In this document: positions 1 through 64,000 of the stretch, in pieces
How positions within the stretch are numbered: the stretch's first letter is position 1
Layout: each line of letters begins with the position of its first letter
NCBI RefSeq assembly: GCF_000373925.1
Contig: NZ_KB892812.1
Span: 179-64,178, forward strand
Origin: Actinopolymorpha alba DSM 45243
Lineage (GTDB): Bacteria; Actinomycetota; Actinomycetes; Propionibacteriales; Actinopolymorphaceae
DNA: 64,000 bases
Reading direction: 5' to 3'
Program-made: the position numbers and the translations under genes
Notes under the pieces: generated by a model
What the model saw: only the letters and a program-made list of their open reading frames with translations
Databases searched by the model: none
Told to the model about the DNA's origin: nothing

Positions 1-559
1 TGTGCTGTCAAGTACCGGTTGCGGTGGGCTTTCTCCTCATCGCGCTGATGCCCATCAGGATCCAGAACCTGTCGCAGGTATTTACCGGCGCGCGCGACCT
101 TCTCCACCGTCGAAAACTCATCGCGAGCCAGATTCAGCAGTGTCTCTTCGGCCACCCGGGCGGCATCATCGTTTTTCAGGACGTCGACGGCCGCGGTGAT
201 CGCGGTGGCCATGCCGTAGGAGATCGCTCCCGCAGCCAACGCCGCCGTCGTCGCCTGAAGCCGCCGGAATTGCTTGCCGTTGCGTTGATGCACCGAGGCG
301 GCGTACGAATTCATCCGCCCACCCGCGCGAAGCCACGCCGACGTCGACGAAAATCCCGCCGCCTTCGCTTCCCTAACGCGTGCACCACACCAACGCGAGT
401 GTCGAACGCGAGCCGCACCAGATCAACAACCCGCATCAGCCGATCCGCCTGCTCCAACGCCGCCGCACCAGAATCCGGCACCGGCAACTCCAGCACCGCA
501 CGGGCGGCCGACTCCAAAGAAGTAAGCGTCGACTCGGCAACACTCCCCGTCGAACTCAT
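1..559 (-). pseudogene. DUF222 (13E12-repeat/HNH endonuclease) family protein, frameshifted and cut by the window edge
   Basis: Read on the minus strand the gene starts at ATG 559 and runs off the left end. The first part (MSSTGSVAESTLTSLESAAR...) stays open to about 376. A one-base shift at the run ccctaa (371-376) is then needed to continue into TSAWLRAGGRMNS and, near the edge, LDPDGHQRDEEKAHRNR, both typical of DUF222 proteins, whose C-terminus often carries an HNH nuclease domain (outside the window). Without the shift the frame ends at 311. Likely a pseudogene or a sequencing error. A TATCAT box six bases before the ATG suggests a leaderless start. The DUF222 assignment is firm; activity is doubtful. 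Confidence 0.75.
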
Positions 560-623
560 ATTCGAATGATAGAGCCCAGTGATCCATTTCGCCAACGAAG
601 AAAGCACCGAAATTCATCAGACT

Positions 624-691
624 TTTAATCCACAGGCAATATCCACAGGCTGCGATCCCACAGTGCGAAATCCACAAGCTATGTCCACAGG
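624..691. repeat. Cluster of TCCACA motifs resembling DnaA boxes
   Basis: Four copies of the 9-mer form NNATCCACA or NNGTCCACA (TAATCCACA, ATATCCACA, AAATCCACA, ATGTCCACA), three followed by GG, plus a degenerate ATCCCACAG, lie in 68 bp between the DUF222 gene and mdh. Three differ from the DnaA-box consensus TTATCCACA/TTGTCCACA by one base. No dnaA, dnaN or gyrase gene is nearby, so this is not oriC; it may be a DnaA-titration or regulatory cluster. Confidence 0.45.
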
Positions 692-776
692 GTGACCCGA
701 TTCACCCACCACGCCTCATTCCACAAACAAGCCAGTGCTCCAGGAATGTCGCCCGCCGCCGCTAAGCTCCTTTGTC

Positions 777-1775
777 ATGACGAACGCATCCACAGCCCAC
801 CCGGTGCAGGTCACCGTCAGTGGCGCGGCCGGGAATGTCGCCTACCCTCTGCTCTTTCGCATTGCCGCCGGCGAGGTATTCGGGCCAGAGACTCCGGTAG
901 TGCTCCGGCTTCTCGAGATCGAGCCCGCCCTCCAGGCCCTCGACGGTGTCGCGATGGAGCTCGACGACTGCGCTTTCCCGCTCCTCTCCGACATCGTCTG
1001 CACCGCGGATCGGGAGAAGGCGTTCGACGATACGTCGTGGGCCTTGCTCGTGGGTGCCATGCCGCGTAAGCAGGGCATGGAGCGTGGCGACCTGCTCACC
1101 GCGAACGCCGGCATCTTCGGCCCGATCGGTTCCGCCCTCGCGGCCGGCGCGGCTGACGACGTCCGCATCCTTGTCGTCGGTAATCCCTGCAACACCAACT
1201 GCCTGATCGCGCGGGCGCACGCGCCTGAGATTCCCGATGATCGGTGGTTCGCGATGACCCGATTGGACGAGAATCGCGCCAGGGCGCAATTGGCCCTGCG
1301 GGCCGGCGTACCTGTGGCGCGGGTGAGTAACGTCGCGATCTGGGGCAACCATTCGGCCACCCAGTACCCCGACGGGTTCAACGCCCGGATCGGCGATCGG
1401 CCGGCGCCTGAGGTCATTGACGATCAGGTATGGCTACAAGGTGAGTTCATCGAGACCGTGCAGAAGCGCGGCGCGGCGATCATCGCGGCCCGTGGGCAAT
1501 CCTCGGCCGCCTCGGCGGCCAGCGCGATCGTCGATTCCGTGCGCGCGTTGCATCTGGGCACGCCGGCCGACGACTGGACCTCGATGGCGGTGCTCAGCCG
1601 TGGGGAGTACGGCGTACCGGAAGGACTTTCGTTCAGCTATCCGATCACCAGCGAAGGCGCCCATTGGCAGGTCGTCGAGGGTCTGCCGCACGATGCCGAG
1701 GCCCGCGAGCGGATCCGCCTAACGACAGAGGAGCTCCTCCAGGAACGCTCACTGGTCGAGGAGTTGCTTCCCTAA
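777..1775 (+). CDS. mdh: Malate dehydrogenase
   Basis: A 332-residue NAD-dependent malate dehydrogenase, interconverting malate and oxaloacetate in the TCA cycle (cytosolic). The glycine-rich NAD loop GAAGN is at residues 16-20, [10 protein letters not shown] follows the central fold, MTRLDENRA (160-168) carries substrate and active-site residues, and H192 in [11 protein letters not shown] is the catalytic histidine. Length matches the actinobacterial family (about 329). The ATG at 777 fits the family N-terminus; an upstream in-frame start at 735 would add an unsupported 14 residues. TAAGCT at 763-768 could be a -10 box for a near-leaderless message. The stop overlaps the stop of the convergent regulator. 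Confidence 0.95.
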
Positions 1776-2491
1776 CGGCGTTGACGTTCCTTCACGAAGC
1801 CCTGCCGCCGTCGCTCGCCCGCCTCTGCCATGTCACGACCGAGCAGGCCGAAGAACGTCGCCATCTCATCCAGCCGATCGCCCGCGGGTGTCCCGGCGCC
1901 GAGAACGCCGGCGCCCTGACGGGCGGTGTCCGCCCACATCGCGATCGACCGCACACTCGCTGACCAGGCGCGGTACCAAACGTCGTCGTCGATGACGTAC
2001 CGCTCGCGACGTCCGCGGGGGTCGCGTTCCCGCCTGACCAGTTGGAGGTTTTCGAGGTAGCCGACGGCCTTGGAGATCGAGGCCGGGCTGACCTGTAGTC
2101 GCTCGACGAGTTCGGCAGCGGTGACGCTGGTGCTGTCGCTGGTGAGGAAGCACGCGAGAGTTCTGGCGACCATCCGGGGAAGGCCCGTCTCGACCATCAT
2201 CGCCACGAACCGCTCCGTGAAGCCACGCATGGCCGCGCGGTCACGTTCGTACGGATCGGTGGCCTCTGGTGCGGACGACAGACCCACCCGGCTCCGGCGC
2301 GCCCGGCGCCCGGCCGCGCGATGCGCGTGGTCGGCGCGGTAGCCGTCGTATCCGCCGTTGCGGGTCACCTCGCGACTGACCGTCGACGTCGGTCGCTCGA
2401 GGGCCCGGGCGATTTCGGCGTACGAATGCCCGTCGGCGAGCCTAGCCGCGATCCGCTGGCGGTCGTCGTACGTCAGGCGACCTCCCGGCAT
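1772..2491 (-). CDS. HTH_38-GbsR/MarR-type fused transcriptional regulator
   Basis: A 239-residue protein with two DNA-binding modules. Residues 1-60 ([19 protein letters not shown], then [19 protein letters not shown]) match the IS30-transposase-like helix-turn-helix. Residues 85-235 resemble GbsR/MarR winged-helix regulators ([20 protein letters not shown], then a basic wing [13 protein letters not shown]). No transposase catalytic domain follows, so this is not an IS30 element. It is divergent from the P450 gene at 2758, and the spacer carries repeated GCAACG motifs, so it probably controls that cluster and itself. The effector is unknown. Confidence 0.8.
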
Positions 2492-2549
2492 GTCCCCGCC
2501 TCCCTGCTCGACTGCCGTGGGGACAGTGTGCGGTCACATCGAGAGTGGT

Positions 2550-2669
2550 GCAACGCGAATCAGGCAGCGTTGCGTTTGACGGCAGAGTCATTGCAACGTA
2601 CGGCGTCAAAACCTCGCTAAAACACAGGAAACAACGGCGCTCAGACTTCAGGAGTACGAAAACGCAACG
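2550..2669. promoter_or_regulatory. Candidate operator/promoter between the GbsR-type regulator and the P450 gene
   Basis: The 266-bp divergent spacer holds an inverted repeat GCAACGC (2550-2556) and GCGTTGC (2567-2573), then further GCAACG copies near 2593 and 2664. A TTGACG hexamer at 2576-2581 could be a -35 box, with no convincing -10. Assignment to the adjacent regulator is inferred from position. Confidence 0.4.
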
Positions 2670-2757
2670 TAGCCTTCGTCGTGAGCTGAAGATTCGAGAG
2701 GCGACGACCGAGGCGGCTGGCCCGGCAGCTGGTCCCATCGGCCGGAAGGAGCCGACC

Positions 2758-4014
2758 ATGCCCGACCGCGATCCCGACCTCGCGCCCGCGACGTCCTCCG
2801 TCGAGGCCTCCGCGAGTTCCCATGCCACGGCGGAGCCTTTGCCTATGACGCGGGCCCCGGGATGCCCCTTCGATCCGCCACCGGAGCTGGCGCGGTTGCG
2901 CGCGGAGCGCCCGGTGAGCCGGATGCTTTACCCCGACGGTCACGTGGGCTGGCTGGTGGCCAGCCGGGTGTTGGTGCGGGAGGTCCTGGCAGACCCGCGG
3001 TTCAGCGCCCGCGCGGAACTCATGCACAACCCACTTCCCGGCGCGGCGCAGTCCAACGGACAGCCCGCACCGCCGGGCATCTTCACGCGGACCGACCCGC
3101 CGGCACATACCCGCTATCGGCACCTGCTCACCGGGCAGTTCACCGTCCGGCGGATGCGCCAGCTCACCGCACGAGTCCAGGAGATCACCGCGGAGCACCT
3201 GGACGCGATGGAGCGGCACGGTCCACCGGTTGACCTGGTGGAGGCCTTCGCCCAGCCCATTCCAGCCCTGATGATCTGTGAACTCCTCGGAGTGCCCTAC
3301 GACGATCGTGCGCATTTCCAGCGCCAGGCGGGAACGTTGATGCGTCTCGACGTCCCTCTCGAGGAACGCGCCGCCGCCTACACCGCGATGCAGGACTACC
3401 TTCGCGAACTTGTGCTCGCCAAGCGGGCGAAGCCCACTGACGACCTGCTCAGCGGCCTGGTCTCCAGCGACCTCGACGACGTCGAGCTGACCAACATCGC
3501 GTTCACCCTGCTGGGCGCCGGGCTCGACACCACAACCAACATGCTGGCGCTCGGAGTCTTCGCCCTGCTGTGCAATCCCGACCAGCTGGCCCTCCTGCGA
3601 GCCGAACCCGAACTCACCAACCCGGCAGTGGAGGAACTCCTTCGCTATCTGAGCATCATCCCCGGCACCGTTCGGGTCGCGCTGGAGGACGTCGAGCTGG
3701 GCGGCCAGCAGATAAGGGCAGGTGAGGCGGTCACCGTCTCCATCCCGGCGGCCAACCGCGACCCGGAGCGGTTCAGCGATGCCGACACCCTCGACCTGCA
3801 CCGCTCGGCTACCGGGCACGTCGCCTTCGGACACGGCATCCACCAGTGCCTCGGGCAGCAACTCGCCCGCATCGAGATGCAGGTCGGATATCCCGCGCTG
3901 TTCACGAGGTTTCCGACGCTCCGGCTGGCCGTGCCAGCTGGGGATGTGCCGATGCGTACGAACATGCTCATCTACGGTGTCCACCGACTGCCGGTCACCT
4001 GGGATGGCGCGTAA
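2758..4014 (+). CDS. Cytochrome P450
   Basis: A 418-residue soluble bacterial class I P450. The I-helix oxygen-activation motif GAGLDTTTN starts at residue 253, the ExxR motif is E293-R296 (EELLRYL), and the haem loop [10 protein letters not shown] puts the axial thiolate at C364. The N-terminal 35 residues are low-complexity and may be unstructured. ATG 2758 is chosen because AAGGAG lies eight bases upstream; the open frame extends 213 bp further without homology. It is followed after 38 bp by a methyltransferase, consistent with a small tailoring or degradation operon. Electrons must come from a ferredoxin and reductase; the reductase at 21584 is a distant candidate. The substrate cannot be told. 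Confidence 0.93.
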
Positions 4015-4052
4015 TCGCTCGACTGACAAGGAGAACGGGGAGAAACGCACGT

Positions 4053-4967
4053 ATGGAACGCGAGAAGATCACGCTGACCGGTGCCCAGGAAACCTTGCTG
4101 GCCACGTTGTACGCCCGGGCGCTGGACAGCCGCGCGCCCCGCTCCGTCCTGCACGACCACGAGGCCGACGAGGCGATCCGGCGGATCGACTACGACTTCG
4201 GCAAGACGGCCATGAACGCCACGACCGCGGCCGGGGTGGCGCTGCGAGCCCGGCAGCTCGACCAGTGGACCACGGCGTTCTTGACCGATCACCCCGAGGC
4301 CACCGTGCTGCATCTTGCCTGCGGCCTCGACACCCGGGTCCACCGGATCAGCCGCGACCACGTGGTGGGGGTGGGCCCGGCGGGCGAAGCCCGGAGGGGC
4401 CGGAACCACACCGTGGGGGTGGGCCCGGCGGGTGAAGCCCGGAGGGGCCGGAACCACACCGTCCGTTGGTTCGACGTCGACTATCCCGAGGTCATCGAGC
4501 TGCGCGAACGCCTCCTCCCGAAGCCCACCGGCGACTATCAGATGCTCGGCGCCTCGGTGACCAGCGACGACTGGCTCGACGCCGTACCCAACGACCGTCC
4601 CACGGTGGCCGTCTTCGAGGGCCTGACGATGTATCTCACCAAGGAGGAGGGCCGGCGGCTCATCCAGCGGATCACCGGGCGATTCCCGAGCGGCCAGCTC
4701 CTCTTCGACTGCTACGGCTCGCTGGGCATCCGGCTGCAGAAGCTGGTGCCCGCGGTACGCAAGGCCGGCGCCACGCTGCACTGGGGCATTGACGACCCGC
4801 ACGAGATCGAGGGCTGGCACGCGGGGCTGGAATGCCTCGACGACCTGCGGAGCGTCGACATGCCGGGCCTGGACCTGCTGCCCCGGTCAGGACAGGTGAG
4901 TATGTGGGTGATGGCCCATCTGCCTGGATTCCGTGACATCGGCCGGATCCTGCGCTATCGGTTCTGA
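4053..4967 (+). CDS. LCM-type SAM-dependent O-methyltransferase carrying an in-frame repeat insertion
   Basis: A 304-residue class I methyltransferase of the leucine carboxyl methyltransferase/polyketide O-methyltransferase group. ATVLHLACGLDTRV (about residues 88-101) is the SAM-binding motif, FDVDYPEVIELRERL follows, and VFEGLTMYLTKEEGRRL is a further family signature. Residues 105-136 are two tandem copies of VGVGPAGEARRGRNHT, encoded by a 48-nt DNA repeat, placed in the loop between the first two beta-strands of the SAM fold; without them the sequence joins smoothly. RBS-like AAGGAG and GGGGAG precede ATG 4053. Likely co-transcribed with the P450. Substrate unknown; the insertion may or may not be tolerated. 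Confidence 0.88.
   Translation: MEREKITLTGAQETLLATLYARALDSRAPRSVLHDHEADEAIRRIDYDFGKTAMNATTAAGVALRARQLDQWTTAFLTDHPEATVLHLACGLDTRVHRISRDHVVGVGPAGEARRGRNHTVGVGPAGEARRGRNHTVRWFDVDYPEVIELRERLLPKPTGDYQMLGASVTSDDWLDAVPNDRPTVAVFEGLTMYLTKEEGRRLIQRITGRFPSGQLLFDCYGSLGIRLQKLVPAVRKAGATLHWGIDDPHEIEGWHAGLECLDDLRSVDMPGLDLLPRSGQVSMWVMAHLPGFRDIGRILRYRF
4365..4460 (+). repeat. Tandem 48-nt palindromic repeat (two copies) inside the methyltransferase gene
   Basis: Units at 4365-4412 and 4413-4460 differ by one base. Each starts GTGGGGGTGGGCCC, has a hairpin core CGGGC-GAA-GCCCG and ends GGAACCACACC. Forty-eight nt is 16 codons, so the host frame is kept. Related copies are at 5047-5148 and, reversed, at 6629-6676. 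Confidence 0.9.
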
Positions 4968-5046
4968 CGCCTTGCCGGCCTGAGGTGGGGCCGAGGCAGG
5001 GAACTCCCTCGGCGAGAGGTCGCAAGCTGTAGACAGGGAAGGGCGG

Positions 5047-5148
5047 GTGGGGGTGGGCCCAAGCGGGCGTAGCCCGCGAGGGGCTGGAACCAGCACTGTG
5101 GGGGTGGGCCCAAGCGGGCGTAGCCCGCGAGGTGCTGGAACCACCACA
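5047..5148 (+). repeat. Tandem 51-nt palindromic repeat (two copies), same family, before the unknown gene
   Basis: Units at 5047-5097 and 5098-5148 begin GTGGGGGTGGGCCC, carry the hairpin core GCGGGCGTAGCCCGC and end near GCTGGAACCA. They match the 48-nt repeats in the methyltransferase in both flanks and in core design. At 51 nt (17 codons) they leave an open frame contiguous with the gene at 5209, so they could extend its N-terminus, though a start at 5209 is more likely. Confidence 0.88.
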
Positions 5149-5208
5149 GTGACCTCTCAAAAAAACGGAAGCCGGCGTTGCTTCCGTCGCGAACCGGGGG
5201 TGCTCGAC

Positions 5209-5961
5209 ATGAACGCACACATCACTGCCGATCCGCGGTACTCCAAGGCCCACCTCATCGATCCGAGCCCTTACGGCTACATCCACATCGGCGCGGAGAT
5301 CAGCCCGCCATCTCGTCCGGGCCCGATCCTGCGCCGAAGCCCCGAGAAAAGAAGGCTCGAGAACCACCTGAAAGGCCTGGGCCGCCAACTGGAACAAGTC
5401 GACAATGTCGTGAAAGTCACGGTGTACGACGCGGTCGGCATCCCCCCGCTGCAGCGGCTGCCCTATGTCAGGGAACGCATCAACACGATCGAGCTCCCGC
5501 GGTTTGACGTCGCCATCCTCGTCGAAACCACCTCGCCGACCGTGATCCCCGAGGCGCAGGCATCACAGGCGTACGACGCGCTCCTCGGCGCGCTGGGAGA
5601 GCAGGCCAAACGAACCCGCGTCACCACCGCCCGCAACGCCAAGCGGATCGGCGACGTCGACAAGACTCGGCCAGGCACCTTTATTTTCAACCATTTCGTT
5701 GCCGATGACGCCGCTGTCATGGTCGACCTTTTCGACTACCTTGCCGGATGGTTCGAGGTCGAGGCGGGGCTGGACAATTCGACTCTCCTCACGCCACTTG
5801 AGGAATCTCCGTACGTCGCAATCAACCACGCTCGCTCGGGCGGCAGTCCGGTGCGGCTCGCGGCGCGCGTGTTCCCGAAGAAGAGCTTCCGCGACTATGT
5901 GCTGGGCAACCTTCAGGCGAACAACGTCGGCGCGATGCCGGTCTTGTACCGCCTCGCCTAG
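5209..5961 (+). CDS. Conserved-looking protein of unknown function next to P450 and methyltransferase
   Basis: A 250-residue soluble protein I do not recognise. ATG 5209 is chosen because the repeat-encoded sequence upstream is low complexity; GGGGG nine bases upstream may serve as an RBS. The middle holds alternating short strands and helices (VVKVTVYDAVGIPPL, RFDVAILVETTSPTVI) and the C-terminal part resembles ferredoxin-like or dabb/EthD-like folds (GTFIFNHFVADD, SPYVAINHARSGGSPVRL). No signal peptide or membrane segment. Same strand as P450 and methyltransferase, 241 bp downstream, so it may share their pathway. The fold resemblance is weak inference. Confidence 0.7.
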   Translation: MNAHITADPRYSKAHLIDPSPYGYIHIGAEISPPSRPGPILRRSPEKRRLENHLKGLGRQLEQVDNVVKVTVYDAVGIPPLQRLPYVRERINTIELPRFDVAILVETTSPTVIPEAQASQAYDALLGALGEQAKRTRVTTARNAKRIGDVDKTRPGTFIFNHFVADDAAVMVDLFDYLAGWFEVEAGLDNSTLLTPLEESPYVAINHARSGGSPVRLAARVFPKKSFRDYVLGNLQANNVGAMPVLYRLA

Positions 5962-6040
5962 GCGGTGCGGGCAAAGGTCGCTCCGCGGATCGTCATAGGG
6001 TCGGTGCCACTCGTACCAGTCGACCTTCCGCCGGGACGGT

Positions 6041-7315
6041 GTGGTGGCTTTGGATGGCTCCGTAGAGGGAATCGTGCCAGCTTCGGCATACCGCGTGATC
6101 GGCCTGATGTCGGGTACGTCGTACGACGGCATCGACGTGGCCGTCGCGGATCTGGCGTTCGACGGTGACACGATCGTGCTGAGCCCACTGGGCGCGTTGG
6201 AGCACGCTCACCAGCCGGAGGTTCGCGACCTCATCGCCAGTGTGCTGCCCCCGGCGCGCGTCACTCTCGAGGATGTCTGCCGGCTCGACACCCTGCTCGG
6301 TCAGGCGTTCGCGGACGCGGCGGCGCGGGGGATCGCCGAGCTGGCCGGCGGTCGAGCCGACCTGATCGTCTCCCACGGACAGACGGTCTTTCACTGGATT
6401 GAGGCCGGCCGGGCGCTCGGCACCCTCCAACTCGGCCAGCCCGCCTGGATCGCCGATCGCACCGGCACGCCCGTCATCTCCGACCTGCGCGCCCGCGACA
6501 TCACCCGCGGCGGGCAGGGTGCCCCGCTGGTGAGCGTCCTCGACGTCCTTCTCCTCCCGCCCGGTGACGCGCCCAGGGCCGCCCTCAACCTCGGCGGGAT
6601 CGCCAACCTCACACTCATCCGGCCGCTGGGTGGTTCCAGCCCGACCCGGGCTTCGCCCGTCTGCGCCCACCCCTACGGCCACGGGAGCGTGCTCGCCTAC
6701 GACCTTGGCCCGGCCAACGCGCTCATCGACCTGGCCTGCCGTCGCTACTTCAACGAGCCGTACGACGCCGACGGTCGGCATGCCGCCGCGGGTCGCCTCC
6801 ACGGGGAGTTGCTGGCCGCGCTCCTCGACGAGCCGTACTTCGACCGCCCGGCGCCCAAGTCGACCGGCAAGGAGCTGTTCCATACGGGCTACCTCGACGC
6901 CCGGCTGGCCCTCCTCCCAGACGAGCCGCCGGCGGCCGACGTCGTGGCCACCGTCACCGAACTCACGGCCAGAATCGTCGCCCGGGAGTGCGCGCGGCAC
7001 GGGATCCGTGAGCTGGTCGCGTCCGGTGGCGGCGTACGCAATCCGTGGCTGATGCGGCGCATCGCCGACCTGGCCGGGCCGGCCGTCCACGTCGGACTGA
7101 TCGACGACGCTGGTCTTCCAGCTGACAGCAAGGAGGCGTACGCCTTTGCCCTGTTGGGTTTTCTCACCCTCCACGGTGTTCCCGCGACGATCCCGGCGTG
7201 CACCGGAGCGGACCGGCCGGTGTTTTTGGGCAGCCTCACGCCGGGTAACGAACCGCTGCACGTTCCCCCACGATCATGCGCGGTTCCGACCCGACTGCGG
7301 ATCGAGGCCGGGTAA
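6041..7315 (+). CDS. anmK: 1,6-anhydro-N-acetylmuramic acid kinase with a repeat insertion
   Basis: A 424-residue AnmK, which phosphorylates and opens anhydro-MurNAc during peptidoglycan recycling. Family marks are GLMSGTSYDGIDVAV near the N-terminus, SHGQTVFHW, NLGGIANLTL and SGGGVRNPWLMRRIA near the C-terminus. It is longer than the usual 370-390 residues, partly because residues 197-212 (GGSSPTRASPVCAHPY) are a reverse-oriented 48-nt repeat inserted between LTLIRPL and VLAYDLGPANALIDL. GTG 6041 is the longest start; GTG 6074, closer to the RVIGLMSGTS motif, is as plausible. Seventeen bases separate it from gnd, so a two-gene operon is possible. Confidence 0.9.
   Translation: MVALDGSVEGIVPASAYRVIGLMSGTSYDGIDVAVADLAFDGDTIVLSPLGALEHAHQPEVRDLIASVLPPARVTLEDVCRLDTLLGQAFADAAARGIAELAGGRADLIVSHGQTVFHWIEAGRALGTLQLGQPAWIADRTGTPVISDLRARDITRGGQGAPLVSVLDVLLLPPGDAPRAALNLGGIANLTLIRPLGGSSPTRASPVCAHPYGHGSVLAYDLGPANALIDLACRRYFNEPYDADGRHAAAGRLHGELLAALLDEPYFDRPAPKSTGKELFHTGYLDARLALLPDEPPAADVVATVTELTARIVARECARHGIRELVASGGGVRNPWLMRRIADLAGPAVHVGLIDDAGLPADSKEAYAFALLGFLTLHGVPATIPACTGADRPVFLGSLTPGNEPLHVPPRSCAVPTRLRIEAG
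6629..6676 (-). repeat. 48-nt palindromic repeat inside anmK, reverse orientation
   Basis: The reverse complement reads GTAGGGGTGGGCGC, then the core CGGGC-GAA-GCCCG, then GGGCTGGAACCACC, matching the repeats at 4365-4460 and 5047-5148. It is exactly 48 nt and starts on a codon boundary of anmK, adding 16 residues. Confidence 0.85.
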
Positions 7316-7332
7316 GGCGAGAGGATCAGACC

Positions 7333-8808
7333 ATGACGGAAACGACGACCGAGACCACCGAGACGACGGGTCAGCCCGTCCAGGCTGACATCGCGGTCAC
7401 CGGCCTGGCCACGATGGGCCGCAACCTGGCCCGCAACCTCGCGCGCCACGGGCACATCGTTGCTGTTCACAACCGCACGAAGGCGCGTACCGACGCGCTC
7501 ATCGCGGACCATGGCAACGAAGGCACCTTCGTGCCGGCCGCCTCGCTCGAAGAGCTCGTCGCCGCACTGAAGCGGCCGCGCAAGGTGATCATCATGGTGC
7601 AGGCGGGTGCGCCCACCGACGAGGTGATCGAGCACCTGGCCACCATCCTCGAGCCGGGCGACATCGTGGTCGACGGCGGCAACGCGCACTTCATCGACTC
7701 CCGGCGGCGCGAGTCCGCGCTGCGCGAGCGTGGCCTCCACTTCGTGGGCACCGGTATCTCCGGTGGCGAAGAGGGCGCACTGAACGGCCCGAGCATCATG
7801 CCCGGCGGCACCGCCGAGGCCTACCAGACCCTGGGGCCCATCCTCGAATCCATCGCCGCCCGGGTCGACGACACCCCCTGCTGCACCCATGTCGGTCCCG
7901 ACGGCGCCGGACACTTCGTCAAGATGGTCCACAACGGCATCGAATACTCCGACATGCAGCTCATCGCCGAGGCGTACGACCTTCTCCGTACGGTCGTCGG
8001 AAAGTCGCCGGAGGAGTTGGCGGGAGTCTTCCGGAGCTGGAACGAAGGCGACCTCGAGTCATTCCTCATCGAGATCACCGCGGAAGTGCTCGCGACCAAG
8101 GACCCGCGCACCAACGGCCCCCTCGTCGACGTGATCCTCGACCAGGCCGAGCAGAAGGGCACCGGCCGCTGGACGGTGCAGATCGCACTCGACCTCGGGA
8201 CACCTGTGTCGGGGATCGCCGAGGCGGTCTTCGCGCGGTCACTGTCGGGCCACGCGGAGCAGCGGGCGGCGGCGCGTGGTGTGCTCGCCGGGCCGTCCGA
8301 GAAGGTGACGATCGAGAAGCCGGACGAGTTCATCGAGGACGTCCGTCGCGCTCTCTACGCGTCGAAGGTTGTCGCGTACGCGCAGGGCTTCGACATGATC
8401 CGCGCCGGTTCGGAGATGTACGACTGGACCATCGACCTCGGCGCCATGGCCGCGATCTGGCGGGGCGGCTGCATCATCCGGGCGCGGTTCCTCGACCGGA
8501 TCCGTGAGGCGTACGCCAAGACCCCGGACCTCCCGTCGCTGCTGGTCGACCCGTACTTCGCGAAGACGGTCAGCGAGGGGCAGGAGTCGTGGCGGCGGGT
8601 CGTCGGCGTGGCCGCGTCGGCAGGCGTCCCGGTGCCGGGGTTCGGTGCCGCGCTGGCCTACTACGACGGGCTGCGGCGCGACCGGCTGCCGGCCGCGCTG
8701 GTGCAGGGACTGCGGGATCTCTTCGGTGCCCACACCTACCGCCGGGTGGACGCCGACGGGGCGTTCCACCTCAACTGGTCCGAGGACAAGTCCGAACACC
8801 AGGCCTGA
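7333..8808 (+). CDS. gnd: 6-phosphogluconate dehydrogenase, decarboxylating
   Basis: A 491-residue enzyme of the oxidative pentose phosphate pathway, converting 6-phosphogluconate to ribulose 5-phosphate with NADP. The N-terminal nucleotide fold has GLATMGRNLARNLARHG, with HNRTKART giving the NADP-favouring Asn-Arg-Thr. SGGEEGALNGPSIMPGG and GPDGAGHFVKMVHNGIEYSD carry the substrate site and the catalytic Lys and Asn. The C-terminal HTYRRVDADGAFHLNW is typical of the long homodimeric form. ATG 7333 follows GAGAGGA. A strong stem-loop lies just after the stop, so transcription probably ends there. Confidence 0.96.
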   Translation: MTETTTETTETTGQPVQADIAVTGLATMGRNLARNLARHGHIVAVHNRTKARTDALIADHGNEGTFVPAASLEELVAALKRPRKVIIMVQAGAPTDEVIEHLATILEPGDIVVDGGNAHFIDSRRRESALRERGLHFVGTGISGGEEGALNGPSIMPGGTAEAYQTLGPILESIAARVDDTPCCTHVGPDGAGHFVKMVHNGIEYSDMQLIAEAYDLLRTVVGKSPEELAGVFRSWNEGDLESFLIEITAEVLATKDPRTNGPLVDVILDQAEQKGTGRWTVQIALDLGTPVSGIAEAVFARSLSGHAEQRAAARGVLAGPSEKVTIEKPDEFIEDVRRALYASKVVAYAQGFDMIRAGSEMYDWTIDLGAMAAIWRGGCIIRARFLDRIREAYAKTPDLPSLLVDPYFAKTVSEGQESWRRVVGVAASAGVPVPGFGAALAYYDGLRRDRLPAALVQGLRDLFGAHTYRRVDADGAFHLNWSEDKSEHQA

Positions 8809-8817
8809 CGCCCGAGT

Positions 8818-8861
8818 TTGTCAGAGGTTTCTCGGTCTCTTAGTCGAGGAACCTCTGACAA
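8818..8861 (+). terminator. Stem-loop terminator after gnd
   Basis: TTGTCAGAGGTT-T-CTCG (8818-8834) pairs with CGAG-G-AACCTCTGACAA (8845-8861): 17 bp including one G-U pair, loop of ten. There is no long T-run, as is common in high-GC actinobacteria. Confidence 0.8.
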
Positions 8862-8877
8862 GCCGCTGCAAAGATCG

Positions 8878-8958
8878 TGCTAACGGTAGCGTGATCAAGC
8901 TGCTAACGGTAGGGCAGAAGCCGTGCTAACGGTAGTGTGATCAAGCTGCTAACGGTAG
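8878..8958 (+). promoter_or_regulatory. 35-bp direct repeat with four TGCTAACGGTAG motifs upstream of the DUF4143 ATPase
   Basis: Two 35-bp copies (8878-8912 and 8924-8958) differ at one base and are 11 bp apart. Each is TGCTAACGGTAG, then N-GTGATCAAGC, then TGCTAACGGTAG, so the 12-mer occurs four times at 8878, 8901, 8924 and 8947. The last ends 11 bp before the ATG and overlaps a TAGTCT box (8955-8960) usable as -10. This looks like an operator array over the promoter. Confidence 0.75.
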
Positions 8959-8969
8959 TCTAGGCGGCC

Positions 8970-10244
8970 ATGGAGGGCTATCGGAGCAGGGTCGTCGACG
9001 TCGAACTCGATGAGTTGTTGCCAAGTTTGGCCGCGATCAGCCTGGAAGGTCCGAAAGGCGTCGGCAAGACCGCGACCGCAAGCAGGCGCGCGGCGACCAT
9101 AGTCGCTCTAGACGACCCGACTCAGCGTGAGCTCCTGCGAGCGGATCCCGCTCGGCTCGATCGTTCTCCGGCACCCGTGCTCATTGACGAGTGGCAGCGA
9201 GAACCCGCCGTGTGGGATCTGGTGCGGCGCAGCGTTGACCGCGACCCCATGGCGGGCCGGTTCCTACTCACGGGCAGCGCCACCCCGATCGCAGAGCCAA
9301 CACACTCCGGCGCCGGACGGATCGTCACGCTGCGCATGCGGCCCATGAGTCTGGCCGAGCGCGGGCTTGTCACCCCCACAGTTGGGCTGTCCGAGCTGCT
9401 CGCGGGACGTCGTCCGGCACTGGACGGTTCATGCGAGCTTGGCCTATCCGAGTACGCGGAAGAGATCGTGCGCTCTGGTTTTCCGGGCATCCGCGACCTG
9501 CCGGCAAGGGCGAGGCGAGCACAGCTCGATGGATACCTCGCACGCATAGCGGAGAGAGACTTCCCGGAGCAGGGCCATCTTGTTCGCCGTCCGGCGACAC
9601 TGAGGGCATGGCTCGCCGCCTATGCGGGTGCAACAGCCACGACGGCGTCCTACAACGTCGTTCTCAATGCGGCGACGCCAGGCGATGACGACAAGCCCGC
9701 GAGAACCACCACCATCGGGTATCGGGATGTCCTGTCACAGTTGTGGTTGCTTGATCCGCTCCCCGGCTGGACACCAAGCCGGAACTCGTTCGCCAGGTTG
9801 GGCACGGCACCCAAACATCATTTGGCGGATCCTGCTCTGGCGGCGCGCCTGCTCGGCGCCGAGGTGCCCGCACTGCTCGATGATTCGATTCCCGGAGTGC
9901 CAGTTCCTCGGCAGGGGACGCTGCTCGGTGCCTTGTTCGAGTCACTCGTGACATTGTGCGTGCGGGTGTATGCCCAAGCCGCCGAGGCCACCGTGCACCA
10001 CCTGAGAACCCGGAACGGCGATCATGAAGTCGACCTGATTGTCCAGCGAGCCGACCATCGGGTGGTAGCTGTCGAGGTCAAGCTCGGACCAACAGTTGAT
10101 GACCGCGATACCGTCCACCTCAGGTGGCTACGAGACCGGCTCGGCGATGACCTCCTGGATGCGGTCGTCGTCACTACGGGCCAGCATGCCTACCGAAGAG
10201 AAGACGGCATAGCGGTAGTGCCCGCCGCCTTGCTGGGGCCATGA
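8970..10244 (+). CDS. AAA-family ATPase with C-terminal DUF4143 nuclease-like domain
   Basis: A 424-residue protein. Walker A is GPKGVGKTA near residues 28-36, Walker B-like VLIDEWQREP follows, and the AAA_14 sensor LLTGSATP is near residue 108. The C-terminal third is DUF4143, ending in a restriction-nuclease-like EVDLIV...VVAVEVKLG with Asp/Glu and Lys placed as in PD-(D/E)XK proteins. Members are widespread, often stand-alone and sometimes toxin-antitoxin-like, with no settled function. ATG 8970 begins just after the 35-bp repeats, suggesting autoregulation. Monocistronic by its flanks. Confidence 0.88.
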   Translation: MEGYRSRVVDVELDELLPSLAAISLEGPKGVGKTATASRRAATIVALDDPTQRELLRADPARLDRSPAPVLIDEWQREPAVWDLVRRSVDRDPMAGRFLLTGSATPIAEPTHSGAGRIVTLRMRPMSLAERGLVTPTVGLSELLAGRRPALDGSCELGLSEYAEEIVRSGFPGIRDLPARARRAQLDGYLARIAERDFPEQGHLVRRPATLRAWLAAYAGATATTASYNVVLNAATPGDDDKPARTTTIGYRDVLSQLWLLDPLPGWTPSRNSFARLGTAPKHHLADPALAARLLGAEVPALLDDSIPGVPVPRQGTLLGALFESLVTLCVRVYAQAAEATVHHLRTRNGDHEVDLIVQRADHRVVAVEVKLGPTVDDRDTVHLRWLRDRLGDDLLDAVVVTTGQHAYRREDGIAVVPAALLGP

Positions 10245-10334
10245 TGCAAGCGCGGCACTATCTGGCCATCGCCAGGCAGCGTGCCTCAGGATCGCAGCGC
10301 AGGCGCCGAGCCCAGAAGCGGTAGCGTCGCGGAT

Positions 10335-10802
10335 ATGCGTATCTCAGTGTCGTCTGACATGTCCGCCGGGGTCGCCCCTCACCTCGTGGAGGAGCTGCGC
10401 CGGCGCGGCCACACGGTCCTCACGCACGGCGCCCTCAACCCCGCCGAACGCGACGACTGGGCGTGGAGTGCGGAGGCTTCCGCCCGCGACGTCGCCGACG
10501 GTCGGGCTGACCAGGCAGTGGTCTGCTGCTGGACGGGGACGGGTGCGTCCATCGCGGCCAACAAGGTGTCCGGTGTGCGGGCGGCGCTGTGCGCTGACGG
10601 CTACACCGCCGGCGGTGCCCGGCGATGGAACGCCGCGAACGTCCTGGCGCTCAGCCTCCGGGTGGTGTCGGAGCCCTTGCTGGGTGAGATTCTGGACGCG
10701 TGGTTCGCGGGCGAGCCGAGTGGGGAGCCCGACGATCGCGCCAATGTTGACCATCTTGACGAGATCGCTCAGGCCCCCGTGGGAGGCCGCCCAGCGGACT
10801 GA
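10335..10802 (+). CDS. RpiB/LacA/LacB-family sugar-phosphate isomerase
   Basis: A 155-residue protein of the ribose-5-phosphate isomerase B fold. MRISVSSDMSAGVAPHLVEEL is the N-terminal phosphate-binding region, and CCWTGTGASIAANKVSGVRA is the family core containing the usual GTG. The family catalytic Cys is represented by the C-C pair before WTGTG. HTVLTHGALNP lacks the common GTNS phrasing, so it belongs to the divergent RpiB-like branch and its substrate may not be ribose 5-phosphate. TAGCGT (10322-10327) seven bases before ATG 10335 suggests a leaderless transcript. Confidence 0.8.
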   Translation: MRISVSSDMSAGVAPHLVEELRRRGHTVLTHGALNPAERDDWAWSAEASARDVADGRADQAVVCCWTGTGASIAANKVSGVRAALCADGYTAGGARRWNAANVLALSLRVVSEPLLGEILDAWFAGEPSGEPDDRANVDHLDEIAQAPVGGRPAD

Positions 10803-10817
10803 ACGACCTCCCACGGG
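10776..10817 (+). terminator. Terminator hairpin over the rpiB-like stop codon
   Basis: CCCGTGGGAGG (10776-10786) pairs perfectly with CCTCCCACGGG (10807-10817). The stop codon at 10800-10802 lies in the loop. Confidence 0.7.
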
Positions 10818-10823
10818 CGGACG

Positions 10824-10865
10824 GACCCCCGCGTACCGACCCCCGCGTACCGACCCCCGCGTACC
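10824..10865. repeat. Three tandem 14-bp repeats
   Basis: GACCCCCGCGTACC is repeated exactly three times in the convergent gap between the rpiB-like gene and the aldo/keto reductase. No function is evident; copy number is probably variable. Confidence 0.9.
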
Positions 10866-10897
10866 AATCCCCCGCCGGATTGCTTTCTTGTGGTGGT

Positions 10898-11893
10898 TCA
10901 GCCGTTGTGCAGGAGCGCGTGGATCTCGGCCAGCTGGGCCGGCTTGAGCGGCCCGAACTCCAGTGCACCGGCGTTCTCCTCCACCTGGGCCACGCTCTTG
11001 AAGCCGGGGATCGGGATCGTCCGTTCGCTGCGTCCCCAGATCCAGGCGAGTGCGCCCTGGGTGAGTGTCCGGCCGTCGCTGCGCAGGATCTCCCGTACCG
11101 CTTCGAGCTTGGCGAGCAGCTCGGGGTTCGGCTTGCCGTCCTTGAACCACTGGATCGAGGGTGCGTTCGCGCGTACGTCGTCCGCTGGCAGCTGGAAGTC
11201 GGCGCGGAACTTCCCGGTCAGCAGGCCCATCGCGAGCGGCGCGCGGTTGATGCTGGCCACGTCGAATTCCTGACAGGCGGCGAGCATCTCGGGTGCGTCG
11301 CTGAAGATGTTGAGGTCGTGCTGGATGGAGGCGCAGTGCTCTCCGGTGGCGAAGAGCTTGGCGTTGCCCACGTTGTCGGTGCTCCAGCCGTACGCCCGGA
11401 TCAGCCCATCAGCGACCATGTCCTCGAGGACGGCCCGGATGGTGAGCGCGGCGTCTTCGGGGAGTTCGCCGATGTGTAGCTGGTAGAGGTCGATGTAGTC
11501 GGTGCCGAGGCGGGTGAGTGAGGCCTGGCAGGCGCGGCGTACGTATTCCGGCGAGGGGTCCTCCCCGATGAGCTCGCGGAGGTTCTCGTCGTAGGTGTAG
11601 CCGAACTTTGTCGCGATGACGGCGCGGCCCCGGTCGCTGCCGAGCGCCTTGCCGAGGACGCGTTCGCTGTGACCGGTGCCGTAGGCGTCGGCCGTGTCGA
11701 AGAACGTGATTCCGAGGTCGAGGGCCCGGCGGATGGCCCGCGCGGATTCAGTGTCGTCGACTTCGCCCCACCCGTCGGGTTGGCCGAACATCGTGAATGG
11801 GCCCCCGATCGCCCAGCAGCCGAGGCCGAGGGCGCTGACTTCGATCTGCGTACGCCCCAGCCGGCGGGGCGCGGTGAGTGCATGTGCGTTCAT
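10898..11893 (-). CDS. Aldo/keto reductase
   Basis: A 331-residue cytosolic NADPH-dependent oxidoreductase with the TIM-barrel AKR fold. VSALGLGCWAIGG opens the barrel, GITFFDTADAYGTGHSERVL carries catalytic Asp and Tyr, IATKFGY the lysine, and YIDLYQLH the active-site histidine. IPIPGFKSVAQVEENAGAL near the C-terminus is the usual cofactor-binding part. It reads against the rpiB-like gene. Substrate cannot be inferred. Confidence 0.93.
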   Translation of the reverse strand: MNAHALTAPRRLGRTQIEVSALGLGCWAIGGPFTMFGQPDGWGEVDDTESARAIRRALDLGITFFDTADAYGTGHSERVLGKALGSDRGRAVIATKFGYTYDENLRELIGEDPSPEYVRRACQASLTRLGTDYIDLYQLHIGELPEDAALTIRAVLEDMVADGLIRAYGWSTDNVGNAKLFATGEHCASIQHDLNIFSDAPEMLAACQEFDVASINRAPLAMGLLTGKFRADFQLPADDVRANAPSIQWFKDGKPNPELLAKLEAVREILRSDGRTLTQGALAWIWGRSERTIPIPGFKSVAQVEENAGALEFGPLKPAQLAEIHALLHNG

Positions 11894-11984
11894 GACAGTC
11901 AGCGTAGGGTCGGGTTGGCATGGTTACCCGTGCCGTTCTGGTGGGCAGAATTCCAGACCAATGTTGGGCGCCCGCGGCAGGCCC

Positions 11985-12025
11985 CACAGGTTGGCCCACA
12001 GGTTGGCCCACAGGTTGGCCCACAG
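11985..12025. repeat. Tandem 12-bp repeats upstream of pheA
   Basis: CACAGGTTGGCC occurs three times in perfect tandem (11985-12020) plus a partial fourth (CACAG). It sits in the divergent spacer between the aldo/keto reductase and pheA, so copy-number change could alter spacing upstream of the pheA promoter. Confidence 0.9.
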
Positions 12026-12073
12026 TGGGGGTACGCCGGGGAGATCGGTAGCGGCCCGGTCTACTCTCGGAGC

Positions 12074-13009
12074 GTGACCGAAACCGCACCTGTCCGCTAT
12101 GCCTATCTCGGTCCCGAGGGCACCTTCACCGAGGCGGCGCTGCGTACCCTGCCGGGCGTCGCGCAGGCGGAGTTGCGACCGTCTGCCACCGTTCCCGCCG
12201 CCTTGGATGCCGTACGCATGGCCGAAGCCGACGGCGCCCTCGTGCCCATCGAGAACTCCGTCGAGGGCGCGGTCCCGGTGACCCTCGACGAGTTGGCGGG
12301 CGGACACCTCCAGATCATCCGGGAGGTCCTCCTGCGGGTGTCGTTCGTCCTGATGGCGCGGCCAGGCACCCAACTCGAGGACTGCAAGCGGATCACCACG
12401 CACCCGCACGCGGCCGCCCAGTGCCGGCGATGGTTGGCCGAACACCTTCCGCAGGCCACCGTGCTGCCCGCCTCGTCCACCGCCGCCGCGGCCGCCGCGG
12501 TCGCGGAGGGCGCGTCGGAGTTCGATGCGGCGATCGCGCCGTCGCTCGCGGCCGAGAAGTACGGCCTCGCGATGCTCGCGACCGAGATCGAGGACACTCA
12601 GGACGCCGTGACGAGGTTCGTGCTCGCGGCGCGGCCGGCGCCTCCGCCGCCGCCCACTGGCTCCGACAAGACGTCGATCGTCGCGTTCATCCGGGACGAT
12701 CATCCGGGCGCCCTGCTGGAGATCCTGGACGAGTTCGCGGTCCGCGGTGTCAACCTGACCAGGATCGAGTCCCGGCCGACCGGCGACGGCATCGGCCGCT
12801 ACTGCTTCTCCATCGACTGCGAAGGGCACGTCAACGAGGCCAGGGTTGGTGAGGCGCTGATGGGGCTGCGCCGGGTCTGTGCGGACGTCCTGTTCCTCGG
12901 TTCCTACCCGCGGGCCGACGGCGCGCGGATCGCCCTGCGGACGGGTACGACGGACGCGGCCTTCGAGGCCGCTGCCGCCTGGCTCGCCGCCCTCAAACAG
13001 GGCCACTGA
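12074..13009 (+). CDS. pheA: Prephenate dehydratase
   Basis: A 311-residue stand-alone prephenate dehydratase making phenylpyruvate for phenylalanine synthesis. The start region YAYLGPEGTFTEAAL, the PIENSVEGAV motif, TTHPHAAAQC and DTQDAVTRFVL are dehydratase signatures. Residues about 200-275 form an ACT domain (TSIVAFIRDDHPGALLEIL, NLTRIESRP) for phenylalanine feedback. GTG 12074 is chosen because the family starts here and TACTCT (12062-12067) six bases upstream suggests a leaderless start; the frame is open far upstream through the 12-bp repeats. A poly-proline linker precedes the ACT domain. Confidence 0.94.
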   Translation: MTETAPVRYAYLGPEGTFTEAALRTLPGVAQAELRPSATVPAALDAVRMAEADGALVPIENSVEGAVPVTLDELAGGHLQIIREVLLRVSFVLMARPGTQLEDCKRITTHPHAAAQCRRWLAEHLPQATVLPASSTAAAAAAVAEGASEFDAAIAPSLAAEKYGLAMLATEIEDTQDAVTRFVLAARPAPPPPPTGSDKTSIVAFIRDDHPGALLEILDEFAVRGVNLTRIESRPTGDGIGRYCFSIDCEGHVNEARVGEALMGLRRVCADVLFLGSYPRADGARIALRTGTTDAAFEAAAAWLAALKQGH

Positions 13010-13041
13010 CCTGCTGACCGCGGGCGCGCCAGCCTGACTCC

Positions 13042-13453
13042 ATGCCGATGGACCGCGTACTCGCGCAGGTGGCCCGGGAGTTCGAACTCGGTACGCCGAT
13101 CAGCGTCGAACCACTGGCTGGCGGGTCGGTACACGTCGTCAAGCTGACCACGTCCCGTGGCAGCTATGTCGTGAAGCCGGTCTACCAGGCGGTCGAACTC
13201 GAGCTCTACAGCACCGTCGAACGGACACTCAACGCCCGCGGTATCCGGCAGGCCCGGCTCTTCCGCACTTGAACCCGAGCGGGCACTCATCGGCCCCATG
13301 CTGCTGCGCGAGGCTCTTCGCCGGCTGGCTACGCCGCTGGCGGGGGCGCATGACACCGGTGCGCGGGTAGCCGAGGAGTCCACCCGGATGCGGTACGCCG
13401 CGCTGCTCCGCGTACTGGCCGTCGTCAAAGGTCCGGACTCGGCTCTGGCGTGA
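13042..13453 (+). pseudogene. Remnant of a phosphotransferase (APH-like kinase) gene
   Basis: The first frame encodes 76 residues (13042-13272) including EPLAGGSVHVVKLTTSRG and SYVVKPV, like the N-lobe of aminoglycoside or homoserine-kinase-like phosphotransferases. After the stop another frame stays open to 13453 and encodes ERALIGPMLLREALRRLAT and MRYAALLRVLAVV, like a C-terminal helical part. The catalytic HGD...D core is missing. Best explained by an internal deletion plus frameshift. The family call rests on short stretches. Confidence 0.5.
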
Positions 13454-13614
13454 GGTCCGCGGACCCTGAGGGATGCGGAAGACCGGCTGTGCTAGACATG
13501 CCCGGCACCGGTTTCGGTGTGGGGGTGGGGATGGGTCCATCTGTGTGTGGGGCTGCTCGTCGGGTCTGATCCCGGTAGCTCCCGGGCCACAGGAATCGAC
13601 TGCAGGGAGGGGTC

Positions 13615-14970
13615 GTGCGGATGCGCGCGCGTACGTGGGTTGTAGGTGCTGTTGTTGCGATGGTTGCGGTTGGTACGAGCACGCTGGCAAACGCAGCGAC
13701 CTCGGCGGAGACCGCTCCCGCGCCGGTGAAGAGCCTTGGCGTTCCGCTCCCGGTGAGCTACTTCTCGGCGATCGAACTCGACGAGGCGCGCGGCCGGCTG
13801 TATGTCGCGCAGAGCATCGGCTACGACCTCCCGTTGGCGGTCATTGACCTGGATGGACGCCTGCTCTCGCACGTCGACGCGGTGAAGGATGTCACCGACG
13901 TCACCTTGAGCGACGATGGCCGGACGTTGTACGTCGCGCAGGGCTATGACCGGGTGACCGCGCTGGACGCGGAAAGCCTGCGGGTGACCGGCGTCTACCC
14001 GGCGCCGGACGGCGTTTGCCCCACCTCTGTCGAGGCGACCGGCGGGAAGGTGGTGGCGGGCTACCTCAACTGCGGCGCCGGCTCGGGTGGCCTGGCCATC
14101 TGGTCCGCACCGAACACCTCGCCACGCCTGTTCACTGAGGCGGTCGACTACAACCCGGTTCTCGACACCAGCCCGGGCGCGCCCGGTCTGGTCGTCGCCG
14201 GTGACGCGGGGGTCAGCCCCGTCGAAACGTTCGTGATTGACCTCTCCGACGACACGCCCTGGATCCGCGCCCGCCGCTCCGTCGACGGATTGCTGCGGGA
14301 CTACGCCATGAGTCCCGATGGGACCACGGTGGTGCAGTCCAGCGGATGGCCGTACGAACACCGGACCTACAAGGTGTCGGATCTGACCGACGGTGAGATC
14401 TATCCGAGTGGCGCCTACCCGGTCGACGCGGCCTGGTCGGGTGACGGGTCGACGGTCGCCGTCGCGCGGCACCCATCGAGCAGCGATCCGGACGTGTATC
14501 TCTACGCCAAGGGCGCGACTGTGCCGAGGTACGTGGTCGACTTCCACCCCGGCGAGGACACGTCGTACCGCACCCTTCTGGTCAACCGAGCCGGCACCCG
14601 GGCGTGGGTGGTGACCAGCGATCTCTACGGCCAGAGCCTCACCCTGCATTCGTTCGGTCCAGCGCACGCGCCGATCCCGCCGTACACCGACCTGACCCTC
14701 ACGGCCAGGGTGGGGAAGGGCAAGACCAGCCAAACGGCGACGGTCACCGCGACCCTGCGCTTCCCGGTTGTGGGCCTGCGGCAGGTACGCGTGACGGCCT
14801 CCACCAACGGCGGCGCCGAAAAGCAGATCCTGAGCGCCATGCTGGACGAGAACGGCCAGACCACCGGCACGTACGCCCTCCCGCGAGGGACCACCACGTT
14901 CACGGCGCGCTACACCGACTTCGACGGGTGGTACCCATCGAAGACCGTCACCACCACGCTCACCCGGTAG
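13615..14970 (+). CDS. Secreted beta-propeller-like protein
   Basis: A 451-residue exported protein. RARTWVVGAVVAMVAVGTS is a Sec signal with likely cleavage after LANA. The body repeats short propeller-like blades with YVAQS, LYVAQGYDRVTALDAESL and LPLAVIDLDGRLLSHVDAVK, resembling YVTN/WD40-like surface proteins. The last 100 residues form a beta-rich Ig-like domain (LTLTARVGKGKTSQTATV, then FTARYTDFDGWYPSKTV). A GGGAGG motif sits five bases before GTG 13615; ATG 13621 is an alternative. Exact role unknown. Confidence 0.8.
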   Translation: MRMRARTWVVGAVVAMVAVGTSTLANAATSAETAPAPVKSLGVPLPVSYFSAIELDEARGRLYVAQSIGYDLPLAVIDLDGRLLSHVDAVKDVTDVTLSDDGRTLYVAQGYDRVTALDAESLRVTGVYPAPDGVCPTSVEATGGKVVAGYLNCGAGSGGLAIWSAPNTSPRLFTEAVDYNPVLDTSPGAPGLVVAGDAGVSPVETFVIDLSDDTPWIRARRSVDGLLRDYAMSPDGTTVVQSSGWPYEHRTYKVSDLTDGEIYPSGAYPVDAAWSGDGSTVAVARHPSSSDPDVYLYAKGATVPRYVVDFHPGEDTSYRTLLVNRAGTRAWVVTSDLYGQSLTLHSFGPAHAPIPPYTDLTLTARVGKGKTSQTATVTATLRFPVVGLRQVRVTASTNGGAEKQILSAMLDENGQTTGTYALPRGTTTFTARYTDFDGWYPSKTVTTTLTR

Positions 14971-15052
14971 CGGGAGCGTAGGCAAGGAAACGTTGACGCA
15001 CAGCGCGTAACGCGTAATGCCGGCGGAGGTCAACGTGCCTGCGAATGACGTG

Positions 15053-15075
15053 CCGCCCGCGGATGCCGCGGGCGG
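15053..15075. terminator. Perfect 10-bp inverted repeat after the secreted-protein gene
   Basis: CCGCCCGCGG, spacer ATG, CCGCGGGCGG. The spacer is short for a hairpin loop, so it could be a protein-binding palindrome as well as a terminator. It lies about 85 bp after the stop at 14970. Confidence 0.45.
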
Positions 15076-15104
15076 ATTAGTCCGGCCCCGAAGCACCGGC
15101 AATC

Positions 15105-15242
15105 GTGGCCCTGCTCGTCGCACTCGTGCTCGGGTGGGTCGTCCCGTTCGGGGTGTACGCCTGGCTGGGTCCCAGGGTTTCGTACCGCTGGTTCGACTGC
15201 CTGATCCTGCTGATCCCGATCAGCGGCGTGATCTGGTCGTAG
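15105..15242 (+). CDS. Possible 45-residue membrane peptide
   Basis: GTG 15105 to TAG 15242 encodes VALLVALVLGWVVPFGVYAW, a short loop with LGPRVSYRWFDC, then LILLIPISGVIWS: two hydrophobic helices and nothing else, an organisation common in small actinobacterial membrane proteins. An in-frame stop at 15078-15080 limits the start. No clear RBS is seen. It occupies an otherwise gene-free 393-bp gap (14971-15363). I cannot name a family. Confidence 0.4.
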   Translation: MALLVALVLGWVVPFGVYAWLGPRVSYRWFDCLILLIPISGVIWS

Positions 15243-15363
15243 TGCGGAGGTGGCTCGGCATATCCGTGAGGACTGCGAAATCTGGTAGGCGGTGGGGGCG
15301 ACCCTGCATCCCGAACGGCGCCCGCAGACTCCTCGTCTCGCCGCCGCCCATAGGCGTACGACG

Positions 15364-16029
15364 TCACTCGCCGGACAGGTGCTCGATCATCCGGGCGAGT
15401 TGGTCGGCGTAGTGCTGGGCGAACTCCTCAGAGTCGGGGTCGGCGTCGAAGATGCTCCGCGCGAGTTGAGGCAGCGTGGCAGGCGCGGTGGCCGCGGCCA
15501 TGAACGCCAGTAGGAAGCAACGCGGGTCGAGGTCGCCGGCCAGCTCACCCGCGCGTTGCCGGCGCCCCAGATCCTCCAGAGCCTGTCGCATCCGGGCGGT
15601 ACGGTGCTCGCCGCCCGCGTCACCGCTGTCGGGTGAGAGCCCTTCCCAGGCGAGGAGTCTCGCAAGGTCCCGGTCGCGAGGGATCCGCGCGACGTAGCTG
15701 GTGGTCAGGTCGGCGAGCGACTGGTCCTGCTGCCCGGCGACGACGGCGTCCTCGCCTTCCTGCCATCTGGCGAGGATCGCCTGGTAGAGCCCGGCCTTGC
15801 CGCCGAAGTAGTAGGAGATCAGCTGTTTGTTCAGGCCGGCTCGCTCGGCGATCTCGCTGACCCGCGCTCCGGCGAATCCCTTGGCTGAAAACTCCGCGAG
15901 CGCCGCTTCGACGATCCGCTCCCGGGTGCGCTGGGGGTCGCGGCGGCGTTCGGCCTGGTCGGGGGTACGCCGGGGGCGTGCGTTGGACGTCGTACGAGAA
16001 CGCGACGGGGAGTCGGTACGCCTGGCCAT
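15364..16029 (-). CDS. TetR-family transcriptional regulator
   Basis: About 221 residues. The N-terminal tail is Arg/Ser-rich; the TetR DNA-binding domain is TRERIVEAALAEFSAKGFAG, then RVSEIAERAGLNKQLISYYF, which ends in the family signature. The C-terminal ligand domain is unremarkable. ATG 16029 is preferred because TACGAT lies seven bases upstream (leaderless); ATG 16056 is possible. It diverges from the FAD monooxygenase over a 40-bp palindrome, so it very probably represses that gene and itself, with an aromatic ligand as likely inducer. Confidence 0.9.
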   Translation of the reverse strand: MARRTDSPSRSRTTSNARPRRTPDQAERRRDPQRTRERIVEAALAEFSAKGFAGARVSEIAERAGLNKQLISYYFGGKAGLYQAILARWQEGEDAVVAGQQDQSLADLTTSYVARIPRDRDLARLLAWEGLSPDSGDAGGEHRTARMRQALEDLGRRQRAGELAGDLDPRCFLLAFMAAATAPATLPQLARSIFDADPDSEEFAQHYADQLARMIEHLSGE

Positions 16030-16067
16030 GCCTGCGATCGTACTCCAGTCATCCATCGAGATGATTT

Positions 16068-16107
16068 TTCATCCGTACGGTTGACTAATTTCAACCATGC
16101 GGATGAA
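16068..16107. promoter_or_regulatory. 40-bp palindromic operator between TetR and the FAD monooxygenase
   Basis: Outer arms TTCATCCG (16068-16075) and CGGATGAA (16100-16107) enclose inner arms GGTTGA (16079-16084) and TCAACC (16091-16096), all symmetric about one centre. TTGACT at 16081-16086, inside the palindrome, could be the -35 box of the monooxygenase gene. The size suits two TetR dimers or one extended site. Confidence 0.8.
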
Positions 16108-16196
16108 CTTGTCCGGGTCGGGGTTGTGATGAGCCAGCCACAGCGCAGCCCAACGACGTCGCACACCCCTGATCGGCCCGACAGAAGGAGTACGTC

Positions 16197-17798
16197 ATGG
16201 CGACCGAACACACCCCGGTCCTGGTGGTCGGCGGTTCACTGACCGGACTGTCCAGTGCGGTGTTCCTGGCCTGGCACGGAGTGCCGTGCGTGGTTGTCGA
16301 ACGCCACCCGGATCTGCTCATGCATCCACGGCTCCGAGGCATCGGCCCGCGCACCATCGAAGCGTTCCGCCAGGTCGGACTGGAGTCCGCGATCCAAGCG
16401 GCGAGCTATGGGGGAACCGACTTCCGGTGGGAACCGATCCGGGCGGAGACGCTCGCCGATGCGGAGTACGCCGGCCTCCCGGAGGAGGGTGACGGCGAAG
16501 ACCTGACCGCGGCGAGTCCCTGCGGCTTCGGGCCGATCGACCAGGACCGGCTGGAGGTCGTGCTTCGGGCCAGGGCGACCGAACTCGGAGCGGACCTGCG
16601 GTTCGCCACCGAGCTCACGGCGTTCGAACAGGGCGCGGACGGCGTGACGGCGCGGCTGCGGGACGGGCGTACCGGCCAGGCGTACGACGTGCGCGCCGAC
16701 TATCTCATCGCGGCTGACGGCTGGACGAGCCCGCTTCGCCAGCAGCTCGGCATCGAGGTGGATGGGCCGGGCGCCTTGTTCCACACGATCACCGCCATCG
16801 TGGAAGCTGACCTCAGTCCGGCTACCCGCGGCCGCCGGGTGAGCCTGGCGTACCTGCAGCAGCCGCAGCCGTTCACGATCGTGATGGCCCACGACGAGAT
16901 CGGACACCGCTGGGTCTTCGGCACCGGATATTCCCCCGAGCACGAATCGCTCAATGACTACACCGACGAGCGGGTCGCCGACTTGGTGCGTTCCGCGGCG
17001 GGGTTGCCCGATGTCAAGGTCACCTTGCACGCGCAGATTCCTGGTACGGACAAGAAGGTGCTCGGCTTCAGCATCGGGGCACAGGTCGCGCGTAACTACC
17101 GCGCCGGTCGGGCCTTCCTCGTCGGCGATGCTGCCCACCTGGTTCCGCCAACCGGAGGTCTGGGTGGCAACGCCGGCATCCAGGACGCCCACAACCTGGC
17201 CTGGAAGCTCGCTGCGGTGGTTCGGGGCGAGGCGGGGCCCGGGCTGCTGGACACGTACCACGACGAACGCCAGCCGATCGGCCAGCTCACGATGGCGCAG
17301 GCGTTCGCGCGGTTCGGCTCCCGGATGGGTCCCGGTGCGGAGGTTCCGCTGATCGACTACGCGTCGGTGGCGATGGGCTATCAGTACCGCTCGGCGGCGA
17401 TCACCGGTGCGGCCGAAGACACGGCACCGCTGCGGCCGCAGGACCTGGCCGGGCAGCCGGGTACCCGCGCGCCGCACCTCACAATCACCAAGCAGGGCAG
17501 GGAAATCTCGACGATCGACCTGTATGGCCGGACCTTTGTCCTGCTCGCCGGGGCGGACGCCGGGCCGTGGGTCGAGGCGGCCCGCGGCGTGGCCATGAAG
17601 CTGGACCTGCCGGTCGAGGCGTACCGGTTCGGCGTGGAACTCACTTCCGCCGACGGGCCAGCTAGGCACGGGATCGGGACGGACGGTGCGTTGCTCGTAC
17701 GCCCGGACGGAGTGGTCGCCTGGCGCAGCCAGCACGGCACGAGCGACGCCACGGCCGAGCTGACCGAGGTGGTCCGCGCCGTGTTGCATCGGGCGTGA
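16197..17798 (+). CDS. FAD-dependent aromatic monooxygenase (PheA/TfdB-type)
   Basis: A 533-residue class A flavoprotein hydroxylase. VLVVGGSLTGLSSAVFLA binds FAD, LRGIGPRTIEAFRQVGLE is the family motif after the first strand, and FLVGDAAHLVPPTGGLGGNA is the second FAD/NADPH motif. The C-terminal 150 residues have the thioredoxin-like domain of this group. Closest groups are rifampicin monooxygenase and anthracycline hydroxylases (RdmE/DnrF type), so an antibiotic-inactivating or polyketide-tailoring role is possible. AGAAGGAG precedes ATG 16197. Expected to be induced through the divergent TetR. Confidence 0.9.
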   Translation: MATEHTPVLVVGGSLTGLSSAVFLAWHGVPCVVVERHPDLLMHPRLRGIGPRTIEAFRQVGLESAIQAASYGGTDFRWEPIRAETLADAEYAGLPEEGDGEDLTAASPCGFGPIDQDRLEVVLRARATELGADLRFATELTAFEQGADGVTARLRDGRTGQAYDVRADYLIAADGWTSPLRQQLGIEVDGPGALFHTITAIVEADLSPATRGRRVSLAYLQQPQPFTIVMAHDEIGHRWVFGTGYSPEHESLNDYTDERVADLVRSAAGLPDVKVTLHAQIPGTDKKVLGFSIGAQVARNYRAGRAFLVGDAAHLVPPTGGLGGNAGIQDAHNLAWKLAAVVRGEAGPGLLDTYHDERQPIGQLTMAQAFARFGSRMGPGAEVPLIDYASVAMGYQYRSAAITGAAEDTAPLRPQDLAGQPGTRAPHLTITKQGREISTIDLYGRTFVLLAGADAGPWVEAARGVAMKLDLPVEAYRFGVELTSADGPARHGIGTDGALLVRPDGVVAWRSQHGTSDATAELTEVVRAVLHRA

Positions 17799-17839
17799 AG
17801 TGCTGCCGACGCTGTTGGCGCGGACCACGACGATCGGAC

Positions 17840-20158
17840 TCAGCCGGCCGGGACCGACTCCCGGGCGGCCTCACTTGTCACCGCGACCGCGCCCATGTCG
17901 CCGTTCAGCGGCTTGAAACTCCGCAGCCGCAGGCTGTTGCTCACCACGAACACCGACGAGAACGCCATTGCCGCGCCCGCGATCATCGGGTTGAGCAACC
18001 CGGCCGCCGCCAGTGGCAATGCCGCCACGTTGTACGCGAACGCCCAGAACAGGTTGCCCTTGATCGTCCGCAAGGTACGCCGGGACAGCCGGATCGCGTC
18101 GGCCGCCGCCCGCAGGTCGCCCCGGACCAGCGTCAGGTCGGATGCCTCGATCGCCACGTCGGTGCCGGTACCCATGGCCAGGCCAAGGTCAGCCTGGGCG
18201 AGCGCGGCGGCGTCGTTGACCCCGTCGCCGACCATCGCGACCGTACGCCCGTCAGCCTGGAGCCGCTGGACGACCTCGACCTTGTCCTTCGGTAGGACCT
18301 CAGCGATCACCTCGTCGATGCCGACGGTCGCGGCGACCGTACTGGCCACGGTCTCGTTGTCACCGGTGAGCAGCACCGGCCGCAGGCCGAGCTGCTTGAG
18401 CTGGGCGACCGCCTGCGCGGAGGTGGGCTTGATCTGGTCGGCGACGGTCAGCACCGCGCGCGCCTCGCCGTCCCAGCCGACCGCGACGGCGGTCTCGCCG
18501 CGAGCCTGCGCGTCGGCCATCGCCCGCTCGAGCTCCGGCGTCAGGTGCTGGGCCCACTCGGCGAGGAGCTGCGGCCGCCCGACCAGCACGGCGTGCCCGT
18601 CCACGATGCCCTGCACGCCGAGACCCTCGACGTTGGCGAAGTCCTCGACCGTGCCCAGCGTGCCAACCCGCTCCGTCGCGCCCTTGGCGATGGCGGCCGC
18701 GATCGGGTGTTCGGAGGCGTCCTCCAGCGCGCCGGCCAGGCGGAGCACCTCGTCGGCGGCCACGCCCTCGGCCGTGATGACGTCGACCAGCGCCATCTTG
18801 CCGGTGGTCACGGTGCCGGTCTTGTCGAGCACCACGGTGTCGATCTTCCGCGTGGACTCGAGCACCTCCGGCCCCTTGATCAGGATGCCGAGCTGGGCGC
18901 CGCGGCCGGTGCCGACCATCAGAGCGGTCGGTGTCGCCAGGCCGAGCGCGCACGGGCAGGCGATGATCAGCACCGCCACCGCCGCGGTGAACGCCGCGGT
19001 GAGGCCCGCACCTGTCCCGATCCAGAAGCCCAGCGTCGCGATCGACAAGGCGATCACGATCGGAACGAAGATCCCGGAGATCCGGTCGGCCAGCCGCTGC
19101 ACCTGGGCCTTGCCGGTCTGCGCGTCCTCGACCAGCCGGGCCATCTGTGCCAGCTGTGTGTCGGCGCCCACCCGGGTCGCGCGGATGAGTAGCCGCCCGC
19201 CCGCGTTGACGGTCGCGCCCACCACGGTCTCGCCCGGGCCCACCTCGACGGGTACGGACTCGCCGGTCAGCAGTGACGCGTCGATCGCGGAGGAGCCCTC
19301 CTCGACGATCCCGTCGGTGGCGATCTTCTCGCCAGGACGTACGACGAAGACGTCGCCGACCGCCAACTGGTCGGTGGGGATGCGTTCCTCGCGCCCGTTG
19401 CGCAGCACCGCGACGTCCTTGGCGCCAAGCTCGAGCAGGGCCCGCAGAGCCGCACCGGCCCGGCGCTTCGAGCGGGCCTCGAAGTAGCGCCCGGCCACGA
19501 TGAAGGTGATCACCCCGGCGGCCGCCTCGAGGTAGATGTTCATCGAGCCGTCGGAGCGGACGATCGTGAACTCGAACCCGTGCCGCATGCCCGGCATCCC
19601 CGCCGTACCGAGGAACAGCGCCCACAGCGACCAGCCGAGCGCCGCGAGCGTTCCGAGCGAGATAAGCGTGTCCATCGTGGCGGCGCCGTGCCGGAGGTTG
19701 GTCCAGGCCGCCTTGTGGAACGGCCAACCGGCGTACGTCACGACCGGTGCGGCCAGCGTCAGCGACAGCCACTGCCAGTACGTGAACTGCCAGGCCGGCA
19801 CCATCGCCATCGCGATCACCGGCACCGAGAGCACGATGCTGGTGATCAGGCGGGTACGCAGGGGACGGAGTTCATCGACCTCGACCGGCTCGGCTGCCTC
19901 GCCGGATCCGGAGGCGGCCTTGGGCGGCGGGGGAACCTCCGCGGTGTAGCCGGTCTTCTCGACCGTGGCGATCAGGTCCTGCGGGTTGACGCTCGCCGGG
20001 AAGGTGACCTTCGCCTTCTCGGTGGCGTAGTTGACCGTGGCCGTGACGCCCTCGATCTTGTTGAGCTTCTTCTCGATCCGGGCCGCGCAGGAGGCGCAGG
20101 TCATCCCGCCGATCGCGAGTTCGATCTGTCCGGACTGGTCGCCCGTGACGGATGCCAT
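17840..20158 (-). CDS. copA: Copper-translocating P-type ATPase
   Basis: A 772-residue P1B-type ATPase exporting Cu(I). An N-terminal heavy-metal domain has [11 protein letters not shown]. Then come transmembrane helices, the actuator loop with [10 protein letters not shown], the CPC membrane motif ([11 protein letters not shown]), phosphorylation site DKTGTVTTG, the EHPIAAA nucleotide-domain motif and the hinge [19 protein letters not shown] 20158 follows GAAGGAGGAG; the frame is open 510 bp further upstream but overlaps the preceding gene. Last gene of a three-gene minus-strand copper operon with copZ and a secreted His-rich protein. Confidence 0.96.
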
Positions 20159-20168
20159 CACTCCTCCT

Positions 20169-21188
20169 TCAGTGGCCGTGCTCGTCGTCGCCGTCCGCGT
20201 GGGACGTTGACGGTGTGCGGGATTCCTGCGAGTTGGGTTGCCCCGCCTCGGCTGCCGGCGGGGTGCCGGTTGTCTTGGCGTGCGCGGTGAACTCGGCGGT
20301 GCGGACCACTCCTTCGTGCTGGAAGTCGAGGTACAGCCGGTAGCTTCCAGCGCTCGGCACCTCGGCATAGAAGGTAATGTCCGGGCCGGCCTTCGTCTTC
20401 CCGTCGCCGGGTTCGCCGTCTGGATGTACGTGGAGGTACGCCAGGTCGCCGCCGCGCAGCGCGACCAGGTGCCCGTAGGCGCCGAGGTAGGGCTGCAGAT
20501 CGGTGACCGGTTTGCCGTCCTTGCGCACGCTGAGGGTGAGCTTGCTGGTCTGGCCGGGCGTGAGGTCGCCCTTGACCGTGACCGTGTAGCCGTCGACCGT
20601 CGCCGTACGCTCGGCGGCCGGCAGGGGAGCGGCCGCGAAGTCGCCCGGCGCGAAGAGATCGGTGCCAAGAGTCAGCCCACCATCCGCGCCCTCGACCTGG
20701 AAGTCGGCGAACGCCCGGTAGGTCCCCGCTCCCGGAAGTGTGAGCGGAACGGACCAGACTCCCTTGCCGGCCTCGACCGGGTGGAGGTGCTGGAATCCGC
20801 CCAGATCCCGGCGTACGACGATGAAGTGCAGCTTCTTGTCATGCGCGGTGGCGAACTTCGTGACCGGCCGCCCGTCGGGCCCGGTCACCGTGAAACGGAA
20901 GTCGGTGCGCTTGCCTGGCGTCACGGTCGGCGTCTGGGGGACCAGGGTGTAGCCGTCCTGGGAGACCTGCAGCCCGCCCGGCACCCCGGCGGCCTCGGCC
21001 TTCGTTGACGTCCCGCCGGTGGTGTTCTTGCCGTTCTCGGTGTGGCCCCCGTTGTGCGCGCCTTCTCCCGAAGCCGTGGATTCAGCGCTGGCGCCGACGG
21101 GGCCGACCAGCCGGCCGACCCCGATGGCACCACCAAAGGCGACCGCCAGGCCCAGGGCGTACGCCCCCAGCTTGGTCGCAGTATTCAT
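20169..21188 (-). CDS. Secreted two-domain copper-associated protein with His-rich tail
   Basis: A 339-residue exported protein. [20 protein letters not shown] is a signal or N-terminal anchor. Two similar beta-sandwich repeats follow ([19 protein letters not shown]... and [18 protein letters not shown]...), each with an HxHP motif (FQHLHP, YLHVHP) and each ending in YRAFADFQ or YRLYLDFQH. The C-terminus is His/Asp-rich ([10 protein letters not shown]). It starts five bases after copZ ends and stops ten bases before copA starts. Extracytoplasmic copper binding, comparable to CopC/YtkA-like proteins, is inferred from motifs and operon position. Confidence 0.85.
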
Positions 21189-21193
21189 GCCAC

Positions 21194-21400
21194 TCAGTCC
21201 TTAATTTCGTAGCCGGCTTCTTCGACGGCGTCGCGGATCTTCGCGTCGTCGATCGAGCCGTCGCTGGTGACTGTCAGTTGACCGGTCGCCAGGTCGACCT
21301 TGGTGTCCGTGATCCCGGCAAGCTGGCCGACCTTCGACGTGACCTTCCCTGCGCAGCCGTTGCAGGTCATGCCGGCGACGGTGTAAGTGGTGGCGCTCAT
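21194..21400 (-). CDS. copZ: Copper chaperone CopZ
   Basis: A 68-residue heavy-metal-associated protein. YTVAGMTCNGCAGKVTSKV holds the Cu(I)-binding MTCxxC. It would deliver copper to CopA. ATG 21400 (MSATTYTV) has GAGAG upstream and fits the standard domain; a longer frame starting at 21481 reads through the operator region and is unlikely. First gene of the operon, behind a CsoR-type palindrome. Confidence 0.94.
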   Translation of the reverse strand: MSATTYTVAGMTCNGCAGKVTSKVGQLAGITDTKVDLATGQLTVTSDGSIDDAKIRDAVEEAGYEIKD

Positions 21401-21423
21401 CGGCGAACCTCTCTCCCTCTCAC

Positions 21424-21546
21424 TACCCCCAGGGGGTATCTGTCCACGCCCAACTTTGCACAGGCCTCCTCGGAAAGTCAACCCCTACCCCCTACAGGTA
21501 TTAGATCGGCGTCGCATCGCAGGCGCATACGGGGTAGGGGTATAGT
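21424..21546. promoter_or_regulatory. CsoR-type operators in the copZ / ferredoxin-reductase divergent promoter
   Basis: TACCCCCAGGGGGTA (21424-21438) is a perfect copper-repressor palindrome just upstream of copZ. TACCCCCTACAGGTA (21486-21500) and TACGGGGTAGGGGTA (21528-21542) are imperfect versions. TATAGT at 21541-21546 is a good -10 for the plus-strand gene at 21584 and overlaps the third site. Both directions therefore look copper-regulated; no csoR gene is in the window. Confidence 0.8.
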
Positions 21547-21583
21547 GCCGGCGATCTGTTATCTGGTCTTGGGAGGCTGAGAC

Positions 21584-22792
21584 ATGGGAACCATCAACAG
21601 GGCCGTGGTTGTGGGCGGTTCGCTGGCGGGCCTGCGCGCGGCGCAGACCCTGCGGCAGGAGGGATTCGCCGGGGACCTCACGGTAGTGAGTGCCGAGTCG
21701 CACCTTCCTTACAACCGGCCGCCACTGTCCAAGAGCGTGCTGAACGGCGACGACGATGTGGCTCTTCCCGGTGCCGGGGAGGTCGACTGCCGCTGGATTC
21801 GCGGACGCCGGGCGGTGCGGCTGGCTACCGGCGCGGGCCCGAGCGCGGGGACCGGCACGGTCGTCCTGGACGACGGAACGCCGCTCAGCTTCGACGGGCT
21901 GGTGATCGCGACCGGGGCCCGGCCGCGCCGGTTTCCCGCGGAGCAGGCGCCGCTCGAAGGCGTCCATGTCCTGCGGACCATCGAGGACGCCCTGGCGCTG
22001 CGTGCGTCTCTGGACGCCGGCCCTGACCACGTGGTCGTCATCGGTGGCGGATTTGTCGGCGGAGAGGTCGCCTCGACGGCGCGCGAGAAAGGGCTGGCCG
22101 TCACCCTGATCGACGCGGCGCCCCTGCCCATGGTCAGGGCGCTCAGTGCGCATGCCGCCGGCTGGCTCGCCCGGCATCACAAGGAAAATGGCGTGGAGTT
22201 GATCTCCGGCGTACGCGTGACCGCCCTTGAGGGCGAGCGCCGCGTCAGCGGCGTCCGGTTGGACGATGGACGGCTCATCCCCGCCAGCCTGGTGGTCGCC
22301 GGGCTGGGGGTGGTTCCCAATACCGAGTGGCTCGACGGCAGTGGCATCCGCGTCGAGGGCGGCGTCGTGACCACCGCAACGCTGTTCGCCTCCGGCCTGC
22401 CGAACGTCGTCGCCGCCGGAGACGTCGTCCGGTGGCCGCATGAATTGTTCGGGGGCGAGTTGGTACGCGGCGAGCACTGGGCGATCGCCAACGACCAGGC
22501 CGCGCTCGCCGCCCGCAACCTGCTGCGAGGACCGGCTGAGGCGGAGCCGTTCACCGACGTACCGTCGTTCTCCACCTATGTCCACCGCGCGCGCGTGCAG
22601 TCGGCGGGGCTGCCGCACCTGGCCGACGAAACCCGGATCGTGGCCCGATCCGAGAGCGACGGCAGCCTCGCGGTGGCGTTGGCACGTGCGGGTGTGCTCG
22701 TCGGCGCGGCAACCATCAACGGCCACAAGTACCTGATGCGACTCCGGCGCGCCATCGCCGCTCGGACGCCGGTAAGTGAGGTGGTGCTCTGA
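21584..22792 (+). CDS. NAD(P)/FAD-dependent oxidoreductase (ferredoxin reductase type)
   Basis: A 402-residue flavoprotein of the rubredoxin/ferredoxin reductase group. AVVVGGSLAGLRAAQTLRQ binds FAD, LPYNRPPLSK is the family motif, HVVVIGGGFVGGEVASTA binds NAD(P)H, and PNVVAAGDVVRW is the second FAD motif. The last 90 residues match the reductase C-terminal domain. GGGAGG precedes ATG 21584. Its promoter overlaps CsoR-type sites shared with the copper operon, so it is probably copper-induced; alternatively it serves P450 or other ferredoxin-dependent systems. Confidence 0.9.
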   Translation: MGTINRAVVVGGSLAGLRAAQTLRQEGFAGDLTVVSAESHLPYNRPPLSKSVLNGDDDVALPGAGEVDCRWIRGRRAVRLATGAGPSAGTGTVVLDDGTPLSFDGLVIATGARPRRFPAEQAPLEGVHVLRTIEDALALRASLDAGPDHVVVIGGGFVGGEVASTAREKGLAVTLIDAAPLPMVRALSAHAAGWLARHHKENGVELISGVRVTALEGERRVSGVRLDDGRLIPASLVVAGLGVVPNTEWLDGSGIRVEGGVVTTATLFASGLPNVVAAGDVVRWPHELFGGELVRGEHWAIANDQAALAARNLLRGPAEAEPFTDVPSFSTYVHRARVQSAGLPHLADETRIVARSESDGSLAVALARAGVLVGAATINGHKYLMRLRRAIAARTPVSEVVL

Positions 22793-22824
22793 GCTGCCGG
22801 GCCACCTGGCAGTCAGCACAACCG

Positions 22825-23889
22825 TCAGTGCTGGAAGAGGCGTACTCCCGTGCGGACCAGGCTGATGCCGTGCTCCTCGCAGGCCCGGGCCACCTCGTCG
22901 GATCGGATGGAGCCGCCGGGTTCGGCGAGCCAGCGCACGCCATGCGGGGCCGCCTCGTCCACGTTGTCGCGGAAAGGCAGCAGGCCGTCGGAGACGAAGG
23001 AAACGTCGGTGAGCGAGGTCGTCGCGGCCGCACTCGCGACAGATGTGTCGGTACGCCGGGCAAACCAGGCATCCACCTTGGCACCCGCGAGCCGCGTGCA
23101 GTCGACGCGGGACTGCTGCCCCGCCCCGATGCCGAGCGCCATCCCGTCGCGGACGTAGGCGACGGCGTTCGACTGGGTGTACTTCACCGTGATCAGGCCG
23201 AGCAGGAGGTCGTTGACAGCGCCGTCCGGTAGCGGCGTACCGTCCACACTCGTCGCCACCAACTCCGGGGAGAGCGATCGCGCGTCGTTCGGCTGGACCA
23301 GCCGCAGGCCGAAGACCTCCCGCACCTCACGTTCTGGTGGTTCGAACGCCGGGTCGGCTTCGAGCACGAGGAAACGTCCGCGCTTCTTGGCGGCCAGGGT
23401 GTCAACGCAACCTTGCTCGTAGCCGGGCGCGATGATCCCGTCGCACGCCAGGCGGCGGAGCACCCCCGCCAAAGTCGCGTCGACCGGCTCCGAGACAGCG
23501 ACGAAATCGCCGTACGACGACGTGGGATCGGCGTCCCGGGCCCGCAGATAGGCCCGCGCGACGGGGCTCAGCGGCGCCGACCCGATCCTGAACTCCTGCC
23601 TCGTCGCCTCGTCGATCGGCCCGTCCACCGCGGCGCCGGCCGGCGAGACGTGCTTGAACGACGCGGCCGCGGGTTTCCCGAGCGCCGCCGCGGCCTCCCG
23701 GACCAGGCGCCAGGAAGCCAGCGCGTCCAACACATTGATGTACGACGGCGCGCCGTGAACGACGCGCAGCGGCCAACTGCCGGGGCGTACCGGCTCGGCG
23801 AAGGCGGGGCGCAGGTGCGGGTTGACGCCGTACCGCAGATCGACGGAGTGAGGCGGGGACGAGTGAGCGGGCGGGGTGGTCGGCTCCAT
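22825..23889 (-). CDS. AICAR transformylase-only PurH relative
   Basis: A 354-residue protein covering only the formyltransferase half of bifunctional PurH: LRYGVNPHLRPA is the usual start of that half, and SFKHVSPAGAAV carries the catalytic Lys-His pair. TVKYTQSNAVAYVRDGM and GIGAGQQSRVDCTRLA are conserved C-terminal motifs. The N-terminal IMP cyclohydrolase domain is absent. ATG 23889 follows GAGGAGG. It would transfer formyl from 10-formyl-THF to AICAR or a related carboxamide. A complete purH is expected elsewhere, so this may be a specialised paralog. Confidence 0.85.
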   Translation of the reverse strand: MEPTTPPAHSSPPHSVDLRYGVNPHLRPAFAEPVRPGSWPLRVVHGAPSYINVLDALASWRLVREAAAALGKPAAASFKHVSPAGAAVDGPIDEATRQEFRIGSAPLSPVARAYLRARDADPTSSYGDFVAVSEPVDATLAGVLRRLACDGIIAPGYEQGCVDTLAAKKRGRFLVLEADPAFEPPEREVREVFGLRLVQPNDARSLSPELVATSVDGTPLPDGAVNDLLLGLITVKYTQSNAVAYVRDGMALGIGAGQQSRVDCTRLAGAKVDAWFARRTDTSVASAAATTSLTDVSFVSDGLLPFRDNVDEAAPHGVRWLAEPGGSIRSDEVARACEEHGISLVRTGVRLFQH

Positions 23890-24067
23890 GAGGGTCCTCC
23901 TCGGCAGCGGGTTGTGCTGACCGAGGCCCCCAGGCGGTCGAGGCCGATCCGATCGAGTGGTCGCTCCCTGATGGTGTGCACTCCATCGACGCCAGTCGCG
24001 ACGCGACGAGTGTACGTGGACGGGGTGCGCCGGCATCCGAGTCCATGCGGGGTTCAATAATCGCCAC

Positions 24068-27000
24068 GTGACCGATCCCTTCGCGACGGCGATGATCCGC
24101 GACCGTGTGCTTGCTGCCTGGGCTGCGTCACCGGCCCGGTTCCGCGAGGATGCGAATGCCGAGGAGGACCTCGCCCTCGGCGGCTACCGCGACCGGCTCG
24201 TCGTCGAACTCGCCCAGAACGCTGCCGACGCGGCCGCCCGGGCCGGCGTACCCGGCCGGCTGCGGTTCACGCTCCGGGACGATCCGCAGGCCCGGGCGGA
24301 GTCGGGCGGCCCAGTGCTAGTCGCCGCCAACACCGGCGCCCCGCTCACCGCCGAAGGTGTCGAGGCGCTCGCGACGCTCCGCGCCTCGGCGAAGCGGGAG
24401 GACAGCCTCGACGCCGACGCGCGCACCCAGTCGGTGGGGAGGTTCGGGGTCGGCTTCGCGGCCGTGCTGGCGGTGACGGACGAGCCCACCGTGCTGTCCC
24501 GGCCCGGCGGCGCGCGGTTCTCCCGCGATGACACGGCCACGCTCGTCGACGAGGTGGGGCGGACCGCTCCTGGGCTGACCGAGGAGGTACGCCGGCGCGG
24601 CGGTCACGTGCCGGTACTCCGGCTCCCGTTCCCGGCCGAGGGCGAGCCACCCGAGGGGTTCGAGACGGCCGTCGTGCTGCCGTTGCGCGACGAGGCCGCC
24701 GCCGATCTGGTCCGCCGGTTGCTGGCCGAGGCCGACGACGCGCTGCTGCTCGCCCTGCCGCACCTGGCCCGGATCGAGATCGACGTCGACCCGGCGGCTC
24801 CGCCCCGGGTGCTCGCCGACGTCCACACCCGCTGGCACGCCTACCGCGCGGCTGGCGTGTGGAGCCCCGCCGAACGCGCGGAGCTGCTGGCCGACCGGCC
24901 GACGGAGGAGCGCGAACGCCCGTACTGGTCGGTGCTGTGGGCCCTCCCGCAGGTGCCGAAGGGAAGCCACACCGCGCTGACGCCGGCGTACGACCTGCCG
25001 ACCGTCGTGCACGCGCCCACGCCGACGGACGAGCCGCTGTCCCTACCCGCCATGCTGCTGACGTCGTTCCCGCTCGATCCCACCCGTCGCCACGTGGCGC
25101 CCGGTCCGCTCACCGACCGGTTGGTGGCGGAGGCGGCCACGGCGTACGCCGAACTCGCCCGGACCCGCGCCGAGGCCGGCGATGACGTGATGGGTCTGGT
25201 GCCGGTCGGCCTGCCGCTGGGCCGGCTCGACGGCGCGTTGAGGCAGGAGATCCTCCGCCGGCTCCCGGGCACGCCGCTGATCGCGGCGGCGGAAGACCCG
25301 AGCATGCTGCTGCGTCCACGCGAGGCCGTGGTGGTCGAGGGCGCCGACGATCCGCTCATCCGGATGCTGGCGCCGGCGGTCGGTGGGCTGGTGGCGTCCA
25401 GGCGGCGTGACCGGGCTGCGTTCGAGGCGCTCGGCGTCCGCCGGCTCCCGCTCGCGGACCTGGTGGACGAGCTGGCGGCCGTCGCGGCGGCCCATCCTCC
25501 GGGCTGGTGGCACGACCTGTACGTCGCGCTCGCCTCGACCGTCGCCGACCCCGAACGGCGGGAGGCGCTCGGCGCGTTGCCGGTGCCGCTGGTCGACGGT
25601 CGGGTGGTCCATGGTGCGCGGGGGTTGCTGTTGCCCGGCGGTGGCGAGGTGCCGGCGGAGGCGTTGAGTGTGCTCGCGTCGTACGGCCTGCGGCTCGTCC
25701 ACCCCGAGGCCTGCGCCGAACCCGCGCTCGCCACGCTGGAACGCCTCGGCGCGGTGCCGGCGAGTCCGCGCACCCTGCTCGACGACGGTGCTGTGCGAGC
25801 CGCGGTCGAGGATTCGGTCGACGCCGACGACCCGGCCGGCGTCGCCGACGGCGTCCTGGCGCTCGTGGCGGCGGCGGTCGCGGCGGGGGAACTCGGGCCG
25901 GGTGACCTGCCCTGGTTGGGTGACCTTGCCGTACCGGACGAGGCCGGGGAGCTGGCCCCGGCGAGCGCGCTCGTCCTGCCCGGCTCGGATGCGGAGGCGG
26001 TCCTCGACGCCGAGGAGTTCACGCCGGCCGACGCCGGTCTGGTGGACCGGTGGGGTACGCCGGTGCTGGAGGCCGTCGGTGTCGTACGGACGCTGGGGCT
26101 GGTGACGGCGTTCGACGTGGACCTCGCGGGCCTGCCCGACGAGCTCGCCGACCTGGACGAGCTCACCGACTGGGCCGACGAGGCGCTGAGCGGCCGGCTG
26201 GGTGGGCCGGCTGGCGGCCTGCTCGGCGGTACGGTGGGTGAGCTGTCGGCGGTCCGCGACCTCGACTACGTACGCGACGACGCCTGGCCGGCCGCCCTCC
26301 GGCTCCTCACGAGTGAACCCTCGCTGCGCCGGGCACTGGTCCAGCCGGTCCGCATGGTTGACGTCGACCGCCCGGATGGACCGGCCGTGGTGGTCCCGTC
26401 GTACACCTCCTGGTGGGTACGCCAGCACGTCCGCATCGACGGGCAGCCGCTCACCAGCTTCGCCGACCCCGAGGCGGACCCGGTGCTGGCCGCGTTGCTG
26501 GGTTCGGCGCCGCCGGCCATCGCCAACCTCGACCCGGACGCTCGGCGGGCGCTCGGCCTGGCGCGGAGCGTCGCGGACCTGGACGGCACCGGCGTTCACC
26601 ATCTCCTTCGCCGGCTCGCCGATCCGGCGGTCGACGTGCCGGCCGTGACGATGCTCCGCCTGTGGGCGCAGTTGGGTGAGCTTGACCCGGCAGTGGCGGC
26701 TTCGGCCCCGGCACCGGACCAGGTGCGGGTACTCGCCGGGTCGGGGACCCAGGTGGTGGAGGCTCGCGAGGCGATCGTGGTCGACGCACCCATGTGGGCG
26801 CAACGGACCGACCTCGGCGGGCAGGTCCTCGCGCCTGCCCGCGCCGCGGAGACGCTCGCGGAGCTGCTCGACCTGCCGCTCGCCTCGGAGTCCGCCGCCG
26901 GGATCGTGAGCCTGGGCGGGGAGCCCTTCCCGGTCCCGGAGGCCGCACGCCTGCTGGCGCCGCAGGTGCCTGACACCTGGTGGGAGCACGACGACCTGCT

Positions 27001-27190
27001 GGTCGACGACCGCCCCGTCGACTGGTGGGTGGACGGCGAAGGGCGCCCGCACGCCGCGACCGGCGAGGGTCTCGCGCGGGCGCTGGCCTGGGCGGCCGGG
27101 CGCTGGGAGGACCGGCATCCGCTCGCGGCCGTCCTCGCCGAACCCGAGCGGGTGGCCGAACTCCTCCTCGAGACGGCGTACGACAGCTGA
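24068..27190 (+). CDS. Sacsin-like protein with N-terminal GHKL/HSP90-type ATPase domain
   Basis: A 1040-residue protein. The Bergerat ATP fold is near the N-terminus: LVVELAQNAADAA (residues about 43-55) is the N box and GRFGVGFAAVLAV (about 127-139) the glycine box. The rest is long, acidic and Ala/Leu/Asp-rich with no recognised domain, as in the bacterial sacsin N-terminal-ATPase family. No HSP90 middle domain is evident. GTG 24068 is 178 bp from the divergent AICAR-transformylase gene. Function in bacteria is unknown; chaperone or defence-type roles are suggested for GHKL relatives. No signal or membrane segment. Confidence 0.8.
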   Translation: MTDPFATAMIRDRVLAAWAASPARFREDANAEEDLALGGYRDRLVVELAQNAADAAARAGVPGRLRFTLRDDPQARAESGGPVLVAANTGAPLTAEGVEALATLRASAKREDSLDADARTQSVGRFGVGFAAVLAVTDEPTVLSRPGGARFSRDDTATLVDEVGRTAPGLTEEVRRRGGHVPVLRLPFPAEGEPPEGFETAVVLPLRDEAAADLVRRLLAEADDALLLALPHLARIEIDVDPAAPPRVLADVHTRWHAYRAAGVWSPAERAELLADRPTEERERPYWSVLWALPQVPKGSHTALTPAYDLPTVVHAPTPTDEPLSLPAMLLTSFPLDPTRRHVAPGPLTDRLVAEAATAYAELARTRAEAGDDVMGLVPVGLPLGRLDGALRQEILRRLPGTPLIAAAEDPSMLLRPREAVVVEGADDPLIRMLAPAVGGLVASRRRDRAAFEALGVRRLPLADLVDELAAVAAAHPPGWWHDLYVALASTVADPERREALGALPVPLVDGRVVHGARGLLLPGGGEVPAEALSVLASYGLRLVHPEACAEPALATLERLGAVPASPRTLLDDGAVRAAVEDSVDADDPAGVADGVLALVAAAVAAGELGPGDLPWLGDLAVPDEAGELAPASALVLPGSDAEAVLDAEEFTPADAGLVDRWGTPVLEAVGVVRTLGLVTAFDVDLAGLPDELADLDELTDWADEALSGRLGGPAGGLLGGTVGELSAVRDLDYVRDDAWPAALRLLTSEPSLRRALVQPVRMVDVDRPDGPAVVVPSYTSWWVRQHVRIDGQPLTSFADPEADPVLAALLGSAPPAIANLDPDARRALGLARSVADLDGTGVHHLLRRLADPAVDVPAVTMLRLWAQLGELDPAVAASAPAPDQVRVLAGSGTQVVEAREAIVVDAPMWAQRTDLGGQVLAPARAAETLAELLDLPLASESAAGIVSLGGEPFPVPEAARLLAPQVPDTWWEHDDLLVDDRPVDWWVDGEGRPHAATGEGLARALAWAAGRWEDRHPLAAVLAEPERVAELLLETAYDS

Positions 27191-27236
27191 GACGGCCTAC
27201 GACAAGCTGATCAGTTGTCGCGCACGTCGCCGGCCC

Positions 27237-27932
27237 TCATGTCGAGGGGCGGCTCTCCGCATGGCGATGATGCGTCTGCGCATCCGTGGCCTGACGTTGG
27301 CTGTGCTCGACCAGCCGGGGGAAGTCGGTGGCGATGCCCCGTAGCAGGGTGACGACCGCGCTCTCGATCTCCGCTTCGCTGATGGGTGCGTGACCGAACA
27401 GCGCGCGGTGGTGGACGAGCGATCCGAGTAGGTCGACCGTGAGCCCGAGATCGAGGTCCTCCCGTAAGTCACCGCGGGCGATGGCCCGGCTCAGCGTCTC
27501 TGCGACCGCCGCGCGCGGGGGTTCGAACAACGCGGCCATGAAGTCCGCGTGGAGGTCGGGTTCTGTGGCGCAGTCGGCCAGGAGCGGAGCGAGGACGCCG
27601 GGTGGCATGCGCTGGAACGCCGCGACGAAGACGCTGATGCATTCGCCGAGATCGCAGAGCGTGCAGTCGGTGTTGGGTGCCTGTGCCGCACCCAGTCGCC
27701 GGGCCAACGCGGCGAGTACCAGCCGCTGCCGGGTGGGCCAGCGCCGGTAGATGGCCGGCTTGGTGGTCCCAGCGCGCCGGGCCACCTCTTCGAGGGCGAA
27801 ACGGCGGTAGCCCACTCCGTCGAGGACGTCGAGCGTCGCGTCGAGTACGGCGGCGTCGATATGGGCGTTCCGTGGCCGTCCCGCACGCGGGGCCCTACCA
27901 GCGTGAGCGTCCGGGGCACGGGTGGTTGGCAC
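27237..27932 (-). CDS. TetR-family regulator of the adjacent MFS exporter
   Basis: A 231-residue TetR regulator. Its DNA-binding domain is IDAAVLDATLDVLDGVGYRR, then ALEEVARRAGTTKPAIYRRW, with a TetR_C-type ligand domain after it (cysteine-bearing CTLCDLGEC near its start). It diverges from the MFS gene at 27993, and an 18-bp perfect palindrome lies in the 60-bp spacer, so it should repress that exporter and itself. Confidence 0.92.
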   Translation of the reverse strand: MPTTRAPDAHAGRAPRAGRPRNAHIDAAVLDATLDVLDGVGYRRFALEEVARRAGTTKPAIYRRWPTRQRLVLAALARRLGAAQAPNTDCTLCDLGECISVFVAAFQRMPPGVLAPLLADCATEPDLHADFMAALFEPPRAAVAETLSRAIARGDLREDLDLGLTVDLLGSLVHHRALFGHAPISEAEIESAVVTLLRGIATDFPRLVEHSQRQATDAQTHHRHAESRPST

Positions 27933-27953
27933 GAGGACAGCTTAGTCGTTATA

Positions 27954-27971
27954 TTCCGTTCCGGAACGGAA
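27954..27971. promoter_or_regulatory. 18-bp perfect palindromic TetR operator
   Basis: TTCCGTTCCGGAACGGAA sits midway between the divergent TetR and MFS genes, in an AT-richer stretch where both promoters should lie. Confidence 0.85.
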
Positions 27972-27992
27972 CGTAATTAATCTGGCATCGAT

Positions 27993-29606
27993 ATGGCGTC
28001 ACCTGTGAGTGCCGCTGGGATGGGGGAGTCTGTGTCGAACGTCCAACTGTCAGCAGACCAGCGGGCCGGTTGGCGCGAATGGTCCGGGCTGGCGGTGCTG
28101 GCGCTCGCGACGCTGCTACTCGCGATCGACAACACCGTGTTGTTCCTCGCGCTGCCACATCTGAGCGCGGATCTGCGGCCGACCCAAACCGAGCAGTTGT
28201 GGATCATGGACGCCTATGGCTTCATGATCGCCGGGTTCCTCGTCACGATGGGTGCCCTTGGAGACCGGATTGGCCATCGCCGGTTGTTGCTGATCGGTGC
28301 GGTGGCATTCGCTTCCGCGTCGGTGTTGGCGGCTTACTCCCCCAGTGCGGAGATGCTGATCTTCGCTCGGGCGGTGTTGGGTATTGCCGGAGCGACTCTC
28401 ATGCCCTCGGCTCTGGCGTTGATCGCCAACCTGTTCAAGGATCCCCGCCAGCGCGCCTTCGCCGTCGGGGTTTTCGTCAGCTGCTTCATGGGTGGTGCCG
28501 CGCTCGGGCCGGTGGCCGGCGGGATCCTGCTCGAGTCGTTCTGGTGGGGCTCGGTATTTCTGCTGGGTGTGCCAGTAATGGTGCTTCTCCTGGCGACCGG
28601 CCCTCGCCTGTTGCCTGAGTCTCGCGCTACGACTGTGGGACGCCCCGATCTCGCCAGCGTGGTTCTCTCCCTCGCCGCGATCCTGCCGATCATCTATGGG
28701 CTCAAGGAGGTCGCGGCCGAGGGTATGCGGTGGCCTGCGGTCCTGATCGCTGCGACTGGCATAGCCGTCGGGTGGGCTTTCGTCCGCCGGCAGCGGCGGC
28801 TGACCGACCCGTTGCTGGATCTGCGGTTGTTTGGCAACCGATCCTTCACCGCGGCGCTCGTTATCCTGCTGCTCGTCATGGTCCTTCAGGGCGGGATCTA
28901 CCTCCTCGCCAGCCAGTACCTCCAACTGGTGGAAGGGCTCTCGCCGTCCCGGGCAGGCTTGTGGCTCGTGCCGCCCGCGATCGCGCTGGTCGCCGGTTCC
29001 TTGCTGGCCCCGGTGATTGCGCGGACGGTCCGGCCGGGCACTGTCATTGGTAGTGGGCTGGCGATCTCAGCGATCGGTTTCGCTTTGCTTACCCAGGTCG
29101 ACCACGAGGGAGGGACAGCTCTCCTCATCGGTGGCATCGTCATCGGATTCCTCGGCACGGCTCCGGTCGGCGCGCTCGGCATCGATCTGATCGTCGGATC
29201 CGCTCCGGCCGAAAAGGCAGGCTCGGCGTCCTCGATGGCAGAGACGAGTGGTGAGCTCGGTAGCGCATTGGGCATCGCGGCCCTGGGCAGCGTGAGCGCC
29301 GTTGTTTACCGCGACCAGATCGCCGGCGAGGTTCCCGCTGGCGTACCAGACGAGGCCGCCGAGGCTGGACGCGACACGCTCGCTGGAGCCGTCACCGAGG
29401 CAAACGAACTGCCCCCTGGTTTGGCGGCCCAGCTTCTCGAACCTGCCCGCGAGGCGTTCACCGCGGGGCTGGCCGCCGTAGGTGGCGTCAGCGCGGTCGC
29501 CGTCGCCGGCCTCGCCATCGTCGCGTTGATCGCTCTCCGGTCGCATCAAGCGCCGAACCCTGTAGACCGTGACCCGCGTACCAATGCGTACGAGGTGAGG
29601 GAATAG
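27993..29606 (+). CDS. MFS drug exporter, DHA2 (14-helix) family
   Basis: A 537-residue inner-membrane proton antiporter of the EmrB/QacA/SmvA type. LAIDNTVLFLALPHLSADL and WIMDAYGFMIAGFLVTMGAL are helix 1-2 signatures, GDRIGHRRLLLIGA is the loop 2-3 motif, and ARAVLGIAGATLMPSALALI helix 4-5. Fourteen hydrophobic segments can be counted by eye. Several starts are possible (ATG 27993, GTG 28032, ATG 28020). Expected to be induced by its substrate through the divergent TetR. Confidence 0.92.
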   Translation: MASPVSAAGMGESVSNVQLSADQRAGWREWSGLAVLALATLLLAIDNTVLFLALPHLSADLRPTQTEQLWIMDAYGFMIAGFLVTMGALGDRIGHRRLLLIGAVAFASASVLAAYSPSAEMLIFARAVLGIAGATLMPSALALIANLFKDPRQRAFAVGVFVSCFMGGAALGPVAGGILLESFWWGSVFLLGVPVMVLLLATGPRLLPESRATTVGRPDLASVVLSLAAILPIIYGLKEVAAEGMRWPAVLIAATGIAVGWAFVRRQRRLTDPLLDLRLFGNRSFTAALVILLLVMVLQGGIYLLASQYLQLVEGLSPSRAGLWLVPPAIALVAGSLLAPVIARTVRPGTVIGSGLAISAIGFALLTQVDHEGGTALLIGGIVIGFLGTAPVGALGIDLIVGSAPAEKAGSASSMAETSGELGSALGIAALGSVSAVVYRDQIAGEVPAGVPDEAAEAGRDTLAGAVTEANELPPGLAAQLLEPAREAFTAGLAAVGGVSAVAVAGLAIVALIALRSHQAPNPVDRDPRTNAYEVRE

Positions 29607-29613
29607 CAGAAGC

Positions 29614-31344
29614 TCAGCTGTCCCGCGGCACCCGGATCAGGAGGACGCCCGGCTCGATCTCGCACCGGAGTTCGTGCCCGATCCGCACCACGTCGCCGTC
29701 CAGTTGTCGCGGGCACGCTTCGACGGCACGGACGACGACCCGCCGGCCGCGCCAGGTGCGCAACCGGTCGTCCTGGGCGGACGAGCGGCGTACCACCCGC
29801 CAGGCAAGGCCGGGCCAGTCGGTGAGCCGCCGCGGCGCCACCGCCACGACGTCCAGCATCCCGTCGTCGGGTTGCGCGTCGGGGAGCAGGGAGAGCCCGG
29901 CGTGCAGGGTGCCGACGTTCCCGACAAGGACGGTGCGGACCCACCGGCGGACGGTGGGGGTGTCGTCGACCGTGATGTCCACGCGTACCGCCGGGAACGA
30001 CAGGTTGCGGGCCATCGAGATGAGGTACGCCGGCCACCCCATCCGCGCCTTCAGCTTCGGCGGAGCCTCGCCCACCACGGCCGCGTCCAAGCCGAGCCCA
30101 GCCATCACAGCGAACCGATCCGGGCCCAGGTCGTCCCCGTCGACGCGGACGAGATCCATGAGGCGGTCCCGGCCACCGAGCGCCACCCGGATCGCCGCAC
30201 CGTGGTCGAGCGGGAGGCCGAGGTTTCGGACCAGGAGGTTGCCGGTGCCGGTGGGCACGATGCCGAGGGGTACGCCGGTCCCGGCGACTTCGGCACAGAC
30301 GACGCGTACCGTCCCGTCGCCGCCCGCGGCGATCACGAGGTCGACGCCGGCGGCCAGAGCGGACTTCGCCATCGCGTGCCCGGCATCCTGCGGCGACGTC
30401 TCGAACCACAGCGGGGGTTCCCACCAGTCGCGCTCTGCCTGGCGTTCCAACTGGCGGCGGAAGTCCGCCAGGTCCTCGATCTTGGCGGGGTTGAAGACGA
30501 CCGCGACCCGCCGCCGCGGGGTGGTGTCCGGCGCCTCGGCACGCGCGCGGTTCCTTGGCCGACCGAGTCCGAACGCGAGGAGACTCGCGCCCAACACCGC
30601 GAGCGCCAGGAACCACGCGGCCAGCACGTCCGAGAGGTGGTGTACGCCGAGCGCCACCCGGTCGAACCCGACCAGGAGGACGAACGCCACCGCCAGGCAG
30701 CTGGCCGTGATCTGGATCCAGCGCCGCTTCGTGAGCTGCAGGACGAGGAGGACGAACGCGCCGAGGATCAGCGCGGACGCGAAAGCATGACCGGAGGGGA
30801 AGGCGTACCCATCGATGTCGACGACCGGATGAGGGAGCACTGGCCGGGGTCGCGCGACCAGTGCCTTGAGGAAGACCTCCAGGAGGGCGCCGACGGCGAT
30901 CGTGCCGACCAGCCACAGACCCAACCGGCGATATCCCCGCTGGATGATGAACGCCGCCACGATCACACCCACGGCCCGGAGTACCCAGGGTTGGGAGATC
31001 GCCTGCAGTGTTTCCAGAAAGTTCGTCCAGGCCCGATGCCGGATGACCGGCTCAGCCAGGTCTGCGATGACCACCTGGTCGAGGGTGACGAGTGGGGACC
31101 ACCTGGTCGTGACGAGGACGAGGAGGAGCGCGAAGCCAGCGCTGCCCGCGAGGGTGGCGACCGCCGCCCAACTGTCGGTCAGGCGTCCCCGACCCACTGG
31201 TTGGCGTCCCCGCCGGCGTCGCACCCCGCCGCCACGGCGCGCTCCAGCCGCGGCCCGACCGGCGTCCCCGTTGGTCCGGCCCTGGTCGGCGCGGACATCC
31301 TCGCTCACGGAACGCATGTCTACCCCTGTCGCGCCGGTCGGCAC
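29614..31344 (-). CDS. PAP2 phosphatase-diacylglycerol kinase fusion protein
   Basis: A 576-residue two-domain protein. After an Arg/Gly-rich tail the N-terminal half has several membrane helices and the three PAP2 motifs: [17 protein letters not shown] and [13 protein letters not shown]. The C-terminal half (from about residue 275, [15 protein letters not shown]) is a diacylglycerol/lipid kinase with [11 protein letters not shown] and [15 protein letters not shown]. It joins an enzyme removing phosphate from lipid phosphates to one adding it, probably in phospholipid or undecaprenyl turnover. ATG 31317 is an alternative start. Confidence 0.92.
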
Positions 31345-31469
31345 GACCTCGGGGTACCCGCCAGCCGTCTGGCGGGACCTCCATACGACCTCGGCCAGCT
31401 CCGGGCACTATGCCTCTGACCAGGAAACCGGTGGCGATCTTGTACGGGTCTCCGGTTACCCTCGGTGTC

Positions 31470-32741
31470 GTGATCGACCCCAAGTTGCTCCGTGAAGATC
31501 CCGACCGCGTCCGTGAGAGCCAGCGGCGTCGCGGCGCATCGGTCGAGCTTGTCGACCAGGTGCTCGCCGCCGACGAGCGGCGCCGGTCGTCGATCGCGAC
31601 GTTCGAGCAACTCCGGTCGGAGCAGAAGGCGCTCAGCAAGCAGATCCCGCGCGCCCAGGGCGAGGAGAAGCAGGCGCTGCTGGCCCGCACCAAGGAGCTG
31701 GCGGCTCAGGTCAAGGTGGCCGAGGCGAGCCAGGCCGAGGCGGGGCGGGAGTACGACCGTCTCATCCTCGAGCTGGACAACCTGGTCGAACCCGACGTAC
31801 CACTCGGTGGCGAGGATGACTACGTCGTCCTCGAAGAGGTCGGGCATCTACGCGACTTCGCGGCCGAGGGCTTCGAGCCGCGTGATCACGTCGAGCTGGG
31901 CAAGGTGCTCGGCGCAATCGACGTCGAGCGGGGCGCGAAGGTGTCGGGGGCGAGGTTCTACTACCTCACCGGCGTCGGCGCGCTGCTGGAGATGGCGCTG
32001 GCCAACATGGCGATCGACCAGGCAACGGCGTACGGCTTCACGCCGATGATCCCGCCGGCCCTGGTGAAGCCGCAGGCGATGGAGGGCACCGGCTACCTGG
32101 GCCAGGCCGCCGAGGACGTCTACCGGCTGGAGCGCGACGACCTCTACCTCGTGGGTACGTCCGAAGTGCCGCTCGCGGCCTACCACATGGAGGAAATCCT
32201 CGACGGTGAGCTGCCGAGGCGTTACGCCGCGTTCAGCCCGTGCTTCCGTCGTGAGGCAGGGTCCTACGGCAAGGACACCCGTGGGATTATCCGGGTGCAC
32301 TGGTTCGACAAGGTCGAAATGTTCTCCTTCTGCCACCCCGATGACGCGGCGGCAGAGCACCGGCGGTTGCTGGCCTGGGAGAGGGAGTTCTGGGACAAGC
32401 TCGAGGTGCCGTACCGCGTGATCGACACCGCTGCGGGTGATCTGGGTGCGAGCGCGGCGCGGAAGTTCGACATCGAGGCCTGGATCCCGACTCAGGGCCG
32501 CTACCGCGAGGTGACGTCGACCTCCAACTGCACCGACTTCCAGGCGCGCCGGCTCTCGATCCGGTTCCGCGAGGAGGAAGGGATCCGGCACGTGGCAACT
32601 CTCAACGGCACCCTGGTCGCGATGGCGCGGGCCATCGTCGCCATCCTCGAAAACCACCAGGAGCCAGACGGCGGCGTCAGCGTCCCCAAGGCTCTGCAGC
32701 CGTTCCTCGGCGGTCGGGGCCGCCTGGAGCCGCTCGCGTGA
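31470..32741 (+). CDS. serS: Seryl-tRNA synthetase
   Basis: A 423-residue class II synthetase charging tRNA-Ser. The N-terminal coiled-coil arm spans about residues 25-100 ([20 protein letters not shown]). Class II motifs follow: [33 protein letters not shown] (motif 2) and, near the end, [19 protein letters not shown] (motif 3). GTG 31470 is chosen because [12 protein letters not shown] is the family N-terminus, and TACCCT (31457-31462) seven bases upstream suggests a leaderless message. The stop overlaps the next gene (GTGA), so the HAD gene is co-transcribed. Confidence 0.96.
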
Positions 32742-33634
32742 GGGTCGGACCCGCGACCGAGACGGCGCCGAGCGCCGACGCCTGGCGTCCGAAGCTGGTG
32801 GCGCTCGACATCGACGGGACCCTCGTCAACATCCGTAACGAGATCTCGCCCGTCGTCGACGCCGCCGTACGTGCGGTGGCCGCGGCCGGTGCGCAGGTGG
32901 TGCTCTCGACCGGGCGAGGGCTCACCGCGACCCGGCCGCTCGCTGTCCACTTCGACCTGCAACGGCCGTACCTCGTATGCAGCAACGGCGCGGTGACTGT
33001 TCGCCTGCACTCCGAGTCTGATCCGCCGGCGGCGGACGTCGACGGCGTGGATGGTCGTCGGGGCCCCGAGATGATCGACATCGTGACGTTCGACCCCGAG
33101 CCGGTGCTGCGGATGCTCCTCAAGCGCCTCCCGGACGTCCTGGTCGCGGTGGAGGAGTTGGGCGTCGGCTATCGCGTCAACGCGCCCTTTCCACCTGGTG
33201 AACTCACCGGCGAGATCAGCGTCGAACCCCTCGAACGCCTTGTCGCCGACCCCGCCACCCGTGTCATCCTCCGCCAGCCTTCCATCGAAGCCGAGCACTT
33301 CCTCGACGTGGTCGACCGTGTGGGCCTGCACGGCGTCTCCTACTACATCGGCTACACGGCTTGGCTGGACCTCGCACCCGAAGGCGTCAGCAAGGCGACC
33401 GGGCTGGCGAAGGTGGCCGAGCGGCTCGGCATCCGCCGCGAGGACGTGCTGGCCATCGGCGACGGCGACAACGACGCCGAGATGCTCTCGTGGGCCGGTC
33501 GCGGCGTGGCGATGGGGAACGCCGCGATCGAGGTCCAGGAGGTGGCCGACGACGTGACGGCGCTCCTCGAGGACGATGGGGTCGCGGTCGAGCTCGCCCG
33601 CTGGTTCCCCGGAATCACCGCGCCCCGCCCGTGA
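32738..33634 (+). CDS. HAD-family (Cof-type) phosphatase
   Basis: A 298-residue haloacid-dehalogenase hydrolase. [11 protein letters not shown] holds the nucleophile Asp, LSTGRG motif II, and [17 protein letters not shown] with [16 protein letters not shown] motifs III and IV. A large Cof cap lies between. GTG 32738 overlaps the serS stop by four bases, indicating translational coupling. Likely a sugar- or nucleotide-phosphate phosphatase. A second Cof-type gene is at 37633. Confidence 0.9.
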
Positions 33635-33701
33635 TCATGATGGTTGTCATGAACGTCAAGCGGACGGATAGCCCGCTTTGGCTTCATGATCACCGTGGCC
33701 G
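33634..33701. repeat. TGATCATGA-type inverted repeat, copy 1
   Basis: Starting at the HAD stop, TGATCATGA opens and TTCATGATCA closes an element with an internal hairpin-like AAGCGGAC...CCGCTT; TCATGA recurs inside and after. Reverse strand reads TGATCATGAAGCC...CGGGCT, the same phrase as the copy at 47362. Both copies directly follow a stop codon, so they may act as terminators. Confidence 0.65.
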
Positions 33702-33704
33702 CTC

Positions 33705-34153
33705 ATGACGTCCCGCCGCCAACGCGTCGGTGCGTACGCCGTCTGCCTCGACGCCACCGGCCAACTCCTGCTCTGCTGTATGTCAGGGCCGGTCGGGCCT
33801 GGAGATTCTTGCGTGCCGGACTGCTCGCAGGCTCCCTTGACGTCTCGTCACGCAAGAATCTCCAGGCCCTCCCTTTATGTTCGGAGGAGGCCGCGGTGCG
33901 GGAACTCGCGGAGGAGACCGGGCTGACCGGGCGGGTGGACCGGCTGCTCGGCGTACACGCTGGCCTCTACACGATCAACGGCGTCTCGATCCACGGCGTA
34001 CGCCTCCTCTATCTGGTTGACGTCATCGCTGGATCGCTCCGGCGTGAGCAGGACGGCGGAACCGACGATGCGGGATGGTTCGGCCCCGAAGCGCTCGAAG
34101 CGCTATCACTGTCGGCCCACGCCCACCACGCACTCGCACTGCTGGATCACTGA
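33705..34153 (+). pseudogene. NUDIX hydrolase interrupted by an inverted-repeat element
   Basis: The N-terminal frame from ATG 33705 encodes RQRVGAYAVCLDATGQLLLC, then CMSGPV, a normal NUDIX start. The C-terminal frame, from about 33880, encodes EEAAVRELAEETGLTGRV (second half of the NUDIX box) and a complete tail to 34153 (GVRLLYLVDVIAG, DDAGWFGPEAL). Between them lies a 75-bp element with 21-bp inverted repeats; the frames do not match and the glycine-rich first half of the NUDIX box is lost, so insertion came with a deletion. Not expected to be active. Confidence 0.8.
33795..33869. repeat. 75-bp element with perfect 21-bp terminal inverted repeats
   Basis: Arms 33795-33815 (GGGCCTGGAGATTCTTGC...) and 33849-33869 (...GCAAGAATCTCCAGGCCC) are exact reverse complements with a 33-bp spacer. 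No ORF fits inside. It sits within the NUDIX box codons. It looks like a small non-autonomous mobile palindrome (MITE-like). Confidence 0.75.
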
Positions 34154-34435
34154 TCTTCAGACTCGCGCCGGTACATGGACACCGCACACACTCATCGTGC
34201 ACTCCTCGCCCGCCGGCGTTGGCCTCACCAAAGTGCCGTTCACCATCGGACCCGGCGACGTCGCCGAAGCCGTAGCACTGGCCATCGGCCGGACCGATTT
34301 GCATGATCGCGCGTTGTCCTGACACGCCTTGATCTAAACCAAACTTGAGGTTGCCCGGCCCAGGCTCGGATCGACCGTTGATCTTCGCTGAGGAAGTACG
34401 ATCGTGAGTGCGCAGGCTGGCGACAGGAGGCACGC
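34154..34435. other. Gap between NUDIX remnant and Uma2 gene
   Basis: No convincing gene. A plus-strand open stretch encodes LIVHSSPAGVGLTKVPFTIG and GDVAEAVALAIGRTDL (about 34188-34322) with no visible start or family, possibly the tail of a lost gene. Confidence 0.4.
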
Positions 34436-34999
34436 ATGACCGCCGCACAACCGTTGGAGGTGCACCTGCCTGGGCGGGCACTCACCCTTGACGACGTGGC
34501 CGAGCTCGCGGCTGCCGACGAGCTGCACCGTTACGAACTCGACGAGGGAAACCTCCTGGTCATGCCTCCAGCGGATGCCGAACACGCCGCGATCATCACT
34601 GGGCTACTTGTCTGGCTGGTGACGAATGGACATGACCGGAACCGGGTGCTGAGCACCCCTGGCGTGAAGATTTCCGAACGGTCGTCGGGTCGCAGCCCAG
34701 ATCTGGTCCTGCTGCGCAGGTCTGTGGGAAGGACGGTGTGGATCGACCCGATCGACGTGGCGCTCGTCGTCGAGATCGTTTCGGAAGGGTCGAAGAAGCT
34801 CGACCGCATGGTCAAACCGAGTGAGTACGCCCAGGTGGGGATCGCGCACTACTGGCGCGTCGAGGGCGGCGAAGGGCTCAGCCCGACCGTGCACATGTAC
34901 ACGTTGGGTGCCGGAGAGGACGGCGAGCCGGCCTACATCGGGCACCGCGCCGTCCTGCTGGACGAACTACTCGCCGGCAGGCCAGAAGGCGTGATCTAG
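34436..34999 (+). CDS. Uma2-family endonuclease (DUF820)
   Basis: A 187-residue protein of the Uma2 family, which has a restriction-nuclease-like (PD-(D/E)XK) fold. YELDEGNLLVMPPADAEH, then RSPDLVLLRR (Asp) and VALVVEIVSEGSKKLDR (Glu-x-Val with downstream Lys) give the expected catalytic pattern, and YAQVGIAHYWRV is the conserved C-terminal motif. GACAGGAGG precedes ATG 34436. These genes are very common in actinobacteria and their role is unclear. Confidence 0.9.
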   Translation: MTAAQPLEVHLPGRALTLDDVAELAAADELHRYELDEGNLLVMPPADAEHAAIITGLLVWLVTNGHDRNRVLSTPGVKISERSSGRSPDLVLLRRSVGRTVWIDPIDVALVVEIVSEGSKKLDRMVKPSEYAQVGIAHYWRVEGGEGLSPTVHMYTLGAGEDGEPAYIGHRAVLLDELLAGRPEGVI

Positions 35000-35078
35000 G
35001 CACGAGTTGGTGCCGTATACCAAGGGGAGCCACCCGGCCATGGCTCCAGCCCTTACCGTCGTGCTCCGGGCATTCGTG

Positions 35079-35108
35079 TTGCCGTTTCTTGGACAGCCGG
35101 CCTACGCT
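35079..35108 (+). promoter_or_regulatory. Promoter for the metG leader transcript
   Basis: TTGCCG (35079-35084), an 18-bp spacer and TACGCT (35103-35108) form a SigA-like promoter. Six bases after the -10 is ATG 35115, so transcription should start at or near the leader ATG, making the leader peptide leaderless. Confidence 0.6.
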
Positions 35109-35114
35109 GACCGC

Positions 35115-35198
35115 ATGACGTTCCGGCAGCAGCTCCGCATTCGCCCAGAGGGTAGGCCCTCTGTCGCGTGTGCCCAGGAGATGATGCGGCCCCGCTAG
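35115..35198 (+). CDS. Putative metG leader peptide with tandem Met codons
   Basis: ATG 35115 to TAG 35196-35198 encodes 27 residues ending AQEMMRPR. The two Met codons (35181-35186) abut the 5' arm of a hairpin (35186-35205), and the stop codon falls at its loop. This is the layout of amino-acid-sensing leader peptides, with the amino acid matching the downstream gene, methionyl-tRNA synthetase. Translation is inferred; 27 codons could be open by chance. Confidence 0.5.
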   Translation: MTFRQQLRIRPEGRPSVACAQEMMRPR

Positions 35199-35252
35199 GG
35201 GCCGCCTGCGTGCCGTATCCACTGCTCGAAGGCCCCTCGCGGAGGGGCCTTC
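35186..35252 (+). terminator. Candidate ribosome-mediated attenuator upstream of metG
   Basis: Hairpin 1: GCGGCCCC (35186-35193), loop GCTA, GGGGCCGC (35198-35205). Hairpin 2: GAAGGCCCCTC (35228-35238), loop GCG, GAGGGGCCTTC (35242-35252), a perfect 11-bp terminator-like stem. The 3' arm of hairpin 1 (AGGGGCC, 35197-35203) is complementary to GGCCCCT (35231-35237) in hairpin 2, giving an antiterminator. A further 7-bp hairpin (35146-35163) lies in the leader ORF. No U-tract follows. Confidence 0.55.
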
Positions 35253-35306
35253 TGCGTATCCGTCTCAGCCGGGCCCACTTCGCAAGGTTTCGCGAAAGGA
35301 AGCCCG

Positions 35307-36899
35307 ATGCCCAGACCGCCGAAGCGGTTCTACGTCACCACCTCGATCCCGTACGTCAACGCCGACCCGCACCTCGGATTCGCGCTCGAGTTGATCGAGG
35401 CCGACGTCCTCGCCCGACATCGCCGGCTGCGCGGGGACCAGGTGCGGTTCCAGTCCGGGACCGACGACAACGCTCTCAAGAACGTCCAGGCCGCCGAGCG
35501 CGCCGGCGTACCCGTGCAAGCTTTCGTTGACACGCACGCGGATGCGTTCGAGGCGCTCAGCGGGGTTCTGAACCTGTCGTACGACGACTTCCTGCGTACC
35601 AGCAAGGATCCCCGCCATCGTCCGGGGGCCGAACGCCTGTGGCGCGCGTGTGCCGCCGCCGGTGATCTCTACCGCCGCCACTACGAGGGGATGTACTGCG
35701 TCGGGTGCGAGCGGTTCTATGCCCCGGACGAACTCGTCGACGGCTTGTGCCCGGACCACGACACGCCGCCGCAGCCCGTCAGCGAGGAGAACTGGTTCTT
35801 CCGGTTGTCCCGCTACGAGGAGCCACTCCGTCAGTTGCTCGACAGCGGCCGGCTCCGGATCGAGCCGAAGGTCCGCGAGAACGAGGTTCGGGCGTTCATC
35901 GAAAACGGCCTGAACGACTTCTCCATCTCCCGGACCGTCGACCGCGCCCGCGGCTGGGGCGTGCCGGTCCCCGATGATCCGAGCCAGGTGATGTACGTCT
36001 GGTGGGACGCGCTCGGCAACTACATCACCAGCCTCGACTACGGAGAGGGCGCGGACGCCGAGGGGTTCGACACCTGGTGGCGGAAGAGCGACCGGCGGGT
36101 CCACGTGATCGGCAAGGACATCCTGCGGTTCCACGCGATCTACTGGCCGGCGATGCTGCTGTCGGCGGGGCTTCCGCTGCCGACGGAGATCTTCGTCCAC
36201 GACTTCCTTACGGCGAACGGCCGGAAGTTCAGCAAGTCACTGGGGAACGTCGTCGATCCGGGGTGGCTGACCGAGGAGTTCGGTGTGGACGCGGTGCGCT
36301 GGTGGCTCGCCGCGAAGGTGCCGAAGGTCGGCGACACGGACTTCACCGTCCAGCGTCTTGTCGACGCGGCCAACCGCGACCTCGCGGGTGGTGTCGGCAA
36401 CCTCGCCCAGCGGGTGGTGAGCATGGTCCATCGCTACCGCGACGGTGTCGTACCCGAGGCGGTGAACGACGACGAGCCGGCCACCCGGCTACGGGCCCAC
36501 GCAACGGCGCTACCGGCACGGATCGATCGGGCGCTGGCAGCGTTCGACCTGCGAGCCGCCGCGCTCGCGCTGCTGTCATTGGTTGCCGAGGCGAACCGCT
36601 ATGTCGAGGACACCGCACCATGGGTGCTGGCCAAGGCGGATCGGTCCGGCGATGTCGATGCGCGCCGCCAGCTCGATGTCGCTCTCAGTGCCCTCGTCGA
36701 CACGATCCGGATTCTCGCCGCCGAGCTGGAGCCGTTCGTGCCAGAACTCGCGGCGCGGTTGGCGTACCAGCTCCAACCCCTTGCCCCACAAGGGGTTCTG
36801 CCACCACCGGAACCGGTGTTCCCGAGACTCGAGGTGGAGCCTGGGGAGAAGATTGCACCTTCGTCTGGCTTATTCGTTAAAGTGCGGACTCGTGCCTAG
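35307..36899 (+). CDS. metG: Methionyl-tRNA synthetase, divergent type
   Basis: A 530-residue class I synthetase. The HIGH motif appears as HLGF (VNADPHLGFALELIEADVLA), the zinc knuckle as CVGC...CPDH, and the KMSKS loop as KFSKSLGN. WWDALGNYITSLDYG and HVIGKDILRFHAIYWPAML are MetRS-specific. There is no C-terminal tRNA-binding extension. Actinobacteria often carry such a second, divergent MetRS besides the housekeeping enzyme, so this may be a paralog, perhaps inhibitor-tolerant. AAAGGAAG precedes ATG 35307. The candidate attenuator at 35115-35252 would make expression respond to Met-tRNA supply. Confidence 0.9.
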   Translation: MPRPPKRFYVTTSIPYVNADPHLGFALELIEADVLARHRRLRGDQVRFQSGTDDNALKNVQAAERAGVPVQAFVDTHADAFEALSGVLNLSYDDFLRTSKDPRHRPGAERLWRACAAAGDLYRRHYEGMYCVGCERFYAPDELVDGLCPDHDTPPQPVSEENWFFRLSRYEEPLRQLLDSGRLRIEPKVRENEVRAFIENGLNDFSISRTVDRARGWGVPVPDDPSQVMYVWWDALGNYITSLDYGEGADAEGFDTWWRKSDRRVHVIGKDILRFHAIYWPAMLLSAGLPLPTEIFVHDFLTANGRKFSKSLGNVVDPGWLTEEFGVDAVRWWLAAKVPKVGDTDFTVQRLVDAANRDLAGGVGNLAQRVVSMVHRYRDGVVPEAVNDDEPATRLRAHATALPARIDRALAAFDLRAAALALLSLVAEANRYVEDTAPWVLAKADRSGDVDARRQLDVALSALVDTIRILAAELEPFVPELAARLAYQLQPLAPQGVLPPPEPVFPRLEVEPGEKIAPSSGLFVKVRTRA

Positions 36900-37602
36900 A
36901 ATCCGACTTGCGCTTGCCTTTGTCGCGGCCGGTGCGATCGTCCTTGCCGGATGTAGCTCCGACGAGCCCGAGACCACCGGTGCCCAGCAGCAGACCAAGG
37001 ACGACGTTCCCGCCCAGGTTGCCAACGAGAAGCCTTCCGAGGACAAGAAGAAGCCCACTCCCGCCCAGCTGAAGTCAGCGGTCGGCAAGGTGGTCCTCGG
37101 TGAAGGTGACATCGGCCATGATGTCGAGGTCCAGGACCAGGACGACACCCTGGAGGCCGCGACCAACGACATCTGCGCCAAGGACTGGTCCGGCGACAAC
37201 TCCCGCATTGCCCGCAACCAGGACTTCTTCTGGAAGTCCGCGCGCCAGGCCAAGCTGGTCGTCAGCAACGAGGCAGTGGCGTACCAACCCGGTAAGGGCT
37301 CTGCCGCGATCGCCGAGCTCAAGCAGGCTGCCGCGGAGTGCAACACCTGGAAGCACGACCAGGGCACGATGGGCAAGGTCCACATCGTCGACCCGCCGAA
37401 GGGTGCGCTCGACGGTTCGTTCGCGTGGCAGGGCAGTGACGACCGCAAGGGCGTCGAGTACTCCTACGTTGCCGTCTACCAGACCAAGGACGATCTCCTG
37501 AGCGCCCTCTACGTCTGGGCACCCAGCGAGAACGAAGCCCGCGATGTCGCCGCGGAGCTTGCTCCCAAGGCCGCGCAGCGACTGGAGAAGGCGCTCGGCT
37601 GA
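36892..37602 (+). CDS. Lipoprotein, possibly PknH-sensor-like
   Basis: A 236-residue lipoprotein: LALAFVAAGAIVLAGC is a signal peptide with lipobox LAGC. A charged, Lys/Glu-rich linker follows, then a domain with two further cysteines (ATNDICAKDW, AAAECNTW) that could form a disulfide, resembling PknH-type sensor lipoproteins of actinobacteria. GTG 36892 overlaps the metG stop by eight bases. The family call is tentative; surface location is firm. Confidence 0.8.
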   Translation: MPRIRLALAFVAAGAIVLAGCSSDEPETTGAQQQTKDDVPAQVANEKPSEDKKKPTPAQLKSAVGKVVLGEGDIGHDVEVQDQDDTLEAATNDICAKDWSGDNSRIARNQDFFWKSARQAKLVVSNEAVAYQPGKGSAAIAELKQAAAECNTWKHDQGTMGKVHIVDPPKGALDGSFAWQGSDDRKGVEYSYVAVYQTKDDLLSALYVWAPSENEARDVAAELAPKAAQRLEKALG

Positions 37603-37632
37603 GGGTTCGGGGCGCTCTGACAGGATGGCGCG

Positions 37633-38442
37633 GTGACTCCCGCTGCCGCGCCTCGCCCCAAGCTTGTCGTGAGTGATCTCGACGGCACGCTCCTTCGATC
37701 CGACGGCACAGTTTCAGACCGCACCAGAAGCGCTCTCGAGCAGGTGGAAGAGGCAGGCGGCACGGTCGTCTTCGCGACCGGCCGCCCGCCCCGCTGGATG
37801 CGCCCGGTCGCCGACGCGACCGGGCATCGTGGTGTCGCCGTCTGCTCCAATGGCGCGCTCGTCTATGACCTGCGGGAGGAACGCGTCGTCGAGCGGTATC
37901 TCCTCGCTCCCGAGATCGGGCTGGCCGTTGTCGACGCCATCCGCGGCTCGATTCCCGGGGTGGCCTTCGGAGTGGAGTTCGGCCACTCGTTCGGGCACGA
38001 GTCGACCTACCGCGTGATCGATGACGTGGCCGGCGAGGTGTACGTCGGTGAGTTGGCGGATCTCCTCGCCCAGCCGGCCGTGAAGCTCCTGGTCAAGCAC
38101 GAGGGCCACAATCCTGACGTGCTGCTCGCCAAGGCCCGCGAGGTCGCGGGTCACCTGGCGGAGTTCACCCATTCGAGCCCGCGGACGGCTCTGCTGGAAG
38201 TCTCCGCGCAGGGTGTCTCCAAGGCGACGACCCTCGCCGCGTTGTGCGCCGAACGCGGGATCGCCCCGTCAGAGGTGGTGGCGTTCGGCGACATGCCCAA
38301 CGACCTCGCCATGCTCGCCTGGGCCGGGACGGCGTACGCCGTGTCAAGCGGGCACCCGGAGGTGCTCGCCGCGGTGGACCGTCGATGCCCGTCGAACGAC
38401 GAGGACGGGGTCGCCCACATCCTCGAGGGGCTGTTCGGCTGA
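37633..38442 (+). CDS. HAD-family (Cof-type) phosphatase
   Basis: A 269-residue HAD hydrolase with LVVSDLDGTLLRSDG (nucleophile Asp), VFATGRPP (motif II), GVSKATTLAALCAERGI and VVAFGDMPNDLAMLAWAG (motifs III/IV), and a Cof cap domain. CAGGAT six bases before GTG 37633 suggests a leaderless transcript; it is 30 bp from the lipoprotein gene. Resembles the HAD gene at 32738 but is not a recent duplicate. Confidence 0.9.
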   Translation: MTPAAAPRPKLVVSDLDGTLLRSDGTVSDRTRSALEQVEEAGGTVVFATGRPPRWMRPVADATGHRGVAVCSNGALVYDLREERVVERYLLAPEIGLAVVDAIRGSIPGVAFGVEFGHSFGHESTYRVIDDVAGEVYVGELADLLAQPAVKLLVKHEGHNPDVLLAKAREVAGHLAEFTHSSPRTALLEVSAQGVSKATTLAALCAERGIAPSEVVAFGDMPNDLAMLAWAGTAYAVSSGHPEVLAAVDRRCPSNDEDGVAHILEGLFG

Positions 38443-38451
38443 CGCCCAGCG

Positions 38452-39042
38452 TCAGAGGTACATGCCGCCCGGGCGCTCGGCGTCCTGCTGGGCCTGCATA
38501 TGTGGCGGCAGCGGAGTGCCGGGTGGCAGGGAACGCCGCATCTGCTCCAGCTGTGCGCGGGCGGCCATCTGCTGGGCGAACAACGCGGTCTGGATGCCGT
38601 GGAACAACCCTTCCAGCCAGCCGACCAACTGAGCCTGCGCGACTCGGAGCTCAGCGTCGCTGGGGATCGCTCCGTCCTCGAACGGCAGCGAGAGCCGCTC
38701 CAACTCCTCGACGAGCTCGGGCGCGAGGCCCTTCTCGAGTTCGGCGATGGACGACTTGTGGATCTCCCGCAGGCGCTGGCGGCTCGCCTCGTCGAGCGGC
38801 GCGGACTTCACCTCGTCCAGCAGTTGCTTGATCATGCTGCCGATCCGCATCACCTTGGCCGGCTGCTCGACGAGGTCGGTGACCGAGCGTTCTTCCTCCT
38901 CGCCGCCCTCGGCGCCCTTCGACGGCGGACCTTCAACGGCCATGCCGTCAGGACCCACGATCACCACGCGCGGGAGTTCGGAAGTGCCACGCTGCTTGTC
39001 TTCGCTGGCGTGAACGTCAGGGGTGTGCTCCGGATCGGTCAT
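38452..39042 (-). CDS. bpa: Bacterial proteasome activator Bpa/PafE
   Basis: A 196-residue ring-forming, ATP-independent activator of the 20S proteasome (DUF2587; Rv3780 family). The helical core includes VMRIGSMIKQLLDEVKSAPL, IHKSSIAELEKGLAPEL and LVGWLEGLFHGIQTALFAQQ. The C-terminus ends GGMYL, fitting the hydrophobic-Tyr-X gate-opening motif (family members usually end GQYL). The N-terminal 50 residues are disordered and acidic. It implies the organism has a proteasome. The gene converges on the HAD gene. Confidence 0.92.
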   Translation of the reverse strand: MTDPEHTPDVHASEDKQRGTSELPRVVIVGPDGMAVEGPPSKGAEGGEEEERSVTDLVEQPAKVMRIGSMIKQLLDEVKSAPLDEASRQRLREIHKSSIAELEKGLAPELVEELERLSLPFEDGAIPSDAELRVAQAQLVGWLEGLFHGIQTALFAQQMAARAQLEQMRRSLPPGTPLPPHMQAQQDAERPGGMYL

Positions 39043-39107
39043 AGGCCCATCCTTACCCCAATGGTCACCAGACGCGAGACCGGGCCCGGCGTCGTACCTG
39101 GTCTCGC

Positions 39108-39266
39108 TCAGGTTGTGTCGGAGCGACCCGCCCGCTGGCGAGCGGTGGTCCGCTGGCCGGCGCCCTCCTGGTCGTCGCGCATGCGCTCGGAGCGGCGGCG
39201 GGCGACCTCGGCGCGGATGCGGATTCTGGCGAGTCGACGTTCCCTCTGCGTGTAGTCGATGATCAT
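39108..39266 (-). CDS. Possible small basic protein
   Basis: ATG near 39266 encodes 52 residues, MIIDYTQRERRLARIRIRAE followed by an Arg-rich helical stretch and a polar tail. GGAAGG lies about 12 bases upstream; a longer start at 39308 exists. No family recognised. It is the only plausible gene in 39043-39494; the rest of that gap shows nothing I can name. Confidence 0.35.
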   Translation of the reverse strand: MIIDYTQRERRLARIRIRAEVARRRSERMRDDQEGAGQRTTARQRAGRSDTT

Positions 39267-39494
39267 TCCGTCACCCGCCTTCCTTGTCGACAGACGCCGC
39301 AGTGCCACGGTGCCGTGATACTCGCGGATGGACGGGATGTCCGAACTGCCGCGAATATCTGGCTTGGACGGACGTGACGGCGTTCTGGTTGCGGGTGACT
39401 TCGAGAAATTTGACCGAATTTGCCAGGACCTGCCCTGGACCTGCGACGGCTGTGCGAGCCCGGCCGAGCCCGACTCAGGGAATCCAGTCCGGGC

Positions 39495-40475
39495 CTAGGA
39501 CGTGGTGAGCAGGACCTTGCCGACGTGCTCGCCGGCCTCGACCACGCGATGTGCCTCGGCCACCTCTGACAGTGGAAGCACCCGGTCGACCACCGGCCGC
39601 AGGTGGCCGTCGGCGACCAGGGGCCAGATGGTGTCGACGACGCTGCCGACGATCGCGGCCTTCTCCTCGAGCGGTCGCGAACGCAGGGTGGTGGCGAGGA
39701 CCGCTCCTCGCTTGGTCATGAGGGCGCCCAGGTCGAGTTCGCCGCGCCGGCCGCCCTGGAGGCCGATCACCACGAGGCGCCCCTCGACGGCGAGGGCCGC
39801 GATGTTACGCGAGAGGTACGCCGCGCCGATGATGTCGAGGATCACGTCGGCGCCGTGGCCGTCGGTCGTACGGCGTACCACGTCGACGAAGTCCTCGTCG
39901 TGGTAGTTGATCGCGGTCTCGGCGCCGAGGGCGAGGCACCGCTCAGCCTTCGCGGCACTGCCCACGGTGACGACCACCCGCGCGCCGGCGGCGACGCCGA
40001 GCTGGATCGCGGTGGTGCCGATGCCGCTCGCCCCACCGTGGACCAGCAGGATCTCGCCCGGACGCAGGCCGGCCAGCATGAAGACGTTCGACCAGACGGT
40101 GCAGACCACCTCCGGGAGCGCCGCCGCCTCGACCAACGTCACGCCGTCCGGCTTGGGGAGCACCTGGCCAGTGGGTACGACGACCTTCTCGGCGTACGCA
40201 CCACCGGTGAGCAGAGCGCACACCTCGTCCCCGGGCGTGAAGCCCTCGACGCCAGGGCCGAGGGAGCTGATCCGTCCCGAGCACTCAAGCCCGAGGATCG
40301 GCGAGGCTCCGGGCGGGGGAGGGTAGTTGCCCTGGCGCTGGAGGATGTCCGCGCGGTTGACGCCGATGGCGGCGACGTCGAGGAGCACCTCCCCGGGCCC
40401 GGGCGCCGGGTCGGGTAGCTCCTCGATCGCGAGCACCTCCGGTCCGCCCGCGTCCCGCGTCACCACCGCGCGCAT
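39495..40475 (-). CDS. NAD(P)H:quinone oxidoreductase (zeta-crystallin type)
   Basis: A 326-residue MDR-superfamily reductase. The GroES-like N-terminus has GVNRADILQRQGNYPPPPGA, the family signature of quinone reductases, and LLVHGGASGIGTTAIQLGVA binds NADPH. No zinc ligands are present, as expected. ATG 40475 is preferred over an upstream start because MRAVVTRDAGGPEVL is the family N-terminus. It begins five bases after the potassium-channel gene ends, so the two are co-transcribed. Confidence 0.93.
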   Translation of the reverse strand: MRAVVTRDAGGPEVLAIEELPDPAPGPGEVLLDVAAIGVNRADILQRQGNYPPPPGASPILGLECSGRISSLGPGVEGFTPGDEVCALLTGGAYAEKVVVPTGQVLPKPDGVTLVEAAALPEVVCTVWSNVFMLAGLRPGEILLVHGGASGIGTTAIQLGVAAGARVVVTVGSAAKAERCLALGAETAINYHDEDFVDVVRRTTDGHGADVILDIIGAAYLSRNIAALAVEGRLVVIGLQGGRRGELDLGALMTKRGAVLATTLRSRPLEEKAAIVGSVVDTIWPLVADGHLRPVVDRVLPLSEVAEAHRVVEAGEHVGKVLLTTS

Positions 40476-40480
40476 GAGGA

Positions 40481-41644
40481 TCAGGCCTCGCTCTCGGACG
40501 GCTGGCCGTCGGACGGCTCCACGCCCGGGCGCGGTGCCCACGGAAGCTCCTCCGCCGGGCGTACGACGATCACCCGGTCGCCGCGCAGCAGTTGGGCGAC
40601 GGTCGGGTCGAAGTAGCGGTGGATCTCACCGTCGCGGACGACGGCGACGGCCACGTCGTCGAGTTCGCGCGGCGAGCGGCCCTCCTCCCGGGGGAGCACC
40701 GCGCGTTCGGCGACCTCCAGACCCTCGCCGTAGCTGAGCAGGTCTTCGAGAACCGTGCCCAGCATGGGGCTCACCGTCGACAGTCCCATGATCCGGCCCA
40801 CCGCCTCAGAGGACGTCACCGTCACGTCGGCGCCGCTCTGCCGGAGCAGAGGGATGTTCTCGGCCTCGCGGACGGCGACGACGACGTTCGCGTCGTGATT
40901 GAGCTGCCGCGCGGTCAGAGTGACGAGGACGGCGGCGTCGTCGCGGTGGGTCGTCACGATGATCCGGCTGGCCGTCGACACCTCCGCGCGCCGCAGGACG
41001 TCCGCGCGGGTCGCGTCACCGACCACGCCGCCGAGCCCGGCCGCGTTGGCCTCGGCGACCGCCGCCTGATCAGAGTCGACGACGACGATCTGGCTGGCGG
41101 GAATGCCGCCATTGAGAAGAGTGTCGATGGCGCTTCGGCCCTTGGTGCCGTACCCCACGACGACTATGTGATCGCGCAACCGACTCCTCCATCGCGAGAT
41201 GCGCCACTGCTCCCGGCTCCTGGTCGCCAACACCTCCAGTGTGGTCCCGACCAGCACGATGAGGAACGCCACCCGCAGCGGCGTGACCAGAACGACGTTG
41301 ATCAGGCGGGCCGTCGGCGTCTCCGGGGTGATGTCGCCGTACCCCGTCGTGGTGAGGCTCACCGTCGCGTAGTAGAGCGCGTCGAGCACGCTGAGCGGTC
41401 CACCCGCGTTGTCGTGGTAGCCGTCGCGCCCGATGTAGACGACGGCGACGACCAGCGCCAGGAGGGCGAACGCCACGAGGACGCGGAGGCCGATCTGGCG
41501 CAGCGGCGGCACGTAGGTGGCCGGGAGCCGGACGTCGGCGGGCGCCGCTACGAACGTCCGCAGTCGGCGCCGGGACGGCACGAGAGCGGCCGGCGTCGAC
41601 GGCGTGGTCGGCGCTGTCGCGTGCGGCGAGCGAAGTGTTGACAT
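40481..41644 (-). CDS. Two-helix potassium channel with RCK (TrkA-N/TrkA-C) domains
   Basis: A 387-residue membrane protein. One N-terminal helix (VLVAFALLALVVAVVYIG), a pore loop with selectivity filter TTGYGD and a second helix (VALLIVLVGTTLEV-like) form an Ion_trans_2 pore. A cytosolic RCK module follows: IVVVGYGTKGRSAIDTLLNG binds nucleotide, VVVDSD is its acidic end, and the last 80 residues are the TrkA-C part. Similar to MthK/Kch-type gated channels. ATG 41644 is chosen over 41692 for lack of conserved sequence upstream. Confidence 0.92.
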   Translation of the reverse strand: MSTLRSPHATAPTTPSTPAALVPSRRRLRTFVAAPADVRLPATYVPPLRQIGLRVLVAFALLALVVAVVYIGRDGYHDNAGGPLSVLDALYYATVSLTTTGYGDITPETPTARLINVVLVTPLRVAFLIVLVGTTLEVLATRSREQWRISRWRSRLRDHIVVVGYGTKGRSAIDTLLNGGIPASQIVVVDSDQAAVAEANAAGLGGVVGDATRADVLRRAEVSTASRIIVTTHRDDAAVLVTLTARQLNHDANVVVAVREAENIPLLRQSGADVTVTSSEAVGRIMGLSTVSPMLGTVLEDLLSYGEGLEVAERAVLPREEGRSPRELDDVAVAVVRDGEIHRYFDPTVAQLLRGDRVIVVRPAEELPWAPRPGVEPSDGQPSESEA

Positions 41645-41713
41645 GGCGGCACGACAGTAGCCCAGATCAGGGACACTGGCTCCGGTCCCCACCGGCCGGG
41701 GCTACTGGTCCGC

Positions 41714-42034
41714 TCAGCTGCTGGCGTCCTGCTCCCAGCGCCGGGTCAACTCGCGGGCGATCGCGACGCACTCGGTGAGCGCGTCGGCACCCCCACCGCG
41801 CTGCGCGGCCGCGAACCCGACGAGGAACGTCGTCAGTGGCGCGGCGGGTCGCTCGACCGCGTGCGCGGCGTCGCGGGCCAGGTCGAGTACCTCGCGGATC
41901 ACCTCGGTGTCGAACGGCCCGCCGGCTGCCGCGGCGGCTCCGGCGTCCTCGGTCGGCGGAGCGGATTCCGTGCCCAGCTGGGTGACGTCCACCCCCAAGG
42001 CGTCGGACAGTTGCCGTGCCCACTCGGTGAGCAT
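41714..42034 (-). CDS. DUF6457-like protein next to mobA
   Basis: A 106-residue protein: MLTEWARQLSDALGVDV starts a helical domain, VIREVLDLARDAAHAVERPA and APLTTFLVGFAAAQRGG follow. This matches the short DUF6457 proteins commonly encoded beside actinobacterial molybdenum cofactor guanylyltransferases. GGAAGGGAG precedes ATG 42034. It follows mobA by 61 bp. The biochemical role is unknown. Confidence 0.8.
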   Translation of the reverse strand: MLTEWARQLSDALGVDVTQLGTESAPPTEDAGAAAAAGGPFDTEVIREVLDLARDAAHAVERPAAPLTTFLVGFAAAQRGGGADALTECVAIARELTRRWEQDASS

Positions 42035-42095
42035 GCGAACTCCCTTCCTGCGAATTCCTGAGAAGAACGACGAGCTGGCTTCACGTGAAACGGCT

Positions 42096-42752
42096 TCACG
42101 TGTCGGCGGCGACCTCGTTGGCGTGGACGAGCTCCTCTGGGGTGTCGCAGTCGAGGGCGGCCCGGGGTTCGGGGACGCGGGCGACATTCAACCGCGCCAG
42201 GAGCAGGCGCATCGGTTGGTTCCGTGGGTCGCCGATCGCGGCCAGCGCCCGGCGTACGGCGGACTGCTGGTAGGCGGCGGCCAGCGGCTGAGTACGACCC
42301 CCAGCGTCGACCAGGACCGCTCCGTCAACGTCTCCTTGACAGCCGACCTCGAGGAGTCGGGCCACCACGTGCGCGTCGAGCAGCGGCATGTCGCCGGCCA
42401 GGACGACCACGACCGGCGCCGTACACAGGTCGAGCCCGGCGGCCAGCGCCGCCAGCGGTCCGGCTCCGGCTGGGCGTTCCCGCGTCCAGCGCAGAGACGA
42501 CGGCAGCGAGCCCGACACCTCCCGCTCCGGGCCGACCACCACGACCGTCCGAGCACCCGCGGCTGCTGCCAGCACGCGTTCGAGCATCGGCGTGCCCGCC
42601 ACCGGCAAGAGGACCTTGTCTGTCCCGCCGAACCGCCGTGCGGAGCCACCCGCGAGCACCACGACGTCATACTCCGGCGCGCCGTCCCGGCCCGTATCGG
42701 GCGCAGACGCGACGTCGACATCCGTGCGTTCCGTGTGCGAATGCCCACCCAC
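42096..42752 (-). CDS. mobA: Molybdenum cofactor guanylyltransferase-like protein
   Basis: A 218-residue NTP transferase of the MobA/MobA-like fold. VVVLAGGSARRFGGTDKVLL is the nucleotide-binding loop with its Lys, and VVVLAGDMPLLDAHVV is the Mg-binding LAGD-PLL motif. It would attach GMP to molybdopterin; relatives act on other sugars or cofactors, so the symbol is moderate. Pairing with a DUF6457 protein supports the molybdenum assignment. It diverges from the nitrilase gene. Confidence 0.85.
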   Translation of the reverse strand: MGGHSHTERTDVDVASAPDTGRDGAPEYDVVVLAGGSARRFGGTDKVLLPVAGTPMLERVLAAAAGARTVVVVGPEREVSGSLPSSLRWTRERPAGAGPLAALAAGLDLCTAPVVVVLAGDMPLLDAHVVARLLEVGCQGDVDGAVLVDAGGRTQPLAAAYQQSAVRRALAAIGDPRNQPMRLLLARLNVARVPEPRAALDCDTPEELVHANEVAADT

Positions 42753-42790
42753 GGGTCGAGTCTCGCACCCGGGCCCGGCAGACTGTCAGC

Positions 42791-43591
42791 GTGCGTGTTG
42801 CCTTGCTGCAGTTTGCCGCGAGCCTCGACAAGTCCGAGAACCTTCAGGCGATCCGTCACCTGGCCCGCAAGGCTGCCTCCGACCAGCTCGACGTGGTGGT
42901 GTGTCCCGAAGCGAGCATGCACGACTTCGGGTCACCCGACATGCCACTGGCCGGGGCTGCCGAGCCGCTCGACGGACCGTTCGTCCAGGCGCTGGCCGAC
43001 CTTGCCCGCGAGCTTGGCGCCATGGTGATCGGCGGGATGTTCGAGGCGTCCGGAGATCCCTCTCGGGTCTACAACACGCTGGTCGCGGTGGGCGCCGATG
43101 GTTCGCTGGCTGGTTCGTACCGCAAGATCCATCTGTACGACGCGTTCGGCTACCGCGAGTCCGACCGCTTGGTGCCGGGTGCCACAGAGCCGGTCGTGGT
43201 CGACGTCGCGGGACACCGCCTGGGCCTCCTGACCTGCTATGACCTGCGCTTCCCCGAACTCTCCCGAGCCCTTGCCGATGCTGGTGCCGACGTCCTCGTC
43301 GTGCCGGCGGCGTGGCTGCGCGGCCCGCTCAAGGAGGACCACTGGGCGACGTTGGTCCGCGCCCGTGCGATCGAGAACACCTGCTACGTGGCGGCGGCCG
43401 ACCAGTGCGGCTCCGCGTACGCCGGGCGCAGCATGCTCGTCGATCCCATGGGTGTGGTGCTGAGCGCGCTGGGCGAGCAGGTGGGAGCGTGCGTGGGCGA
43501 GGTCGAGGCTGATCGGGTGGCGGAGGTGCGCGAGCGCAACCCGACGTTGGCGCACCGCAGGTTCACCGTCGTAAATAGGGACGCTCCGTGA
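42791..43591 (+). CDS. Carbon-nitrogen hydrolase (nitrilase superfamily)
   Basis: A 266-residue amidase-like enzyme. The catalytic triad is visible: Glu in VVCPEASMHDFG, Lys in SYRKIHLYDAFGY, Cys in LLTCYDLRFPEL. The C-terminal AADQCGSAYAGRSMLVDPMG is also conserved and resembles the Nit/deaminated-glutathione amidase group (YRKIHLFD-type motif), so repair of deaminated metabolites is likely. GTG 42791 is chosen because the family starts with VRVALLQFA; CAGACT six bases upstream suggests leaderless transcription. Confidence 0.92.
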   Translation: MRVALLQFAASLDKSENLQAIRHLARKAASDQLDVVVCPEASMHDFGSPDMPLAGAAEPLDGPFVQALADLARELGAMVIGGMFEASGDPSRVYNTLVAVGADGSLAGSYRKIHLYDAFGYRESDRLVPGATEPVVVDVAGHRLGLLTCYDLRFPELSRALADAGADVLVVPAAWLRGPLKEDHWATLVRARAIENTCYVAAADQCGSAYAGRSMLVDPMGVVLSALGEQVGACVGEVEADRVAEVRERNPTLAHRRFTVVNRDAP

Positions 43592-43717
43592 CATACTCCT
43601 CACATTCAGGTGGTATCGGGCGTTTCTAGTTCAGATCGCCCGCCCGGCGCAGCGCTGAGGGCCGTGCGCCCTTAGGGTTGCTCAGGCGGAGCCGGAACGC
43701 CGTAAGGGGTGCAGCAG

Positions 43718-44476
43718 ATGGCGCTGGTCAGCGAGAGCCGCAGGCTGCGCGTCCTCGGCGTGCCCGTGGACGCGGTCGACATGCGGGGCACACTCGAGTG
43801 GGTGGAGCAGCGGGTGGACAGCCGGGAGGCCGGCACCCACCTGTGCGTGAACGCCGCCAACGTCGTGCGGGCCCACGACGATCCCGACTACCTCGCCCTG
43901 CTCGAACGCGGTGACCTCATCGGCTCTGACGGTCAGCCCCTGGTCTGGGCCGCCCGCATGCTCGGCCAACCACTCCCCGAACGCATTGCCGGCATCGACC
44001 TCATGGAGCAGGTGCTGGCCCGGGCGAGCAAGGTGGGCTGGCGGATCTACCTCCTCGGCGGCCGCGAGCACGTCGTCAAGCGGCTCGCCACCCGGCTGAT
44101 CGCCGAAGGCGTACAGATCGTCGGCTACCGCGACGGCTACTTCAACTCTGGCGAGAAGGCCGACGTGGTGACCCAGATCCGGCAGAGCGAGGCGGACGTG
44201 TTGTTCGTGGGGATGCCCTCGCCCGCCAAGGAGCGGTTCATCGTCGACGGCGCGGGCGTGGCGGGTGTGCCGGTGTGCATCGGGGTGGGCGGGAGCTTCG
44301 ACGTCCTGGCCGGTGAGCTGCGCCGCGCGCCACAGTATTTCCAGCGGCTCGGCCTGGAGTGGTTGTACCGCATGATCCAGGAGCCACAGCGGTTGTTCGC
44401 GAGGTACGCCATCACCAACACCAGGTTCCTCGCCCTGCTGGCCCGGGCAATGCTCCAGCGTTCCCGCCGGCCGTAG
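43718..44476 (+). CDS. WecB/TagA/CpsF-family glycosyltransferase
   Basis: A 252-residue GT26 transferase. LGVPVDAVDMRGTLEWVEQ opens the domain, THLCVNAANVVRAHDDP and LIGSDGQPLVWAARMLG carry donor and acceptor residues, LLGGREHV and VLFVGMPSPAKERFI follow, and the C-terminal RAPQYFQRLGLEWLYRMIQE is the family membrane-association end. It probably transfers a HexNAc to a lipid-linked sugar in cell-wall glycopolymer synthesis. AAGGGG eight bases before ATG 43718 favours it over GTG 43709. Confidence 0.92.
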   Translation: MALVSESRRLRVLGVPVDAVDMRGTLEWVEQRVDSREAGTHLCVNAANVVRAHDDPDYLALLERGDLIGSDGQPLVWAARMLGQPLPERIAGIDLMEQVLARASKVGWRIYLLGGREHVVKRLATRLIAEGVQIVGYRDGYFNSGEKADVVTQIRQSEADVLFVGMPSPAKERFIVDGAGVAGVPVCIGVGGSFDVLAGELRRAPQYFQRLGLEWLYRMIQEPQRLFARYAITNTRFLALLARAMLQRSRRP

Positions 44477-44528
44477 GGCAGCAAGTACGCCAGCCTCCCG
44501 TGAGATATCGGGTGGGCCGATTCGTCGG

Positions 44529-45902
44529 ATGACCATACGCTTGGGCGACGTGTCATCAGACTCGGCTCCGCCACCTTCCTCTTCCTCCACTCACTCGAAC
44601 TCCCTCACCCTGCCGTCTCTCACGCGGTCGGCCAGCGGACAAGCAGACGAATCCGCCGGTCACGGTCGCGGGTCCGTAGACCGTGGGCAGAGGTCGGCGG
44701 GTCTCCGGACCGGCTGGCCGGCGTGGTTCCTGCTCGGCGCCGTCGTACTCCTCGCGTTCAACCTCCGAACGGCGGTCGCCAGCATGGGCGCCGTCCTCGG
44801 CGAGGTCAGGGTCGATCTCCATCTCTCCCCAGTCGTGGCGGGGCTGCTCACCACGTTGCCGGTGTTGTGCTTCGCGGCGTTCGGAGCGGTCGCGGCGGGG
44901 CTGGCGCGGAGGTTCGGGTCGTCGCGGGTGGTTGTCGCCGCGCTCCTGACCATCGTGGTCGGGCAGGCGGTGCGGGTGATGGTGTCGTCGATCCCGGTGT
45001 TCCTGCTGGCCACCGGGCTCGCGTTGGCCGGGATGGCGATCGGGAACGTCCTCATTCCCGCGTTCGTCAAGGAGACCTTTCCTGGCCGGGTGGGCCTGGC
45101 GACCGCCGCGTACACCACGTCGATGGCGGTGGGTACGACGCTGCCGGCGGCGCTGACCGTGCCGATCGCGGAGGTCCTGGGCGGGTGGCGTCCCGGCCTC
45201 GGGGTGTGGGCGGTGCCCGCGGTGGTGGCTGTGCTGCCGTGGTTGCTGCTGCTCCGTGGCTCGAGGTCAGAGCGGACGATTACGCGCGGCGGCGCTCGGC
45301 CCCTGGCGCTCTGGGACCTGTCCAGGTCGCCGCTTGCCTGGTCGCTCGCGGTGTACTTCGGGCTGCAGTCTCTCCAGGCGTACGCCGCGTTCGGCTGGCT
45401 GGCGCAGATCTTCCGTGATGCGGGGGTGGATGCGGCACATGCGGGTCTCCTGCTCTCGATCCTTCCGGTGGTAGGTATCCCGCTGTCGTTGGCGTTCCCG
45501 GCGATCGCGGCCCGGCTGCCAGACCAGCGGCCGCTGGTGGTGGCGTGTGGAGTGCCGTACGTCGTGGGGTACGTCGGGTTGTTGCTCGCGCCGCGGGCGG
45601 GTGCGCTGATCTGGGTGGTCATGCTCGGCCTTGGCGGCGGCGCGTTTCCGCTGGCGCTGACGATGATCGGGCTGCGGTCCCGCGCGCACGACGTGACGGC
45701 CCGGCTGTCTGGGTTCACACAGAGCGTGGGCTACCTCCTGGCCGCGACCGGTCCGCTGGCGATGGGCGCGTTGTTCGGAGTGACGGGTGGGTGGACGGTG
45801 CCGATCGGCTTCCTGCTGGCGCTGGTCGCGCCGTTGATGGCGACCGGGTTGTTCGCGGCGCGGCGGCGGTACGTCGACGATGAACTGCACCCTTCCGCCT
45901 GA
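44529..45902 (+). CDS. MFS transporter, CynX/NimT-like
   Basis: A 457-residue, 12-helix major facilitator. A Ser-rich tail of about 60 residues precedes helix 1 (WFLLGAVVLLAFNLRTAV); FNLRTAVASMGAVLGEV is the mark of the CynX/NimT (cyanate/nitroimidazole) group. Further signatures are FVKETFPGRVGLATAAYTTS and FGLQSLQAYAAFGWLAQIF. Substrate unknown. A later start near helix 1 is possible since the tail is low complexity. Confidence 0.9.
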   Translation: MTIRLGDVSSDSAPPPSSSSTHSNSLTLPSLTRSASGQADESAGHGRGSVDRGQRSAGLRTGWPAWFLLGAVVLLAFNLRTAVASMGAVLGEVRVDLHLSPVVAGLLTTLPVLCFAAFGAVAAGLARRFGSSRVVVAALLTIVVGQAVRVMVSSIPVFLLATGLALAGMAIGNVLIPAFVKETFPGRVGLATAAYTTSMAVGTTLPAALTVPIAEVLGGWRPGLGVWAVPAVVAVLPWLLLLRGSRSERTITRGGARPLALWDLSRSPLAWSLAVYFGLQSLQAYAAFGWLAQIFRDAGVDAAHAGLLLSILPVVGIPLSLAFPAIAARLPDQRPLVVACGVPYVVGYVGLLLAPRAGALIWVVMLGLGGGAFPLALTMIGLRSRAHDVTARLSGFTQSVGYLLAATGPLAMGALFGVTGGWTVPIGFLLALVAPLMATGLFAARRRYVDDELHPSA

Positions 45903-45940
45903 CCCTTCCCGACGCCATACTCGTCCATACCAGTTTGGGT

Positions 45941-46008
45941 CGCCCGTTTGGGTCGGGGGTCCCCTTGGCCAATAGAGCCGTACAGGGGGACCCCCACCCA
46001 AACGGGCG
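45941..46008. repeat. Long inverted repeat between MFS and ceramidase-like genes
   Basis: Left arm 45941-45964 (CGCCCGTTTGGGT...CCCC) pairs with right arm 45986-46008 (GGGGACCCCC...AAACGGGCG) over 23 bp with one bulged base and a 21-nt loop. It may be the MFS terminator (the stop is 40 bp before), but the long stem and short direct repeat TTTGGGTCG at its edge are also MITE-like. Confidence 0.75.
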
Positions 46009-46048
46009 GCGGCGGAAGCTGTGGGCGGCGGACAAAGGGGACGGCACG

Positions 46049-47365
46049 ATGGCGTTGTCGTACGTCGGTGTGGCGGTGGCCGACATCACGCCGGTCGAAC
46101 CCGTGCCGCTGGCGGGATTCGCGGTCCGGCTCGATCCGTGGGAGAAGGTGCTGGCACCGCTCGCCGCCCAGGTCTTCGCGTTCGGCGGTCCGCCCCTGGC
46201 GGCGGAGGCGGCCGGCCGACCGGTCCCGGTCACCGCCGTTCTCGTGTGCGCCGACCTGCTGTGGTGGGGTCCCGATGTGGTCGCGTCGCTGACCGGCGAG
46301 ATCGCCCGGGAGTACGGCGTACCCGCGGAGTCGGTCGTCCTCCACGCGTCCCACACGCACAGCGCGCCGCAGCCCGGCCTGACGTTCTCGCCCCTGATCG
46401 GACCCGGCGACGACGCGTATGTCGCGCGGCTCCAGGCCGCGGTGCTGGACGCGGTCGGTCGGGCGCTCGAGGACCTGGAGCCGGTCACGTTCACACGGGG
46501 CACTGGTGAGTGCCGGACCGGGATCAGCCGGCGCCGCGTCAACGCCGACGGTACGGTCGGCGGACCCGATCCTGGCGGGCCGGCTGACCACGAGGTGGGG
46601 GTCATCAGGATGGCCCGGGCGGACGGCCGCCCCAAGGCGGTGCTCGTCCACCACGCCTGCCATCCGGTGATCTCGGCCGACCCGCAGGTGACGCCGGACT
46701 ACCCCGGCGCCATGCGCGCAGACCTCGAGGCGTCGCTGGGTGACGGCGTGGTGGTCGGTTTCCTGCAGGGATGCTGCGGCGACATCAACCCCGCGCTGGT
46801 ACGCGACGGCGGGTTCGGGAATGGTGGGGACGCTGAGATCGCGGCGTTCGGTGGCGCTCTCGCCGCGGCTGTCCGGCAGGTGCTCGACCGGCCGATGACC
46901 GAGCTCGGTGGTGGCGAGGGTGCTGCCGCCGCGAGCGTCCGGACCGAGGCTGTCAACCTTCCCTTGCGGCGGCCCGAGGCTGCCGAACTCGAAGCCCTGC
47001 GGGAAGAATCCGGGATCTGGGGCGAGTGGGCTCGCTGGCTGCTCGCCGAGCCGGCGCGCCTGGTGGACCAGGTGCCGTTGCGGCTCACCCGACTCGATCT
47101 CGCCGATGGCCTTGCGTTGTTGGGTTTTGACGCCGAGGTCACCGTGGCGTACGGCCACTATGTCAAGGAGCGTTCGGCATCGCGGGTGCTGCCGCTCGGC
47201 TACACCAACGGCATGATCGGGTACGTCGTCACCGCGGAGCAGCTCCGGGCCGGCGGGTATGAGCCGGATCAGTCGTACCCCTATGTCTACCGCGCGGGAC
47301 GGTTCGCTCCCGAGGTGGAGGAACGCGTGAAGGCCGCGATCGATCAGGCGCTGGACCTCTCGTGA
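46049..47365 (+). CDS. Neutral/alkaline ceramidase-like protein
   Basis: A 438-residue protein matching the N-terminal catalytic domain of neutral ceramidases. VGVAVADITPVEPVPLAGF is the usual start, VVLHASHTHSAPQPG carries zinc-binding HxH, VHHACHPVI another His, and QGCCGDINP the catalytic Ser/Cys-region equivalent. No signal peptide is seen, unlike secreted ceramidases, and the C-terminal domain is short, so the true substrate may differ from ceramide. ATG 46049 is chosen because MALSYVGVAV fits the family. A palindromic repeat follows the stop. Confidence 0.85.
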   Translation: MALSYVGVAVADITPVEPVPLAGFAVRLDPWEKVLAPLAAQVFAFGGPPLAAEAAGRPVPVTAVLVCADLLWWGPDVVASLTGEIAREYGVPAESVVLHASHTHSAPQPGLTFSPLIGPGDDAYVARLQAAVLDAVGRALEDLEPVTFTRGTGECRTGISRRRVNADGTVGGPDPGGPADHEVGVIRMARADGRPKAVLVHHACHPVISADPQVTPDYPGAMRADLEASLGDGVVVGFLQGCCGDINPALVRDGGFGNGGDAEIAAFGGALAAAVRQVLDRPMTELGGGEGAAAASVRTEAVNLPLRRPEAAELEALREESGIWGEWARWLLAEPARLVDQVPLRLTRLDLADGLALLGFDAEVTVAYGHYVKERSASRVLPLGYTNGMIGYVVTAEQLRAGGYEPDQSYPYVYRAGRFAPEVEERVKAAIDQALDLS

Positions 47366-47437
47366 TCATGAAGCCGGAGAGGGCTGTGAAGCCCGTACGC
47401 CTTCATGATCAGGATCATGATCACCGTCATGATCACG
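47362..47437. repeat. TGATCATGA-type inverted repeat, copy 2
   Basis: From the ceramidase-like stop the DNA reads TGATCATGAAGCC...GGGCT...AGCCCGT...CTTCATGATCA, then GGATCATGATCACC and GTCATGATCACGG, a nest of ATGATCAT palindromes. It shares TGATCATGAAG-C and CGGGCT with the copy at 33634. Terminator or mobile palindrome. Confidence 0.65.
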
Positions 47438-47483
47438 GGAGCGTGCGGGTGCGGGCCGAGGAGACAGGACGAAGGAGCCGAGA

Positions 47484-48758
47484 ATGCCTGTGGTGCCAAC
47501 CCCGGTAGGGGATTCCGCCGTCCGCAGCGCGTTGGTGGGCGGCACTCCCGTTCGTACGACGCCGTTTCCCTCCTGGCCACCGGTCAGCGACGCGATGACG
47601 CGGGCGGTCGCGGAGGTAGCCGAAGCAGGCGTGTGGTCGGCTGCGGACGGGCCGGTCAAGACCCGGTTCGAGCGCGAGTTCGCGGAGTATCACGGTGCCC
47701 GGCATGGGCTCGCTGTGTGCAACGGCACCATCTCGCTGGAGATCGCCCTTAAATCGTTGGGCATCGGGAGCCGTGACGAGGTGATCGTCCCCGGCTACAC
47801 CTTCCTCGCGACGGCGACGGCGGTGCTCGGCGTCAACGCACTGCCTATTTTCGTGGACATCGATCCGGAGTTCGGGTGCCTTGATCCGGCTGCACTCGAA
47901 GCGGCCATCACGCCGCGCACCAGGGCGGTGATTCCTGTGCACCTGGCCGGGCATCCGGCCGACCTGGACCGCATCACGAGCATCGCTGTCAAGCACGGCT
48001 TGGCAGTGATCGAGGACGCGGCGCACGCCCATGGGGCCAGCTGGCGCGGACAGCGGGTCGGATCGTTCGGTGACTTCGGCAGTTGGTCATTCCAGGCGTC
48101 GAAGAACATGACGTCCGGCGAAGGCGGCATCCTGGTCACCAGCGACGACGCGCTGGCCGACAAGGCGTGGAGCTTCCACCACTGCGGGCGGGCCCGGCAG
48201 GGCGAGTGGTACGACCACGGCATCCTTGGTGGCAACTACCGCTTGACGGAGTTCCAGAGCGCGCTTCTCCTTGCACAGTTGGCGAATCTCGACCACGACC
48301 TCGCCCGACGGGAACGCAGCGCCGCGATCCTCGACGAGGGTCTGGGGCGGATCGATGGTCTCGCGCCGCTCGCCCGTGATCCGCGGTGCACGACGCATGG
48401 CTATCACCTGTATCAGTTCCGCTATGACCCCGACGCGTTCGGCGGCCTGTCGCGGGCGCGGTTCACCGAAGCGCTCCAGGCCGAAGGGATCCCTGCGACC
48501 CCGGGATACGCCGTACCCCTTGATCGGCAGGGAGTTTTCGCGGAACGTCGGTTCGACCTGCGGGCCACCGGCTACGACCCCGACTACCCGCCGACGAGGT
48601 ACGGCACGCTCGACCTGCCAGTCACCGAGCGGTTCTGCGCCGAGCTGGTCTGGATTCCACAACATGTGTTGCTCGGCTCCGACGACGACATTGCCGATAT
48701 CGTCACCGCGGCGGAGAAGGTGAAGGCGGTGGCGCACACCCTGGTGGACGCCGCATGA
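47484..48758 (+). CDS. DegT/DnrJ/EryC1/StrS aminotransferase
   Basis: A 424-residue PLP-dependent sugar aminotransferase. VCNGTISLEIALKSLGIG binds the cofactor phosphate, VIPVHLAGHPADLDRI and IEDAAHAHGA are family motifs, and SFQASKNMTSGEGGI contains the PLP lysine. Typical role: amination of keto-sugars for antibiotics or surface glycans, or a 3-amino-5-hydroxybenzoate-like reaction. Followed after 48 bp by a Gfo/Idh/MocA oxidoreductase; such pairs make aminocyclitols or amino sugars. Confidence 0.93.
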   Translation: MPVVPTPVGDSAVRSALVGGTPVRTTPFPSWPPVSDAMTRAVAEVAEAGVWSAADGPVKTRFEREFAEYHGARHGLAVCNGTISLEIALKSLGIGSRDEVIVPGYTFLATATAVLGVNALPIFVDIDPEFGCLDPAALEAAITPRTRAVIPVHLAGHPADLDRITSIAVKHGLAVIEDAAHAHGASWRGQRVGSFGDFGSWSFQASKNMTSGEGGILVTSDDALADKAWSFHHCGRARQGEWYDHGILGGNYRLTEFQSALLLAQLANLDHDLARRERSAAILDEGLGRIDGLAPLARDPRCTTHGYHLYQFRYDPDAFGGLSRARFTEALQAEGIPATPGYAVPLDRQGVFAERRFDLRATGYDPDYPPTRYGTLDLPVTERFCAELVWIPQHVLLGSDDDIADIVTAAEKVKAVAHTLVDAA

Positions 48759-48806
48759 GCGAACGACGACAACGACGGGAACGACGCGAGCGAAGCGAGG
48801 ATGCGC

Positions 48807-49793
48807 ATGAGTGAGACGAGGGCGCGGGCGGGTGTCGTCGCGGGTGTCATCGGGACCGGCGACATGGCCCGGACCCACACCGCGGCCTGGCAACGGCTCG
48901 GCGTCGACGTGGTGGTGTTCTCCCGGTCGGCCGAGCGGGGCCAGGCATTCGCCGCCGAGCATGGCGTCACAGCAATCACCGACCAGGCCGAGCTGCTGGC
49001 CCGGGTCGGCGTGGTCGACATCTGTACGCCGACCGACACCCACGCGGAGCTGGCCCAGCAGGCGGCGGCGGCCGGCCGGCACGTCATCTGCGAGAAGCCG
49101 CTGGCCCGCACGTACACCGAGGGCCGGGCGATGATCGACGCCTGCGCCTCGGCTGGTGTCGGGTTGTTCGCGGCGCAGGTGCTGAGGTATTTCCCGGCGT
49201 ACGTCGCGGCTCGTGACGCGATGCGGTCGGGGCGGATCGGTGAGCCGAAGCAGCTCCGCTTCTGGCGTACCGTCGAGAGTCCGGCGGCGGCCACGTGGTT
49301 CCGCGACCTCGCACGCTCGGGCGGCGTCCTCGTCGACCTCGCCATCCACGACCTCGACTTCGCCCGCTGGCTGGCCGGTGACGTGACGCAGGTGCTCGGG
49401 CAGACCACGCCGGGGAACGACGGCCCGCCGGTCCACTCCTCGGCGACGCTGACCCATGCGGGCGGGGTGACCTCGGAGGTCACCGCGATCTGGGACGTGC
49501 CCGGGACCGCGTTGCGCTCGACGTTCGAGATCAGCGGGGACGAGGGTGTGCTGCGGTTCGACTCGGCGCCGGCGCCGGTGTTGCGGGACGGGTCGGGCAC
49601 GGTGCTGCTCGAGGACGACTTCTCGGTCGACCCGTACGCCGAGCAGCTGGGGGAGTTCCTCGACGCGATCGCCGGGCGTACGCAGTCGAGGGTGAGCGCC
49701 GAGGATGGCCTGGTGGCGTTGACGATCGCGTTGGCGGGCGAGGAGTCCGCCCGCACCGGCGTTCCCGTGGATCCCGCGACGCTCGCGTCCTGA
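48807..49793 (+). CDS. Gfo/Idh/MocA-family oxidoreductase
   Basis: A 328-residue NAD(P)-dependent sugar or inositol dehydrogenase. GVIGTGDMARTHTAAW is the nucleotide loop, VDICTPTDTHAELAQQA and CEKPLARTYTEGRAM (the EKP motif with catalytic Lys) follow, and GGVLVDLAIHDLDFARWLAG carries the catalytic Asp/His region. ATG 48807 is preferred to 48801 for spacing to GCGAGG. Expected to oxidise a hydroxyl to the ketone aminated by the upstream DegT enzyme. Confidence 0.93.
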   Translation: MSETRARAGVVAGVIGTGDMARTHTAAWQRLGVDVVVFSRSAERGQAFAAEHGVTAITDQAELLARVGVVDICTPTDTHAELAQQAAAAGRHVICEKPLARTYTEGRAMIDACASAGVGLFAAQVLRYFPAYVAARDAMRSGRIGEPKQLRFWRTVESPAAATWFRDLARSGGVLVDLAIHDLDFARWLAGDVTQVLGQTTPGNDGPPVHSSATLTHAGGVTSEVTAIWDVPGTALRSTFEISGDEGVLRFDSAPAPVLRDGSGTVLLEDDFSVDPYAEQLGEFLDAIAGRTQSRVSAEDGLVALTIALAGEESARTGVPVDPATLAS

Positions 49794-49811
49794 GCTCGTT
49801 CTGACCAATCG

Positions 49812-49885
49812 CGGCAACGGCCATCCGCCCGCATTTTGTGCACGGCGGACGGCCGTTGCCGATAAAGGCCAGGCGAAGTGGCCTT
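49812..49885 (+). terminator. Two consecutive terminator hairpins
   Basis: Hairpin A: CGGCAACGGCC (49812-49822) with GGCCGTTGCCG (49851-49861), extended by CCGCC/GGCGG inside. Hairpin B: AAGGCCA (49865-49871) with TGGCCTT (49879-49885). Together they close the DegT/Gfo unit. Confidence 0.8.
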
Positions 49886-50067
49886 CGGCGTACTTTCCGC
49901 CTCCGTTGCACGTGTGTCTCCACTACCTTGTGCTCGATCTTTCGAGCCGACCTCTTTGCCCGCCGTGCACCTGAACGACACCCACGGCCGGTGGGATAGG
50001 CGCTCGGAACCCGTTGCCGGCAAGGGCTTCGGGGAATCCGGTCGGAGGACCGGGAAGGGAGTCGTTC

Positions 50068-50916
50068 GTGCTACGACGTTCTGTGCGCCATGTGCGCATC
50101 CTGGCCCTGATGGGCATCCTCGCCGCCGTGGCGGCGGCCACGCTCGGTCCGGTCGCGGCGCCGGCGCGTGCCGCTGGAGATGACCCGGTGCGGGTCCGGG
50201 TCGCGACGTACAACATCCACCACGGCGCCGGGCCCGATGACGTCCTCGACCTCGAGCACGTCGCTCGCGTCCTCGCCTCGACGCGCGCGGAGGTGATCGG
50301 TCTGCAGGAGGTCGACAACCACTGGGGCGCGCGTAGCAACTTCGTCGACCAGGCGAACTGGCTTGCGAAGAAGCTCGACATGCATGTCGCGTACGGCGCC
50401 AATCTCGACCTCGACCCGCTCGAGCCAGGTCAGGAACGCCGGCAGTACGGCACGGCGATCCTGTCCCGCTTCCCGATCAAGTCGTGGAGCAACACCTACC
50501 TGCCGAAGTTCGGCAACCACGAGCAGCGCGGCCTGCTGGTCACGAACCTCAACGTGCGTGGGATTCCGGTGCGCTTCGCGAACACGCACCTGCAGCACAA
50601 CGACAACCTCGAACGCCAGGCGCAGGCGGCGAAGATCGTCGAACTCCTCGGCTCCACGCCGTCCCGCACCATCGTCGTCGGCGACCTCAACGCGACGCCG
50701 GACGCGCCGGAGATCAAGACGCTCACCGACGTGTTCACCGACACCTGGACGGCTGGCGGGGTGGGGGACGGCTTCACGTACTCCGTCGAACACCCCGACC
50801 GGCGGATCGACTTCGTGCTGGCGTCCCGGGACCTCGGGATCCGGAAGGCTGAGGTGGTCAGTGCTGACGCCTCCGACCACCTGCCGGTCGTGGTTGACCT
50901 GACGGTACGCCGCTGA
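50068..50916 (+). CDS. Secreted endonuclease/exonuclease/phosphatase-family protein
   Basis: A 282-residue exported phosphodiesterase fold. ILALMGILAAVAAATLGPVA is a signal peptide cleaved near ARA. Catalytic motifs: VATYNIHHGAG, VIGLQEVDNHWG (metal-binding Glu), VVGDLNATPD (Asp-Asn) and SDHLPVVVDL (Asp-His). GGAAGGGAG lies before GTG 50068. Substrates may be phospholipids or nucleic acid. A broken relative lies 580 bp downstream (51496-52301). Confidence 0.9.
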   Translation: MLRRSVRHVRILALMGILAAVAAATLGPVAAPARAAGDDPVRVRVATYNIHHGAGPDDVLDLEHVARVLASTRAEVIGLQEVDNHWGARSNFVDQANWLAKKLDMHVAYGANLDLDPLEPGQERRQYGTAILSRFPIKSWSNTYLPKFGNHEQRGLLVTNLNVRGIPVRFANTHLQHNDNLERQAQAAKIVELLGSTPSRTIVVGDLNATPDAPEIKTLTDVFTDTWTAGGVGDGFTYSVEHPDRRIDFVLASRDLGIRKAEVVSADASDHLPVVVDLTVRR

Positions 50917-50982
50917 GAACGAGTACGCCCCGGGACCGGCGCTTTTCTAGCCGGGCCCGGGGCGGCCGGCGCGATCCTCCCG

Positions 50983-51333
50983 TTAGCGGGTGAAGCGCTC
51001 CATCGCTTCTTTGAACATGCGGTCAAAGCTGTCGCTCATCGACGAGTCTGCTCGCCGCTGCAAGGACGTCGTAAAGGTCGCTTCCCGCGTCTGCCGGTCC
51101 GCTTCACGAACGGCCTCGACGACCGATGCTGCCAACTCCTCACGCTCGAGCCTCCGCTTGGCGAGGACATGGATGTCGATCTCCAACTGACCGTTTGTGA
51201 CGGTCGCCTTCACCAGGTCGTCCGCGGCGGTGCCTTCGAAAGATCTGATTCGGTGTTCCTCGACCTGTTCGGACATCTCCGCGATCGATCGACCGATCTC
51301 GTTCATGATCGCGTCGAGATTCATTGGTTCCAT
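50983..51333 (-). CDS. YbaB/EbfC-like protein
   Basis: About 116 residues of the YbaB fold: a helix, then ADDLVKATVTNGQLEIDIHV strands, then a long helix ELAASVVEAVREADRQTRE. Actinobacterial relatives occur near type VII secretion genes and WXG100-like proteins. ATG 51333 has AAGGAG six bases upstream; an earlier in-frame ATG is at 51360. It overlaps the tail of the truncated small gene upstream, as in a former operon. Confidence 0.75.
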   Translation of the reverse strand: MEPMNLDAIMNEIGRSIAEMSEQVEEHRIRSFEGTAADDLVKATVTNGQLEIDIHVLAKRRLEREELAASVVEAVREADRQTREATFTTSLQRRADSSMSDSFDRMFKEAMERFTR

Positions 51334-51500
51334 CCTGACTCCTTCAGCGCCTGCCGCCACGCGATCCGGGGATCAGGAGCGGCTGGCGCCTCGTCGAGGT
51401 CGAAGCCGGCGACGTTCTTCATGGTTTCGGTCATGTGTTGGGCCATGGTGACGCGTGCGTTGAGGATCGCTTCTTTACATGCGTTCGCCAGCTCGGTGGG
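51321..51500 (-). pseudogene. Truncated partner gene upstream of the YbaB-like gene
   Basis: The open minus frame encodes ELANACKEAILNARVTMAQH, MTETMKNVAGFDLDEAPAAP and RIAWRQALKESGWNQ before its stop at 51321. Upstream of about 51500 the frame merges into sequence antisense to the neighbouring nuclease gene, so the N-terminus seems lost. An internal ATG at 51446 could still give 41 residues. Family unknown. Confidence 0.45.
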
Positions 51501-52301
51501 CGGGACGGGCGGCCGGAGGCATGGCGTCGCGGCGCTGCGGGTCGCGACGTACAACATCCATCACGGCGCCGATGAGGCGGACGTCCTCGACCTCGGGCGC
51601 ACCTCCAAGGTGATCGGGTCGCTGGGCGCCGACCTGGTGGGGCTGCAGGAGGTCGACCGGCACCTGTCGGAACGCAGCGGCTTCGTGGACCAGGCCGGCT
51701 GGCTCGCCGAGCGGCTCGGGATGGAAGTCGTGTACGGCGCGAACGTGGACCTCGATCCGCTCGCGTCGGGCAGCCGCGGCGGCAGTACGGCCTGGCGATC
51801 CTGTCGAGGTACCCGATCCTGTCGTGGACGCATGTGGCGCTGCCGGTGCCGGGATCGCTGGAGCCGCGGGGCTACCTCGCCGTGGAGGTGGAGGTGGAGG
51901 TGGAGTTGGAGTTGGAGGCGGACGCTCGCGGCGTACCCCTGACGTTCGCGACCACGCACTTCACGGAGTCCGACTCGGGTGCGCGAGCACGTCAGGCGGA
52001 GCACCTCGTTGGCCTGCTGCGTGGCGTACGTACGCCGACCATCCTCACCGGCGACCTCAACGCGCGGCCGGACTCGCCGGAGGTCAAGACCCTCACCGAG
52101 TCGCTCGTGGATGCGTGGCTCGATGGGGGTACGTCGGACGGGTTCAGCTACTCCGCCAGCCGGCCTGCTCGGCGGATCGATTACGTCCTGGCATCCCGCG
52201 AGTTCGACGTCGTACGCGCTCAGGTCGTGAAGTCCGGCGCCTCCGACCATCTACCCGTCGTCGCCGACCTCGTCCTGTCTGCGGCGGAGCGAGCAGACTG
52301 A
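51496..52301 (+). pseudogene. Broken second endonuclease/exonuclease/phosphatase gene
   Basis: Homologous to the gene at 50068 throughout: RVATYNIHHGADEADVLDLG, LVGLQEVDRHLSERSGFVDQ, GDLNARPDSPEVKTLTESL, SDHLPVVADLVL. The frame is lost between about 51765 and 51782; the second frame resumes RRQYGLAILSRYPILSW and ends at 52301. The signal peptide is missing, the only start is GTG 51496 inside truncated flank, and the middle has a VEVEVEVELELEA low-complexity run (about 51882-51920). Probably inactive. Confidence 0.8.
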
Positions 52302-52322
52302 ACTGTCGGGCGTACGACGCGT

Positions 52323-52865
52323 CTAGCCCACAATGCTTTCGGGAAGCCGGTGCAGGATCTCGTTGACAGTCTGCTCGGGCGACTCATCGGAGGTGTCGAG
52401 CCAGAGGCCGAGCCGTGGTGTTTCTTCGCGCAACGACAGGTCGAGCGCCTCGACCGTCCAGTCGCCGTACCCCGTCTTCGGGCGTTCGCGTTCCCGGCGC
52501 TCGATCACGTCAGGCCGGGGCGCGAGGACCACGACCGCCAGCGGGCGGGTGGCCACCAAGGTGACGAACTCCGCCAGGTCCGGGCCGAGGATGACATCCT
52601 GCACGACAGCGGTGTAGCCCGCGCTGGCGTACTCGTCGGCCAACTTCGCGGAGATGCGGTAGCGCAGGCGAAGTTCGGCGTTCATCGCGTCGCCGCCGTC
52701 GGGCGTGATCGGCGCCGCACCCGACACGATCATCCGCCGGAAGATGTCGCCGCGGACGTGTACGGAGCGGTCGAGGCGTTCGGCGAGCAACTGCGCGACC
52801 GTCGACTTGCCGGCGGCCATGATGCCCGTGATCACGATCACCCGGGGGTCTGCGGTGGCGGTCAC
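52323..52865 (-). CDS. P-loop kinase, chloramphenicol phosphotransferase-like
   Basis: A 180-residue nucleotide kinase fold. VIVITGIMAAGKSTVAQLLA is Walker A; HVRGDIFRRM (Asp) resembles the DXX motif of small-molecule kinases, and VVVLAPRPDVIERRERERP the lid. Similar to gluconate kinase-like and chloramphenicol phosphotransferase-like AAA_33 proteins. Substrate unknown. GTG 52865 is preferred; ATG 52889 is possible. It converges with the broken nuclease gene. Confidence 0.82.
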   Translation of the reverse strand: MTATADPRVIVITGIMAAGKSTVAQLLAERLDRSVHVRGDIFRRMIVSGAAPITPDGGDAMNAELRLRYRISAKLADEYASAGYTAVVQDVILGPDLAEFVTLVATRPLAVVVLAPRPDVIERRERERPKTGYGDWTVEALDLSLREETPRLGLWLDTSDESPEQTVNEILHRLPESIVG

Positions 52866-53038
52866 CGCCGCATCCTGCCGTGACCACACGCCACGCCGCA
52901 GCTGTGTTTCTGGCGGGCGTGGGGCGTTTGCCCAGCCGCTGGTCGGTGTAAAACCGCAGGGTAGGAGGCCGTGTACGGGCGGGTATGAGGGGCCGGGGTA
53001 GCTGCCAGGGATGTCGCTGTTGGCAGGGGAGGAGACCC

Positions 53039-54469
53039 ATGTCCGACGTACAGCTCCGCACGGCCTCCGGCCAGCCGACCCGGGTCCCTGAGGACGACGT
53101 ACGGACCCTCGAGTCCCGGCTGCACGGCCGGCTGGTCAGCCCGGCCGACACCGACTACGACGAGGCCCGCGCGGTATGGAACGGCATGATCGACCGGCGT
53201 CCCGCCCTCATCGCTCGCTGCACCGGGGTCGCGGATGTCATCGCGGCGGTGACCTTCGCCAGGGAACACGACCTGCTGGTGGGGGTACGCGGCGGCGGGC
53301 ACAACGTCTCGGGTGTCGCGGTCTGTGACGACGGGCTGGTCGTCGACCTGTCGTTGATGAAAGGTGTACGCGTCGACCCGATAGGGCGCACCGTTCAGGC
53401 GCAGGGCGGGGTCACCATCGGGGAACTCGACCACGAGACACAGGCGTTCGCGCTCGCGGTGCCGATGGGCCTGGTGTCGGCGACCGGCATCGCCGGGCTG
53501 ACGCTGGGCGGTGGGTTCGGCTGGCTCCGGCGGGCGTACGGGCTGAGCTGCGACAGCCTCGTGTCCGTCGATGTCGTGACGGCGGACGGCCAGCTCGTCA
53601 CGGCAAGCGCGCGGGATCATGCGGAGCTGTTCTGGGCGATCAAGGGTGGAGGCGGCAACTTCGGGGTCGTCACGTCCTTCGAGTTCCGGGCCTATCCGGT
53701 CGGGCCCGAGGTCTTCTTCGCGGTCGTCGTACACAGGGGTTCGGATGCCGGCGCGGCTCTGCGGTCGTACCGCGACTGGGCGGCCACCGCCCCTGACGAC
53801 GTGACCGCGTTCGCGGTCCTCTGGCATGGCCCGGAGATCGAGGAGATCCCGGCCGAACACCACGGCCAGCCGATCCTGATCCTCGCCGCGGTCCACCACG
53901 GGGACCCGGCGGACGGCGAGCGGGCGCTGCGGCAACTGCGGGCTTTCGGATCACCGATCGCGGACCTCAGCGGGAGTACGCCGTACCTCCAGGTCCAGCA
54001 GTTCTTCGACGCCGACTATCCCGCCCACGAGCTGCGCTACTACTGGAAGTCGAGGTACGTCCGCGATCTCCCTGACCAGCTGATCGACCTGCTGGTGGAG
54101 CTGAACGCCGCCAGCGCGTCGCCGCGCTCCACCCTCGATGTCTGGCAGCTGGGCGGCGCCTTGAGTCGGGTGGGCGTCGATGAGACGGCGTTCGGGGGCC
54201 GCTCGGCGCCGTTCATGATCGCCATCGAGGCGAACTGGCAGCGCCCCGAGGACGACCGGGCCAACATCGCCTGGGGCCGGCAGGTGTACGGCGTCCTCGA
54301 GCCGTACGCCGCCGGCGGGGAGTACGTGAACTTCCCGGGCTTCTACGAAGACGGCGCGAAGGTTGTCCGGGACACGTTCGGGGCCAACCTTGATCGGCTG
54401 GTCGCGGTGAAGAATCGCTATGACCCGACGAACCTCTTCCGGCTGAACCACAACATCCAGCCAAGCTGA
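53039..54469 (+). CDS. FAD-binding oxidoreductase, berberine-bridge type
   Basis: A 476-residue flavoprotein with the PCMH FAD domain. GVRGGGHNVSG carries the His for covalent FAD attachment; GLTLGGGFGWLRRAYGLSCD and ELFWAIKGGGGNFGVVTSFE are family signatures. The C-terminal BBE segment ends with YDPTNLFRLNHNI. Related to 6-hydroxynicotine oxidase and oligosaccharide or antibiotic oxidases. GGGGAGGAG precedes ATG 53039. Substrate unknown. Confidence 0.93.
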   Translation: MSDVQLRTASGQPTRVPEDDVRTLESRLHGRLVSPADTDYDEARAVWNGMIDRRPALIARCTGVADVIAAVTFAREHDLLVGVRGGGHNVSGVAVCDDGLVVDLSLMKGVRVDPIGRTVQAQGGVTIGELDHETQAFALAVPMGLVSATGIAGLTLGGGFGWLRRAYGLSCDSLVSVDVVTADGQLVTASARDHAELFWAIKGGGGNFGVVTSFEFRAYPVGPEVFFAVVVHRGSDAGAALRSYRDWAATAPDDVTAFAVLWHGPEIEEIPAEHHGQPILILAAVHHGDPADGERALRQLRAFGSPIADLSGSTPYLQVQQFFDADYPAHELRYYWKSRYVRDLPDQLIDLLVELNAASASPRSTLDVWQLGGALSRVGVDETAFGGRSAPFMIAIEANWQRPEDDRANIAWGRQVYGVLEPYAAGGEYVNFPGFYEDGAKVVRDTFGANLDRLVAVKNRYDPTNLFRLNHNIQPS

Positions 54470-54519
54470 CCGGGCGTGCCGCTGTTGCGGCCGCTGCTCC
54501 TGCCGCGGCTGCTCGGCGA

Positions 54520-55407
54520 TCAGAACCGCTGCGTGTCGACGCTTCGCGGATCATCGACCTTTCGAGCGGCGTAGATATCGCCGGCTCGGGCCGAGGCGCG
54601 CCAGGTACGCGCGAACGTGAGGTGGCCCTCGAACTCGGGATCCGCGCGGTCGAGCCGGCCGAGCACGAGGCTTGGTCGACCGCTTTCCGGCGCCCGGGTG
54701 AGGTAGCCGCCGGCCGGGCTGATCAGGCTGGCCGGCACCGCGTGGCTGCACTGGGCGGGGACGGAGAAGCTGAGCCAGTACTTGTTGGTGGAGGCGTGGG
54801 CCTGGGCGAGGACGCCGAACATCGGGTCCTCCGAATAAGAGGAGAAGAGTACGCAGTCGACGGCGAGGCGTTCATACTCCGCGAAGTGCTCGGGGAAGTT
54901 GATCTCGATGCAGAGCGCCGTGCCGAACCTGAACCCGTCGACCTCGAACGCGACCGGCCGGAAGCCCGGGGTGTACCAGTGGGTGATCTCGGTGTGGGAG
55001 CAGTACCTCTTGTCGTAGCGGTCGACGAGGATGCCGCGGTCGGAGATGACGTAGAGGCTGTTGTGGGGGCGGTGCGGGGCCGTGAGTCGGTGGGCTGAGC
55101 CGAGCACGGTCCAGAGGCGCAGCTCCTTCGCGAGGGCGGCGATCTGCTCGAGCTCCTCGTTGATCGCGGGCCAGTCGACGGTCTGCCAGTCCTTGACCTG
55201 GGCCTTCGCGTAGCCGGACAGGGCGCCCTCGGGGAAGTGGATGAGGCGGGCGCCTTCCTGGTCTGCGGCGCGCATGAGTTCACGGATGCCGCGGCCGTTC
55301 TGGCGTACGTCGGGGGAGATCGCGTTCTGGGCCGTGGCGACGAGGAACGGCGTGGAGGGGCCGGAGGTCGCGGAGGGGGCGGAGGGGCCGGACGGGGCGG
55401 AGGTCAT
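54520..55407 (-). CDS. Carbon-nitrogen hydrolase (nitrilase superfamily)
   Basis: A 295-residue amidohydrolase. A Ser/Pro/Gly tail encoded by a GGA-rich repeat precedes the domain. The triad is Glu in IHFPEGALSGY, Lys in DRYDKRYC, and Cys in FGTALCIEINFPE. The CIEINFPE motif is close to aliphatic amidase or beta-ureidopropionase-like members. Its direction is against the FAD oxidase. Substrate uncertain. Confidence 0.9.
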   Translation of the reverse strand: MTSAPSGPSAPSATSGPSTPFLVATAQNAISPDVRQNGRGIRELMRAADQEGARLIHFPEGALSGYAKAQVKDWQTVDWPAINEELEQIAALAKELRLWTVLGSAHRLTAPHRPHNSLYVISDRGILVDRYDKRYCSHTEITHWYTPGFRPVAFEVDGFRFGTALCIEINFPEHFAEYERLAVDCVLFSSYSEDPMFGVLAQAHASTNKYWLSFSVPAQCSHAVPASLISPAGGYLTRAPESGRPSLVLGRLDRADPEFEGHLTFARTWRASARAGDIYAARKVDDPRSVDTQRF

Positions 55408-55658
55408 CGCGGCACTATGCCAGCGGGCGGGGCTTGGCCGCGCCTGTCTTGGGCGGGCGCTTGCCGCGGTTCGGGCAGGCGCTTGCGGTGGGCCGGGGCG
55501 CTTGGCGGCGGGGCCTCGTACCAGGCGGCTGGGGTGCGGAGGGTGGGTGGGAGAATAGTCGGCGTTGCCTCCGACCTCACGCCGGGGGCAGCGCTGCGGG
55601 CGGATCCACGACGGGGCGGCTCAGGGTAGCGGTCCGTCGGGGAGCACTCCGCAGGCGG

Positions 55659-55749
55659 GGAGGGCTCGCATAGTGGCCTAGTGCGGCGGTCTTGAAAACC
55701 GCTACCGAGGGACCCCTCTCGGTCATGGGTTCGAATCCCATGCCCTCCG
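55659..55749 (+). tRNA. serT: tRNA-Ser (anticodon TGA)
   Basis: A 91-nt class II tRNA. Acceptor GGAGGGC (55659-55665) pairs with GCCCTCC (55742-55748), discriminator G. Anticodon arm GCGGTCTTGAAAACCGC has TGA in the loop. The long variable arm ACCGAGGGACCCCTCTCGGT and the T arm ATGGGTTCGAATCCCAT are clear. CCA is not encoded. It reads codons UCN and stands at the border of the accessory region that follows. Confidence 0.95.
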
Positions 55750-56060
55750 CCCTGACCTGGGTGTTAGCCCTCCTGACCTGCGGAAATGCGGCCCTGTCGG
55801 CGCTCCGGGAGCATGCTCGGTCGGTCTCGGTGTGGCTCGCTGCGTCCGGCCAGATCTCGGCGTTTGCGTGCCATACGCGGGCCAGCCGGGGGCACGTTTC
55901 TGCGGTGCTTCGGCTCGCCGAGCTTCCGCTTTTCAGGTCTGGGCGGGTGACGTCAGCGGGGCGTCGGGCGCTTGTGACGGTCTCGGGCACAGTCGTGATG
56001 GCTGCCGCGAGATGGGTCGGTTGGCGTCACGGCCGGCGTCGGCGGCGGCTGCCATCGAGA
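55750..56060. other. Gap after tRNA-Ser
   Basis: High-GC DNA without a convincing gene on either strand; open frames are long but lack starts, RBS or recognised sequence. No integrase or direct repeat of the tRNA 3' end is seen here. Confidence 0.5.
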
Positions 56061-56705
56061 TCACTGGGTTGCCGCCCAGGGGCGGGTGCGCCAGTCGGTA
56101 AGCCCTGCATCGAGCCAGTCCTCCACGACGCGCCTCCACCGGTCGCTTGGGCTGGTGTCCTCGACGTCTTCCCAGGTCAGTTGTGCGATCCCCTCCTCGA
56201 TGAAGAGGGCATCGAGGTAGCTATCGATGCTGGGGGCTACGACAGTGAAGACATCGTGTTGAGTCAAACCCGTCCACTCCGGCAATCCGTGAACGAAGGC
56301 TACGAGTTGTCCGGGCGCCTGGGTACCGAGATCGAGATACAGAATGTCGCCGCCCCCGTCACGGGCGATCGGCAACAGATTGTCTGTAGAGACCGTCTCG
56401 GCCCACCAACACTCCCGGCGTCGCCTGTACTCGCCAAGAAGAGTGCTGTAGCCGTACTCGCCGTGCTGGTCTCTGCCGACGTGATAGATGTCGTCAAAGC
56501 CGATCGGCTCACCGCCGGCGCTGTGGGGCAGGCGTATCGAGTACTGCAGCGTTCCACCGTTGGCCACCTCGAGGAGGGCACGGTAGTCGCTAGGAAGCGG
56601 CTGGCCGATCTCGGCCTCCAGCGCCACGAGCTCGCCAGCCTCGACGGGAGCGAAGGGTCCGAAGATCGCTCGCCCCCTGTAGTGGCGTACCAAGTCGTCA
56701 GCCAT
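56061..56705 (-). CDS. SMI1/KNR4-family (SUKH-1) immunity-type protein
   Basis: A 214-residue SUKH protein. ALEAEIGQPLPSDYRALLEV is the conserved first helix pair, NGGTLQYSIRLP and GEPIGFDDIYHV the strands, and DNLLPIARDGGGDILYLDL the middle motif ending in the acidic pattern typical of the superfamily. SUKH proteins often neutralise nuclease toxins of polymorphic toxin or contact-dependent systems. No matching toxin gene is intact in the window. Confidence 0.85.
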   Translation of the reverse strand: MADDLVRHYRGRAIFGPFAPVEAGELVALEAEIGQPLPSDYRALLEVANGGTLQYSIRLPHSAGGEPIGFDDIYHVGRDQHGEYGYSTLLGEYRRRRECWWAETVSTDNLLPIARDGGGDILYLDLGTQAPGQLVAFVHGLPEWTGLTQHDVFTVVAPSIDSYLDALFIEEGIAQLTWEDVEDTSPSDRWRRVVEDWLDAGLTDWRTRPWAATQ

Positions 56706-56834
56706 ACCGGGATGGTCTCATCCGCTGGCCCGATGCTGGCGGACAGATCAGTCCATGCAGGCCGCGCACTGACCGGGGGCAGGGTTGGAGCCCGTCGGAC
56801 GCTCGGAGGGTCGGCGGGTTTGGTCGGTGGCCTG

Positions 56835-56945
56835 GCTTGGTCCGGGAGGCCGGGGGCCCGTAGCCTGTCCCGGCTCGGCGGGCAGCTTGCTGCCTGCCCG
56901 CAATCACCCGCCGTGGGCCCCCGGTCTTCGGGACCCGGACCAAGC
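56835..56945. repeat. Large structured inverted repeat in a gene-free 570-bp stretch
   Basis: Outer arms GCTTGGTCCGGG (56835-56846) and CCCGGACCAAGC (56934-56945), inner arms CCGGGGGCCC (56850-56859) and GGGCCCCCGG (56915-56924), with a further GCGGGCAG...CTGCCCGC-type stem inside. The stretch 56706-57275 shows no recognised gene. A structured RNA or a MITE-like element is possible. Confidence 0.6.
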
Positions 56946-57166
56946 GAGGTGGCTAAAGCCGCCGGCCCGCCCTAGCCGCGTGACCGCCTGGTGCTCGACG
57001 GTGCCGACGCTGTGAGGGTCGTCAGTCTTGTGGCGGCCCTCCTTTTCGCGCCCAGCCGCGCCGGCCGACCGGGCGCCGAAGGCGCGGAGGGAGGGGCGGC
57101 GCCATCGGGCGGGCGCGGCGGCCCGTTCGGGGCCGCCCTTGAAGACGTAGAGAAAGTTCTCACCGT

Positions 57167-57192
57167 CCGGTACTAGGCACCGGTACTAGGCA
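57167..57192. repeat. Tandem 13-bp repeat
   Basis: CCGGTACTAGGCA occurs twice without spacing, downstream of a highly GC-rich, self-complementary tract (about 57025-57140). No function evident. Confidence 0.7.
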
Positions 57193-57275
57193 GAACCCGG
57201 CCCTGGTGGGGCCAAGGCCGGAAGATGAGGGACAGGACTCCAGACTGGAGAACGCGGGTTTGGACTGTTCGCCGT

Positions 57276-57749
57276 TTACGGTTCATCGATCTCGCGGAGG
57301 CTGGCCGAAAGTGAAGGGCTGATGTCTTCCAGATCGGCCAACTCCCGACCAGTTGGCTTCAGCACCATGTGGGCGCGTGCAACGTCGGCGAGTAGGAACA
57401 GCGACGAATCTGAGTGAAGGACGTGTGGCTGTGTAGGCATGGCCGGGTTCACCCAGCGCCATGGAGAGCTACGGACCGACAAGGCGTCCTGCGCCAGCCG
57501 GTCGGTGACGACATAATGGTGCAGGTAGTAACGCTTCCATTTAGGCGTCATCCCCGGGGCCTCACGAACCCAGGCGACCGACAGAAGCTCCGGCTCACAC
57601 CGAATAAGAAACTCCATGCACTCCTTGCTCATCTGGGTCAGCGGATCGAATACAAAGCCGAGATGCAGTTTCTTTTCTGCCGCATACAACAACACTGCCC
57701 GCCACAGGCCGTCCGCGGACCAGCGATCAACAAGGGTGTACGCCGTCAT
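57276..57749 (-). CDS. Immunity-like protein, paralog B
   Basis: A 157-residue soluble protein, MTAYTLVDRWSADGLWRAVL then YAAEKKLHLGFVFDP. It is homologous to the upstream gene: shared LLIR-EP, V-WV---PGM, RYYLH-Y, LA, PW-W, MP, SD-SLFL and ELA-LE-SP patterns. Its ATG 57749 overlaps the stop of that gene (ATGA), so the pair is translationally coupled. I do not recognise the family; tandem paralogs beside a SUKH gene suggest immunity proteins. Confidence 0.75.
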   Translation of the reverse strand: MTAYTLVDRWSADGLWRAVLLYAAEKKLHLGFVFDPLTQMSKECMEFLIRCEPELLSVAWVREAPGMTPKWKRYYLHHYVVTDRLAQDALSVRSSPWRWVNPAMPTQPHVLHSDSSLFLLADVARAHMVLKPTGRELADLEDISPSLSASLREIDEP

Positions 57750-58240
57750 GCGCCGTCCTCCTCGCCAGGCACTTGAACCAATCGCGAACGCAAACCCGGT
57801 GACATCTTCTCCAATTCTGCCAACTCGTCGATCCTCGCCTGTATCCACATTACCTCGTGGTAAGTCTCATAACCGAGGAACAGGGAGCCATCACTCCGGA
57901 GCAGAAACGGGTCGATAGGCATGCTGCCCCTGTCATCCCAATTCCACGGTAGTCCGAGGTCCTTCCGGACCTCCCCTGCCAACGTCTCAGTGAGGTGGTA
58001 CATATGCAGGTAGTAACGACCCCCGCCAGATACCATCCCTGGCGTACTCGCCACCCATTGCACGGATATAGCTGCGGGCTCCCACCGGATCAACAGCCTC
58101 ATGGCATCATGACTAATAGCCGATTCAGGATTCACAACCATGCCAAGCCGCATTTCGTGGGAACTGCCATACCTGAGACAGGATTCCCAGAGATCAGTAG
58201 CGGCCTGTCGGTCTGCCGGTTCGTATATCATCATCGTCAA
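57746..58240 (-). CDS. Immunity-like protein, paralog A
   Basis: A 164-residue protein starting MTMMIYEPADRQAATDLWES. RLLIRWEPAAISVQWVASTP, GRYYLHMYHLTETLA and RSDGSLFLGYETYHEV align along the whole length with paralog B. ATG 58240 follows an AT-richer promoter region. Divergence between the two copies is large, so the duplication is old or they were acquired separately. Function unknown; immunity by context. Confidence 0.75.
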   Translation of the reverse strand: MTMMIYEPADRQAATDLWESCLRYGSSHEMRLGMVVNPESAISHDAMRLLIRWEPAAISVQWVASTPGMVSGGGRYYLHMYHLTETLAGEVRKDLGLPWNWDDRGSMPIDPFLLRSDGSLFLGYETYHEVMWIQARIDELAELEKMSPGLRSRLVQVPGEEDGA

Positions 58241-58413
58241 TCAACATAGGGGAATATGGCGTACACCGCCGATACAATAATGGGGGAGTGATTATTTGCG
58301 CCCGAGTTTTGTGTGCGGTCCATGGTTATACATAAGACTGTGCTACTCGACTGCGCGGAAGAGATATTCTTCGGTTGGATTCCTCCCGACCTTTTCTTTT
58401 GCGATAGGGGCGA

Positions 58414-58548
58414 TCAGGCGCTGTATTTCGTTGTGCCGACAGTATGGAGGAGTACTGTGGCGTCGTCGACAAGGATGTGGAAGTTGTGCATGTCGGCGAC
58501 AGCGGGATTGTAGGCCAGTGCGTGGCTGGCGCAAGAGGCGAACGTCAC
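58414..58548 (-). pseudogene. Possible toxin-gene fragment
   Basis: A 44-residue minus frame from GTG 58548: CASHALAYNPAVADMHNFH then ILVDDATVLLHTVGTTKYSA. The sequence reads like real protein and its order (before the immunity-like pair and SUKH gene on the same strand) fits a C-terminal scrap of a polymorphic toxin, but no family is recognised. It sits in lower-GC DNA (58241-58500) that otherwise holds no gene. Confidence 0.3.
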
Positions 58549-58615
58549 TTGTCCACAGCTACGCCTCGGTCAGAATCTGATCAGGGTTTGCGGTGAAGTG
58601 GATAAAGCCTCGCCG

Positions 58616-59125
58616 TCAGTCGGGCAGGCTTTGAGTCGGTTCGGCCAGTGGCGCGCTTCTCTTAGGCGCGGCGAGTTTCGTAGGTCGCTGGAACAGGGCG
58701 CCGGAGGGGTAGTCGGAGTGGAGGGTGCGGACGTGTTGGAAGCCGTTGCGTTGGTAGTAGTCGTGTAGGGGCGTGTTGTCGGTCCGCACGTCGATGCGGA
58801 TCCAGTCGTTACCCTGCCTGGCTGCCTTGGCTGATGCCCAGTTGAGGATGCGGGTGCCGAGTCCTGCCCAGCCGCGGCGCACGATGAGCCGGTGGACGTA
58901 CATCGCGGGTTCGGCACGTTCGCGTGTCGTCCAGAGTTGAGGGTCCGCGTAGGTGTCGAGAGTGACCGTGGCCGCGGTCGCTCCCTCGTCGTCTCGCACC
59001 ATCCAGGTCTCGCCGGCGCGGATGCTCGCTGCGCAGCGTTCCGCCATCGCCTCGTGCGTCGGCCATGGCTGGCGCCACTGATCGATCCCGATCTCGGCGA
59101 GCCATTCGCTGGCCTCGGTCCGCAT
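58616..59125 (-). CDS. GNAT-family N-acetyltransferase
   Basis: A 169-residue acetyltransferase. PAMYVHRLIVRRGWAGLGTR contains the acetyl-CoA motif A in the form RRGWAGLG, and IDVRTDNTPLHDYYQRNGFQ is the C-terminal motif B. ATG 59125 is the best visible start, though the domain N-terminus is slightly short. It follows the UTRA-domain remnant. Substrate unknown. Confidence 0.85.
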   Translation of the reverse strand: MRTEASEWLAEIGIDQWRQPWPTHEAMAERCAASIRAGETWMVRDDEGATAATVTLDTYADPQLWTTRERAEPAMYVHRLIVRRGWAGLGTRILNWASAKAARQGNDWIRIDVRTDNTPLHDYYQRNGFQHVRTLHSDYPSGALFQRPTKLAAPKRSAPLAEPTQSLPD

Positions 59126-59170
59126 CGCGAGCCACCACAGGGAGATCGGTGATGCTCGCCGTTTCGGTGA

Positions 59171-59640
59171 TCACGAGGCGCTGTCCCCTCGGCGGTAGGC
59201 CTCGAGGTCGCCCAGCTCGTACATGATGCGGTTGCGGTCGCCGGCAAAGATCGTGAGCGTGAGCCGCAGCGGACGCTCCTTGGTGTAGGTCGTTCGGATG
59301 TACACGAGGACCGGTGCACCGGTGCCAAGGGCGAGCTTGCGTGCCTCGTCGGGTGAGGGCATCCGTGTGGTGATCTCGTCGACGTAGCCGACCTCGACGT
59401 AGCCGTGGCTGGCCATCGCGCGGATGGTGCCCTGCGGAATGTCTCGCGGGTTCAGCAGCCCGCACTCCTCCGCCACGTCCATGGCGTAGTAGCTGTCCTG
59501 GAGGCTGGTGGGTTCACCGTCAACGGCCCGAAGGATTGACCGCACGACTAGTGGACTTTCCTCGTCCACCTCCAGGCGCTCAGCCAGGTCGGGGGTGGCC
59601 GGAACGATGCGCATCTCGAAGTTCCGGTACTCCGGTTCGC
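59171..59640 (-). pseudogene. GntR-type regulator reduced to its UTRA ligand domain
   Basis: The frame encodes a UTRA domain: EYRNFEMRIVPATPDLAERL, then VVRSILRAVDGEPTSLQDSY, GYVDEITTRMPSPDEA, ending ELGDLEAYRRGDSAS. The N-terminal winged helix required for DNA binding is absent: beyond about 59640 the frame runs antisense through a HAD gene fragment on the other strand to 59758. The regulator has been truncated by the event that brought in that fragment. Confidence 0.75.
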
Positions 59641-59857
59641 CGGAACCATACCTGACCGGCTTAAAGCGTCTTGGAGCCACCGAAGAAGAGACACTGGTTG
59701 TAGAGGATTCATCCAGAGGGCTGAACTCGGCCGTGGCGGCCGGTATTGACTGTGTCATTGTCTATAACGACTTACAAAAACACAGGACTTTTCACAGGCT
59801 AGCTATCGAATCAAAACTCTGATTGAATTGAAGGATATCATCCTTAATGTAACCTGA
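59640..59857 (+). pseudogene. C-terminal fragment of a HAD-family hydrolase, frameshifted
   Basis: The plus strand encodes PEPYLTGLKRLGATEEETLV then VEDSSRGLNSAVAAGIDCVI, the C-terminal motif IV region of beta-phosphoglucomutase-like HAD proteins. After VYND the frame shifts by one base near 59769-59771 and continues LTKTQDFSQASYRIKTLIEL, then KDIILNVT and a stop at 59855-59857. The N-terminal two thirds is missing. Base composition is clearly lower in GC than the surroundings, which implies transfer from another organism. Confidence 0.8.
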
Positions 59858-60020
59858 AGGACTACGCGATGTGGTACGCAGCCGTCGAGCAATCCCGGGA
59901 TGCCTGAGGCTGAGATGATCTCAGGTGGCGGCTTGGACACTGTCCTTGAGGATCCGGATCCAGCTTGGAACAAGAATCGACGCCGTATCTTCAGTAAACG
60001 GGACGCTTGGGTGTGATGGT

Positions 60021-60755
60021 TCAGTGAGCCCTGAATCTTGCAGCCCAGTCGGCGTTGATTTGATCGGCCTGTCGATGGTGCCCGATCACCAGTTGCCGGT
60101 CCGGCGGAACTTGAAGGCCGAGATAGTCGAGCACTTTGTGTGCCGCGGGTAGCGGGTCTGCCGCCAACTCCTCATAGACAACCTGACAGGGCACGATGCT
60201 CTGGGCGGCGAACCAGAGGGTCCAGTCCGCCTCGAACTTATTGATTGCGGCGACAAGCCGGGCAATTAGTTCTTCGTCATAGATAGGAGGTTGACCTCCG
60301 GGTTCGACGGCCTCACCCGGGTGCCAATAGCGGGTTTGCAACGCCTTCGCCCACGACACTGCCTGGGCCACGACGTCACGTCGTCGCAGGTGAACGAACC
60401 TGAGCCGACCCAACTGGGCGCTCAACAGCTCCACATCGGTCACCGCTGATCCAGGATCGGCGGCGGCAAGGTCACCGATCAGTTCCGGCAGCGTCTCGGC
60501 CATGATCCTTCCGCCGAAGACACCATTCGATGTCTTGCCGGCAGCCAGCGCCGCTCGAACGTACACTTCGTCGATCCGTCCGTCACGAGGTCGAGCTATC
60601 CGCCAGTTGTCGGCGTAGTCATGCAGACCCCGACGGTTGAAGTAGGAGGCTGGGCGGCCAGCGACTCCGGACGACCCCAGCAGACCGCACAGCAGGGTAC
60701 TTCCAGAGCGTGGCGTCGCGCAGATCAGGTACGAGTCGAAGCCGGGATGGGTCAC
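60021..60755 (-). CDS. Stf0-family sulfotransferase
   Basis: A 244-residue PAPS-dependent sulfotransferase. SYLICATPRSGSTLLCGLLG is the 5'-phosphosulfate loop at the very N-terminus, as in mycobacterial Stf0 (trehalose 2-sulfotransferase); RLRFVHLRRRDVVAQAVSWA is the 3'-phosphate motif. GVFGGRIMAETLP is also shared with Stf0. GTG 60755 fits the family start; ATG 60827 would add 24 residues. The acceptor may be trehalose or another glycolipid sugar. Confidence 0.88.
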   Translation of the reverse strand: MTHPGFDSYLICATPRSGSTLLCGLLGSSGVAGRPASYFNRRGLHDYADNWRIARPRDGRIDEVYVRAALAAGKTSNGVFGGRIMAETLPELIGDLAAADPGSAVTDVELLSAQLGRLRFVHLRRRDVVAQAVSWAKALQTRYWHPGEAVEPGGQPPIYDEELIARLVAAINKFEADWTLWFAAQSIVPCQVVYEELAADPLPAAHKVLDYLGLQVPPDRQLVIGHHRQADQINADWAARFRAH

Positions 60756-60911
60756 AGCGGGCGACGGTACCAAGCGCCAAGCCGCGCCCCAACTGAATTT
60801 CCGCAGGACGATCCCGACCGGGCACATGACCGGTGGGCTTGGCCCGCTGTGTCGCCAACCCCGGGTGGGCGGCGGCCGGGGGGCCGTTGACGATCATTCT
60901 GACTGCGGCAT

Positions 60912-61469
60912 TCAGGAGGCGGTTGTGTCTGGACGCGTGTAGGTCAGAGCGAGGTTGCCTCTCGGGAATGACTTGACATCGATCAGCTTCAACTTGGTGA
61001 ACTCGGTGAACAGCGGGCTTCCGCCGCCGTGGGCGACGGGGTTGATCAACAGGTGGTACTCGTCGACGAGGTCGGCGCGCACGAGCGCCTGCGCAAAACG
61101 TACGCCGCCGTGCGCAAGGATCGGGTCGCCGTTTTGCGCTTTCAACCCGGCAACTTCGGTGGCGAGGTCTCCGGAGCAGACCGTCGTCGTCGCCCACGGT
61201 GTGTCGATCGGCTTACGGGAGAAGACGACCTTGGGGATCCTGTTCATCGCGTCGGCCTCGGGGCCCTCTTGGTAGGGCCAGTGCCCGGCCATGTCCCGGT
61301 ACGTCCGGGCACCCATCGCGTGCACGCCCGCAGAGCCGAGAACGGCGGGTGTGTGAGCGACGAACTCCTCGTCCTCGTCGTACTCCAGGAAGAAGTCTTC
61401 GGGCACGCCCGCCGGGGGTGCAGCGTAACCGTCGAGGGACAGGCTGTGTCGGAGAATGAGAGAGCGCAT
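60912..61469 (-). CDS. Dihydrofolate-reductase-family protein (RibD C-terminal type)
   Basis: A 185-residue NADPH-dependent reductase fold. LILRHSLSLDGYAAPPAGVP opens it, GARTYRDMAGHW and KVVFSRKPIDTPWATTTVC are the cofactor motifs, and PILAHGGVRFAQALVRADLV with DEYHLLINPVAHGGG is the family C-terminus. Related proteins (YyaP-like) have unassigned substrates; true folate reduction is unlikely. Confidence 0.9.
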   Translation of the reverse strand: MRSLILRHSLSLDGYAAPPAGVPEDFFLEYDEDEEFVAHTPAVLGSAGVHAMGARTYRDMAGHWPYQEGPEADAMNRIPKVVFSRKPIDTPWATTTVCSGDLATEVAGLKAQNGDPILAHGGVRFAQALVRADLVDEYHLLINPVAHGGGSPLFTEFTKLKLIDVKSFPRGNLALTYTRPDTTAS

Positions 61470-61601
61470 GAAGACTCCATGAAGACTCCAAGGGTTAGAG
61501 AGGACGATTGCTGTACGGGCTGGAATGCCAGGTGTGTACGTGACGTCGCACCGAGGTCGACTCCTTCGCCCGTGGCGTCGGGTTTGCCGGTCAGTGTCCG
61601 G

Positions 61602-62432
61602 TCAACGTCCGGTCAGCTCGGCGACGACGGGAGCGAGCGCATCGGCGGCGTTCGCGCCTACGACGATGTATGAGAAGCCACCCTCCTCACGGCGTCGCAG
61701 GATTTCCTCGGTGGCTGCCGCCGGGTCACGCGGAAGCACCGCCAGCGAGTCCGCGGCGCGCAACGCGGCAGGGTCGGTGTCGGGAGGTGCCATGAACGGG
61801 GAGACGACGTCGCCGACCACCGCCACGTGGTGTGATAGTTCGACGTCTCGGAGCGCGCGAACCTCTGCCGCCGATCGCATGATCTCGGCACGAGAGTCGC
61901 CTGGCATCATCGCGATTGTGACCGTATCCGCGAGGTCGGCCGCCAGCGCTCGGGCCTTCGGGCCACGCACAGCCATCACCACCGGCGTACGGAGGTCGGG
62001 GCCGTCGAGTTCTCTGAGCGACGTGACAGTGTCGCGTACCTGAGACAACCGCTCGCCCGGTGTCACCACCGGAAGGCCCAACTCACGCAGTTCGTCCTCG
62101 ATTCCGGGCCGGCCGGTGCCGATGCCCATCTCGAAGCGACCTTCGGTCAGCACCGACAGCGAGTGCGCTTCCCAGGCCATGCTCCAGGACGGGCGCAGCG
62201 GAGCGGCATACACCCAGGTACCGACCCGCAGGTCGGCCAGAGTCGCCGCGACCGCCAGCGTGGGACCGGGCGCCGGCTGCCACCGGGGGACGTCGGGCAT
62301 CAGGAGTGTGGAGAATCCACTGTCGGCGATACGGCGCACTTGGTCTCGCCACGCCGGCAGATCCGTTCTGAGCGGGGCAACAGCACCGAATCGAAACCTT
62401 CTTGCCCCGCCGGTCGCCTCATTGTCGGTCAT
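61602..62432 (-). CDS. LLM-class flavin-dependent oxidoreductase
   Basis: A 276-residue luciferase-like monooxygenase, probably F420- or FMN-dependent. FRFGAVAPLRTDLPAWRDQV starts the barrel; SVLTEGRFEMGIGTGRPGIE is the characteristic flavin-binding segment; GGFSYIVVGANAADALAPVV ends the domain. ATG 62432 (MTDNEATGG) has GAGAGGACGACGACG before it; a longer frame to 62708 lacks homology. Substrate unknown. Confidence 0.9.
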   Translation of the reverse strand: MTDNEATGGARRFRFGAVAPLRTDLPAWRDQVRRIADSGFSTLLMPDVPRWQPAPGPTLAVAATLADLRVGTWVYAAPLRPSWSMAWEAHSLSVLTEGRFEMGIGTGRPGIEDELRELGLPVVTPGERLSQVRDTVTSLRELDGPDLRTPVVMAVRGPKARALAADLADTVTIAMMPGDSRAEIMRSAAEVRALRDVELSHHVAVVGDVVSPFMAPPDTDPAALRAADSLAVLPRDPAAATEEILRRREEGGFSYIVVGANAADALAPVVAELTGR

Positions 62433-62819
62433 CGTCGTCGTCCTCTCGATCCATTTCGCCCTCGCCCTGTCCAGGTTTCTAACATCACAACGAACGGGCT
62501 CGGACAGATCCGACGACCACACGTCGGCAATCTTGCGGTTCCCGACCGAGCGGCTGGGCGAGTTGGTGAGAGCGCGCCGATACCGGTAGCTGATCCGGGC
62601 ACCATCGCCTTCGGCTATCCGCCACGCCCTGACCGGGGCCACACGCCGGAACAGCGATTGCCCCTCCTCGGTCGGGGTCCCACATGAACCTGAGTTGCGG
62701 GGTGTCATCGGCTGACGCGTGCCCGGTCATCGATCCTGTCCGGTGACTGCGGCTCTCGGAACGCCCGTCTCTTCTTCGACCGTGATCTACACTCCGAGCA
62801 CTTAAGTCCAGGAGGGCTC
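62433..62819. other. Gap between LLM oxidoreductase and small membrane protein
   Basis: No gene supported. A minus frame from 62730 encodes PQLRFMWDPDRGGAIAV and then reads on without recognisable sequence; a second minus frame is open over 62433-62708. They may be the decayed remains of one gene. Confidence 0.35.
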
Positions 62820-63062
62820 ATGCTGGTTCTGCTGCGGGTGTTCCTCGTCATCTTCATCGGAATGGCCACTTGGGCCGTCGTGGCCCCACGCTCGCAGTGG
62901 CGGCTGCTCTCGAGTTGGCAGTATCGCGACCCTAAAGCCAACGAGCCGAGCGACGCCTCCTACCTGGTCGCGCGCGTCATGGGCGTGGGCGGGATCATCT
63001 TCGGCATCTTCATGTGGCACTTACTCGGGCAGATGACCGAAGCCGTCGACGTCTATCCGTAG
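62820..63062 (+). CDS. Small two-helix membrane protein (DUF6199-like)
   Basis: An 80-residue protein. MLVLLRVFLVIFIGMATWAV is an N-terminal helix, WRLLSSWQYRDPKANEPSDA a conserved loop, and VMGVGGIIFGIFMWHLL the second helix. The WQYRDP-x-EPSD loop is typical of DUF6199 proteins of actinobacteria. CCAGGAGGG precedes ATG 62820. Function unknown. Confidence 0.85.
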   Translation: MLVLLRVFLVIFIGMATWAVVAPRSQWRLLSSWQYRDPKANEPSDASYLVARVMGVGGIIFGIFMWHLLGQMTEAVDVYP

Positions 63063-63138
63063 GTAGCGGCACTATGGCCACGACTGCTCGCGTCCGGTTA
63101 GAAGGCTTACTCACCTCAGAATCGGGAGGGGTGCTGTC

Positions 63139-63972
63139 GTGGGTGAGGAGTCTGTGGGCCTAACGACTGCGACGACCCTTACGCGGGATCTGGCAGCGCT
63201 GGGCAGCCTGACCGGAGCTACCGTCATGGTGCACACGTCGTTATCGACTCTTGGCTGTGTCATAGGTGGCGAACAAGCAGTCCTCGAAGCCCTGCGGAAC
63301 GCGGTAGGGCCATCGGGCACACTCGTGATGCCCACCCAGTCCTGGCAGCTTTGCGACCCCGCCTACCTCAACGACCCAGCCATCCCACCCGCTCGCTGGC
63401 CGCTCATCAGACAGCACCTACCTGCCTACGATCGCCACGCCACCCCGACCAGGACCATGGGGGCCGTGGCCGAGCTGTTCCGAACCCAGCCCGGGGTCCT
63501 CCGAAGCTCCCACCCCCACCGATCATTCGGGGCTGAGGGCCCACACGCACGGACGATCATCTCCGTCCACGACCTGGACTCACCGGTCGGCGAACGATCG
63601 CCCCTGCGTTCGCTCTACGAACTCGACGCTCTGGTGCTCTTACTCGGCGTCGGCCCAGACAAGATCACCGCTCTGCACCTAGCCGAGCACCGAGGCGATT
63701 ACCCCGGCAAGCACCAGGTGCGCAACGGGGCACCGCTGATCGTTGATGGCCGTCGCCAGTGGGTTGAGTGGGACGAACTTTGGGTTGCAGACAACGACTT
63801 TCATGCCGTAACCCACGCATTCGCCGCCGCCACTGGCCTACAACGCATCCACACTGTCGGATACGCCACGGCCTACCTGCTACCCGTACGCCAGCTCGTC
63901 GATTACGCGGCCAGCTGGTTCCCGTTGCATCGCACCGCCGCGGAGTATGCAACTGACACCACGGGCTGGTGA
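63139..63972 (+). CDS. Aminoglycoside N(3)-acetyltransferase family protein
   Basis: A 277-residue AAC(3)-type acetyltransferase. VMVHTSLSTLGCVIGGEQAV is the acetyl-CoA-binding start, SSHPHRSFGAEGPHA the central motif, LLLGVGPDKITALHLAEHR the substrate His region. Full length for the family. GGGAGGGG precedes GTG 63139. It may acetylate an aminoglycoside or, as in other YokD-like members, an unknown amine, so resistance is not assured. Confidence 0.9.
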   Translation: MGEESVGLTTATTLTRDLAALGSLTGATVMVHTSLSTLGCVIGGEQAVLEALRNAVGPSGTLVMPTQSWQLCDPAYLNDPAIPPARWPLIRQHLPAYDRHATPTRTMGAVAELFRTQPGVLRSSHPHRSFGAEGPHARTIISVHDLDSPVGERSPLRSLYELDALVLLLGVGPDKITALHLAEHRGDYPGKHQVRNGAPLIVDGRRQWVEWDELWVADNDFHAVTHAFAAATGLQRIHTVGYATAYLLPVRQLVDYAASWFPLHRTAAEYATDTTGW

Positions 63973-64000
63973 GGTCCTAGCAGGTGGAGAGTTCGAACCC

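Follow-up and report, generated by a model that had tools for sequence, protein, structure and literature searches.

A predicted methionine-sensing attenuator in the leader of an auxiliary methionyl-tRNA synthetase gene in Actinopolymorpha alba and related actinobacteria

Introduction

Transcription attenuation by a stalled ribosome is textbook knowledge for Trp, His, Leu, Phe, Thr and Ile/Val. The Actinobacteria were surveyed systematically in 2005: candidate attenuators or leader peptides were listed for trp, leu, ilv, cys, trpS and leuS, the last two being the only synthetase genes among them, and methionine operons were preceded by no RNA structure that was conserved (PMC1262725). Leaderless leader peptides for Leu, Trp, Ile, Thr and Met have been mapped in Streptomyces lividans, the Met one lying before metNIQ, and leaderless leader peptides were also described there for several aminoacyl-tRNA synthetase (aaRS) genes, none of them for methionyl-tRNA synthetase (MetRS) (PMC8079986). 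The same work reported actinobacterial attenuators without a U-tract, so a U-tract was not treated as a defining feature of the group in the current study.

A known case is the trpRS1 (trpS2) attenuator of Streptomyces (Vecchione and Sello 2010, J. Bacteriol. 192:3565, cited in PMC4787780); an attenuator was predicted for S. avermitilis trpS2 (PMC1262725), and a leaderless trpL2 is known (PMC8079986). The locus analysed here resembles trpRS1 in being actinobacterial, in having a short, apparently leaderless leader, in preceding a second aaRS copy and in carrying codons for the amino acid which that enzyme charges. Unlike trpRS1, it has Met-Met in place of Trp, would control MetRS, and would depend on a Met signal that is also tied to the initiator.

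Three further systems are comparable. The leaderless polycysteine attenuators of mycobacteria (Canestrari et al. 2020, cited in PMC9094748) likewise consist of a leaderless short ORF with tandem codons, but involve Cys and other operons. The putative metL leader before metNIQ of S. lividans (MSTTSDRTPATEATTTPGARCMCRRMCAF, PMC8079986) is also leaderless, Met-containing and actinobacterial, but it controls Met import rather than MetRS, its Mets are separate and it has no clear terminator; no comparative support for it was seen in the sections of PMC8079986 bearing on metL. Finally, uORFC-8-2 before cysS of Rhodobacterales (PMC8632094) also has tandem codons for the amino acid that the downstream aaRS charges and was read as ribosome-mediated attenuation, but concerns Cys and CysRS in Alphaproteobacteria.

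No Met/MetRS attenuator was found in Rfam or in the open-access literature searched; most subscription papers were outside the scope of the search, and an earlier prediction is not excluded. The mechanism proposed below thus belongs to a known type; what is new is the amino acid and the target.

Results

Leader locus. The window, i.e. the whole stretch of DNA analysed, comprises 64,000 nucleotides of Actinopolymorpha alba DSM 45243. An earlier note, made from the sequence alone, had described a plausible promoter, a short ORF with Met-Met, two hairpins and a 7-bp alternative pairing upstream of metG, and these elements held base for base (Table 1). The -10 box is separated from the leader ATG by 6 nt, and the leader peptide ends with Met-Met-Arg-Pro-Arg (MMRPR). 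The 5' arm of the protector hairpin begins at the second Met codon, and the UAG stop codon (35196-35198) is located within the loop of the same hairpin. The nearest upstream gene (Uma2-like) ends 115 nt before the leader ORF. The leader folds more stably than shuffled sequences (z = -4.4). No U-tract follows the 11-bp hairpin, as judged from the sequence and a terminator scan, and a scan of the window region for a consensus sigma-70 promoter and a U-tract terminator gave no match, as expected because the group is GC-rich.

Table 1. Coordinates of the leader, the genes that follow it and the predicted regulatory elements in the window.
Feature	Position	Strand	Evidence
-35-like element TTGCCG	35079-35084	+	Sequence; weak, conservation not shown
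-10 element TACGCT	35103-35108	+	Sequence; 18-nt spacer from TTGCCG
Leader peptide ORF, 27 codons, MTFRQQLRIRPEGRPSVACAQEMMRPR and stop	35115-35198	+	Sequence; orthologous 9-28-codon leaders with internal Met, 51/51 loci
45-nt in-frame insertion in leader ORF	35129-35173 (boundaries approximate)	+	Comparison with MTFRHQEMMRPR leaders
Tandem Met regulatory codons	35181-35186	+	Met-Met in 45/51 orthologues, at least one internal Met in the other 6
Protector hairpin (region 1:2), 8 bp	35186-35193 with 35198-35205	+	Folding and per-locus pairing
Region 2, antiterminator 5' half, 7 bp	35197-35203 with 35231-35237	+	Combined p 4e-8, 24 representative loci
Terminator-like hairpin (region 3:4), 11 perfect pairs, loop GCG	35228-35238 with 35242-35252	+	Folding; equivalent hairpin in orthologues
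Auxiliary methionyl-tRNA synthetase (metG), 530 aa	35307-36899	+	TIGR00398, 418 bits
Putative lipoprotein gene, GTG start overlapping the metG stop	36892-37602	+	Sequence

The downstream gene. The assignment of metG as the controlled gene held and could be refined, since the window metG is a second, auxiliary MetRS; the canonical enzyme (39% identical) is encoded on another contig. The closest named relatives are Actinopolymorpha pittospori and A. rutila. Both enzymes were present in all examined genomes of the window's family, and in some of family f3. The actinobacterial auxiliary MetRS proteins form one clade, and the leader was found in every sampled member. In four genomes (G094, G208, G273 and G224) the gene behind the leader was the only MetRS above the family cut-off, and there the switch would govern an essential housekeeping enzyme.

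Conservation of the Met codons. All 51 actinobacterial orthologues examined had, at the same place, a short leader ORF containing an internal Met, and 45 of these had tandem Met-Met. Examples are MTFRHQEMMRPR (Actinopolymorpha), MNSFRHEVMMRPA (L014), MNSFPSQQMMPR (L017), METLVRLGMMARLWGR (L018), MNTAQRMMGPLVGLFVVR (L020), MTQCTQPMMRPVRGPLRVR (L135) and MSTARVTAEAASPRMMLMSMPSGLFRAS (L119). The remaining six comprised five with a single internal Met and one (L137) with three separate Mets; leaders of this kind include MTAQVMTTR, ..PTMRPSAG.. and MTRVCLTMTSRMTM... As a finding that would refute the idea, the earlier note had named the absence from relatives of the Met codons or of the alternative pairing. 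This was checked, and the idea survived.

The arrangement exceeds what chance would give. A Met-Met ORF was absent upstream of canonical MetRS genes (0/16 regions), no leaderless Met-Met ORF occurred in 414 kb of actinobacterial control sequence, and there was no second leaderless-looking Met-Met ORF on either strand of the window. With a covariance model built without the window, this leader was the best match in the whole genome (E = 8e-12). Among the weak matches of model R1 outside metG, one was the Trp attenuator of an auxiliary TrpRS (L176), and the others, lying in or antisense to coding sequence, were judged to be noise.

Promoter spacing. In 50 of the 51 orthologous loci, the leader start codon followed a TANNNT motif at a distance of 6-8 nt; of the 693 other start triplets in these regions, only 1 did so. 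Transcription therefore probably begins at the leader start codon. The claim of a leaderless transcript thus held, but indirectly: it is very likely correct, with start sites inferred from the -10 spacing.

Alternative pairing. Each locus had a GC-rich, terminator-like hairpin after the leader ORF, the 5' arm of which can pair with the segment following the Met codons. The arm sequences differed between lineages while complementarity was kept (e.g. GGGGCC/GGCCCC, CGGCCTT/GAGGCC and AGGGGCC/GCCCCT). Region 2 starts about 5-11 nt after Met-Met in most actinobacterial loci, and about 11-23 nt after it in the g48 and L132/L137 lineages, where additional Mets are present. As is known from ribosome footprints, the RNA is covered up to roughly the start of region 2 when a Met codon occupies the A site. 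In 24 representative loci, which are not fully independent, the antiterminator pairing was supported (Fisher combined p 4e-8). Support for the protector pairing in the same representatives was weaker (p 4e-5); in the window, its perfect 8-bp geometry fits a ribosome positioned on the Met codons. Taken singly, only about half of the loci showed an antiterminator pairing that differed significantly from shuffled sequences, since chance pairing between GC-rich arms is easy. RNAalifold recovered only 4 terminator pairs from a MAFFT alignment of 15 leaders because the lineages align poorly; covariation was therefore left out of the evidence, and pairing was tested locus by locus.

Folding of the window RNA that had emerged up to 35243, with its first part hidden by a stalled ribosome, gave the antiterminator as the minimum-energy fold (-18.5 kcal/mol). 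When the ribosome was placed at the stop codon instead, the terminator had the lowest energy. After region 4 has emerged, the terminator state (-28.7 kcal/mol) is favoured over the antiterminator state (-25.4 kcal/mol) by about 3 kcal/mol, so the switch must act during transcription. In relatives, U-tracts follow the hairpin in L041, L043, L051, L052, L085 and others.

Insertion in the window leader. The leader ORF has 12 codons in other Actinopolymorpha and 27 in the window. The 15 additional codons (45 nt, in frame) are located upstream of the Met codons and contain a CAGAGGG/CCCTCTG hairpin; despite the insertion, the window leader keeps every part, including everything from CAGGAG ATG ATG onward. 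The 45-nt insertion was not found in other Actinopolymorpha leaders. An origin as a repeat element was rejected, as it is present in a single copy in the genome.

The surroundings of the leader also differ. In the window, a NUDIX gene (33686-34153) and a Uma2-family gene (34436-34999) separate the metG leader from a HAD hydrolase gene. The HAD gene of other Actinopolymorpha appears to end directly 5' of the leader, and the two genes therefore appear to be inserted in the window.

A sister element and wider distribution. A Trp-Trp leader, MNTFRLQEWWAA, lies a few kb from metG in G017 before an auxiliary TrpRS, where it was matched by model R1. A leaderless Trp-Trp leader and hairpin with the same layout preceded the auxiliary TrpRS in 23/23 orthologues of this order (L180-L202). 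The window genome has its own, MRTQRFLGWWAA, before its second TrpRS (G000:C95 near 128748-129719; L191). This element matches the known Streptomyces trpRS1 attenuator and is, by analogy, the best guide to the function of the Met-Met leader.

Met-rich leaders were also found in Ktedonobacteria, in 22 of 23 regions upstream of MetRS (L205-L227), e.g. MLAMMPMCMPMSQMMTMVCRSVSCFSPCISPGSLKR; in 21 leaders, 17% of the internal residues were Met. U-tract terminators were present in those Ktedonobacteria MetRS loci that were inspected. As these leaders fall in two separate MetRS clades, the arrangement was probably acquired more than once. Single examples of a Met-containing leader before MetRS were seen in Kouleothrix (L052), a Hyphomicrobiales MAG (L051) and a Gemmatimonadota MAG (L085).

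Discussion

The ORF, the Met codons, the -10 spacing, the hairpins and the alternative pairing, together with their conservation, are established by sequence and comparison. The trp-type reading with Met made in the earlier note is supported by this comparison, whereas the start site, translation, stalling, termination without a U-tract, the physiological signal and regulation remain inferred. A second refinement, besides that of metG, concerns the known leaderless attenuators, for which the note had cited Cys in mycobacteria; other amino acids are represented in S. lividans (PMC8079986). Two of the criteria of a trp-type attenuator are fulfilled, namely a leader ORF with cognate codons (51/51 loci) and the mutually exclusive 7-bp 2:3 and 11-bp 3:4 pairings. 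The best explanation, which we consider very likely in spite of the absence of experimental evidence, is that the leader is a ribosome-mediated transcription attenuator of this type, which senses charged elongator tRNA-Met and controls the auxiliary MetRS.

According to this model, transcription would start at the leader AUG, and a 70S ribosome would begin translation at once behind RNA polymerase. When Met-tRNA is plentiful, the ribosome would reach the UAG and cover region 2, or be released so that the protector 1:2 forms; by either route the 11-bp hairpin 3:4 would form and transcription would stop before metG. When Met-tRNA is scarce, because cells are starved of Met or their main MetRS is inhibited, the ribosome would wait at Met-Met and cover region 1 (to about 35194-35197). 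Region 2, left free, would pair with region 3 before region 4 is made, and the polymerase would read through into metG, so that more Met-tRNA would be charged. A counterpoint is that Met is also the initiating residue: a severe shortage would cut initiation at the leader and favour termination.

Of the alternative explanations, the one that survives best retains the same leader peptide but proposes Rho-dependent termination or control of metG translation, the ribosome position setting access to a rut site or to the metG start. It is supported by the missing U-tract of the window hairpin and by S. lividans leader peptides noted to have no typical intrinsic terminator (PMC8079986). This explanation is unlikely, since a compact GC-rich hairpin lies between leader and gene throughout, with U-tracts in some relatives, and the alternative pairing targets the 5' arm of that hairpin.

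A second alternative is that the leader responds to an antibiotic rather than to Met-tRNA, by nascent-peptide stalling, for example at the R-P-R (+x+) tail as in macrolide leaders. The MMRPR end of the window peptide is in its favour, and second aaRS copies often give inhibitor resistance. It seems improbable, however, as the tail varies (MMPR, MMTR, MMSS, MMTP, MMAPLL..) and Met is the constant residue; moreover, the TrpRS sister elements have Trp-Trp at exactly that position, and the Ktedonobacteria leaders have many Mets without such a tail.

A chance arrangement, in which the terminator of the upstream gene lies beside a fortuitous ORF without any regulation, could be suspected because GC-rich palindromes are common in such genomes and the Uma2-like gene ends so close to the ORF. 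It can be virtually ruled out, since 51 loci from several families, with different genes upstream, share the orthologous leader, its Met codons, the -10 box and the hairpins, and neither the canonical MetRS regions nor the 414-kb background contained the arrangement.

A T-box or SAM riboswitch with an incidental ORF, suggested by the role of both in controlling methionine genes elsewhere and by a T-box-like GGTGGTACCGCG before MetRS in L044 (Anaerolineae), can practically be dismissed, as no Rfam family, T-box and SAM included, matches the window region or 17 relatives, and the leader is too short for a T-box. In L044 itself, GGTGGTACCGCG and a U-tract terminator precede a MetRS that groups with the attenuator-bearing ones, with no Rfam match at the gathering score.

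Taking the Met attenuator as the preferred reading, a conserved Met version before MetRS fills the gap left by the 2005 survey and offers a switch that is clear and can be tested. It further suggests a way in which actinobacteria call on a second MetRS during starvation or inhibition of the main enzyme; a spare TrpRS is known to give indolmycin resistance in Streptomyces, which provides a parallel. A question of principle is raised as well, namely that of a Met-tRNA sensor whose own translation start needs Met-tRNA.

We lean slightly towards a bolder reading in which two statements hold jointly: that Met attenuators of MetRS arose repeatedly and are widespread, and that Actinobacteria use one interchangeable leaderless cassette. 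The range would include Actinomycetota, two Ktedonobacteria MetRS clades and probably other Chloroflexota, Alphaproteobacteria and Gemmatimonadota, and the codon pair of the cassette (Met-Met or Trp-Trp) would be matched to whichever aaRS follows. If this reading is true, the switch would have to work while initiation is limited, because Met also begins every protein, and would be a test case for the separation of elongator and initiator Met-tRNA pools.

In a subgroup of one family (L147, L148, L150 and L151), a single Met replaces Met-Met and the hairpins are kept; these loci may possibly represent a natural series of weak sensors.

The putative lipoprotein encoded directly after metG had no Pfam match. 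Its gene is likely to be cotranscribed with metG and hence under the same switch, this co-regulation being inferred. A sequence similar to this gene is also located 3' of metG in relatives.
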